Shown here: positions 1-35,413 of the stretch, piece after piece
How the letters are laid out: every line of letters begins with the position of its first letter
Numbering within the stretch: position 1 is the first letter of the stretch
IMG/VR virus record: IMGVR_UViG_3300044712_001179
Span: 1-35,413 of that record
Strand: one strand, 5' to 3'
Source of the DNA: a virus
DNA length: 35,413 bases
Position numbers and translations under genes: made by a program
Notes under the pieces: model-generated
Seen by the model: only the letters and a program-made list of their open reading frames with translations
Told to the model about the DNA's origin: nothing
Databases searched by the model: none

Positions 1-2073
1 GTCGGAGGCGAGGCGGGTCTGGAGTTCGGCCGCTTTACGGCGGTCCTCGCCTTCTTGGGCCATCTGCTGGGTAAGCAGCTTGACCTGGCGGTCCTTGTCC
101 TGGTTCTCCACCTCGGCCTGGAGTTGCTGAATGACCTGCTGCATCTGCTGCATCTGCATCGCCATCTGCTGCACCTGGGCCGGGTCGATGCGCTGGTCGC
201 CCGAATTGACCAGGAACCGGGCGCCCGATTTCAGGCCGATCCTCCCAAAAATCTCCTTGCCCACCTCGTCCAGTTTCAGAATGGGGGGCCCGCCCGCCGC
301 CATGATCTTCGCCTGGGCATCCGCCATGCCCATGAACTCCCTCCCGGCCAGGAGGAACTTCTGCAGCCGGCCGACCGGGTCGGTCGATCCGATTCCGACG
401 TTGACCGTGACCGTCAGGCTCTGGTTCAGCAACTGGTCGGTCAACTGGTCGATGCCGTACTTCTGGAAGAGCTTGGCCTTCTGCCCGCACAGGGCCAACA
501 GCGCCATGTTGCTCTCGTACTTCTGGATGAGTTTGACCAGTTGGGCCAGCACCTTTTCCACCCACGTTTCGGAGAAGGTGCGGATGGTCAACTCCCGAAT
601 CTCACTCGAGCCGGTGCGCAGCATGTTCATCCCGCCGACCGTCTCGTTCATCTTGCGGTTGGACATGACGGATCCCTGGCTGAAGTTCCCCGCCAGTTCA
701 TCGAACTCCACGTTCAGGCGGTCCTGTTCCTGGTAGGCACTGCCGGTGACATCGTTGAACTCGATCTCGCGCACATGCTGGTCGAAGTCGCCCGGGACGG
801 TCGTGACGGACCCCGGGACGTTGGCCAGGAGGCTCCGCAGGTCGATGTTGGACCCCTGCCGCACCAGCCAGCGCTTGTTCATCACCAGTTTCACGTTGTC
901 GAGCCGCTGGTTCACGACTTCATTTATTTCTTGCTGAAGCGGGATGACATGGCCGAGAGGACCCTCTGGGACGGAAACGAATGTCTCGATTGCGGCGACC
1001 CCCATGACGACCGGGCGTTCCCCGGTCCAGTAGACTTCTTCGATCGGGGCGGGGTCGGAGAGCAGGTACTCGGTGCCGAGCGTCCAGTAAACAACATCTT
1101 GCCCGTCCATATTGACGAAATTCTCAATGGCCCAGACGACATCGAACTCCTTGACAGATCCAATGGGCTTTTCATCCGCATCCTCCCGGTTGTCGTCCCG
1201 GGCGCGCCGGGTCGAGTCGTTGGTCAGCCGCGAGGCGCTGGCGATCTCGCCGTCCGTCAGCGGCTTCCACGGTTGGGTGGGGACCTTGCCCCCCTTCCCG
1301 GGCTTCATGCGTGCTTTCACATCCCGTACGAACATCGGCCACAGGATCTGCAGGAAGGGCGAGGTCCCGATCGGGTCGTACCACTTGGCGGCCGGGTGGA
1401 ACCGGATGTTCTCCGGCGGGAGCAGCTCCACGACCGGGCAGTCCTTCAGGACCACCGGTTCGGTCGCGGTGGATACGACGGGCTGGCCGTCGGCCCCGAT
1501 CACCGGCTGGCCGTTCTCGTCCAGGGCAGGGGCCTCGTACGTGTTCTGCTTTTCCACGTACGTCCAGTTCTGGTAGCTGAAGATCACCCCAGTCCGATGG
1601 GCTTCCTGGCCGGCGCCGACGCAAATCTTGAACCACGGGATGTTGGTCGTCAGGTGGTGCTGCAGCAACTGGAAGGTGATGTCGGCCGACGCGGCCTGGA
1701 TGGGGTTGTCCTGATCGGCCGGTTCGAGGTTCACCAGATCCGAGTTGCTGAAGAAGGCCGCGGCCAGTCCCGCTTCGAAGTTGCGGCTCATGGATCGGGA
1801 TTTCGGCCGGAACAGCTTGGACCGGTACTGGTAGGTGGCCTTGTTGTACTTGGAGCCGGAGGCGTGCTTGCTCTGGAAGTGCCGGATGGCGTTCTCCCAC
1901 CTCGCTCGGTAGTTCGAATCGATGTAGGAGGTGGATGCCTGGTAGGCTTCCTGCGCCACCTTGATGTAATAGGCGTCCGCTTCGGAGGGTTGGGCCTCCG
2001 TCTCGGCGGCGTCCCCTTCCATGGCGTAGGTGTTCTCGATCGGGGTGATGTCGTTCTCCGGCTGAAAGGCCAT
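1..2073 (-). CDS. Portal protein (head-tail connector), 3' end outside window
   Basis: Open for 691 codons from the ATG at 2073 to the window edge with no stop, so the C-terminus is missing. The protein starts MAFQPENDITPIENTYAMEG. It has the composition of a podovirus/P22-like portal: an N-terminal region rich in Tyr and Arg (SYIDSNYRARWENAIRHFQS), a central region with conserved Trp/Tyr and acidic stretches, a segment QQEINEVVNQRLDNVKL typical of portal stem helices, and a C-terminal Met/Gln-rich coiled coil (QMAMQMQQMQQVIQQLQAEV). Portals form the dodecameric ring through which terminase pumps DNA. It lies downstream of the large terminase gene with three small genes between, the usual order. 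The reverse strand carries a long open frame here that is only a shadow. The portal call is firm; the exact subfamily is inferred. Confidence 0.87.
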   Translation of the reverse strand, partial: MAFQPENDITPIENTYAMEGDAAETEAQPSEADAYYIKVAQEAYQASTSYIDSNYRARWENAIRHFQSKHASGSKYNKATYQYRSKLFRPKSRSMSRNFEAGLAAAFFSNSDLVNLEPADQDNPIQAASADITFQLLQHHLTTNIPWFKICVGAGQEAHRTGVIFSYQNWTYVEKQNTYEAPALDENGQPVIGADGQPVVSTATEPVVLKDCPVVELLPPENIRFHPAAKWYDPIGTSPFLQILWPMFVRDVKARMKPGKGGKVPTQPWKPLTDGEIASASRLTNDSTRRARDDNREDADEKPIGSVKEFDVVWAIENFVNMDGQDVVYWTLGTEYLLSDPAPIEEVYWTGERPVVMGVAAIETFVSVPEGPLGHVIPLQQEINEVVNQRLDNVKLVMNKRWLVRQGSNIDLRSLLANVPGSVTTVPGDFDQHVREIEFNDVTGSAYQEQDRLNVEFDELAGNFSQGSVMSNRKMNETVGGMNMLRTGSSEIRELTIRTFSETWVEKVLAQLVKLIQKYESNMALLALCGQKAKLFQKYGIDQLTDQLLNQSLTVTVNVGIGSTDPVGRLQKFLLAGREFMGMADAQAKIMAAGGPPILKLDEVGKEIFGRIGLKSGARFLVNSGDQRIDPAQVQQMAMQMQQMQQVIQQLQAEVENQDKDRQVKLLTQQMAQEGEDRRKAAELQTRLASD

Positions 2074-2256
2074 CTAGGCGTCCTTCGGCGTTGCCGCCCG
2101 GTAGTCCGAAACACTGGTCAGGTATGGGTTGACTGCCCACTCATCGATCGGGGGGCAGGGGCATTCACAGGCGTGCATCAGATGGACATTGCAATAGTAC
2201 TCTCCACAGTCGCCGGCGCATTGCTCCCACACGGGGACGTCGTCGGCGATGGTCAT
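2074..2256 (-). CDS. Small cysteine-rich protein (60 aa)
   Basis: Starts MTIADDVPVWEQCAGDCGEY and contains about six cysteines in a short span (CAGDC, then C, then CECPC), which suggests a metal-binding knuckle. The ATG lies 2 bp after the stop of the upstream gene, and the stop abuts the portal start, so it appears translationally coupled between the two. The longer open frame in the same register that starts near 2619 overlaps the upstream gene completely, so I prefer this short start. I do not recognise a family. Confidence 0.6.
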   Translation of the reverse strand: MTIADDVPVWEQCAGDCGEYYCNVHLMHACECPCPPIDEWAVNPYLTSVSDYRAATPKDA

Positions 2257-2258
2257 GG

Positions 2259-2648
2259 CTACGCCGCCAGCACGATCTTGGTCTGCCGCATCGGCTGCAT
2301 CGCCTCGGGGATCCCGTCCAGGCGCTTGACCTGCTGGTTCTCCCGGGACTTCCCCCGGATGAGGGAGGCCCGCTCGAGCAGTTCGCCCCCCATGCGCACG
2401 ATCTTCTTTCGCAGCAGGCCGTGGTCGTCGATCTTCGACACGTGCATGACCATGCCCCACGGCTGGTTCGTGTTGAGGGACGCATTGATCTCGGAGCACT
2501 GGATGACGAAGTATCCCGCCTGCGCATCGGCCCGCACCCACCACTGGTAGCCCGGGTAGACTTGGGCGAGCGTGTTGCCGATCGTCCCGGCCGTGTTGAC
2601 CTCCCACACGCTCGACCACATCTGCTCAATCGGTATGATGTCGATCAT
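2259..2648 (-). CDS. Hypothetical phage protein in the packaging operon (129 aa)
   Basis: Starts MIDIIPIEQMWSSVWEVNTA. The ATG overlaps the stop of the preceding gene (GATGATC, 4-bp overlap), showing translational coupling. The N-terminal half is aromatic and mixed alpha/beta (PGYQWWVRADAQAGYFVIQC); the C-terminal third is basic and likely helical (LLRKKIVRMGGELLERASLI). The pattern IPIEQMW...PGYQWWVRAD...GYFVIQ looks like a compact GNAT-fold domain of the kind sometimes found beside podoviral portals, but this is a weak impression only. No function is assigned. Confidence 0.7.
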   Translation of the reverse strand: MIDIIPIEQMWSSVWEVNTAGTIGNTLAQVYPGYQWWVRADAQAGYFVIQCSEINASLNTNQPWGMVMHVSKIDDHGLLRKKIVRMGGELLERASLIRGKSRENQQVKRLDGIPEAMQPMRQTKIVLAA

Positions 2649-2875
2649 CCGTCCCCCTTCAGCACGTAATCGTCGCCCATCAGGACGTAGTCGTCCCCCA
2701 TCATTACGGCGCCGTCCGGAATGTCGGACACCAGGCCCGCGTACCAGTCGGCGTCGTTCTTTCGAAACACCCGCCCACGGCTGAACTCATAGGCCACCGG
2801 CCACTGGTAGAACTCCGGATCCGCCGCGGTCACCTGGGACAACCAGGACACGGTGGAGAATTTAGGTGCGCTCAT
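2645..2875 (-). CDS. Small hypothetical protein with tandem C-terminal repeat (76 aa)
   Basis: Starts MSAPKFSTVSWLSQVTAADP. The start overlaps the terminase stop by ATGA and its own stop overlaps the next ATG, so it sits in a chain of coupled genes. The C-terminus carries a perfect tandem heptapeptide (MGDDYVL twice) followed by KGDG. The DNA of the two copies differs slightly at third positions, so the peptide repeat is being kept. No known family is recognised. Confidence 0.65.
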   Translation of the reverse strand: MSAPKFSTVSWLSQVTAADPEFYQWPVAYEFSRGRVFRKNDADWYAGLVSDIPDGAVMMGDDYVLMGDDYVLKGDG

Positions 2876-4536
2876 AATTCCCCCGAATGCAGTGGGATCA
2901 ACTGCTCCGGCCGCATCGGTGGCGCCGGGGCGGTAATGTCCAAATCAAACAGCCGGCTCATCGCGTCCAATCCGTCCTTGTGGGCGGTGGCGGGGAAAAA
3001 CAGATACTCGTTGTCGAGGATGTACTGCACCACGTTGTAGAGCTTCCCCTGCTCGTTCTTGCGCATGATGGGCTTGGCCACCAGATGATGGTTCCCCCGC
3101 TCCTCCTGCTCGAGCATCCGCTTCGTCTTCTGCCCCTCGTACGGGAAGAAATACTGCTGCTTCTGGAACAACGGGGTCAACCGCTCGATCCGGTCGTCCT
3201 TCGCGTTGCTCCCGTCACTCACCCAGTTCACCTCGGTGATCGGGATGCTGACCTTCCGGTCCCGCGGCATCCGGTCCATCTCCAACTGGAAATAATCGAT
3301 GTCCGCTTGCATCCCATACTTCTCGTATCCGACCATACATAGCAAGATCCCGGGCATGCGCGACCACTTCAACCACAAGCCTAAGAGGGCTTCCCAACGA
3401 TCTTTGAGGGACATCTGATGGCAGTACCCATCTAAGAAGTACCAGTTCCCACCCGGCGCCACCCCCTGCACAATCATCGCCGTGTTGCAGGCGCCCTTGG
3501 TCCGGCTGTTGGCCGGGTCCACCGTGATCCCGATGTTCATCCGCTCGGGCCGGGTTTCCCATCGCTGCACCCACTCCATTCTGAACTTCTGCAGTTCGCC
3601 CGCTATGGGGTTGAGTAACTGTTGGGTTGCTATGGTACTTTTTGACTCGTTCAGTTTCTTCTGGTCCCATGCCGATTGGGTCAACAGCACCGGCTTTCCA
3701 TCAAACGTCCCATCGTGGGTTGCCGGATAAATCCGGGCCTTAAGTGCCCCACGTTTAAGGATAATCCCATAAGTATCACCATAATGGTATCGGGTTCCCA
3801 CGTGCTGCATTCGGTTATGGCCCGTCTGCCCCATCATCTCGGTGCGGGCCAAGTTCTGCGACAACTCCCACCGCTCGGTCGTCTTCATGATCATCTCGGG
3901 AGTCGTCACCGAATCCTCAGTCACCATGTCATCGTAAATACGCAAATCAAAGTGGCGCCCCGTCGGCTGCGCGTCCACCAGGCCCCACGCACTGATGGTG
4001 GCCTCGCGGGGGTTCCCCTTCCGCTTCACCACCAGGCCCTCGTCCTCCGACCACTTCGGGCTCTCCCGCTTGGGCTGCTTCCAGAAAATGTCCGGCCAGT
4101 AGGTCGGGAGTTTTTCGTTCATCTCCATCTCGGCCTTGATCTGCCGGAGAAACCCTTTGGCTACGGGCCGATCATTGCCAAAAATCCCGATCGTAATCTC
4201 AGGATTCTTGATCACCTCCTGTATGCTACCCCCAAACGTGATGAAGGTCGTCTTCAGGTGCCCACGGGCCCATAAATCCAAGTACCCGTCCGGATCCGCT
4301 TCCACCTCCCGACACCGTTCGTACGCCCATGGATGCAATGCGTGCGTCTGGTTCAACACCCCCACCAACAACAAATACCGATCATCCTTGCACAACTCCG
4401 CCAGCAAACTCCCCGGCACCACCCCCCGCTCCACCATCGTCGTGAACTCAATGTACCACCGGAGCCACGTCGCAAAATCGGCGCCCCTAAGATGCGTCCG
4501 GAACTGGCTGGCAATGTCGGGTGCCTCGACCGTCAC
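2872..4536 (-). CDS. terL: Terminase large subunit (ATPase/nuclease), 554 aa
   Basis: The motor that cuts and packages phage DNA into the prohead. The N-terminal ATPase has a deviant Walker A at residues 89-98 (WARGHLKTTF), a Walker B at about 198-205 (LRIYDDMV) and a coupling motif near 247-257 (GTRYHYGDTYG). The C-terminal RNase H-like nuclease shows acidic residues at D340 (ITVDPA), E405 (GYEKYG) and the late HKDGLDA motif near residue 522. Length is normal for the family. The start is GTG at 4536, which overlaps the stop of the preceding zinc-ribbon gene (GTGA). The neighbours are the portal downstream and the small terminase upstream, with a methyltransferase between. Confidence 0.95.
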   Translation of the reverse strand: MTVEAPDIASQFRTHLRGADFATWLRWYIEFTTMVERGVVPGSLLAELCKDDRYLLLVGVLNQTHALHPWAYERCREVEADPDGYLDLWARGHLKTTFITFGGSIQEVIKNPEITIGIFGNDRPVAKGFLRQIKAEMEMNEKLPTYWPDIFWKQPKRESPKWSEDEGLVVKRKGNPREATISAWGLVDAQPTGRHFDLRIYDDMVTEDSVTTPEMIMKTTERWELSQNLARTEMMGQTGHNRMQHVGTRYHYGDTYGIILKRGALKARIYPATHDGTFDGKPVLLTQSAWDQKKLNESKSTIATQQLLNPIAGELQKFRMEWVQRWETRPERMNIGITVDPANSRTKGACNTAMIVQGVAPGGNWYFLDGYCHQMSLKDRWEALLGLWLKWSRMPGILLCMVGYEKYGMQADIDYFQLEMDRMPRDRKVSIPITEVNWVSDGSNAKDDRIERLTPLFQKQQYFFPYEGQKTKRMLEQEERGNHHLVAKPIMRKNEQGKLYNVVQYILDNEYLFFPATAHKDGLDAMSRLFDLDITAPAPPMRPEQLIPLHSGEL

Positions 4537-4694
4537 TCTTCTCCCTCTATCTCACGGTTACACTCCCAGCACACCCACGTATCCATCCTGGCCTCTAAAT
4601 CACTGACATAATCTGGGACAAGGATCGGGCACCGGCAGGTCAAACACGACACATACCGCTCTTTCTTGGGCTGAGTAAGTTGGATGATCTTCAT
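4533..4694 (-). CDS. Mini zinc-ribbon protein (53 aa)
   Basis: Begins MKIIQLTQPKKERYVSCLTC. It has two cysteine pairs, CLTC(RC) at about residues 17-22 and CWEC at about 42-45, the layout of a small zinc ribbon. The ATG shares one base with the methyltransferase stop (TAATG) and its TGA overlaps the terminase GTG start, so translation is coupled on both sides. A nucleic-acid-binding accessory role is a guess. Confidence 0.7.
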   Translation of the reverse strand: MKIIQLTQPKKERYVSCLTCRCPILVPDYVSDLEARMDTWVCWECNREIEGEE

Positions 4695-5458
4695 TATCCC
4701 CACCCCAACTTCAATTGGCTCCGCTCGGCCTCAAGCCGCTTGGCCGCAATCTCACAGTACTTTTCCTCAATCTCGATCCCCACCCATGGGCGGGCGTTCT
4801 TCTCGCAAACTATCGCGGTTGTACCAGACCCCATAAACGGATCCAAAACCATACCATTTAAAGGGGAAGAATATAAGATAAGAGGCGAAACAACGCCCTC
4901 TGGCTTCTGCGTCGGATGGTCGGCATAGCCATGGCAATTGTTCACATGGAACACCGATCGCATCACCCTCGGTCCACCATCCTCTGAAACGTACGTGCTA
5001 TTTTCTATCACCCCCCAATGTGGAGGACGTTCTTTTCTCCGGACTACTTTTTTCCTGGCATCCATCGTGTATTGCGTCGAATGGTACACATCACGCCAAA
5101 CAGAACCCTCCAGAATTAAATGGATCGCATGTTCGTGGACCCGCCTGAACCTGTCTGCCTGCGCTCCGGTTCCATTCTGCTTTTCCCACACAATGTCCTG
5201 CACCAGCTTCAACCCAGACAATCCCTGCGACAACCGGAACAAATGCTTTAATGAACCGAATACCCACATACTCCCAGACGGCTTTAAACTATCACGGGCA
5301 TACGGCACCCATGCATCCCCAAAAACATCCCACTCCAACGAGGTGTCACCGTACGGCGGATCAGTCAGTACCAAATCCACCATACCCACCTGTGGCATCA
5401 CCTCCAGGCAGTCCCCATGATACAACCGGCCCAACTCCGTCTGATAATACGGCGTCAC
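4694..5458 (-). CDS. DNA methyltransferase, N6-adenine/N4-cytosine type, beta-class order (254 aa)
   Basis: Transfers a methyl group from S-adenosylmethionine to an exocyclic amino group in DNA. The catalytic motif IV is TDPPYGD at residues 32-38; the SAM-binding motif I is DPFMGSGTT at 206-214, preceded by HPTQKP at 181-186. Motif IV before motif I is the beta-class order. The start is GTG at 5458 following an AAGGTAGGG-like ribosome site. There is no restriction gene beside it, so a solitary methylase that protects phage DNA from host restriction, or one that marks DNA for packaging, fits. Its place between the small and large terminase genes is unusual but not unique. Confidence 0.92.
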   Translation of the reverse strand: MTPYYQTELGRLYHGDCLEVMPQVGMVDLVLTDPPYGDTSLEWDVFGDAWVPYARDSLKPSGSMWVFGSLKHLFRLSQGLSGLKLVQDIVWEKQNGTGAQADRFRRVHEHAIHLILEGSVWRDVYHSTQYTMDARKKVVRRKERPPHWGVIENSTYVSEDGGPRVMRSVFHVNNCHGYADHPTQKPEGVVSPLILYSSPLNGMVLDPFMGSGTTAIVCEKNARPWVGIEIEEKYCEIAAKRLEAERSQLKLGWG

Positions 5459-5536
5459 TTCCCTACCTTATATATATGCGTGCATATCCACCGCAACCAC
5501 ACCAACATCCCTCCCCAAAAGACCCATTGCCAACCC

Positions 5537-5719
5537 TCACTCATCGACCCACCCCGGAAGCACTACCTCCCCATGACACTTCTCGCAAATCCTCCGCCCA
5601 CTCCCATCCCGCTTCATGTAAATCGGCCACCCCGGAACCTTCGGGCACGCACAGGGCACCACATCCACCCCTACCCATACCCGAATCCGTCCCCAAATGT
5701 GTCTCAAATAGTGTCTCAT
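5537..5719 (-). CDS. Small zinc-finger-like protein (60 aa)
   Basis: Begins MRHYLRHIWGRIRVWVGVDV and has CAC and CEKC pairs with GEVVLPGWVDE at the end. The first codons are built from the repeated TGAGACAC box of the adjacent repeat cluster (MRHYLRH is encoded by two copies), so the start region doubles as a DNA site. No strong Shine-Dalgarno precedes the ATG. It may be a real small protein or a chance frame; the cysteine pattern and the lack of an alternative gene support it. Confidence 0.5.
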   Translation of the reverse strand: MRHYLRHIWGRIRVWVGVDVVPCACPKVPGWPIYMKRDGSGRRICEKCHGEVVLPGWVDE

Positions 5720-5763
5720 ATTAACCCAAAATGTGTCTCAAATAAACGAGGGAAATGAGACAC
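5695..5763. repeat. TGTCTCA box cluster
   Basis: Three boxes in direct orientation (TGTCTCA at 5700-5706, 5712-5718 and 5734-5740) and one inverted (TGAGACA at 5756-5762). The first and third are part of an identical 16-mer, AAATGTGTCTCAAATA, at 5695-5710 and 5729-5744. Two further boxes lie at 6110-6116 and 6191-6197, so six copies of a 7-mer sit within 500 bp around the small terminase gene. Either a terminase-recognition (pac/cosB-like) site or a repressor operator would fit. Confidence 0.6.
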
Positions 5764-6148
5764 TCTACCATGGGGTCAGGACCCTCCCACGAACCAGAAC
5801 CACCCCAGGCAATAGGGACCACCCCAACCACTCAGGAGGGGAGGACCCATTATCGGGAGGGGAGTATCCACCGGACAAATCTGTGTGTCCAACTAAACCC
5901 TTCACCCGCGCATGTGAGACTCCACTTGGAGTGACGTCCTTGACCGGGGTGGGGTCGATTCCTGGAAAAGGTTCCATCCAAAATAAAAAGGGGGGAGGGG
6001 GGTCTACTGTCTGGTCCTGGTCGGTCACTGGTCCACCTCGGGCTCGACGGTTGGTCCGGCTGGTGTCGGGCCGATCTGGGCGCACCTTATATATAAGGAG
6101 CGAACCCAGTGAGACACAATCAACTGGGTCCTAGAAGATACATTATGT
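5720..6148. other. Gene-free region next to the small terminase; G-rich, palindromic
   Basis: No convincing gene on either strand: the open frames have biased, repetitive composition and no ribosome sites. It holds TGTCTCA boxes, several plus-strand G-tracts (for example around 5829-5838, 5856-5865, 5947-5955 and a run near 5990-6001) that could form quadruplexes, a perfect 14-bp palindrome CCTTATATATAAGG at 6085-6098, and an inverted repeat ACCCAGT/ACTGGGT near 6104-6129 with a TGAGACAC box in its loop. Confidence 0.6.
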
Positions 6149-6832
6149 CTACTCTTTTCCATTATCCAACGATTCCACTACGTTACAAAGTGTCTCAGGT
6201 TGTTCGGGTTCAACGGCTGGTTTCGGGCTGAACATATCCAGAAGCCGCTTGGCTTCATCCTGCCCGAAGCTGTTTACCTGAACGTTAACGGTCTGTTGCA
6301 CGGTTTGGGGCATCTGAGGGGCTAACCCGCCCATGGCCAGAATGCGTGCTAAGGACTCACAGGCGCGGAGCTTGTCGGGATACCTATATTTATAGGTGGT
6401 GTACCGGCGCACGTCCGTGCCGTCCTTGCTTTCGACTATGGTTTCCTTGATGTCTATTCCATCCAGGGCTTTCCGGGTATGTTCTGGGATGAGATGGACT
6501 GGCAAGGGGTTCCCCTGGTCGTCATAGAGATTCGCCGGGTCGAACCGGAGCGCTTGTCCATATGCCTGCATGACATCGTTGGACGTTGGTAACAGGAGCA
6601 TATCCTGTCGGTCCTGGATACGCTTCTGTAGTTGTGCCACAATGTGGGGTTGGCGCATCATGGCGCCAGCTTGTGTGGTTGCGTTCCGTTTACTGATGAC
6701 GGGTAAACGTGTTCCGTTCCCATTTTCTCTGGCGTAGGCTTTTAGATACGCCTCGGTCGCGTTCCCCGAATTGAGGTAATACTCGATGAAGTCGAGTTGT
6801 TGAGGGCTGAGCCGTCTTGAGGCGTAGGCCAT
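6149..6832 (-). CDS. terS: Terminase small subunit (227 aa)
   Basis: Begins MAYASRRLSPQQLDFIEYYL and continues with NSGNATEAYLKAY, the classic N-terminal helix-turn-helix of the Terminase_2 family, which recognises the packaging site. The middle has QPHIVAQLQKRIQDRQDMLL (oligomerisation helices) and the C-terminus includes the DNA-metabolism-like tail PQTVQQTVNVQVNSFGQDEA. The length fits the larger members of the family. The ribosome site is weak; the start is 3 bp after the upstream stop, suggesting coupling. Its role is to recognise viral DNA and recruit the large subunit encoded at 2872-4536. Confidence 0.88.
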   Translation of the reverse strand: MAYASRRLSPQQLDFIEYYLNSGNATEAYLKAYARENGNGTRLPVISKRNATTQAGAMMRQPHIVAQLQKRIQDRQDMLLLPTSNDVMQAYGQALRFDPANLYDDQGNPLPVHLIPEHTRKALDGIDIKETIVESKDGTDVRRYTTYKYRYPDKLRACESLARILAMGGLAPQMPQTVQQTVNVQVNSFGQDEAKRLLDMFSPKPAVEPEQPETLCNVVESLDNGKE

Positions 6833-6835
6833 AGT

Positions 6836-7342
6836 TCAGTTCGGTTTATCGCCGGTTTTAACTGAGTTTAGCATATTCCAGTGGGTAAGCTGTTCAGCCT
6901 CCCGTTTACGGTCTTGTCGGTGGATCTCGAACAGGACGTCCAGGCCGTTTTGATCGGGCTCGCTATTAGTACTGTCTTTATTAGTAGGGAGCGATTCACC
7001 GACGTTGGTATTTCGCATCTCGGTGGTTTGGGGTTGACGGAGGGGGGATTCGAGGACGGTGTACTGGTATCCCCGGTATTGCCCGGTATCCTGGTGGCGG
7101 GCTTTTTCCCGGGTGATGTAGCCGGCGGCGATTAGTTCGCGGATGGCCATTTTGACCGACCACGGGCCGTCTATGGAATGGGTAGCGATCTCCCGTTCGT
7201 AGACGATCCAATCGTCTGGGCGGGATAGCAGGTAGATCAAGACCCCTTTGGCCCGGTAGGATAGGCGAGGGTCGAGGACCACCCGCTTGTTGACCATGAC
7301 GTAAGGGTTGTCTTTGTCTTTCTTAATGCGGAAGGTGGCCAC
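6836..7342 (-). CDS. Winged-helix DNA-binding protein (168 aa)
   Basis: A helix-turn-helix protein of the type often found in phage replication or regulatory modules: LSYRAKGVLIYLLSRPDDW, then a recognition-helix region (SVKMAIRELIAAGYI) and a wing with GQYRGYQYTV. The C-terminal half is hydrophilic and probably disordered. Two GTG starts are possible, at 7348 and 7342; the second has the better spacing from GAGGGG, so I use it. It is the first gene of the minus-strand packaging operon and stands next to the divergent control region, so it may regulate that region. Confidence 0.8.
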   Translation of the reverse strand: MATFRIKKDKDNPYVMVNKRVVLDPRLSYRAKGVLIYLLSRPDDWIVYEREIATHSIDGPWSVKMAIRELIAAGYITREKARHQDTGQYRGYQYTVLESPLRQPQTTEMRNTNVGESLPTNKDSTNSEPDQNGLDVLFEIHRQDRKREAEQLTHWNMLNSVKTGDKPN

Positions 7343-7348
7343 GCACAC

Positions 7349-7897
7349 CCCTCGTTTGGCGTTATAAGGCTATGCTACGTCCTCCAGGGAGGGCGGGCCG
7401 GCACCGTGCGGAGGTGAGGCATGGGGGTGAACACGGTACACCGCCGGCCCGCGACAGCCTGGGGATATGGACGCTGCAGCTCGGGCGCGTTCTGTAATTT
7501 AGTTTTGACAGTTTGATCGTCCAGCATCTTAGCGTCCATACTGGCATCTTCTCCCCGTTAGTTGGGGATTGCAAGAAATATTTTATGGTGAGGCCGATGG
7601 CGCCGGCTGGCAAAGTTTAAATCCATAAACTTTAGCGTCTCAAATTAATTATTTTGAACCGCCCATATTCAATATTAACCCGCTTGAACTATTCAATATC
7701 CTTCTAAATCCTTATTTGATACATTCATAATTTTGAACCGTTTGAGGCGGGGAACGGCTTGGAGGGCTCCGCTTGTGTATGGCTTAACCTGTTGATTCCC
7801 TTTATCTATTCCATCATATACACTTTATGAGTGCGCTTGGTATGAGGGTTGCAAGGGATATAAGTGACCACCAACCACAACCCAGGAGGCAAAGACC
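7349..7897. promoter_or_regulatory. Divergent control region with hairpins and AT-rich repeats
   Basis: No convincing gene. From left to right: a strong imperfect hairpin, arms 7393-7408 and 7432-7452 (GCGGGCCGGC ACCGTG with a 5-nt bulge on the right arm); a second inverted repeat TATGGACGCT/AGCGTCCATA at 7466-7475 and 7531-7540; a short TCCCC/GGGGA stem near 7551-7567; a hairpin AAAGTTTA/TAAACTTT at 7612-7619/7626-7633; then AT-rich sequence with two copies of ATTTTGAACCG (7651-7661, 7730-7740) and two of ATTCAATAT (7667-7675, 7691-7699). This is the only divergent junction between the packaging operon and the plus-strand small genes. Confidence 0.6.
7792..7864 (+). promoter_or_regulatory. 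Candidate promoter(s) for the plus-strand small-gene operon
   Basis: Two weak sigma70-like pairs: TTGATT at 7792-7797 with TATACA at 7817-7822 (19-bp spacer), and TTGGTA at 7837-7842 with TATAAG at 7859-7864 (16-bp spacer). One of them should serve the operon that starts at 7898. Confidence 0.35.
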
Positions 7898-8167
7898 ATG
7901 ACCGCTAACCACCTCGACGTCAACCTGTTACTGCGCCGGATCACCGACGAGCAGCACGGTTTTCTGATGGAAGCCGACCTGAAGACCCTCGCCAAGGCCG
8001 ACCGGCTGCGGCAAGTGCTGGTACGCTGTGGCGGGTGCCGGTTCACCTGCCCGGCCCAGGACGCGGAACACCTCATCGAAGCGGTGGAACTGGCGGGAGA
8101 CTATGTGCGCGACGTGAGCCTGCCGGTATCCGACCCCATGTATCAACCGCGATTCTCAACCCGTTAG
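7898..8167 (+). CDS. Hypothetical early protein (89 aa)
   Basis: Begins MTANHLDVNLLLRRITDEQH with a strong AGGAGG ribosome site 9 nt before the ATG. Mostly alpha-helical, with a CGGCRFTC cysteine cluster in the middle (RCGGCRFTCPAQDAEHLIEA) that could bind a metal. It is the first gene of the plus-strand operon. No family recognised. Confidence 0.75.
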   Translation: MTANHLDVNLLLRRITDEQHGFLMEADLKTLAKADRLRQVLVRCGGCRFTCPAQDAEHLIEAVELAGDYVRDVSLPVSDPMYQPRFSTR

Positions 8168-8178
8168 GAGGACAGCCC

Positions 8179-8454
8179 ATGGACATCCAAGGCAGCATCT
8201 CGAGCGGCACCATGCGGCCGGAGGACCTGATCCCGACGTTTGCCGACACCCTGAAGGAACTGGACACAGACGGCGCCTATTCCGACCTTATCAAAGAGGT
8301 CGGCACGCTCACCAAGTACGACACCGACGAAGCGGATTTTATCCTGTCCGATCTGTTCGACGCCCTCGACGCCCTGGCGCCGGCCGGGTGCTACTTCGGG
8401 GCCCATCCGGGCGACGGGGCCGACTATGGCTTTTGGGAAGCCAAGGAGGTCTAA
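8179..8454 (+). CDS. Hypothetical acidic protein (91 aa)
   Basis: Begins MDIQGSISSGTMRPEDLIPT after TTAGGAGGACAGCCC, a strong ribosome site. A longer frame starting upstream overlaps the preceding gene and is rejected. Acidic, alpha-helical, and ends with GCYFGAHPGDGADYGFWEAK. The C-terminal FGAHPGDGADYGFW pattern is reminiscent of small conserved phage proteins of unknown function. Its stop overlaps the next start (TAATG). Confidence 0.75.
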   Translation: MDIQGSISSGTMRPEDLIPTFADTLKELDTDGAYSDLIKEVGTLTKYDTDEADFILSDLFDALDALAPAGCYFGAHPGDGADYGFWEAKEV

Positions 8455-8537
8455 TGCCCCCGCCCGAGTCCATCACCCTGGTTGCAATCGTCGTCCTGTT
8501 TGCCGTGCATTTAATCTCGAAACTGTGGAGGGAATGA
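8454..8537 (+). CDS. Micro membrane protein (27 aa)
   Basis: Begins MPPPESITLVAIVVLFAVHL and ends with a basic tail (SKLWRE). One transmembrane helix, about residues 7-22. The ATG overlaps the upstream stop (TAATG) and has AGGAGGT at 8444-8450, so it is very likely translated. Small membrane peptides are common in phage early operons; the target is unknown. Confidence 0.6.
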   Translation: MPPPESITLVAIVVLFAVHLISKLWRE

Positions 8538-8539
8538 CC

Positions 8540-8761
8540 ATGAAATACAACGGACACCGAAGCTGGAACGCCTGGAATGTATCCCTTTGGATCAACAACG
8601 AAGAGCCCGCATATCGGTGGGCGGTCGAACTGGTCAAACGGCACGGACGAAGGCGGGCGGCTCGAATCATGGCCGGCGAATTGATCGGCCAACGGACCCC
8701 GGACGGCGACCGATATAACCAGACCTGCATCTATGAAGCCCTTGAGGGCATCACCGAATAA
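8540..8761 (+). CDS. Hypothetical protein (73 aa)
   Basis: Begins MKYNGHRSWNAWNVSLWINN. The ribosome site GGAGGG at 8527-8532 favours this ATG over an in-frame ATG at 8534, which is too close. Aromatic N-terminus and a basic helix KRHGRRRAARIMAGEL. The pattern HRSWNAWNVSLWINNEEPAY with the basic helix following is typical of a widespread small phage family of unknown function. Confidence 0.78.
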   Translation: MKYNGHRSWNAWNVSLWINNEEPAYRWAVELVKRHGRRRAARIMAGELIGQRTPDGDRYNQTCIYEALEGITE

Positions 8762-8770
8762 GGGGACACC

Positions 8771-9001
8771 ATGACCAACCAATTTTGTATGTGTGGAGTT
8801 CAGCCGGGATATGCGCACAAGGTAGATTGCCCCTTCCCGGCCTACAACGCGAACGTAGCGACCCAGCAGAAATGGAACAGCGCCCGCGAGGAGTTAATCG
8901 AGGAGTGCCAGAAGTGCGGCAAGTATTTTTTCTTCGGGGATGGGCATTGGGTGGGCGACCCCTGCGGACTCCGACAATATGTTTGCCGGGATTGCGAATA
9001 G
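8771..9001 (+). CDS. Zinc-binding small protein (76 aa)
   Basis: Begins MTNQFCMCGVQPGYAHKVDC and contains a CMC pair, a CQKCGKYFFFGDGHW segment and a C-terminal CRDCE. The cysteine layout, CxC with a later C and then CxxC...CxxC, predicts one or two zinc sites. AGGGG precedes the ATG at good spacing. Probably a nucleic-acid- or protein-binding ribbon. Confidence 0.72.
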   Translation: MTNQFCMCGVQPGYAHKVDCPFPAYNANVATQQKWNSAREELIEECQKCGKYFFFGDGHWVGDPCGLRQYVCRDCE

Positions 9002-9009
9002 GCGCCCCC

Positions 9010-9159
9010 ATGCAATCTCTAATCTCCCTCATTCTCTGGCTTTCCGCCGTCGTCCTGGTGGCCCAGCTTTACCACCTCGAACGGGAATATCAGATTTTGT
9101 TCAACGTCTATTACAGTCTGGAGGCGTATTTCTGGACACTGGCGAAACTCTTAAACTAA
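9010..9159 (+). CDS. Small membrane protein (49 aa)
   Basis: Begins MQSLISLILWLSAVVLVAQL. One N-terminal transmembrane helix (about 3-20), followed by an amphipathic aromatic helix (YHLEREYQILFNVYYSLEAY). No strong ribosome site is visible, so the start is tentative, but the composition is clearly that of a membrane protein. The role could be in altering the host envelope. Confidence 0.55.
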   Translation: MQSLISLILWLSAVVLVAQLYHLEREYQILFNVYYSLEAYFWTLAKLLN

Positions 9160-9172
9160 CGGAGGGCACACC

Positions 9173-9346
9173 ATGCCAAAATACATCATCACCATCGAAC
9201 GCCGCACCACCTATGCCACGGAAGCCGACAGCGAACAGGAAGCGATTGACTGCGCGCTGTACGATGAGGGCGACGAGATCGACAGCGAAACCGTCGACGT
9301 CATTTGCGAAGGCACCATGCCCGAGCTCGAGGAGGTGGCCGCATGA
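9173..9346 (+). CDS. Hypothetical acidic protein (57 aa)
   Basis: Begins MPKYIITIERRTTYATEADS with a strong GGAGGG site. A beta-strand start followed by an acidic helix (EADSEQEAIDCALYDEGDEI). Its ATGA stop/start overlap couples it to the next gene. The pattern KYIITIERRTTY...ADSEQEAI resembles a ubiquitous small phage family; function unknown. Confidence 0.7.
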   Translation: MPKYIITIERRTTYATEADSEQEAIDCALYDEGDEIDSETVDVICEGTMPELEEVAA

Positions 9347-9672
9347 AAACGACGCACACGCCCGGGCCATGGACCGTGAGAACACCGGACCATTTTGTAG
9401 ACGGTTTGGCGCACATGATCATATCCGAACACCCACAGGAAGGCTATTGGCACGTTGCCGAGATGGGCACCCATAACGGGCGCGAAGTGTCCGCCGCAAA
9501 CGCCCGCCTCATAGCGGCCGCGCCCGAACTGTTGTCCGCCCTCGAATCTCTATTCGAACATTGCAGCATGGTACACAAGCGCTGGGGGGATGGGAGCAAC
9601 CAGAAGGAAGCGGACGCGGCTATCGAGGCGGCCCGCGCCGCTATCGCCAAAGCGGAAGGGGGTGGACAGTGA
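9343..9672 (+). CDS. Phage protein of the HTPGPW...NARLIAAAPELL family (109 aa)
   Basis: Begins MKTTHTPGPWTVRTPDHFVD. The HTPGPW opening and the motif NARLIAAAPELLSALESLFE with the later alanine-rich helix are hallmarks of a widespread phage family of unknown function. The start overlaps the upstream stop (ATGA). The family is recognisable, but I know no biochemical role. Confidence 0.82.
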   Translation: MKTTHTPGPWTVRTPDHFVDGLAHMIISEHPQEGYWHVAEMGTHNGREVSAANARLIAAAPELLSALESLFEHCSMVHKRWGDGSNQKEADAAIEAARAAIAKAEGGGQ

Positions 9673-9674
9673 TA

Positions 9675-9908
9675 ATGGTAAAAGTTGAAATTGCCCCCAA
9701 CGTGCAGATACGCTTCGACGTCGAGAGCCTATCCATCGCCCGTCTGCGCCTGTACGACGATCTGTTCGCGTGGTCGGCCTATTGCCACATCATCGACGGC
9801 GGCACGGAGTACATGGGGAGTGTGGGCACGATGATTCGCAAACTATCCGAACTGCTGTGCAACCAGGGCGGCGGGCCGGTCCCAATGCTCCAGGAGGTGC
9901 AAAGATGA
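9675..9908 (+). CDS. Hypothetical protein (77 aa)
   Basis: Begins MVKVEIAPNVQIRFDVESLS. A GTG at 9669 in the same frame would add two residues and overlap the upstream stop; the purine-rich site GGAAGGGGGTGGA serves either. Mixed alpha/beta with MIRKLSELLCNQGGGP near the C-terminus. Ends in an ATGA overlap with the next gene. Confidence 0.65.
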   Translation: MVKVEIAPNVQIRFDVESLSIARLRLYDDLFAWSAYCHIIDGGTEYMGSVGTMIRKLSELLCNQGGGPVPMLQEVQR

Positions 9909-10072
9909 ACCTTCAACCCGTTACCGGTAAAAATTTTACCACTATTTGCGCCGGATGTAACAAGCGGATGGAATTAGCCCGCGAACATTTTTTCGCAGAT
10001 TTAGACGGGAAACCGTTTGAAGCCTATTATTGCCTCAAATGTTCCAGCGAATTGCAGGAGGTGAAGCGATGA
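9905..10072 (+). CDS. Mini zinc-ribbon protein (55 aa)
   Basis: Begins MNLQPVTGKNFTTICAGCNK. Two CxxC pairs (CAGC and CLKC) about 25 residues apart, separated by a beta-rich segment. AGGAGG at the end of the upstream gene serves as its ribosome site, and start and stop overlap the neighbours. A zinc ribbon is likely. Confidence 0.7.
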   Translation: MNLQPVTGKNFTTICAGCNKRMELAREHFFADLDGKPFEAYYCLKCSSELQEVKR

Positions 10073-10452
10073 ACAAGCGCGACCGTATGAGAGAACAAAT
10101 CTTGCTGCACGGTCTGAAACTCAACCGCGTGTTCAACCTGGACCGAATTGACCCGATGACCCTTTGCAAGCAGGTCCACCGGCTGGAGGCCAAAGCGCAC
10201 CGCATGGCGGAGGACTACTGTAATGGCATCATCGCGGAAGAGTTCGTCGACCGGCAGGAGGGGCGGATTATGAAGGCCCTGGACAAACTGCTGAACTACA
10301 AGGCGCAAGGCATCCCCGTCATTTTCAACGGCGATCCGAGAGGCTACGCGCTCAAGATTGATGATGCGTGGATGAAGGCGAACGATTGCGACATCCACCG
10401 AGACTGGGGCGGCTATGGGATCCTCGCGCCCGAGTTCGACGGGAGGGCATAG
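10069..10452 (+). CDS. Conserved phage protein with NGDPRGYALKI motif (127 aa)
   Basis: Begins MNKRDRMREQILLHGLKLNR. Helical first two thirds (LEAKAHRMAEDYCNGIIAEE), then IPVIFNGDPRGYALKIDDAW and a C-terminal GGYGILAPEF. The NGDPRGYALKI element is common in small phage proteins of unknown function. Start overlaps the upstream stop and follows AGGAGG. Confidence 0.8.
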   Translation: MNKRDRMREQILLHGLKLNRVFNLDRIDPMTLCKQVHRLEAKAHRMAEDYCNGIIAEEFVDRQEGRIMKALDKLLNYKAQGIPVIFNGDPRGYALKIDDAWMKANDCDIHRDWGGYGILAPEFDGRA

Positions 10453-10455
10453 CCC

Positions 10456-10776
10456 ATGCGCAAGATTATAGACGGCATCCGCTACGATACCGAATCAGCC
10501 CGATTGGTCGGCCTCGCGGCCTCCCGCACAAAGCGCACCGACTCCCGATGGTGGAGCGAGGCGCTATACGTCGGCCAGCGGTCGGGCCGGTTCTTCCTGC
10601 ACGGATCCGGCGGGCCCTTGTCCCAGTGGGGCCGTACCCGCGAGGACAACACCCGCGAGAACGGGGAAGGCATCCACCCGGTAACAGCGGAACAAGCACT
10701 GGCCTGGGCGGAGAACTGCCTCCCCGCTGATGGACCATGGGTTGAACACTTTAAAGCCGCTATTACGGACGCATGA
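10456..10776 (+). CDS. Conserved phage protein, KIIDG(I/K)RYDTE family (106 aa)
   Basis: Begins MRKIIDGIRYDTESARLVGL. Aromatic/glycine-rich middle (EALYVGQRSGRFFLHGSGGP) and a C-terminal helix (VTAEQALAWAENCLP). The combination of IIDG(x)RYDTE, then a FFLHGxGGP segment, then an EQAxxWAE helix is a family I recognise from phages and mobile elements; its function is unknown. It is the last gene of the plus-strand operon. Its stop abuts the stop of the convergent gene at 10777. Confidence 0.8.
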   Translation: MRKIIDGIRYDTESARLVGLAASRTKRTDSRWWSEALYVGQRSGRFFLHGSGGPLSQWGRTREDNTRENGEGIHPVTAEQALAWAENCLPADGPWVEHFKAAITDA

Positions 10777-11088
10777 TCACAACGTAAACCGATCATCTTT
10801 AAGCCACCTCGACCAGGGGCGCCCCCGTAGACCGGCGGGCGCCTCCGCTTTTCCCACCCTCGCATGAAGCCTCACCGTATCCCCCGGCGTGTACGCCTCA
10901 TCATCCCCTGGCAGCTCACACCGCGCGATCACCCACCGGCACCGATCACAGTAAATCCGCGGCATCCCCCGCCCGCTCCAGAACGGGGACATCTGCAGCT
11001 TCCGCGTCTTCCCGCACTTGGGGCACAGCACTTCGACCGACTCCGCTCCGCTCCGATTGTAGAGTTCCCACTCTTCGGATGTGAACAC
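10777..11088 (-). CDS. Zinc-ribbon protein (103 aa)
   Basis: Starts GTG at 11088 (MFTSEEWELYNRSGAESVEV) after GGGAGGG. Two CxxC pairs, CPKC at about residues 22-25 and CDRC at about 47-50, followed by a basic C-terminal half. It ends back to back with the last plus-strand gene, and no terminator is obvious. A frame starting at the ATG at 11155 overlaps most of it; I prefer this one because of its cysteine pairs. Confidence 0.7.
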   Translation of the reverse strand: MFTSEEWELYNRSGAESVEVLCPKCGKTRKLQMSPFWSGRGMPRIYCDRCRWVIARCELPGDDEAYTPGDTVRLHARVGKAEAPAGLRGRPWSRWLKDDRFTL

Positions 11089-11206
11089 GATTCTTGCCCT
11101 CCCTGGCCATTGAATTCACAAAGTTGAGATAGGGGATGAGAGATTCGCACACCATTGCCGTCTTGCCCTCCTTGGATCTTGGGACGGTCTTGCCCTCGCC
11201 GGCCCT
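11089..11206. repeat. Short gap with three GAGGGCAAGA repeats
   Basis: Minus-strand GAGGGCAAGA occurs at 11092-11101, 11161-11170 and 11188-11197. Two of the copies include a purine-rich ribosome-site-like sequence. One is 10 bp before the GTG at 11088, another 7 bp before the ATG at 11155. The repeats look like duplicated ribosome-binding segments left by gene gain or loss. Confidence 0.4.
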
Positions 11207-11395
11207 TTACTGCACCGTATTCCCGCTCACCCCGCCGTGCCGCCACTGGTTAAGCCCGCGCACGACGGTGTCGCCGGTCTGGATGTGGATGCGCCGCTCG
11301 TACTCCGGGCAGCGCGGGCAGCGGAACACCACCCACTCGCCCTCGGTGGACGCGGTGCAGTCATGGTCGGGCTTGGTTATGGTGAGCGTTTCCAT
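11207..11395 (-). CDS. Zinc-binding small protein (62 aa)
   Basis: Begins METLTITKPDHDCTASTEGE and contains FRCPRCPEYERRIHIQTGD. A C...CxxC arrangement suggests a partial ribbon. The upstream junction carries one of the boundary repeats and a GGAGAAG ribosome site. Function unknown. Confidence 0.7.
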   Translation of the reverse strand: METLTITKPDHDCTASTEGEWVVFRCPRCPEYERRIHIQTGDTVVRGLNQWRHGGVSGNTVQ

Positions 11396-11414
11396 GTTAT
11401 CTTCTCCGCAGAAG

Positions 11415-11594
11415 TTAGCGAGTTGGCTGTAACGTTACAAAGTCACGCCTCCAGTTGCACGGTTCTCCTCCGTAATCATGGGCGACACAGAAAAACCCAT
11501 GCCTATCAATAGCCACGAAATATCCGCCGCACTTTGGGCACTTCATTGTAGACCATTCGCACCAGTCTTTTCTGTCTGTAAGCTCTTTTTCCAT
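11415..11594 (-). CDS. Zinc-ribbon protein, short (59 aa)
   Basis: Begins MEKELTDRKDWCEWSTMKCP, with CPKCGGYFVAIDRHGFFCVA in the middle and C at 46, giving a CxxC pair with further cysteines. The stop codon lies inside the boundary-repeat sequence at 11412-11422. AAGTAGGT lies at good spacing before the ATG. Too short to be picked up by many gene callers. Confidence 0.65.
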   Translation of the reverse strand: MEKELTDRKDWCEWSTMKCPKCGGYFVAIDRHGFFCVAHDYGGEPCNWRRDFVTLQPTR

Positions 11595-11609
11595 GCTACC
11601 TACTTTTGG

Positions 11610-11891
11610 TTAGCTATGCATCGCATCCGCAAGCGCTTGGTTTATGGCATGAGACATAACCATGCCTATTCCTTGGCCTATTAGCTGTCTGCCATCACCA
11701 AAAATCTGGCAATAATATGGCGCAGCGCTTGACTCATCGCGTCCCAACTCGAAACTTGAATATTTAAGTTCGAGTGTATCGTAGGCTGATTCAAATTCTT
11801 GGTTCATTAGACACCTCAATTCCCCCAACACAGGGTTGTTTGACTGCGCGGCGTGTTCCATTCGGTTGATGGAGTAGAAGAGGGGGGCCAT
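11610..11891 (-). CDS. Hypothetical protein, N-terminal paralogue of 15479-15817 (93 aa)
   Basis: Begins MAPLFYSINRMEHAAQSNNP. The first 20 residues align with MDPLEYVLNRMENAARQDNP of the gene at 15479-15817; the rest is unrelated. The leader also matches: CAAAGTTGGCAAG with GGAGG follows the upstream gene here, and CAAAGTTGGCGAG there. A shared start module joined to different bodies is a mark of recombination at gene boundaries. The C-terminal part (GDGRQLIGQGIGMVMSHAIN) is glycine-rich and unassigned. Confidence 0.7.
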   Translation of the reverse strand: MAPLFYSINRMEHAAQSNNPVLGELRCLMNQEFESAYDTLELKYSSFELGRDESSAAPYYCQIFGDGRQLIGQGIGMVMSHAINQALADAMHS

Positions 11892-11933
11892 CTAATCCTC
11901 CTTGCCAACTTTGACTTAGAAGTTAGTTCCAAA

Positions 11934-12233
11934 TTACCTCCGTTTCCGTCCGTATGCGGCTATCCCTATAATCCCCGCGCCGAGCAGGAGCAGGGAGGCC
12001 GGCTCGGGAACCGGCGTCATGGGCGTCGTGACGCTTTGGAAGCCCGTGGTGATGTCACCACCGACCACGGATTTGAATCCACCGTCATAGGTTTGGGTGT
12101 AGGTGGAGCCGTTGTTCTGCCGGTCGTCGGAGCCGAAAACATCCCAGTTGTTGGGTTTCTTCGGGCGTCCACCGGATGCGAAAGACATGGTTGCGAACAT
12201 CAGGATTGCGGCGATGATGATGAGTCGTTTCAT
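11934..12233 (-). CDS. PEP-CTERM-type surface protein (99 aa)
   Basis: Begins with a Sec signal peptide (MKRLIIIAAILMFATMSFAS, cleavage near residue 20). The middle is a short polar Gly/Asn/Ser/Thr-rich segment with GGRPKKPNNWDVF. The end is a complete PEP-CTERM sorting signal: VPEPAS at 75-80, a hydrophobic stretch LLLLGAGIIGIAAY (81-94) and a basic tail GRKRR. In PEP-CTERM proteins this tail is recognised by an exosortase in Gram-negative bacteria that make exopolysaccharide, and the protein is anchored or released at the envelope. Phage-encoded members are unusual. The start overlaps the upstream stop (ATGA). Possible roles are surface exclusion or biofilm modulation. Confidence 0.82.
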   Translation of the reverse strand: MKRLIIIAAILMFATMSFASGGRPKKPNNWDVFGSDDRQNNGSTYTQTYDGGFKSVVGGDITTGFQSVTTPMTPVPEPASLLLLGAGIIGIAAYGRKRR

Positions 12234-12508
12234 TGTTCTATCTCCTTAAACAGTTTGAAATTAGTGCAATATGATTGTTCTACGATGTATGCTGATTTGC
12301 CACTACTTTTAGGCGCTTCGTCTATAAACTTTTTGGCGTCTTCGTAGGAATCAAACTCTTTTTGCATCTCCTTGATTGATTTTGTTACGCACATCCGATT
12401 TATTGATGTTATGGTTGTCAGTGAATTGACTATTCCGTATGGATTTTGTGGTTCTTCACACGGGATGCTGATTAAATTAACAACCGTCCATATCACAATA
12501 AACTTCAT
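12230..12508 (-). CDS. Small exported protein (92 aa)
   Basis: Begins MKFIVIWTVVNLISIPCEEP, a hydrophobic signal-like segment ending in a cysteine at residue 17 in a weak lipobox context (ISIPC). The rest is mixed, with a helical region (SYEDAKKFIDEAP) and two further cysteines. AAGGAGGTGATGCG gives a strong ribosome site. It overlaps the start of the PEP-CTERM gene and is probably coexpressed with it, so the two may act together at the envelope. Confidence 0.65.
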   Translation of the reverse strand: MKFIVIWTVVNLISIPCEEPQNPYGIVNSLTTITSINRMCVTKSIKEMQKEFDSYEDAKKFIDEAPKSSGKSAYIVEQSYCTNFKLFKEIEQ

Positions 12509-12536
12509 CGCATCACCTCCTTGCGGAATAGTCGTT

Positions 12537-12755
12537 TCATTTCCACCCCTTCTTGGGTGGGTACGTCTGGTGCTGCTGCACCAGGGTGGTGAGGCGGGAA
12601 ATTTCATCTCCCCGGGCCTCGGCCGTTCCCTTCCAGAATTCCAACGTAGTGGCGAGAGTTGTATTTTTTACCTTGAGGATTTCAAGCTCGGCCTCAAGTT
12701 CTGCGATGTGGTTTTCAAGCATTTTGTAATGCGTCAAGAAACCATCCTCACTCAT
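12537..12755 (-). CDS. Coiled-coil protein, paralogue of 13114-13458 (72 aa)
   Basis: Begins MSEDGFLTHYKMLENHIAEL and continues as one long coiled coil (EAELEILKVKNTTLATTLEF). The N-terminal 25 residues match those of the gene at 13114-13458 (MSDKAPLAHYEMLENRIVKM). The C-terminus is basic and lysine-rich. The start overlaps the upstream stop (ATGA). Small coiled-coil proteins of this type have no known function in phages. Confidence 0.7.
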   Translation of the reverse strand: MSEDGFLTHYKMLENHIAELEAELEILKVKNTTLATTLEFWKGTAEARGDEISRLTTLVQQHQTYPPKKGWK

Positions 12756-13117
12756 CCCATCACCTCCTTAGCTTCCGCGCACCACTCGCTGTCCGGGTGG
12801 TGGCGGTCCTCGCAGGTGATAAGCGCAGTGCGGACGCGGCTGAACGCCTGGATCATAGTACGGGATTCTTCTTGGGTGGCTGCAAGCTCGGCTCTCAAAG
12901 CAATTATATCACTGGTGGCATTCGCGCTATTTTCAGCGTGATCTTTCGCCATAGATTGCCACTCGTCAAGCTCGTTCGCAAGGCGGTCACGCTCGGATTC
13001 AAGCGTTTCATAACGAGCAGCCATTTGGTTCTCATCTACTATTAGAGCATCTCCTATAGGTTTGCCGCTGCGGTAGAACCCTATAAACTCTGTCCCGTCC
13101 TTGAGTACTTCTATCAC
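12752..13117 (-). CDS. Coiled-coil protein (121 aa)
   Basis: Starts GTG at 13117 (MIEVLKDGTEFIGFYRSGKP), overlapping the stop of the upstream gene (GTGA). A beta-strand opening is followed by a long coiled coil (AARYETLESERDRLANELDE) and ends with ITCEDRHHPDSEWCAEAKEV, with three spaced cysteines/histidines that could bind a metal. The ribosome site is inside the coding tail of the upstream gene (GGAGGTGAAGCC). Unknown function. Confidence 0.72.
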   Translation of the reverse strand: MIEVLKDGTEFIGFYRSGKPIGDALIVDENQMAARYETLESERDRLANELDEWQSMAKDHAENSANATSDIIALRAELAATQEESRTMIQAFSRVRTALITCEDRHHPDSEWCAEAKEVMG

Positions 13118-13458
13118 GGCTTCACCTCCATACGCTTCAAGAATGAATGTACTGCGTTTGTAGCTTCATCTTTTACAAACTGGCTGCTGCCCGATTCTTG
13201 TACCCATGCTCTATAGGCTGCAACGATTACTCCAATCGCCTCATCGCGCTCGGCGCGGAGTGAGTTGCATAGTGCGTTTACGCGATGCAGTTCGGTTGAC
13301 AGGTTGGAGTTCTCGTCCCTCATTTGGTCTACGGTCTTATAATCCGACATCGCCATATTGTTGCCTACATAATTGCGATAGGTTTCAAGTTCGGCCTCCA
13401 TTTTTACGATACGGTTTTCAAGCATTTCGTAGTGGGCCAAGGGCGCCTTATCGCTCAC
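13114..13458 (-). CDS. Coiled-coil protein with shared modules (114 aa)
   Basis: Starts GTG at 13458 (MSDKAPLAHYEMLENRIVKM) overlapping the upstream stop. The first 25 residues match the gene at 12537; the last 48 match the gene at 13455-13631 (both have AERDEAI and end in RMEVKP). So the protein is a join of two modules found separately on either side of it. Coiled coil throughout. Its final codons carry the ribosome site for the next gene. Confidence 0.72.
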   Translation of the reverse strand: MSDKAPLAHYEMLENRIVKMEAELETYRNYVGNNMAMSDYKTVDQMRDENSNLSTELHRVNALCNSLRAERDEAIGVIVAAYRAWVQESGSSQFVKDEATNAVHSFLKRMEVKP

Positions 13459-13631
13459 GGCTTCACCTCCATCCGCGCCAGGAAGGCACGAGCTTCTTTA
13501 CAATCATTGCATTTACAGTCTCTCCACATAGTTGCTTTTAGCAATCTTATCGCCTCATCGCGCTCGGCCTGCAGCCGCTTTCTATCCGCCTCGATGCACG
13601 CGCAGGCGTGGTGGGTGGTGCAGTTCTTCAT
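13455..13631 (-). CDS. Short Cys-rich/coiled-coil protein, C-terminal module paralogue (58 aa)
   Basis: Begins MKNCTTHHACACIEADRKRL. Cysteine-rich N-terminus (C4, C10, C12) and a second cluster CKCNDCKEAR. The second half matches the end of the 114-aa protein (AERDEAI, ARMEVKP). The last residues are encoded by GATGGAGGTGAAGCCGTGA, which includes the downstream ribosome site and overlapping GTG start. Missed by many gene callers because of its length. Confidence 0.65.
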   Translation of the reverse strand: MKNCTTHHACACIEADRKRLQAERDEAIRLLKATMWRDCKCNDCKEARAFLARMEVKP

Positions 13632-13667
13632 GGTGCCTCCGTTAAGGTTTCCGCAAAAGTTGGCGAG

Positions 13668-14027
13668 CTATGCTTCCGACCTCGATTGTCTAAAATCATC
13701 ACTTGTCAGAAACTCCTTGAACGTCAGATCTGGCAAGGCGTCAGCGATATGGAGCCATTTTAGGTAGACGCGCTTTTTCTTGGTGTAGCGGATCAGACGG
13801 TGTGACTCTATTGCCGCGATCTTCCCGGCTGGTGTGCAGTGGTAATAATCATAATCTCCGTGCTTTTGGTCGAACTCAACAGCGCCGAGTTTTACAAGGT
13901 CATCAAGCTCGTGGCTCCCGTGCGATGCGGCATAGTAATTTCTGAACGGCTTTGGTTCGCGCACACTTGGGTCGTTTATCCCGAGCATGTGGCGCAGAGT
14001 GTCGAGCTGTTTTTCGGTCAGGTTCAT
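13668..14027 (-). CDS. Conserved phage protein, winged-helix-like (119 aa)
   Basis: Begins MNLTEKQLDTLRHMLGINDP. Features include NYYAASHGSHELDDLVKLGA, then YYHCTPAGKIAAIESHR (a beta-hairpin-like wing followed by a basic helix). The N-terminal MNLTEKQxxTLRHMLGINDP and PFRNYYAA elements belong to a family I have seen in other phages, with a DNA-binding winged-helix flavour. Start has GAGGAAG. The stop is followed by the boundary repeat at 13656-13667. Confidence 0.82.
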   Translation of the reverse strand: MNLTEKQLDTLRHMLGINDPSVREPKPFRNYYAASHGSHELDDLVKLGAVEFDQKHGDYDYYHCTPAGKIAAIESHRLIRYTKKKRVYLKWLHIADALPDLTFKEFLTSDDFRQSRSEA

Positions 14028-14051
14028 CGTTCTTCCTCATTTCTTAGCTAA

Positions 14052-14171
14052 TTTCCGTGGCCGGATTCCCCACCCGGCTCCAGTCCCGCGTCACGCATTT
14101 GCGTCTGGCAGACCCTCTTGCGATTAACGGACTCAGACTCTCTCTTACCGGCGCTGCCACGCCCACGGAAA
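14052..14171 (-). other. 120-bp element bounded by a 9-bp inverted repeat: tRNA-like fold or 40-aa ORF
   Basis: TTTCCGTGG (14052-14060) and CCACGGAAA (14163-14171) form a perfect stem. On the minus strand a 5-bp arm with a 7-nt loop lies directly inside the 3' side of the stem (CCGGG TGGGGAA TCCGG), as a T-arm would in a tRNA, but the loop lacks TTCRA and the total (about 116 nt) is too long. The same strand has a 40-codon frame (GTG at 14166 to TAA at 14044) encoding VTRDWSRVGNPATEIS at its end. Either a pseudo-tRNA/structured RNA or a short gene; undecided. Confidence 0.4.
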
Positions 14172-14216
14172 ATGGTTAACTTCGCATCGAAAGTAGGCCT
14201 TGCAGCGTCCGACTGC

Positions 14217-14333
14217 CTATGCTGTGGGAGCAGCCGGGCGTATCCCGTTTTTGAGGGCAGCGTATTGACGCTGTGCTATTCGTGCTCGCACGCCGCGCTG
14301 CAAGGCCCAATTGCCCTTGTGGGGCAGGTTCAT
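14217..14333 (-). CDS. Very short basic peptide gene (38 aa), tentative
   Basis: Starts at the ATG that overlaps the upstream stop (TGATG at 14333), so translation would be coupled. MNLPHKGNWALQRGVRARIA is basic and helical. The opposite strand across the same bases has a chance-looking CxxC...CxxC frame. Real if coupling works; evidence is otherwise weak. Confidence 0.35.
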   Translation of the reverse strand: MNLPHKGNWALQRGVRARIAQRQYAALKNGIRPAAPTA

Positions 14334-14521
14334 CAGTCTTTGCCGATCCTATCCAATACCGCTTTGGTATGGGCCAAATTCAAGGCCGACTGTGTAAATC
14401 TCAAAGCATCTTCCGATTTAACATCGTCTTTAATCCTTCGTGCCAGCATCTCAATCGCATCTTCAATAGTCTTCTTCGCTTCCATGGGTTTTACCTCCAC
14501 TGGGATAGTGTCGGTTTTCAT
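14333..14521 (-). CDS. Small helical phage protein (62 aa)
   Basis: Begins MKTDTIPVEVKPMEAKKTIE. A helical hairpin with SEDALRFTQSALNLAHTKAV, a segment typical of small phage accessory proteins. It overlaps the upstream gene (ATGA) and hands over with TGATG. No function known. Confidence 0.75.
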   Translation of the reverse strand: MKTDTIPVEVKPMEAKKTIEDAIEMLARRIKDDVKSEDALRFTQSALNLAHTKAVLDRIGKD

Positions 14522-14784
14522 CGGGAAACCGACTTGCCCGCTGATGGGAAAAGTTTTTCGTAATACGCTCTCAAATGCTTATCTCCAACCAGGGCCGCGC
14601 GGAGGACATCTTTCTGCGCTGCGTCCCTCTCTGCCTTTACTGCCTCAAGCTGTTCATCCAGATAAATCATTATTTTTATGAGTTTATCGCACCTATCCGC
14701 TTGGTATGCGCTTGCTCGATTCGCAACGGCAAGAGCGGCTTTTAGTTCTTTCACGCGCTGACATTCGCACTGGCAATTCTCCAT
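14518..14784 (-). CDS. Coiled-coil protein with Cys-rich start (88 aa)
   Basis: Begins MENCQCECQRVKELKAALAV with a CxCxC start and then a long coiled coil (LDEQLEAVKAERDAAQKDVL). Related in style, but not clearly in sequence, to the other coiled-coil genes of this array. Ribosome site AAAGGTAGG. Unknown function. Confidence 0.7.
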   Translation of the reverse strand: MENCQCECQRVKELKAALAVANRASAYQADRCDKLIKIMIYLDEQLEAVKAERDAAQKDVLRAALVGDKHLRAYYEKLFPSAGKSVSR

Positions 14785-14796
14785 ACCGCCTACCTT

Positions 14797-14979
14797 TCAT
14801 GCTAACTTCTCCGCATTAGTTAGCGAGTTTTCTTCAACTCGTGGTCGATGATGGTTCTGATTACAACCAGCCTTTTCAAAAACGTATGCAACCGGAGAAT
14901 CGTTTTCAGTAATCATGTATTGTGCCTGGACCCCGTCCAGGTAATCAGGGCGCCCACTATCTTCTACCTTCCAATCCAT
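14797..14979 (-). CDS. Small acidic protein (60 aa)
   Basis: I place the start at MDWKVEDSGRPDYLDGVQAQ because AGGAGGGG precedes this ATG; an in-frame ATG at 15000 lies before the ribosome site and falls in the boundary repeat. The C-terminal codons (EENSLTNAEKLA) are encoded by another copy of the boundary sequence (14801-14827), so a repeat is being read as protein. Function unknown. Confidence 0.65.
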   Translation of the reverse strand: MDWKVEDSGRPDYLDGVQAQYMITENDSPVAYVFEKAGCNQNHHRPRVEENSLTNAEKLA

Positions 14980-15010
14980 ATCCCCTCCTAAACTCGCCAT
15001 CTTTGGTCCA

Positions 15011-15454
15011 TTACTTGGCGTCAGGCGCCTTCAGCAGCTTGTATCCGCTCGCCTTGACGCGGCTGTAAAGAGTTTCGCCCGTGATCTCGGACTGAGCGTA
15101 AGGGAAAAACACCTCGTCCATAGCAGCCATGTCGGCCTCCACAATAGCCACCTGCGCCTCTACCCAATCCTTGAGGATACGCCAGACAACTCGTGCAGCC
15201 TGCTCTCTGGTCTTGTACTTCGACGGCACACGGCGATTGTCGCGCAGCGAGCGGTACACGCCCTCAGTGTTGGCCGGAAGCCGGAAAGAGATCGGGCCGC
15301 TCGGGAGTTGGATTCTGAATGACATAGCGCACATGACACCGGCCGCATCGTACTCGCACATGACCGCCTGCGCTTTGGCATCCGCGAGGCGGCGCTGGAT
15401 CTCGGCCGCCGTCTTCTCGGTGCTGATGCTGGTGGTGTAGTTTAGGATCGGCAT
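15011..15454 (-). CDS. Conserved phage protein, MPILNYTT family (147 aa)
   Basis: Begins MPILNYTTSISTEKTAAEIQ and continues with RRLADAKAQAVMCEYD. The MPILNYTTxI...KTxxEIQxxL opening belongs to a widespread phage family of unknown function; the middle has a beta-rich GPISFRLPANTEGVYRSL and the end a helical WRILKDWVEAQVAIVEADMA. The length is normal for the family. Its leader carries a boundary repeat (15464-15476). Confidence 0.85.
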   Translation of the reverse strand: MPILNYTTSISTEKTAAEIQRRLADAKAQAVMCEYDAAGVMCAMSFRIQLPSGPISFRLPANTEGVYRSLRDNRRVPSKYKTREQAARVVWRILKDWVEAQVAIVEADMAAMDEVFFPYAQSEITGETLYSRVKASGYKLLKAPDAK

Positions 15455-15478
15455 ATCACCCCGCTTGCCATCTTTGCC

Positions 15479-15817
15479 TCAGTTCTTTGCCATTGTGCGG
15501 TGCCACACCTTGCAGACATCGCAGGTGTGATCGTCTTCTGGACCGCCGCCGCCGCAGGAGCACAGAGAATTGCAGGCTCTACGCATATTTTCTTTTATAC
15601 GGTCAAGTTCATTCTCGGCCTGAATAGCACGCTCAGTTACGACCGCGAGCGATCCAGCCATCTGCTCTCGCATTTGGCCCTCCTTAACCAAATCAGACCT
15701 TAGGCCAACAATGCCGTCGATCAAATCCCTACGCGCTTGACCGTAGCCAGCCATTGCCGGATTATCTTGTCTCGCGGCGTTCTCCATCCTGTTCAGAACA
15801 TATTCCAACGGGTCCAT
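15479..15817 (-). CDS. Coiled-coil/zinc-tailed protein, paralogue of 11610-11891 (112 aa)
   Basis: Start at MDPLEYVLNRMENAARQDNP, with GGAGG 6 nt before; an in-frame start 54 bp upstream would translate the leader repeat. N-terminal 26 residues match the gene at 11610. Then a coiled coil (TERAIQAENELDRIKENMRR) and a metal-binding end CNSLCSCGGGGPEDDHTCDV with CKVWH. Two boundary repeats lie in the leader (15830-15855). Confidence 0.72.
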   Translation of the reverse strand: MDPLEYVLNRMENAARQDNPAMAGYGQARRDLIDGIVGLRSDLVKEGQMREQMAGSLAVVTERAIQAENELDRIKENMRRACNSLCSCGGGGPEDDHTCDVCKVWHRTMAKN

Positions 15818-15903
15818 ACAACCTCCGAACTCGCTAACTTTTCTCGCCAACTTTGACTTAAAAGTTATCACGCCGCCCGCTGCTCGGCGTAGAGCGCGGG
15901 CCC

Positions 15904-16323
15904 TTATGTGATCCCCAAGTACCCCTTAATCACCACGATTGCCTCATCCGCCCCCCGGCACACTTCCACCCGGTAGCCCTGGCACCGCAACCGGTCGTGC
16001 ATCTCCCGTTGCTCCGGGCTGACCGTTCCCCCCTTCCTCCGTTTCAACTCGATGAACAGGGCGTGCCAGGCCCCATCCCCATTCCCCTTGGGCCTAGGTA
16101 CAAAAAGTGTCAAATCTGGCCAACTGGCATCCAATCCTGCCCTCTTTGCCTTCACCCGGGTCCCGATCGTCAACCGCACCCCCTCCATGCCCGCCCGCAA
16201 CAGTCGCAATCTTGCATCATGGAGGGACATCATGCGGGCCCACTCGACTATTTTACATTGCTCCTGGTACTCCGTTGGGACGGGCAAATCGCCCATTGAT
16301 CCCTTACCCACCGCCTTGGCCAT
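15904..16323 (-). CDS. VRR-NUC nuclease (139 aa)
   Basis: A PD-(D/E)XK nuclease of the VRR-NUC type, common in phages and thought to cut branched or otherwise structured DNA. Begins MAKAVGKGSMGDLPVPTEYQ with the E-rich start EYQEQCKIVEWARM, the acidic residues in SWPDLTLFVP (D70) and the catalytic IELK pair (E92, K94), then QGYRVEVCRGADEAI. Length is typical. It has a good site (GGAGGGGGTGA). It is last in the replication block and may resolve recombination or replication intermediates before packaging. Confidence 0.9.
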   Translation of the reverse strand: MAKAVGKGSMGDLPVPTEYQEQCKIVEWARMMSLHDARLRLLRAGMEGVRLTIGTRVKAKRAGLDASWPDLTLFVPRPKGNGDGAWHALFIELKRRKGGTVSPEQREMHDRLRCQGYRVEVCRGADEAIVVIKGYLGIT

Positions 16324-16377
16324 GTCTCACCCCCTCCAAACCCGTCCTGCGGCCTCTCAGGGCCGTTGGTTTCGATT

Positions 16378-16632
16378 TTAACCACCTATTCCGGGCAGGG
16401 ATTGTTGCCGTAGCTTCCCCACGCTCGTCTTGACCACATCGGGCGAGTGGGCCAGCCGGCGCTCCAGGTCCACCTCGATCTCCCCCGACTCCAACTGCTT
16501 GTACCGGACCTTGAACGTCAGAACCGCCTTGCCGTGGATCTTCAGTTCGTCCGTGATGTCCTCCCGCATCGCCTGGATCCCGTTCGCCACGTACTCCCCC
16601 ACACACGCGCTGATACTGGTGTCGTCGGTCAT
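16378..16632 (-). CDS. Hypothetical phage protein (84 aa)
   Basis: Starts MTDDTSISACVGEYVANGIQ at 16632, just after the upstream stop. The middle has a beta-rich LKIHGKAVLTFKVRYKQLES and an acidic segment, the end a disordered QQSLPGIGG. It recalls small phage proteins that pair a helical start with a single beta domain near recombination genes. No function assigned. Confidence 0.7.
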   Translation of the reverse strand: MTDDTSISACVGEYVANGIQAMREDITDELKIHGKAVLTFKVRYKQLESGEIEVDLERRLAHSPDVVKTSVGKLRQQSLPGIGG

Positions 16633-16633
16633 G

Positions 16634-16900
16634 TCACTCTCCCATCCCAAATGCGGCCATCAGGCCACGAATTACCTCACGCGATTGGGTTATATTCCCC
16701 AATGTGATGCACCAAGGGACCGCCTGATCCCGTGGCTTCTTATCAAACTGGGGATAGCACATCTTCCAGGTCACGGTGCCGCTGGCCGTACGTGGTTTGT
16801 TCCCAAGAATGATCTGGTAGTTATCCCCGCGCTTGTTGACGATCAGGCACTCGTTGTATGCCGATCCCTCTAAGTCGACTACCTGTTCAAACTGGCTCAT
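16634..16900 (-). CDS. Hypothetical protein (88 aa)
   Basis: Begins MSQFEQVVDLEGSAYNECLI. Beta-rich start (YNECLIVNKRGDNYQIILGN) and a Trp/Cys pair (WKMCYPQFD, PWCITLG). Start overlaps the primase stop (ATGA). No family recognised; it may be an accessory factor of the primase-helicase that precedes it. Confidence 0.7.
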   Translation of the reverse strand: MSQFEQVVDLEGSAYNECLIVNKRGDNYQIILGNKPRTASGTVTWKMCYPQFDKKPRDQAVPWCITLGNITQSREVIRGLMAAFGMGE

Positions 16901-18609
16901 TTTGCCCCCTTATCGATCGGACTCGACCACCCCGGGTCCATCCTGGTAATCCGGCATCCAGCCACCAACTTGTACTTGCACGTATATCCGCGAGGATTCC
17001 CTCGAATGATATCGTTTTCTTTGAAATTCTTGCAGCTTATGATCTTTGCGTTTTGATAGTCCAACGACACGTACAAACGCGCCTTTTCCAGGCTGAATGC
17101 CCCACCACGCCCTAGATCCACTCCAGGATTCTTCTGCAGGGCAATGATGCACAGGGCGCCGTTGAGCTTCTGGTGGATCTTCTGAATCGTCGCAGCCACC
17201 TTCCAGAACTCATCCACCACCTCCAAGAAGTCGATGATATTTAAATTCCCAGCACCCGGCTTGATGACGTCGGCAAAATTCTCAGACCGCTCGTACACAT
17301 GGACGTCTTCCCATTGGTTAACGGTGACGTCAGGAAACAACGACGCCCGCAGCTTGAACTCCGCGGGCCCCATCTCACTGTTGAAATAATGCACCTTGTA
17401 ATCGTGCCGATTTTCCTTGGCCATGTTCAGCAACCAGGCCGTCTTGCCGCTATCCTTGGCGCCAGCGAACACCAGAATGTTCCCCGGCTGCACTCCGCAT
17501 ATCTCCCCCAGGTTCAATGGCATCCAAAGCGGCAGGTACTCGCAGGAGGCATTCACCCAATCCATCGGCTGGCAGGATTGGTCGATCAAGCGGTATTCAC
17601 CGTTCCGGCCACCCGATTTTTCGATGACCCCTTCCTCCACCAACCGCAGCATGATCATGTTGAAGTTTTTCTTTTCCTCTTTTGTGGTCAGTTGTAGCTC
17701 GTTGTGGCCGTTTGTGGTCGAAAAGTGGCCGTTTGTGGTCGATACCCACTCCCGCACCTCGCTGGACAGGTGGCGCTCACGGCTTACTTTCCGGTTGATG
17801 GCTGACTGTATCTTGGCAGGTATTTCGGATGGGTCAAAAGGCGGGTCACAATTTAATGCAAGCAATTCTAATACTTTATTGATATATTTTGGTTCGCATT
17901 TTCCTTTTACCAGACAATTTGCAACGTGAAAAAGATCGTTATCTCGTTGGCCTTCACCGAATAATTTGTGGTCGTTTGTGGTTCCTGTGGTCGTTTGTGG
18001 TTCCTGTTTTCCCCCTCCCCCCCCTATAACCCCCCCCTCCCTATAAATACTAGAATTATAAGGGTCGTGCCCTTGGGGGGCACTCCCCGACCCATGCGAG
18101 GCAATTTCCAAAACGCTGAAGAGGTTCTCCGGCCATTCTGCAAATTCGATCTCCTTGGGAGTCAGGCCGTCGAGCCAGTAGTAGGGATTGCCATCACCGT
18201 TCTTGGAGGGAGGCGCGATGACGTAGCCCCCCATCGTGCGAAGATCCGTCCCCGGGATCGCCCTCACCTTGTTGGAGAGCCCGCTGCGATGCTTGAAGTA
18301 CAGGTGCCGGCCCTTGGGAGTTTTGACCGTGGGAGTGGAAAAGGAGTCAGGAAGATAGAAGTCGTTCATCACTGCGAACGCCTGCTCGGTGTCCAGGTCG
18401 AGGACGTCAACCCCTGATACCTGTCCGCATACGATCGCTATGTTGGCGTCAGGGTGAGTGGTCCACCATTTGCGGATTTCATCCTCGGAAGGTTTCTGAA
18501 GCTGGTACGGCTCCCATTGTACGTATGGGCGCTTGTCCTTCTTGCAGGGAATGACGCTGAACCCACGCTTGCGATACCGCAAGGCGTAGTCAAGCATTGA
18601 GAGCGGCAT
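16897..18609 (-). CDS. Primase-polymerase/helicase fusion (570 aa)
   Basis: An N-terminal primase-polymerase domain joined to a RecA-type helicase domain. N-terminal motifs: RYRKRGFSVIPCKKDKRPYV (8-36), the metal-binding VDVLDLDT (about 68-74), GRHLYF with H102 and GTDLRTMGGYVIAPP (120-133). Then a low-complexity Gly/Thr/Asn linker (about 190-215 and 285-310) that carries repeats at DNA level, a winged-helix-like segment (EEKKNFNMIMLRLVEEGVIE) and an ATPase with Walker A GAKDSGKT (383-390) and YFNSEMGPAEF. The start at 18609 (MPLSMLDYALRYRKRG) gives 570 residues; an in-frame ATG lies at 18597. Synthesises primers and unwinds DNA at the replication fork. Confidence 0.92.
   Translation of the reverse strand: MPLSMLDYALRYRKRGFSVIPCKKDKRPYVQWEPYQLQKPSEDEIRKWWTTHPDANIAIVCGQVSGVDVLDLDTEQAFAVMNDFYLPDSFSTPTVKTPKGRHLYFKHRSGLSNKVRAIPGTDLRTMGGYVIAPPSKNGDGNPYYWLDGLTPKEIEFAEWPENLFSVLEIASHGSGSAPQGHDPYNSSIYREGGVIGGGGGKQEPQTTTGTTNDHKLFGEGQRDNDLFHVANCLVKGKCEPKYINKVLELLALNCDPPFDPSEIPAKIQSAINRKVSRERHLSSEVREWVSTTNGHFSTTNGHNELQLTTKEEKKNFNMIMLRLVEEGVIEKSGGRNGEYRLIDQSCQPMDWVNASCEYLPLWMPLNLGEICGVQPGNILVFAGAKDSGKTAWLLNMAKENRHDYKVHYFNSEMGPAEFKLRASLFPDVTVNQWEDVHVYERSENFADVIKPGAGNLNIIDFLEVVDEFWKVAATIQKIHQKLNGALCIIALQKNPGVDLGRGGAFSLEKARLYVSLDYQNAKIISCKNFKENDIIRGNPRGYTCKYKLVAGCRITRMDPGWSSPIDKGAK
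17681..18062. repeat. Iteron-like repeats and AT-rich stretch inside the primase gene (candidate origin)
   Basis: The plus-strand core GTTTGTGGTCG recurs: an 18-bp direct repeat GTGGCCGTTTGTGGTCGA at 17704-17721 and 17725-17742 (21-bp period) and a 21-bp repeat TGTGGTCGTTTGTGGTTCCT(G) at 17967-17987 and 17986-18006 (19-bp period), plus a related TTTGTGGTCA at 17681-17690. A C-rich tract follows (about 18009-18040) and then an AT-rich stretch TATAAATACTAGAATTATAA near 18041-18060, like a duplex-unwinding element. Origins with iterons inside an initiator gene are known from lambda gene O. Function here is inferred. Confidence 0.55.
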
Positions 18610-19141
18610 CCTGATTGTCCTGTTTTTCGTGTAAGGTGTCGTGGCATTCTTTACAGATGCCAACCAATTCAAACAAAAACTCATGCCGATAATGTTGATA
18701 GGTTAAGTGATGGACTTGAACGGCCCTATTTTTTCCGCAACCCTCACAAATCCACTTGCAACGGGCCAAAACTTTTTGACGCCGATCGGCCCATTCGAAC
18801 GACTGCAGATATTCATTATAGTCTTCAAAAAATTCGGTCCGCTGGATGTTGGCCTTTCGGGCGTTCAGTTCTTTGGAAAGCGTAATTTTTAAATCAATAT
18901 TAAATTGCCGAAGGCCGTCATCTATGGGCTTGCAGTTGTTTATGTTCGGGATGGTCGAATGTGGAATCCAATTTTTCCCAATCACTTCTCCGCATCTGAG
19001 GCATTGGGGTTTAAACATACGGGACCCATTAGACGCAAGACGATACCTGATTTCTGTCTTGGCATGTTGGCACTCGATCGATTCTAATTGAGTGTCGATG
19101 TTGTCAAGACGGGACTGTTTTTGCTGTTCCCAGCTCTGCAT
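18590..19141 (-). CDS. HNH endonuclease with N-terminal zinc motif (183 aa)
   Basis: An HNH-fold nuclease. Begins MQSWEQQKQSRLDNIDTQLE; an N-terminal CxH/CxxC pair (C24, H26, C47, C50), a coiled region (YNEYLQSFEWADRRQKVLAR) and then the HNH core: CEGCG at 132-136, VQVHHLT at 141-147 and CKECHDTLHE at 163-172. The core histidines and cysteines are all present. It ends 20 bp into the primase gene (overlap 18590-18609) and lies just after the folded leader RNA. It could be a homing endonuclease or a packaging/recombination nuclease; the family is certain, the job is not. Confidence 0.88.
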   Translation of the reverse strand: MQSWEQQKQSRLDNIDTQLESIECQHAKTEIRYRLASNGSRMFKPQCLRCGEVIGKNWIPHSTIPNINNCKPIDDGLRQFNIDLKITLSKELNARKANIQRTEFFEDYNEYLQSFEWADRRQKVLARCKWICEGCGKNRAVQVHHLTYQHYRHEFLFELVGICKECHDTLHEKQDNQDAALNA

Positions 19142-19157
19142 TATGGCCCCTTAGAAC

Positions 19158-19312
19158 GAAAAACGCCCGGCCCTACAGTTTGCAGACCCCCAAAGAGTAG
19201 AGGGCGGGGCCGTAGCCCCACTGTAGAACCGGGCGTTACCGTATGATCGATCAGAACACAAATTGCACCTTCTCGCGGTTGCGTACGCTCTTTGTCAGTC
19301 TGCAATCTGACA
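19158..19312 (-). ncRNA. Folded leader RNA with terminator-like 3' end before the HNH gene
   Basis: From a predicted start near 19311 the RNA has a 5' hairpin TGTCAG/CTGACA (19307-19312 and 19293-19298). The 3' part forms a long helix: AACGCCCGG/CCGGGCGTT (19162-19170 with 19229-19237), a 2x2 loop, CTACAGT/ACTGTAG (19173-19179 with 19220-19226), and a GGGGC/GCCCC hairpin inside (19206-19219). It ends in five U residues (19159-19163), like an intrinsic terminator. The segment 19180-19197 is complementary at 15 of 18 positions to 19288-19305, a possible pseudoknot or switch partner. Confidence 0.6.
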
Positions 19313-19317
19313 CCTCA

Positions 19318-19345
19318 ATCATATCAGGTTATGCGTTGATGTCAA
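19318..19345 (-). promoter_or_regulatory. Strong sigma70-type promoter
   Basis: Minus strand: -35 TTGACA (19340-19345), 16-bp spacer, -10 TATGAT (19318-19323) with an extended TG (TGATATGAT). Perfect -35 and near-consensus -10. Predicted start near 19311, directly at the 5' hairpin of the leader RNA. Confidence 0.7.
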
Positions 19346-19364
19346 GTTCTTTCACTCCCCCTCA

Positions 19365-19808
19365 TCAGAAGGGTCCACGACCGCGTGACACGTTGTGGTG
19401 TCTATGCAGTTCCCGATGGTGAACGAAGCATAACCATCTGATGTCCAATGGCTTGTTGTAATCGTCGTGGTGCGCCTGGACATCAATTACACCACATACC
19501 TCGCATGGTCCCCGTTTTAACTTACCGCTTTTCAGCGCCTTACTGACACACATATATGCGTGGTATATATGTGGTTTTGTTGCGCGCATCTTTCTTAACC
19601 ATTCCAGATTCTGTTTCTTTCGTTCTGGACCCTGAGTTCTATTGCGTTCGTACTCCCTATACTTCTCAAACTTTAAATTATAATTATCATGGACGTCCTG
19701 CTTGGTGCAATTCTTACATTTCCCCAGGTGTCCATCACCCATTTTGGGGTGCTTGTAGAACTCGTTAATGTCCTTTTCTTTCCCACACTTAAAGCATGTT
19801 TTATTCAT
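19365..19808 (-). CDS. HNH endonuclease/zinc-ribbon protein, CFKCGKEK family (147 aa)
   Basis: Begins MNKTCFKCGKEKDINEFYKH, a well-known phage opening: CxxC (5,8) and CKNC (31-34) bind one zinc, followed by a basic helical region and a C-terminal HNH-type core, CEVCG at 102-106, HHDDYNKP at 113-120 and CFVHH at 127-131. This family is usually annotated as an HNH or recombination endonuclease. It stands in the replication operon upstream of the promoter and leader RNA of the second HNH gene. Nicking or branched-DNA cleavage is inferred. Confidence 0.82.
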   Translation of the reverse strand: MNKTCFKCGKEKDINEFYKHPKMGDGHLGKCKNCTKQDVHDNYNLKFEKYREYERNRTQGPERKKQNLEWLRKMRATKPHIYHAYMCVSKALKSGKLKRGPCEVCGVIDVQAHHDDYNKPLDIRWLCFVHHRELHRHHNVSRGRGPF

Positions 19809-19816
19809 CTTCGGCC

Positions 19817-20419
19817 TCAGAATGGTATTGAGTCGTCCTTCTTGGCCCCGGTCTGGTCGTGCTGTCCCAGTTCAGGTCCAGATCGACCCGTGCTTTCTGC
19901 GGATTTCTGAACCCGCTCTGCCACCCAATCCGGGCAGTGTTCTGGGAGTTCCATGTTGTCGTCGAACGAAAAATACAGGGGCGCGTTTTCGAGCGCCCGC
20001 TTTTCGGTCCCTTTCAGCAGCGGCATGGCGGAGGCAACGTCCGCATAGGTCTTGCCGTTGCGGTTGGAGTGGATGATGTTCAACTGGCAGTTCACCCCGA
20101 TCAGGTTCTTCATGTCGAACCCTTTCAGTTCGGCCTCGGTGAACTCCTTGCCCCGCCAGCACTCGAGGAAGGCGCGCAGGTTGGCCTTCTTGTTGAGGGA
20201 GAGCGTGAAGATCCGGTTGATCGCCCGGGGCAGGTCGTCCCCTTTCACACGAATCCTTTCCGTCGGCAGTTCCCACATGATGAGGACCTTGCGCGCTTCG
20301 GTGTTGTAGACCGTGCTGAACTGCGTCCCCAGGTCGACTACTGCATAACAGATGCCATGGTACACGCCCGCTTCGACCGGGTCGTACCCGCCGCCTGAAT
20401 CCTTGGCCATGAGTCCCAT
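19817..20419 (-). CDS. NGO0469-like putative ssDNA-binding protein with SSB-type tail (200 aa)
   Basis: Begins MGLMAKDSGGGYDPVEAGVY. The core GVYHGICYAVVDLGTQFSTV and the later WRGKEFTEAELKGFD and NLIGVNCQLNIIHS match a phage replication family annotated as NGO0469-like. The protein ends in DDSIPF, the acidic tail typical of single-stranded DNA-binding proteins that recruits partners. Start TAATG overlaps the exonuclease stop; a second ATG at 20410 is possible. It probably coats single-stranded DNA beside the exonuclease at 20419-21156. Confidence 0.82.
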   Translation of the reverse strand: MGLMAKDSGGGYDPVEAGVYHGICYAVVDLGTQFSTVYNTEARKVLIMWELPTERIRVKGDDLPRAINRIFTLSLNKKANLRAFLECWRGKEFTEAELKGFDMKNLIGVNCQLNIIHSNRNGKTYADVASAMPLLKGTEKRALENAPLYFSFDDNMELPEHCPDWVAERVQKSAESTGRSGPELGQHDQTGAKKDDSIPF

Positions 20420-21156
20420 TACTTCACCTCCATTTGTTTGGTGATGCGTTTAGACACGATTGGATGAGCCGCATAAAAGAGATCCACCAGGATGTTGAAC
20501 ACCTTCACATCCGCCTCGTACGTTGCGCTGCAGTCCTTCCAGTAGGGGAACCCCGTCTGCTTGTGTAGGTAGAGTACCCCGTGGCCCACGGTCCCCGGGA
20601 TGCACTGCCGATAGGCCGCGGTCTGGTAGCGATGCTCGGAATAGGCTTGTCCCCCTTCTTTCACGCTGGTCGTCTTGAAGTCAATGACGTACTGCTTGCC
20701 GTTCAATTCACATAGGAGGTCCAGGGTGCCCGCGTACCGATCGCCATAGACCGTGTGTTCGGTCTGCAGCGTCTTCAGGTGGTGGGCGTCCTGCCATTCG
20801 AGGAACGACAGGAACCCCGCCATGACCTCATCGGACGGCTTGAAGGGCTCCCGGCCGGTCTTGAGGTACTGCTCGATCGCATCGTGGACCCGGGAGCCTG
20901 CATCCATGGCATCCTTGCTGACCTGGCGAAAGTTGGTCCGGGCCGATTCGATCATGGGCACGATGTCGCTCATGTGGACCAGTGTGCCAGTCGGGTGGTC
21001 GGGCAGTTCGTCGTTGGCAAAGGATGGGAGGGATACCAGGATGTAATCGACGGCGCACCCTACGGCCCATTGCATCAGCGCGGGCTTATCCAACTGTCCG
21101 CAGATGGTCGTGACCGAGGGCTTCTCGACCCCATCGTGCTTGTAGTAGCGGCTCAT
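20419..21156 (-). CDS. PD-(D/E)XK exonuclease, RecB/Cas4-like (245 aa)
   Basis: Begins MSRYYKHDGVEKPSVTTICG. RecB-family motifs in order: H91 in GSRVHDAIEQ, D146 in AGTLDLLCEL, D159 and K161 in VIDFKTTS, and the QxxxY element YQTAAY (Q178-Y182). Such nucleases act in phage recombination or DNA end processing. It is followed by the SSB-like protein, a typical exonuclease/annealing pairing, though no Beta/Erf/RecT annealing protein is visible. Start overlaps the upstream stop (ATGA). Confidence 0.9.
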   Translation of the reverse strand: MSRYYKHDGVEKPSVTTICGQLDKPALMQWAVGCAVDYILVSLPSFANDELPDHPTGTLVHMSDIVPMIESARTNFRQVSKDAMDAGSRVHDAIEQYLKTGREPFKPSDEVMAGFLSFLEWQDAHHLKTLQTEHTVYGDRYAGTLDLLCELNGKQYVIDFKTTSVKEGGQAYSEHRYQTAAYRQCIPGTVGHGVLYLHKQTGFPYWKDCSATYEADVKVFNILVDLFYAAHPIVSKRITKQMEVK

Positions 21157-21425
21157 GGTTTGCGTCCCTTCATCCGCGTAATCGCCCCCCGCAGGCCACG
21201 CACCTGATGCTCCAGTTTTTCGTTGTGGGCGGTTTTCTCCTTATACCACCGCTGCAATCGATCCCGTTCGTCAATCAACTCCGTGTACCGTATCGCCATC
21301 TTCTCCACCGCATCCGCAATGCGCAGGATGGCCCCGGCCTGGATCTGCTCCAATGTTAGGTTCCCGGACTGGGTCGTTCCCCAATCCGTATCACGTGATT
21401 CTTTCATGTACGATTTGAATGCCAT
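21153..21425 (-). CDS. Coiled-coil protein (90 aa)
   Basis: Begins MAFKSYMKESRDTDWGTTQS. Helical, with LEQIQAGAILRIADAVEKMA and a coiled coil (LIDERDRLQRWYKEKTAHNE) and a basic C-terminus. Overlaps the exonuclease start. The opening motif (LTLEQIQAGAILRIADAVEKMA) looks like a short conserved phage family often near RecB-like nucleases. No function known. Confidence 0.75.
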   Translation of the reverse strand: MAFKSYMKESRDTDWGTTQSGNLTLEQIQAGAILRIADAVEKMAIRYTELIDERDRLQRWYKEKTAHNEKLEHQVRGLRGAITRMKGRKP

Positions 21426-21446
21426 GCCCCACCTCCTCCACCCCGG

Positions 21447-21716
21447 TTATGCCTCCTTGGTCTTCAGGAACATGATGGTCTGCTTCTCACGTTCCAGCGA
21501 CTTATTGATCCCCCTCAACGCCGCGTTCGCCCGCTCCAGCGTCCCGATGCGTTCCAGCAGGGCCTTGATGTCCCCGTCCCGACCGGCAATCGTCTGGTTC
21601 GCTTCGATCAGGTCGGTACAGTTGAAACAGTCGGCCTCCCGTCTCTTTGCCGCCATGCAGCACGCCGCCGCCAACACCCCGATGCACGCTCCGATGGATA
21701 GCCACACGAACCACAT
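21447..21716 (-). CDS. Membrane-anchored coiled-coil protein (89 aa)
   Basis: Start MWFVWLSIGACIGVLAAACC at 21716, with AGGAGGTGAG at good spacing; an in-frame GTG lies 6 bp earlier. One N-terminal transmembrane helix (about 3-21), then a CFNC pair and a coiled coil (DGDIKALLERIGTLERANAA). A small inner-membrane accessory protein; no family recognised. Confidence 0.72.
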   Translation of the reverse strand: MWFVWLSIGACIGVLAAACCMAAKRREADCFNCTDLIEANQTIAGRDGDIKALLERIGTLERANAALRGINKSLEREKQTIMFLKTKEA

Positions 21717-21730
21717 ACTCACCTCCTATC

Positions 21731-22141
21731 CTATTCACTTAATGGAGTAAATGTTACACTGGTCCTCCATCTGTCACCGAGAGATTTACAAAATCCATCT
21801 TGCATAGCTTCTATTATTTTTGATGAACCCTTTTTGCTATTTAAAAACTTTTCGAACTCAGATTGGATGTAGGCTGTCTTCCCCTGTAAAAACGATTGAA
21901 GAGCGTTTTTCATAGCCTGTTCAACCATTTGATGCATGAGCCATGTCAGTCTTGGCTTGCTTGATGAATACGTTGACTGCTTTCCGTCAGAATCTACTTT
22001 TTGGTTCATGTAGGCGTTAAGTATATCGGTTATAAGTTTTTCATGCCCTCCCAACGCCTCCGTAATCGCAAGGTTTATTTTTGCTTCCAATATCGGCCGT
22101 ATTAAACCTTCACTGATTTTAAATTCAAGCTGGTCTGACAT
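21731..22141 (-). CDS. Conserved phage protein, MSDQLEFK family (136 aa)
   Basis: Begins MSDQLEFKISEGLIRPILEA and continues with KINLAITEALGGHEKLITDI. The opening and the segment YMNQKVDSDGKQSTYSSSKP recall a phage family of unknown function with a conserved basic helical middle (VEQAMKNALQSFLQ). The AT-rich DNA here contrasts with the neighbours. Start follows AGCGAGGTGAGCG. Confidence 0.75.
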   Translation of the reverse strand: MSDQLEFKISEGLIRPILEAKINLAITEALGGHEKLITDILNAYMNQKVDSDGKQSTYSSSKPRLTWLMHQMVEQAMKNALQSFLQGKTAYIQSEFEKFLNSKKGSSKIIEAMQDGFCKSLGDRWRTSVTFTPLSE

Positions 22142-22155
22142 CGCTCACCTCGCTT

Positions 22156-22332
22156 TCAGTTGAGTAGGTCAATGACGGGATCGTCCTCGCCGTAATAATC
22201 CTTGTCGTACGTGTTACCCGGGAAACACCGATGGCATGACGGAGAACCACAGTATTCCACCCCTGCACACCGGAACCGACGTGGTTCCCTGAACTCTTCC
22301 CGCTCCAAGTCACGTTCCCAATCGTCGTCCAT
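22156..22332 (-). CDS. Zinc-binding small protein (58 aa)
   Basis: Begins MDDDWERDLEREEFREPRRF, then RCAGVEYCGSPSCHRCFPGN with four cysteines and a histidine in the pattern of a zinc knuckle, and an acidic tail. Short, so easily missed. A longer frame shifted across the same bases is a shadow. Family not recognised, but the CGSPSCxRC signature is seen in other small phage proteins. Confidence 0.65.
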   Translation of the reverse strand: MDDDWERDLEREEFREPRRFRCAGVEYCGSPSCHRCFPGNTYDKDYYGEDDPVIDLLN

Positions 22333-22340
22333 GACGGCAC

Positions 22341-22523
22341 CTACTCGGTTTCACCTGGGGGGAAGAACTCCTTCTTGATCGCCTCTTCAATCGTATTAGA
22401 CAGCCCGTAATAACTGTTCCGCTCGGTTACAATGATGTTTTCAGGAGGCATTTCACCGGGAGCAGGCCCCCACGATATGATGAACCCGTTACTTACTTTG
22501 CGGACGCAAATGTGCATCTCCAT
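22341..22523 (-). CDS. Hypothetical protein (60 aa)
   Basis: Begins MEMHICVRKVSNGFIISWGP after GGGAGGTGGGT. Beta-rich start followed by a helical acidic end (NTIEEAIKKEFFPPGETE). It resembles short single-domain phage proteins with a VRKVxNGFIISW pattern. Function unknown. Confidence 0.68.
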   Translation of the reverse strand: MEMHICVRKVSNGFIISWGPAPGEMPPENIIVTERNSYYGLSNTIEEAIKKEFFPPGETE

Positions 22524-22674
22524 ACCCACCTCCCAATTCGGTTATATTCGGTTTGATTCGTGACTCCCGCTCCTGTACGTGCAGGTCGATCCCGCAGAGC
22601 ATCAGGTAGGCCGTGATCGTTCCCACGATCAGGACGAACACGTAGGCCAGGGGGGAGTGGTCGTAACGGTTCAT
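22489..22674 (-). CDS. Small membrane protein (61 aa)
   Basis: Start MNRYDHSPLAYVFVLIVGTI, coupled to the upstream stop (TAATG at 22674) after GGAGG. One transmembrane helix (about 9-28), then a soluble tail ending in HLRPQSK that overlaps the next gene by 35 bp; the tail codons contain that gene's ribosome site. Probably an envelope-acting peptide. Confidence 0.65.
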   Translation of the reverse strand: MNRYDHSPLAYVFVLIVGTITAYLMLCGIDLHVQERESRIKPNITELGGGYGDAHLRPQSK

Positions 22675-22925
22675 TACGACCTCCAATATCCGTCTTTGGT
22701 GAGAACTTCCGGTTTGATATAGATGGTGCGGTTTGAGCCTTCGCCCATCCAACAGTCAGGAACGCGCACCTTCTTTTTCCCCTTGTATGGGGGGTTCTCC
22801 CAGAATCCTAAACCAATGCGCGACACAAGTTTTGCGTCCTTGAGGCTCCAGCATTCTTTTACCCCAAGAGGGTTGTTCCCATTGTAGAAGTTGTTCCGGC
22901 ATCCGCTACAATGTTTGCGGTCCAT
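22674..22925 (-). CDS. Conserved phage protein, HCSGCRxNFYNGNN family (83 aa)
   Basis: Begins MDRKHCSGCRNNFYNGNNPL. The CxxC start with NFYNGNNP, and the later CWSLKDAKLVSRIGLGFWEN and KKVRVPDCWMGEGSNRT, belong to a phage family I recognise, probably zinc-binding, of unknown function. The length fits. It is the second gene of the operon behind the operators. Confidence 0.85.
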   Translation of the reverse strand: MDRKHCSGCRNNFYNGNNPLGVKECWSLKDAKLVSRIGLGFWENPPYKGKKKVRVPDCWMGEGSNRTIYIKPEVLTKDGYWRS

Positions 22926-22928
22926 GCC

Positions 22929-23156
22929 TCACCTCACCTTCGCCAGCCGGATGCGGGCCCGTTCCAGCATGGCCTGCCGCTCCGACAGGTTGGATTTGAG
23001 CCAGTACTTGTGGGATTTCTTCAGGGCGGGGCGGGCCTTCTCGGCCATAACCTTGCTGGGGATGCAGTAGCCGTTCACAACCATCGACATGTAGCACTGC
23101 TTCCATCCGCACTTCTTGGCCAGTTCGATCCACTTCAGCTTCAGTCGGTTCTTCAT
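22929..23156 (-). CDS. HTH-type regulator, Cro/CI-like (75 aa)
   Basis: Begins MKNRLKLKWIELAKKCGWKQ. The helix-turn-helix is in ELAKKCGWKQCYMSMVVNGY, followed by IPSKVMAEKARPALKKSHKY. First gene of the minus-strand replication operon, with AAGGAGGAG before the ATG. The operator pair at 23235-23272 and the promoter at 23199-23227 lie just upstream, so autoregulation is likely. A transcriptional regulator of the early switch is the best guess. Confidence 0.8.
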   Translation of the reverse strand: MKNRLKLKWIELAKKCGWKQCYMSMVVNGYCIPSKVMAEKARPALKKSHKYWLKSNLSERQAMLERARIRLAKVR

Positions 23157-23198
23157 TGACTCCTCCTTGGGTTGGTGTGATTGCTGCCGTTAAGGAGG

Positions 23199-23227
23199 AG
23201 TAAATCATAGTCCCAATACTTTGTCAA
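23199..23227 (-). promoter_or_regulatory. Promoter for the HTH/replication operon
   Basis: Minus strand: -35 TTGACA (23222-23227), 17-bp spacer, -10 TTTACT (23199-23204). Consensus -35, moderate -10. Directly downstream is the gene at 22929-23156. Confidence 0.55.
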
Positions 23228-23234
23228 TAATAAA

Positions 23235-23272
23235 ATTGCCCCCACAGCAATAAAAATTGTCATGGGAGCAAT
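23235..23272. promoter_or_regulatory. Two 17-bp operator-like palindromes
   Basis: ATTGCCCCCACAGCAAT (23235-23251) and ATTGTCATGGGAGCAAT (23256-23272), each with ATTG(C/T)/GCAAT arms, centre to centre 21 bp (two helical turns). They sit just upstream of the -35 of the HTH promoter. Likely binding sites of the HTH protein or of a phage repressor. Confidence 0.55.
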
Positions 23273-23540
23273 CAAAACGATTACCGCGTGTTGTTTACCG
23301 GATGCGACGCCCCGGGGTCATGCCTGGATAGGGAAGAGGAATAGGATAGTCATGGACATCATACATCCTCTGAGCACCGGCATCACCCCCCTTCGTGGAA
23401 ACCCTTGACCTGCTCAACGAATTGAGCTTATAGTTCAGATGCGTCTACCTCAAGTTTCAGCGGATAGGGTCGCTCCCGAAAAGCTGAAATCCCACAGCCT
23501 GCCGCTGAAATTCTCTTGGGATCGCATAAGGGATAATGCG
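23273..23540. promoter_or_regulatory. Spacer with plus-strand promoter before the endonuclease gene
   Basis: No protein gene. A plus-strand promoter candidate is TTGACC (23405-23410), 18-bp spacer, TATAGT (23429-23434). An inverted repeat TTTCAGCGG/CCGCTGAAA lies at 23455-23463/23502-23510. The start codon of the next gene falls in a hairpin at 23521-23542. Confidence 0.5.
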
Positions 23541-24080
23541 ATGAAGCCCCTCAAGTGGACTACCACCTCTAGGCAACACGCCTACATGTCCAAGCGCCAA
23601 AGCCAGAACAAAACCAAGTCTTTTAGCAGCCCCAATGAAAACTGGATGAGTACCAAGCTCAAGACAACTCCATATAAATGGACCCGTCAAGCCGTGTGGG
23701 GTTATCGGGTGTTTGATTTTTGGTCGTCCCATATCGGAGTCGCGGTTGAGGTGGATGGGAAAGAACATGATGTTGCCTATGATGCCTACCGTGATGAATA
23801 CAACTTCCGCCGTAGCGGGATAATTGTGCTAAGGGTAAGAAACGGTAACGATGAAGACGCCGCCGTGGCGATTGAAGCCATATCTCAAATAGGAGACTGG
23901 AAGGAGCGCAGAAGCAAAATGGGTCTTGAAAACAAAAAGACAAGGCTTGCGTTGGTCGATGTGGATAGCAGCCGGTGTCTTTTGAAAGAGTTTCTATGCT
24001 CCCTTAACCACCTTCAACCCGTCGCTTCCACGCAGCCTGTTTCGGCGTCATCGTCCCCGGTAGAATCAAGCCCCGCTTGA
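23541..24080 (+). CDS. DUF559/Vsr-like endonuclease, possible homing enzyme (179 aa)
   Basis: Begins MKPLKWTTTSRQHAYMSKRQ; an alternative start is at M16. The core resembles DUF559/Vsr-fold nucleases: D59 in YRVFDFW, VEVDGKEHD with E70, D72 and H76, then YRDEYNFRRSGIIVLRVRN. Such nucleases are linked to mismatch nicking or homing. The gene is the only plus-strand gene between two minus operons, and its last 77 bp run antisense through the end of the gene at 24004, so its C-terminal tail (after about residue 153) may be fortuitous. The ribosome site AAGGGA sits in a hairpin loop and the ATG in its stem, as in regulated homing genes. Confidence 0.72.
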   Translation: MKPLKWTTTSRQHAYMSKRQSQNKTKSFSSPNENWMSTKLKTTPYKWTRQAVWGYRVFDFWSSHIGVAVEVDGKEHDVAYDAYRDEYNFRRSGIIVLRVRNGNDEDAAVAIEAISQIGDWKERRSKMGLENKKTRLALVDVDSSRCLLKEFLCSLNHLQPVASTQPVSASSSPVESSPA

Positions 24081-24453
24081 ATCCGGACGGATCGTTCCAG
24101 TTGGCCTCCCCGAAGTTCTTCACGCAGAAGTAAGCCACCTGACGCACCAGAAAGTTGATCTCATCCTTCTCCATGAACGCCTTTAGAATAAGGTCGGCGG
24201 TCGCCTTATCCGCCTCATGGGTGACGTACAGATCGTCGTGCGGGACGACGCCCACCCCCAGTTCATACGGACTGAGCACGGCCCACAGCGCAGGCGGGAT
24301 GCTGCCAAAGTTCGTTTCCCGCCCCGCTTGGACCGTGAAGGGACGTCCGTCCACCGTGTATTCGAACGGTTCGATCAGCCGCCAGTACGCGAACCGATCG
24401 GACCCGACGCCCAGGAACTCTACCCGGATGGGCCGTGGGTAGTCGATGATCAT
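24004..24453 (-). CDS. DUF1353 protein (149 aa)
   Basis: Begins MIIDYPRPIRVEFLGVGSDR. DUF1353 signature: ETNFGSIPPALWAVLSPYELG followed by VVPHDDLYV. DUF1353 genes occur at the end of phage lysis and tail-fibre clusters; the function is unknown. The last gene of the late operon. Its final 77 bp are overlapped by the convergent endonuclease gene. Confidence 0.85.
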   Translation of the reverse strand: MIIDYPRPIRVEFLGVGSDRFAYWRLIEPFEYTVDGRPFTVQAGRETNFGSIPPALWAVLSPYELGVGVVPHDDLYVTHEADKATADLILKAFMEKDEINFLVRQVAYFCVKNFGEANWNDPSGFKRGLILPGTMTPKQAAWKRRVEGG

Positions 24454-24707
24454 TTGGGTGCGGCGGCGTTATCGACCATTTTGGAAATGACGGCACTCTT
24501 CGCGGCCGACCCCGCCGATGTCCCGAACACGTAGTTAATGACGGTCGTGAAGTTTGAAATCCAGCACCCGATCAGGAGCGGCAGGATGTTCTGCATCATC
24601 GCCGCGGCCCACTCGTTGCCCCATTTGATAGCCATCATGGCCAGCACCGTGATCAGGATGAACCCCGCCACATTGATTGCGGCCAGTATCGCTTGCGCTC
24701 TATTCAT
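24450..24707 (-). CDS. Holin-like membrane protein (85 aa)
   Basis: Begins MNRAQAILAAINVAGFILIT. Two predicted transmembrane helices (about 8-28 and 38-60) and a polar tail ending DNAAAPK. Size, topology and place in the lysis cassette match a class II-type holin, which forms holes that free the endolysin. Start overlaps the stop of the gene downstream (ATGA-type overlap). Call by context and topology, not by sequence similarity. Confidence 0.65.
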   Translation of the reverse strand: MNRAQAILAAINVAGFILITVLAMMAIKWGNEWAAAMMQNILPLLIGCWISNFTTVINYVFGTSAGSAAKSAVISKMVDNAAAPK

Positions 24708-24716
24708 ACATCACCT

Positions 24717-25535
24717 CTACGAGAAGATTTTAGCGGATTGGTAGCTCCCCAAAATGTTGGGGGATTGGGGATACTCCCGGCTCGGGAGCGCCTTTCGAAT
24801 GGCCCGGAACCAGTCGGTGTAGGTCGCCCCGGGTTTCAGCGCTTGGAGCGTGTTCAAAGCCGTGTAGGTGAACGCCCCGTTGCCCCGGCCCCCGTAGTTG
24901 GCGTCGTAGGAATACTCTGCGTCCTGACACCCGGACATGAGCAGGCAGGGCCACGGGCTTCGAACGTCCCAGACGTCCACCGCCGGCCGCACCTCGCGGG
25001 TGGTGAGCATGGGGACCACCACGTTGGCGACTTGCAGTGCCAACTGGAGGGCCATAATCACCGACCACGGGAGGAACTTCTTGGTGCCGGCGCCGACCGG
25101 CTCAAATGCCCGCACCATCGACCCCGAGTGGCAGGAGTCCGACAGCCAGACCAGTTGAACACCTGGCCGCTTCGCCTTCATCAGGGACCAGATTTCGTAA
25201 TCATAGATGATGTCGATGAATTTCTGGTCGTTGCTGACCACACAGATCGCCTCGTCCAGTTTGTCGGGTTCATCCAGGGCCTCGCTGGGGGCTTGGGTCC
25301 CGTGCCCCGAGAACTGGATGATGACCGAATCCCCCTTGACGGCCTTGCCCAGCAGGTACTTGATGTTGGCGATCACGTTGGCCCGGGTTGCGGCCAGATC
25401 GGTCAGGGTCTTGGTCACGAACCCATGCGCCGCCAGCACCCCCGCCCAGTCGTGCGCATCGTTCACGCACCCCGACAGGTCGCTTCCCGTGCCGGGGTAG
25501 TTGTTGATCCCGATACACAGTCCCAGTTTCTGCAT
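24717..25535 (-). CDS. Metacaspase/caspase-like protease, peptidase C14 fold (272 aa)
   Basis: Begins MQKLGLCIGINNYPGTGSDL and has the p20 order of metacaspases: LSGCVNDAHDWAGVLAAHGF, catalytic histidine H78 in IQFSGHGTQ, an acidic loop DEPDKLDEAICV, catalytic cysteine C135 in DSCHSGS, and the late SGCQDAE (201-207). Such proteases cleave after Arg/Lys and are often linked to programmed death in bacteria and eukaryotes. There is no signal peptide. It sits between the holin-like gene and a lipoprotein gene in the lysis cassette. Possible roles are lysis timing, cleavage of host defence proteins, or virion maturation; phage-encoded members are uncommon. Confidence 0.9.
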   Translation of the reverse strand: MQKLGLCIGINNYPGTGSDLSGCVNDAHDWAGVLAAHGFVTKTLTDLAATRANVIANIKYLLGKAVKGDSVIIQFSGHGTQAPSEALDEPDKLDEAICVVSNDQKFIDIIYDYEIWSLMKAKRPGVQLVWLSDSCHSGSMVRAFEPVGAGTKKFLPWSVIMALQLALQVANVVVPMLTTREVRPAVDVWDVRSPWPCLLMSGCQDAEYSYDANYGGRGNGAFTYTALNTLQALKPGATYTDWFRAIRKALPSREYPQSPNILGSYQSAKIFS

Positions 25536-25545
25536 AGGCCACCCC

Positions 25546-26025
25546 CTACTTGGCCGGGACGTACGGGATCTTGGCCTTGACCGCCGACGGCTTGACGGGC
25601 GCTTTCTTATTCGTCAGCCCCATCTGGTAACCCATCGTGTACCCTTGAGCCGCCCGGTCCCAGTACGCTACCGGAATCCCACTCAGGGAAATCAGGTTGT
25701 TGTCCGGCCCAAACCCGGCGCCCATGTTGGTCAGGATGATCATCAGCGACCCGGTCAACTGGGGGTTCTGCGCCTTCAGGGTGACGAACGCAAAGGCCAC
25801 CTGTTCAGGATTTAGCGTGCCCGTGCGTGCCAGGGCGTAGGCGTCCGCAATCGCCTGGTCATCGGCGGGGCTCTTGGACGCCCCCACAAAATAGCCCAGG
25901 TTGTAGCCCCCCAGTTCAATGGCGGTGAGCATGGCCTGCTCGTTGGTGATCTGGAACCCCGTGCCGGAACACCCGGCCAGGCCCATCAGGAGGATCAGGA
26001 TCATGGAGATTCGTTTCGCATTCAT
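25546..26025 (-). CDS. Lipoprotein (159 aa)
   Basis: Begins MNAKRISMILILLMGLAGCS with a clear lipobox LAGC (cysteine at residue 19), so it is exported and lipid-anchored. The body contains helical repeats with GYNLGYFVGASKSPADDQAI and GYTMGYQMGL. Possible roles are spanin-like membrane fusion during lysis or superinfection exclusion; the helical body does not resemble a classic Rz1. Close linkage (10 bp) to the metacaspase suggests they act together. Confidence 0.75.
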   Translation of the reverse strand: MNAKRISMILILLMGLAGCSGTGFQITNEQAMLTAIELGGYNLGYFVGASKSPADDQAIADAYALARTGTLNPEQVAFAFVTLKAQNPQLTGSLMIILTNMGAGFGPDNNLISLSGIPVAYWDRAAQGYTMGYQMGLTNKKAPVKPSAVKAKIPYVPAK

Positions 26026-26037
26026 GAGATACCCTTT

Positions 26038-26550
26038 CTATGCTTGAACGTCCGGGGCCTCCAGCCCCTCGCGCAACATGCGGCGGACCTTTTCCGTCGC
26101 CTCGCGCTTGGTGATGATCGTGTCGTGGTCGATGTCCAACCCTGCGTTCTGGCGGTAGGTGGTGGGCCGCTCTCCCTCGCAAATCAAAGGAGCGTCCAGA
26201 TCCAACCCGATGCCGCGGGGCCATAGGATCGCCATATAAACGTCTTCAAGTGAGTGGAGTCGGTCGTGGTACGGAAGGAAATACTTGTGGACGAAATCCA
26301 ACTGCTGCACGGCGGTCATGTTGGATAGCACGGCCGTGGTGGTCCCTAACGTGGCGGCGGTGGAGGGCATGAACTGGATCAGCCCAACCGCACCCGATCC
26401 GGCCTGATTGTAAATCTTGGGAGAGAACGTGCGCCCCGTCTCGAAGGCCATGCAGCTCATTAGCCAGTCGGGTTCGATGCCCAGGTCGCCACAGATGTCA
26501 CAGACCCGCGACAGGAACTCGCCGGATACCTTGTGGCTCCATGCGATCAT
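26038..26550 (-). CDS. Lytic transglycosylase, SLT-like endolysin (170 aa)
   Basis: Begins MIAWSHKVSGEFLSRVCDIC. The SLT catalytic motif is MAFETGRTFSPKI with glutamate E37, followed by GLIQFMPSTAATLG (56-69). These enzymes cleave the glycan of peptidoglycan. No signal peptide, so it fits a canonical cytoplasmic endolysin released by the holin. The last third (about 120-170) has no recognisable domain. Start overlaps the next gene stop (ATGA). Confidence 0.88.
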   Translation of the reverse strand: MIAWSHKVSGEFLSRVCDICGDLGIEPDWLMSCMAFETGRTFSPKIYNQAGSGAVGLIQFMPSTAATLGTTTAVLSNMTAVQQLDFVHKYFLPYHDRLHSLEDVYMAILWPRGIGLDLDAPLICEGERPTTYRQNAGLDIDHDTIITKREATEKVRRMLREGLEAPDVQA

Positions 26551-27101
26551 TTAGTCCCCTTGTGTGCTTCTTCTATTTGGGAAAGCCGCCACGATACGAC
26601 CTTCATTTCACCCGATATGGTGTCCAGTTGCTTGGTCTGCTCCACATCCATTCGCACCCGTTCGTCCACACCCTCTGTGATGCGCTGGTTCACCCGTTGC
26701 AATTTGGTCCCGATATCGGTGGACATGGTGGAGACATTGGAGGCCACCTCTTTGATGTCCGATCGCAACCATACCGCTTGTCCGATGATGACCAGCGTGG
26801 CAATCGATACCAGAAACGAAACGAATTTCGTTATCCCGCGCAGGTCCTTCTGGTCCGCTTTCTTCCCGATCTCCAACTTGAGTTCCCCCATATCAGCGTC
26901 GTGGTAGGATTTGAGGGCCGCTAAGTCTTTTTCACTATCGTCTTTCACCGCACGTATTTTCCCGCACACAATGACTCGATGCTCCTTGGTGCTTTCTTGA
27001 ATGATGGCATGGTCGGGGCAATGGATATCCCCCTGCCGCCGACCTTCCTTCCCGGGGATAGGGTTTTCCTTCCGTCGTTCTGTAATGCCGTCCCAAGTCA
27101 A
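26547..27101 (-). CDS. XhlA-like membrane coiled-coil protein (184 aa)
   Basis: I take a TTG start at 27101 (MTWDGITERRKENPIPGKEG) after GGGAGGG; an ATG at 27170 overlaps the upstream gene. Features: a CPDH/C pair near residue 28-47, a coiled region, one transmembrane helix at about 93-111 (KFVSFLVSIATLVIIGQAVW) and a long C-terminal coiled coil. The layout resembles XhlA/hemolysin-type lysis proteins. Overlaps the endolysin start. Start choice is uncertain. Confidence 0.62.
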   Translation of the reverse strand: MTWDGITERRKENPIPGKEGRRQGDIHCPDHAIIQESTKEHRVIVCGKIRAVKDDSEKDLAALKSYHDADMGELKLEIGKKADQKDLRGITKFVSFLVSIATLVIIGQAVWLRSDIKEVASNVSTMSTDIGTKLQRVNQRITEGVDERVRMDVEQTKQLDTISGEMKVVSWRLSQIEEAHKGTK

Positions 27102-27138
27102 TCCATGTGCCCTCCCGCTAAAGGGGTTGATCTGATAT

Positions 27139-29250
27139 TTATTTAAGTTTCCCGCCTTTGAGAACGCCACCCCGGAAGGTCACCTGGCTCGGGACTTCCG
27201 CTGAAATGTCGAAACTGATCTGCGCCGGAGTGGTCGTAGCGTTCCCCGCCGTATCCGCACAATGCACCCAGTACGTGTAGTTCCCGGGGGATAGGCTGAT
27301 TTCTTTGGAGTGGTCCAGCCCGTTGGTGGTTTCAAAGAAGCTGGTCATGGAGCTATAGGTAATATTGGGGCCGACCGCACTGTACCGGCATCCATACAGG
27401 CCCAGACAGGCTTCATCGGTCGTGATCTGCAACGTCACGGTTTGGGGATCGCTGACAAATGCAACCGTGCCGGAGGGCAAAGGCGCCGACATGGTGGGGG
27501 GCGTAGAATCACTGGCGGGATACGATCCATATTCCAATGCGCCGATATCCCATGACCCTCCGCGAGAGTAATTATTGAAATCGTTGCTGGTGCCAATCAA
27601 TGTAGCAGATTCATAAGCCGCATCTCGGGCAGGGGACCCAGATTGCAAATAGAGTTGAGCGGCATAGTCGGTCCCCGTGTAATATCCGCTTGCAATCCCG
27701 GGCCCCTGCTTGATGGTGCCAAAAAACAACGGGTCACTTCCGCACAAAGAGTTCGCACCCTCACAACCCGAATTACTGCTGGCCGTCAGATAAACAATCG
27801 AATAGTCGAAGTCAAACGCAGCGGCCGTACACGTTCCCTCGTACCAATAAAGAGCCGTCAGTTCGTCCGCAGATCCTACGTTGTGTTCATATCCCCAATC
27901 ATAGCCGCCATAGATGATGCTGTTGCGAATGGTAAGCTGTGGCGATCCCGTACATCCTGCGCCCGCCAAGGAAAACACCACATCCCCAATACTCATAATG
28001 GTGGAATTGGTGATGTATCCCCGGTTGCTGGTCAGCGGGAAGTTGATGCTGATCGGAGTCCCGGCCGCACGGCAGTAGTTCATTTCGACCGATGCTCCCG
28101 TGTTGTCCTTCAGCGAAGTGAATGCCGCTCCGTGGAAGAAATTGCAGTTACCGGCAATGATGCTGTTCTCCATATAGAACGTGCCGGTAGACTTGAATCC
28201 CTGGCCGTTGTTCCCCTCGGCCTTGCTGCGGATAAATTTGACCGTACTGTTTCCGTTTCCGTGTGCAAGGTCAAGGCCGTCCGATGAGTTCCACGAAAAG
28301 CTCGAATCGGTAATGGTCCAGTTGCCAGGGTTGCCGTCGCCACCGCCGAAGCCGTCCCCATAGCCGCCCTGCTGCTGCTCCCAGCAATGGTGCGCGTTAG
28401 AAGACGCCCCCAGCGCCGCCTGCAGCGGGTAGCGCTCGCCGCACCCGTTCCATTCAATCCGAGTTCGGGTGAGATAATGCTCTCCCGTACGTGTGTTGGT
28501 TAATGGGGTATCCCATCCGGCGAACCCGTTGTTCATTATTTTGACGTCTGTAAAATTAAGGTCGCCCCCAGAATTGGTTTCATAGATTCCGTGTCCACCC
28601 AATCCGTGAATGTCCACATTGGTTAGTGTCACCCCGGACGCGCCGTTGCTGATGTCGACGCCGTGCCGTGCCCAGTTCCCACTGGCAGACCCCGTGTACC
28701 ACCCAGCCACACACTGAGTGGGGAACCCATCTACCGTTCCATCAATAGGGCCACTGCCAATGCAGGCCGAGTGGTCGGTGATGTCCAGGCACTGGATCTC
28801 CGTATTGCTGCCCAATGTCAGGACGGCTAGTGTGCCCCCGGTCCCCCATAACTGCGGTTTTGTCCCCGTACACCCCGTGTTGTATCCCGCCCCATAAATC
28901 TTGGTCTTGGCGACGGCGCTGGACCCTGCCGGGACCGCGTTAAGATAGGGCTCGTAACTATTCCAATAGGACCCCCCGGAGTTGGGCATCCCCAACCCCG
29001 CCATATATTCTCCAGCGCCAATGATAAGCGTATCGCCTGCCACCATGACACCAGATGCACCGCCATAGCCCCCTAGCGCCCACGCCGGGTGAATGAACGC
29101 ACACGCCTGCCCACTGCCGGTCCCTGGGTATGCTGCGTCCGTGGTGCCCGTGCATTGTGTCGATGTGCCGCCGTCCGTGCGGACGTAGTAGGTCGTCGCT
29201 GCGCAGGGAACCGTGATGAGGATTAGAATAAGGGCTAATAGTTTGCTCAT
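27139..29250 (-). CDS. Exported beta-helix protein with Ig-like C-terminus (703 aa)
   Basis: Start MSKLLALILILITVPCAATT, a Sec signal peptide (cleavage near PCAA). The middle is a right-handed parallel beta-helix of the pectate-lyase type, with repeated turns such as GVTLTNVDIHGLGGHGIYET and STVKFIRSKAEGNNGQGFKS. The C-terminal about 110 residues (PPTMSAPLPSGTVAFVSDPQ onward) look like an Ig/FN3-type domain. Beta-helices of this kind are common in tailspikes that cut surface polysaccharide, but a signal peptide on one is odd. ATGA overlap with the upstream gene. Confidence 0.82.
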   Translation of the reverse strand: MSKLLALILILITVPCAATTYYVRTDGGTSTQCTGTTDAAYPGTGSGQACAFIHPAWALGGYGGASGVMVAGDTLIIGAGEYMAGLGMPNSGGSYWNSYEPYLNAVPAGSSAVAKTKIYGAGYNTGCTGTKPQLWGTGGTLAVLTLGSNTEIQCLDITDHSACIGSGPIDGTVDGFPTQCVAGWYTGSASGNWARHGVDISNGASGVTLTNVDIHGLGGHGIYETNSGGDLNFTDVKIMNNGFAGWDTPLTNTRTGEHYLTRTRIEWNGCGERYPLQAALGASSNAHHCWEQQQGGYGDGFGGGDGNPGNWTITDSSFSWNSSDGLDLAHGNGNSTVKFIRSKAEGNNGQGFKSTGTFYMENSIIAGNCNFFHGAAFTSLKDNTGASVEMNYCRAAGTPISINFPLTSNRGYITNSTIMSIGDVVFSLAGAGCTGSPQLTIRNSIIYGGYDWGYEHNVGSADELTALYWYEGTCTAAAFDFDYSIVYLTASSNSGCEGANSLCGSDPLFFGTIKQGPGIASGYYTGTDYAAQLYLQSGSPARDAAYESATLIGTSNDFNNYSRGGSWDIGALEYGSYPASDSTPPTMSAPLPSGTVAFVSDPQTVTLQITTDEACLGLYGCRYSAVGPNITYSSMTSFFETTNGLDHSKEISLSPGNYTYWVHCADTAGNATTTPAQISFDISAEVPSQVTFRGGVLKGGKLK

Positions 29251-30002
29251 GGGCACGCCCCCGGCATGGTATCGTTGTCTAATTTAAAAATATCGATTTG
29301 CCCTACCAAACCCTGAGAAGAACGGGATCCGATATAGACGCCATCAAGATTTCTGGCGGTCATGGACGCTGTGATAGCGCCGGCCTCAGTCCCATTGATA
29401 TACAATCGGGCCTCGGTCCCAGAAACATATTTGACTCCTACGCGATACCAGGTCCCGACATCGTACGCGGCGCTTGTGGTTGCCTCTTGCCCATTATACG
29501 CTACCAGCTTGAGTTTGTACGCGCTGGTGCTTCCGCTGCTGGATTCCACCTGAAGGATAAACCCATAATCCCACACATTGGTAAGATATCCTGAAAATGC
29601 GTGAGAGGATGAGTACGCCGTCAATGACGTTATGTTCATGTAAAAGTTGGCGTACAGCGCATCCGTTTCCGTGATCGACTTGTATGAATATGCCGTATCC
29701 GTGTTCGCAGCGGTCCACTGCCACGCCTGCGTCCCCTTGTCGGTGCAGGACAGCGTCCCGCTATGGGACGCATCTTCGTTGATGGCCCCGGTCCCGCTCA
29801 CGGATTCCGTCCATCCGGTACAGACATATCCCGTGCCTTCCGCGTCTTCGCACAGAACGTCCGCATCAGCGACAGAGGTGCATCCGGCGCTACACGCGGT
29901 TGTGGCCGCGGCGTAGGCTTTCACCCCCGGGCCTGGCCCCATACCCCATTGCGCCCATGCGAACCCGGGAGTCAGTAAAAAAAGGATCACCAGTTTTATC
30001 AC
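29247..30002 (-). CDS. Exported LamG/ConA-like lectin-domain protein (251 aa)
   Basis: Begins MIKLVILFLLTPGFAWAQWG with a signal peptide cleaved after AWA. The C-terminal two thirds (roughly 70-240) have the jelly-roll features of a concanavalin A-like/LamG domain: KLKLVAYNGQEATTSAAYDV, GTWYRVGVKYVSGTEARLYI, GVYIGSRSSQGLVGQIDIFK. Such domains bind carbohydrates. The stop overlaps the beta-helix start. Part of a set of three exported fibre-like proteins. Confidence 0.8.
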   Translation of the reverse strand: MIKLVILFLLTPGFAWAQWGMGPGPGVKAYAAATTACSAGCTSVADADVLCEDAEGTGYVCTGWTESVSGTGAINEDASHSGTLSCTDKGTQAWQWTAANTDTAYSYKSITETDALYANFYMNITSLTAYSSSHAFSGYLTNVWDYGFILQVESSSGSTSAYKLKLVAYNGQEATTSAAYDVGTWYRVGVKYVSGTEARLYINGTEAGAITASMTARNLDGVYIGSRSSQGLVGQIDIFKLDNDTMPGACP

Positions 30003-31528
30003 TTGATGGTCCTCCAGTTGAGGGTGACCGCTCCTGGGGTCACGGCTCCCGCCGTGTTGTTACACACCTTGAAGTTTGCGTTCCCCGATGTCGGATAGGC
30101 GATGATGGTGAGCATCCCGTTGGCCGATGCGGAGTATCCCGTAGTACTGGTGGGGTCGGCGTTGAACCCCCACGCGATGATGTCGGTCGTGGCAATGCCT
30201 GTCCCGGCGACCGTCACCACTGATGCGCAGGCCCCAGATGCGATCTCGGATGTCCCCAGCGCGGCCGTCCCAGTTGCGGCCGGGGCTGAGTTCTGGAGCG
30301 GGGTGATCCACGATCCCGTCTGGATGTAGGGGTCTGCCGCACTCCCCGCACCCGCTTCGCCCGCGTTGGTCCAGGCCAGCACCATCCCGGCCGCACTCGC
30401 CCGCGCCGATGGCATCTGCAACAGGTAGGACCCGGACGATGAAACGGCCGGTGCCCCGTAGAACCCCGACCCGTACACATCCGTCCCGTTCACCGTGTAG
30501 AGAAACAGTTGCCCGCCAACCCCGGATGATCCCTTGTAGAGCGTTAGCTGCGACCCGCCGTCGCTGGACCCGTCGAAGCAGTCGCCGTTGGTGCAGTTCC
30601 CCACTCCGGTTACATCCCCACTTCCGCCCGATGCCGCGGCCCATTGCCCATCCCCCCGCCAGAAGGTGGTTTCTGACGCATTGGTCCCGCCTGCCAGGTT
30701 GGTCACCGGAAGATCACCCGTGACCCCCGTGACCAGGGACACCTGCGCCCACGCAGGATTGTTGGAAGTCCCCGTGTTGCTGAGATACCGGGTGGCGCTG
30801 GTGCTCTTGGCCAGCTTCCCCCACGCATCCGTTCCGGTCGCGTATAGAACATCCCCTTGGACCCCGGCGACCGCGGCCAGGCTGGTCAGAGTGGCGTCCA
30901 AGGTCTGGTACGAGCCTGCGGCCTGGAACGAGGCAGGGTTGGTAAACCCCTGCTGCCCCGTGGTGCTGGAGGTTACCAGATAATCGTTCCCCGCCGGATA
31001 GGCCGTGGGGGACCGCCAGGTCAGGTTGGCCGCGCTGACCCCGGCCCGGAATTCCGCGTATTTCCCCACTCCATCGTAAAGCCGATAGTAGGTGCCGGAG
31101 CTTGCGCCCCCCTGGCCGCACTCCCCCGAGAGACAGTCGCCCCAGGAGTAGACGTCGCCGCCTGACTGTGACACCGCCCAGGCTGGGATTCCCGTAGCCG
31201 ACATGGTCAGGACGAAGGCGTTGCTCCCTGCTGGCAGGACCGCCCAGGCCGTACCGGTGTAGTACAGCGTGTCGCCCTTGGTGCCGGATAGGTTGGTCAG
31301 GGCGTCCAAAATGCTGGAGTACGCCTGCACATCCGTTCCGATGGCGAGGCCCAGGTTCGTGCGCGCACCGGCCGCGGTCTTGGAGTTGGTCCCCCCGCAA
31401 TCCAGGTCGAATGCCCCGTTCAAGTCGTCATCGCATTGAACGGTCGTCGCGCCAAAGGCACCTCCCGAAAGGGCCAGGAGCAATATGGCAACCCATAGGA
31501 CCCCATTCACCAACCTCATTTTTTTCAT
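29999..31528 (-). CDS. Exported tail-fibre-like protein (509 aa)
   Basis: Begins MKKMRLVNGVLWVAILLLAL with a signal peptide (cleavage near GAFGA). The early segment AAGARTNLGLAIGTDVQAYS and repeats such as LDALTNLSGTKGDTLYYTGT and LTSLAAVAGVQGDVLYATGT are hallmarks of phage tail fibres and pyocin-type fibres. Gly/Ser/Thr-rich, with a C-terminal region GVNPDxGN... of unknown fold. Fibres normally have no signal peptide, so these may be envelope-exposed host-modifying proteins or fibres of an odd assembly route. GAGGG precedes the ATG. Confidence 0.8.
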   Translation of the reverse strand: MKKMRLVNGVLWVAILLLALSGGAFGATTVQCDDDLNGAFDLDCGGTNSKTAAGARTNLGLAIGTDVQAYSSILDALTNLSGTKGDTLYYTGTAWAVLPAGSNAFVLTMSATGIPAWAVSQSGGDVYSWGDCLSGECGQGGASSGTYYRLYDGVGKYAEFRAGVSAANLTWRSPTAYPAGNDYLVTSSTTGQQGFTNPASFQAAGSYQTLDATLTSLAAVAGVQGDVLYATGTDAWGKLAKSTSATRYLSNTGTSNNPAWAQVSLVTGVTGDLPVTNLAGGTNASETTFWRGDGQWAAASGGSGDVTGVGNCTNGDCFDGSSDGGSQLTLYKGSSGVGGQLFLYTVNGTDVYGSGFYGAPAVSSSGSYLLQMPSARASAAGMVLAWTNAGEAGAGSAADPYIQTGSWITPLQNSAPAATGTAALGTSEIASGACASVVTVAGTGIATTDIIAWGFNADPTSTTGYSASANGMLTIIAYPTSGNANFKVCNNTAGAVTPGAVTLNWRTIK

Positions 31529-31552
31529 TCCGTGTCCCTCATCGTGTGGTCG

Positions 31553-34500
31553 TTACTGCCAGGTCTTCGACGTATCCGCCGCTTCAGCCCGCAGGTTCTT
31601 CGGCACCTTCTGCCCCGGCTGCATCATGCGCGCCCGCAGGCTGGCCTTGAACATCTCGGTGGTGATCTGGAGGTGCGGCTTGTCTGCCGCCACCTGTTTC
31701 TCGTTCCATTTCAGCAACTCGATCATGGCATCTTTCATGCCCTCATCGTCGTTGTTATTCCGTGCGTTCATCCACCGGTCGGCAATCTTGGACTGGTGGG
31801 ACTTCACGTATTGGATGGCCTGGTCGATCGCCTGGCTCTCGGCGTATCCGCTGGAGATGGCGGTGGGTTGGAACCCGAATGCCGCCTTGGCCACCAGATC
31901 GTACTCATCAATCTTCCGCGGCCCGGTCTGGTCGGGGGAGTTCAGCGGCCGGCCGGAACGGGTGAACTGGCCGAGCGTGTAGAGTTCGATCCCCCGCATG
32001 GCGTTCCGGACCATGATGGGCGTGATGGGGGATTCGGATACCGCCCGCAGCTTCTGGCCGCTGGTCCAACTGTCCACCATGTTCAGGGTGTCCTTGTAGG
32101 CCGCGTAGGGAACCCCCAGGATCTCCGCCCACGACTTGGGGAAGTCCAACGCCAGGGACCCCTGCAGGTCCACGCCTGCGAGGCCGGGAAGGCCATAGGT
32201 CGCCGTATTCCGCATCCACTCTTCCGGCAGGGACTCCCGAATGGCCGTCATCGCCTCCTTGTCGTCCTCCCCGAAGGCCATCATCAAGGCTTTACCGAAG
32301 GCATCGAAGAAAGGCATGGCTCCCAACCCACCAACGATGGCCAGGTTGCGGAAGGACCGAAAGACGGCCAGTTTGCCCCGTGGCCCCTGATGCGTCATCC
32401 AGTTGTGGATCAAGTTGAGGTAATTGTGGCTGAACCCGCGGAAGGCGTAGCCGCTCCTGATGTACTTCTGCAACACCCCGCCCCGGGCCCACATGGGCAG
32501 GTTGTGCTTGCCGTAGATGAAGTGGGAGTCGTAGACCACCTGTTTGGCCAGTTCGATCGCGGCCTTGTGGGAGAGCCCTTGTTCCTCAACCCCCACCCGG
32601 TAGGCGGCGAGGGCCGTGCTGACTCGGTTGTACCGCTCGGCCACCCGCATGAAGATCCCGCCGTGTTCCACGAACTTCTTCCAGGCTCGGCCGGCCATCG
32701 AGTTCCCCGGGACCTTGCCGCGGAGTTCGGTGAAGAAGACGTCGATCGTCAGGCCCTTCTCCCACAAGGAGTGGATCATTTCACGCTCGTTGTCGGAGAG
32801 GTTGGTGTACTGGACCTCCTTGCCCTTCAGTCCTTCCATCGTGGTCAGGGCGCCCCGGACGTCGGCCATGGACTTCAACAGGTACTTCCAGGGATGCTTG
32901 GTTTCCATCCCCAGCCGCGGCTCGGCCATGACCACGTTCTGCGTCAGGTTGACCAGCCCCGACTTGACCACCCATCCCAGGTACTTCACGAAGAACAGGC
33001 CACGAATCCCATCCACCAGCCGGTCGTGCTTGTCGCTGTTGGCCAGCATATCCCGCACGTAGTTGCTGACGTACTTGTATTCCTCCGGGTTGCGCTTGGC
33101 GTCCACCTCGCGCAGAACCGCATTGTGCAGCCGGGCCCGCTCGATTTTGGTCGTGAACCCCGCAAAGCCAGAGAGGTAGTCCTGCATGATCCCGAAGAGG
33201 TCCCCCTTCTCGAACCCGGGGATGCCCTTACGGCCGATGGCATGGCGGGCAAACCCACGCTGCTTGAACGTGTCGGCAATCGCTTGGGAGAGGGCCACCT
33301 CCATGTCCTTCGTCAGCACCTTGCGGGCCTTCTCCAACCCTTCCGCGTAGGTCTTGACCTCCCCGTTCTTCAGCAACCGATCGGCTTCGGTCGCCACCCG
33401 GGACCGCTCGAGCGACCGGCCGGCCACTTCCGCGATCTGCTGCATCCCCTCAATCGGAACGTGCCAGAACACCTCGTCGGGCAACTGCGTGACCTTGTCG
33501 GGACGCATGATCTGGTAGCGCTCGATGGGGCCTTTCAAGTCGCCGTTGGCGATTGCACCGGCCAGCCAGTCCTGGGCGCGCTGACGGGCGTTGGACTTTC
33601 CCAGCTTGCGGTAAAGGTTGTCCTCCTTCCAGAAGTAGTGCTCCCGGTAGACCAGTTCGTTGTCGGTCCCGACCGCCTCGGTATCCCGGATGGAAATCTG
33701 CGAGTCGCCCTTGCGGCGATGGGGGAAGTAGTTGTGAACCTGCCCGATCTGGCTGCGGAACTCCGTGATCAACTCGGGGTCCAGGCTGCCCGTTCTCAAC
33801 TTGGAATCCAGTTCGACCAAAACGCTGTCCAGCGCCTTCCGCAGGTTGACGTAATGGTCGGCCAGGACCTCCGAAACTCCCTGCCCCATCAGGTATGACT
33901 TGACTTCATCGTAATGGGCCTGGTTGATAACCGGGGATTCATCCGTGTTCTTGGGCCAAGTGATCGCATCGGTCGGGACATCGGATTCGCTGAACCGCTT
34001 GCCCTCGTACTTCCACATCAGGTCGGTGAAGGTCTTGAGATCGGCCGGGTTCTGCGTGAAGTAGTCCTGCATCTGGTCCAGGCCGAAGTCCTTGTAGTAG
34101 TGGTACAGCATGGACTTGCGGGTTTCGTCGGCCATGATCTCGATCTTCATCGCCTTGGCCATGCTGAGGAACTTCTTGGACAGGCCGTAGGGTGTCTCCA
34201 AGACCCGCTGGAGCATCTTCATGTCCCGGTCGACGTATCCCTTGCCGAACACCGAATCCAGTTCCTGACGGGCCTGCATCAGTACCCCACGGGCCTTCCG
34301 TGCCAATGCGGCCTGCTGCTTGGGGCCGTTGGGACGGGTGATGATGGTGATGCCGTCCTTGACCTCGCGCATCTCGGGGGAGCGGTCGAGGGCATCGCTG
34401 GCGGTACGGCCCTGCTCGGCCTCGGCGGGGGTGCGCTTGTCGAAGGCGGGTTCAGCAGGTGCTTCCGTCTGCTTAGAGAATGCAGGCTCCCCAAACAGTT

Positions 34501-35413
34501 TGATCGGATTTGCGGGGCGTCCGGTCTGAACGTACTGGCGCGCGTTGATCAGTAACTGCCGGATCTCGGCATCCGACATCTGTAGGTCCAGACCGAGACG
34601 CCTGAGTCCGCGCCGAATTGCAGCGACCACCCTCTCTACGGTGGTGCTGGTGGGATTCAATTCGGCCTCCCGCGAGAGATATTCCTCGACCGCAAACCGC
34701 CGGTCGCGTTCATTGGCCAGATTGTAATTGTACTCCTTGGCGATCTGCTGGATATCGGAGAGCTTGGACTTGTAGACCATCTCCATCGTGGGCGCCCATA
34801 CTCCCATGGCATTCAGCATCCGGCGGATGCCGTAATGCCCGAACGACTCATGGACGATGGTGCGCATCAAATCTTTGTGGTCGGTGAAGTTGTCGGCCAC
34901 CACATAGATTTTGTCCTTGAAGAACACGCCGCGCACCAGATCCCGCTCGGCCCCCTTCTTCTTCAGGAAGGCCAGCACCTCCTGGGGCAACTGGGATTGG
35001 GATTGGACGGCTTCCACCCGTGGCGCGTTCTCCCATTCCCGTGCGAACCCGTCCGCAAAGCGTTGGGCGCTTTCACGGGTGAGGACGCGGGGGGGCGTGG
35101 TCTTGGTGCCGGGACGTCCCATGGCGAAGGAGGGTTCGTTGCCGATGGCGCTCTCAACGGCCTTGGCAAAGTTTTCTTCGGCCGTGTCCATGTCGCCACG
35201 CCCTGCAAGGGCCTTATCGTCAGCCTGCTCTTCCCGATAGGCGTCAACGGCATCCTGCAATTCGGCAGGAGCTTTGCCTTCTACAACCAGCCCCTCGACT
35301 TCATCGACCAAATCGCTGATGGTGAATTCGCCTGTACCGTCATATTTGTCCCATGCTTGGAGCAATTCTGATTGGGACTTCTTGGCGAAGGAGGGTTCAT
35401 CCTCCTTCCCCAT
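31553..35413 (-). CDS. Large polyvalent virion-type protein, C-terminal part (1286+ aa)
   Basis: Open to the window edge; the ATG at 35413 lies exactly at the edge and need not be the real start. Short EPSFA/EPAF repeats at about residues 6-10, 93-97, 308-312 and 315-319 look like linkers or cleavage sites between domains. A zinc-protease-like motif HESFGH (188-193) resembles those of phage large polyvalent proteins. The long helical rest includes aromatic conserved segments (GYAFRGFSHNYLNLIHNW). Such giant proteins are injected or packaged with the DNA. Next downstream is the fibre-like gene at 29999-31528. Confidence 0.8.
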   Translation of the reverse strand: MGKEDEPSFAKKSQSELLQAWDKYDGTGEFTISDLVDEVEGLVVEGKAPAELQDAVDAYREEQADDKALAGRGDMDTAEENFAKAVESAIGNEPSFAMGRPGTKTTPPRVLTRESAQRFADGFAREWENAPRVEAVQSQSQLPQEVLAFLKKKGAERDLVRGVFFKDKIYVVADNFTDHKDLMRTIVHESFGHYGIRRMLNAMGVWAPTMEMVYKSKLSDIQQIAKEYNYNLANERDRRFAVEEYLSREAELNPTSTTVERVVAAIRRGLRRLGLDLQMSDAEIRQLLINARQYVQTGRPANPIKLFGEPAFSKQTEAPAEPAFDKRTPAEAEQGRTASDALDRSPEMREVKDGITIITRPNGPKQQAALARKARGVLMQARQELDSVFGKGYVDRDMKMLQRVLETPYGLSKKFLSMAKAMKIEIMADETRKSMLYHYYKDFGLDQMQDYFTQNPADLKTFTDLMWKYEGKRFSESDVPTDAITWPKNTDESPVINQAHYDEVKSYLMGQGVSEVLADHYVNLRKALDSVLVELDSKLRTGSLDPELITEFRSQIGQVHNYFPHRRKGDSQISIRDTEAVGTDNELVYREHYFWKEDNLYRKLGKSNARQRAQDWLAGAIANGDLKGPIERYQIMRPDKVTQLPDEVFWHVPIEGMQQIAEVAGRSLERSRVATEADRLLKNGEVKTYAEGLEKARKVLTKDMEVALSQAIADTFKQRGFARHAIGRKGIPGFEKGDLFGIMQDYLSGFAGFTTKIERARLHNAVLREVDAKRNPEEYKYVSNYVRDMLANSDKHDRLVDGIRGLFFVKYLGWVVKSGLVNLTQNVVMAEPRLGMETKHPWKYLLKSMADVRGALTTMEGLKGKEVQYTNLSDNEREMIHSLWEKGLTIDVFFTELRGKVPGNSMAGRAWKKFVEHGGIFMRVAERYNRVSTALAAYRVGVEEQGLSHKAAIELAKQVVYDSHFIYGKHNLPMWARGGVLQKYIRSGYAFRGFSHNYLNLIHNWMTHQGPRGKLAVFRSFRNLAIVGGLGAMPFFDAFGKALMMAFGEDDKEAMTAIRESLPEEWMRNTATYGLPGLAGVDLQGSLALDFPKSWAEILGVPYAAYKDTLNMVDSWTSGQKLRAVSESPITPIMVRNAMRGIELYTLGQFTRSGRPLNSPDQTGPRKIDEYDLVAKAAFGFQPTAISSGYAESQAIDQAIQYVKSHQSKIADRWMNARNNNDDEGMKDAMIELLKWNEKQVAADKPHLQITTEMFKASLRARMMQPGQKVPKNLRAEAADTSKTWQ

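Follow-up and report, generated by a model that had tools for sequence, protein, structure and literature searches.

The window, the whole 35,413-nt stretch of viral DNA analysed here, encodes among the lysis genes of a phage a protein that, judged from its sequence, is very probably an active metacaspase. The enzyme belongs to a known family; it is real and unusual, and its setting is new.

The metacaspase gene and its late operon

The gene occupies 24717..25535 on the minus strand (ATG at 25535, stop at 24717) and encodes 272 residues. Residues 4-262 match the Pfam family Peptidase_C14 (PF00656; E 1.4e-22, 81 bits against a curated cut-off of 21.4 bits). By sequence, the best match among solved structures was 3bij (GSU0716; E 3e-27), and metacaspases of plants and yeast ranked next. 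The His-Cys dyad that defines membership of Peptidase C14 is present in its SGHG and DSCHSG motifs, both intact. His78 lies in FSGHGTQ (residues 75-81; codons 25293..25313, minus strand) and Cys135 in SDSCHSGS (residues 132-139; codons 25119..25142, minus strand), and the two catalytic residues were invariant in an alignment of 48 relatives. The p20 region (residues 1 to ~140) is followed by a linker (~141-195) and p10 (~196-272). The reading frame, residue numbering and full caspase-type dyad given in the preliminary description therefore all stand, and the search against peptidase C14 families that it had proposed returned PF00656.

The metacaspase gene is one of ten genes on a single strand that together span positions 35413 to 24004, the intervals between neighbours ranging from -32 to +24 nt. 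In order, these encode polyvalent, fibre-like, LamG-like, beta-helix, TM/coiled-coil (207 residues), SLT, lipoprotein, metacaspase, two-TM (85 residues) and DUF1353 proteins. The polyvalent/internal protein is 1286 residues long and shares this late operon with the metacaspase, and the three tail-spike/fibre genes (27139..31528, minus strand) follow one another with gaps of -32 to -4 nt. The coiled-coil protein (26547..27170, minus strand), which is spanin- or holin-like with one TM helix (residues 117-135) and an uncertain start, had no family match in family-profile searches. Next come the SLT transglycosylase endolysin (26038..26550, minus strand; 170 residues; PF01464) and a protein with the lipobox LAGC (25546..26025, minus strand), a candidate outer-membrane lysis lipoprotein. 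On the other side of the metacaspase lie the holin-like protein (24450..24707, minus strand; TM prediction, with the second TM segment assigned by eye) and, as the last gene of the operon, the DUF1353 protein (24004..24453, minus strand; PF07087; phrog_1158, named a tail assembly chaperone).

The metacaspase gene lies 10 nt behind the lipoprotein gene and 9 nt before the two-TM gene, with a further 12 nt separating the lipoprotein and SLT genes. Its placement in a lysis cluster, as first described, was thus confirmed. The gene has its own Shine-Dalgarno site (GGGGGTGG), and its GC3 of 84.2% is matched by the lipoprotein (83.8%), polyvalent (83.1%) and portal (87.0%) genes. A search of positions 23000-27500 for minus-strand promoter and terminator patterns gave none between the SLT and DUF1353 genes. 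From this anatomy (same strand, gaps of 10 and 9 nt, no terminator or promoter call) we infer that the metacaspase is co-transcribed with the lysis genes. Given the tight gaps, the gene's own Shine-Dalgarno site and a GC3 matching that of structural genes, mis-assembly or a recent acquisition of foreign DNA is unlikely.

The window also encodes an SU10-type portal, Terminase_2, TerL (phrog_38), Prim-Pol and an exonuclease. The portal, terminase and Prim-Pol genes mark the contig as phage and, by the portal and terminase, as that of a podovirus-like phage. Megablast of the operon against phages returned no relative. Near the end of the operon, an int-alpA RNA (Rfam RF02996; 23457-23521, plus strand; 44.6 bits, where 35.8 is required) overlaps the beginning of a convergent plus-strand ORF of 213 residues (23439-24080), which by eye has the look of a DUF559/Vsr-type nuclease. 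A separate gene of 136 residues at 21731-22141 (38.9% GC and 38.7% GC3, against 56.7% GC for the phage; no family match) is probably a recent import.

Fold and predicted active-site chemistry

An AlphaFold2 model of the metacaspase built with 48 relatives reached a pLDDT of 88.9 and a pTM of 0.88. Its sole segment under pLDDT 50 (residues 138-144) comes directly after the catalytic loop, and residues 170-190 were also weak. Structural comparisons were made with an earlier, 16-row model (pLDDT 80). Foldseek returned 3bij as the best PDB match (E 7e-20), and VIA-align, over the full length of the protein, gave Z scores of 28.5 to AtMC9 (Arabidopsis metacaspase 9) and 27.3 to 3bij. These matches span residues 1-272 and show a caspase fold with p20 followed by p10. 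The initial assignment had been staked on this fold appearing in a predicted structure, and it does.

In TbMCA2, the proposed S1 pocket consists of C92, D95, S156 and D211 (PMC4357240). Profile alignment to yeast-type metacaspases places C23, D26, S76 and D133 of the window protein at these positions. Among the 48 relatives C23, D26 and D133 were invariant, and S76 nearly so. As the residues of this acidic pocket for Arg/Lys are kept, the enzyme is predicted to prefer a basic P1 residue and hence to cleave after Arg or Lys.

Four Asp residues serve as Ca2+/Sm3+ ligands in CgMCA-I and TbMCA2 (D173, D189, D190 and D220 in the latter; PMC9622860). In the window protein two are kept, as D94 and D112, and two are replaced, D190 by Y113 and D220 by R142. 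Arg or Lys occupies the R142 position in 70 of the 82 viral relatives and in 78 of the 79 bacterial ones. The loss of two of the four ligands places the protein with orthocaspase-like enzymes rather than with Ca2+-dependent (type I/II) metacaspases, and suggests that it would activate itself independently of calcium. A passage in PMC8283722 describes the Microcystis orthocaspase MaOC1 as Ca2+-independent and Arg-Arg specific. Gating by a holin-driven calcium influx was considered and dropped, because Y113 and R142 replace two ligands.

Membrane anchoring was also considered as a possible hallmark of the phage proteins. Of 82 viral representatives, 11 had TM or signal segments (12 when counting a weak internal hydrophobic segment of the window protein, residues 159-177, KD 1.99), and of 79 near bacterial relatives none did. 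However, 15% of bacterial metacaspases in general have TM helices (PMC3501461). As the phage members are no richer in anchors than this, the argument was abandoned.

Relatives and their genomic neighbourhoods

Three pattern scans located other viral METACASPASES on about 90 contigs; with the window counted, they form 82 clusters at 70% identity. Both catalytic motifs were present in 82 of 82 distinct viral metacaspases, in scans that required one of the conserved motifs. With some 80 distinct homologues on viral contigs, the possibility raised in the preliminary description that all homologues would lie in bacterial chromosomes falls away. Metacaspases of tailed phages seem to be nearly absent from described phages, yet recurrent in uncultivated viruses. 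Across the 50,697 records of INPHARED, four different queries gave one clear match, an uncultured 485-kb phage, while one of the queries also listed a Salmonella assembly as a weak, partial match. PHROGs held no match to the window metacaspase at E 0.01, and a search of viral contigs with the window protein alone returned no relative. The top BFVD matches were eukaryotic giant viruses, and no tailed phage was present among 24 BFVD matches with E up to 0.001.

By identity, the closest homologues (45-48%) are chromosomal metacaspases of Rhodocyclales/Burkholderiales (Dechloromonas, Azonexus, Rhodoferax). In a FastTree phylogeny with local supports and a bacterial sample picked for similarity, the window protein paired with the viral protein of contig L004 (96), and the pair fell in a group (99) that mixed 19 bacterial with 18 viral rows. 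The viral rows did not form a single clade, which suggests more than one transfer of metacaspases between cells and phages. In L004, the gene of this nearest viral metacaspase lies between TerS and TerL-like genes (TerL assigned by eye) and not in a lysis cassette.

Linkage to cell-wall hydrolases was assessed with five peptidoglycan hydrolase families in 50 contigs, each 20-200 kb long and drawn in the order of their listing, with the window excluded. A hydrolase exceeded the cut-off in 11 contigs. The metacaspase lay within 1 kb of it in five (L012, GH24; L016, M15; L125, GH25; L150, GH25; L152, M15) against 0.72 expected by random placement (p 0.0003), a statistic that is partly post hoc, as the families were chosen after the neighbours in L012, L016 and L150 had been noticed by eye. 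Among the eight contigs not noticed beforehand, two had the pair within 1 kb against 0.5 expected (p 0.09). The 131 immediate (+/-1) neighbours of viral metacaspases included muramidase, GH24, GH25, NlpC/P60 and amidase endolysins; for 117 genes at a distance of six places, neither library had an endolysin among the 25 most frequent families listed. A universal link to lysis was rejected, with many phage metacaspases adjoining terminase, capsid, portal, clamp-loader, Hsp20 or Lon genes. The pattern is suggestive: a minority of phage metacaspases stand beside cell-wall hydrolases, above expectation, and many stand elsewhere. The survey of other phages for the same neighbourhood, proposed at the outset, thus gave a divided answer, with hydrolase adjacency recurring in unrelated phages but only in this minority.

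DUF1353 was examined as a possible partner. Six metacaspase phages have it, and in four of them (L017, 7461-7970; L126, at about the -2 gene; L115; and the window) the distance to the metacaspase is less than 3 kb. Without the window, two of five contigs had the pair within 1 kb (p 0.03), too few for an argument.

Several viral relatives have features of their own. In L018 (6686-8830) and L020 (4801-6795), an apparent intein with an HNH-like block, recognised by eye, follows directly after the catalytic SGHG (SGHG|CFSGDT... VHN|SQ). The L021 protein (1837-2748) has a changed segment order, with an SGHG-like block (SSHGSYTYDKNGDEEDGQDE) at the C-terminus, behind the DSCFS and SGC blocks; this is either a natural rearrangement or an assembly artefact. 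One lineage (L144, L145, L148, L153, L163, L176 and L137) has metacaspases with a C-terminal TM helix beside genes for an Hsp20-like protein and a ClpS-like adaptor, with a ClpX-like gene also nearby in L137. In L012 and L019, a Lon-like gene is directly upstream of the metacaspase. It is conceivable that such phages have a module for proteolysis that could supply ClpS with new N-termini.

The endolysin offers a view of the cassette from its other side. The SLT protein retrieved 69 viral loci (41-61% identity), and none of the 69 had a metacaspase in the flanking sequence available. Several of the loci read (L182, L186 and L188) have a TM protein before and a small Rz1-like lipoprotein after the SLT gene, resembling holin-endolysin-Rz1 cassettes. 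Contig L189 encodes relatives of the window's SLT protein (58% identical), lipoprotein (37%), DUF1353 protein (45%), two-TM protein (75%) and the product of the following 75-residue gene (34%), and has no metacaspase at this site or elsewhere in its 25,761 bp. The same cassette without the gene points to an accessory insertion and not to core lysis machinery. Assuming that the L189 phage is viable, the cassette functions in the absence of the metacaspase, which by this comparison is an accessory to it. The DUF1353 and two-TM genes are swapped in L189, which prevents an exact reconstruction of the insertion from this pair. The two-TM protein has a second relative in L252, whose sequence begins only just before that gene, and the DUF1353 protein as a query returned no relative from viral contigs.

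Possible roles and comparison with known systems

Our preferred reading, held tentatively as possible rather than probable, is that of an accessory, late, orthocaspase-like protease which would act independently of the canonical metacaspase Ca2+ site and cut host proteins after Arg or Lys at the end of infection. A moron-like gene would have entered the lysis cassette between the lipoprotein and holin-like genes. Its place in the late operon suggests late production from a transcript shared with the endolysin, and after translation the protein would probably cleave itself in the linker. With the specificity predicted from its pocket, it may then cut host proteins in the cytoplasm or on the inner face of the membrane during the last phase of infection, a step suggested by operon position and by the dispensability seen in L189. 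The metacaspase would thereby aid host shutdown and lysis without being an essential lysis factor. Against this reading, a proteolytic lysis helper should benefit many phages, yet none of the related endolysin loci has one, and the sister enzyme in L004 adjoins packaging genes. A broader proposition appears doubtful to us: that the late or lysis modules of unrelated phages have acquired caspase-family proteases on repeated occasions, for use as self-activating Arg/Lys execution enzymes that dismantle host proteins during lysis, a viral counterpart of the execution of bacterial programmed cell death.

The main rival, which we regard as unlikely, is counter-defence, with the protease cleaving a host antiphage protein such as a defence protein of caspase-like or NLR type or an abortive-infection effector. 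The gene's accessory presence/absence pattern and its rarity among phages would fit a host-specific role of this kind, and bacterial caspase-fold proteins form a category in PADLOC. Counter-defence genes, however, are usually early, and a position with lysis genes in a late operon does not fit. No defence or counter-defence gene lies immediately beside the metacaspase, whose neighbours are lysis genes, and the models of specific systems all fail: NCBIfam caspase_w_EACC1 scores 18.4 bits against a cut-off of 140, and the PADLOC match covers 130 of 453 positions. A moron might instead serve the host, giving the infected cell a caspase-like abortive response through lysogenic conversion or the exclusion of other phages. 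A lysis cassette beside structural genes is a common site for morons, which is where this gene was inserted, and its nearest bacterial homologues are the chromosomal genes of Rhodocyclales/Burkholderiales. But the gene is co-oriented within the late operon, 9-10 nt from its neighbours and with no promoter call of its own, and no tyrosine integrase was found in the window, though the record may be incomplete; we judge host cargo to be quite improbable.

The two remaining alternatives would tie the enzyme to phage proteins. As an activator of the cassette, it would trim the holin-like protein, the lipoprotein or the endolysin and so set the time of lysis, much as the preliminary description had suggested in proposing a role in triggering or timing host death. 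The gene's place between the holin-like and lipoprotein genes and the recurrence of endolysin neighbours in other phages would suit such a role. It is weakened by L189, whose endolysin, lipoprotein, DUF1353 and holin-like genes do without a metacaspase, and by the terminase genes that flank the nearest viral relative; moreover, the endolysins adjoining other phage metacaspases come from unrelated families, so no common substrate is apparent. We consider activation of the cassette more improbable still. Least probable of all, in our estimate, is a virion maturation protease that cuts the polyvalent/internal protein or other virion proteins. The late operon shared with the polyvalent and fibre genes is consistent with maturation, as is the terminase neighbourhood in L004, but we saw no head or virion gene consistently paired with the metacaspase, and none of the results singles out the polyvalent protein, which the preliminary description had named as a possible substrate. 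The enzyme is also missing from the L189 phage, whose fibre and lysis genes are comparable. That absence disfavours an obligatory role in either cassette activation or virion maturation.

If tailed-phage metacaspases act at lysis, as our preferred reading proposes for this one, they would allow the work of a caspase-type protease inside bacteria to be studied in a defined and mutable setting, and would bear on whether both sides of the phage-host conflict have used caspase-type killing. In the literature, metacaspases figure as cellular proteases of death and stress, and viral ones are known from eukaryotic giant viruses. In the open-access papers searched, we found none that describes a metacaspase in a phage lysis cassette.

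GSU0716 of Geobacter sulfurreducens (3bij) resembles the window protein in fold, dyad, p20-p10 order and single-domain architecture, at ~30% identity, but comes from a bacterial genome and not from a phage. A 2012 survey (PMC3501461) noted that a metacaspase operon of G. sulfurreducens, which may or may not be that of GSU0716, includes an amidase. The chromosomal metacaspases of Rhodocyclales/Burkholderiales share the motifs and the R142-type substitution of the window protein; their loci differ, with no phage genes around, and most of those read precede a gene for a protein of ~1650 residues. This gene is often found 3' of chromosomal metacaspases in these orders and others (among L022-L101, e.g. 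L023, L028, L052, L067, L071 and L090), and an ORF for a GH19-like endolysin stands before the metacaspase in Pseudomonas akapageensis (L090). Orthocaspases such as MaOC1, likened here by description, are also prokaryotic, with a degraded calcium site and the basic P1 preference that is predicted for the window protein, but are cellular and not viral. Eight phage-related metacaspase operons have been reported in Clostridium botulinum (Asplund-Samuelsson et al. 2012, PMC3501461). These too place metacaspases in phage-like clusters, but in bacterial chromosomes, and are mentioned in one sentence with no lysis context. The metacaspases of Fadolivirus, Clandestinovirus and Medusavirus, the giant viruses that top the BFVD matches, are viral and have the same fold as the window protein, but belong to viruses of eukaryotic hosts.
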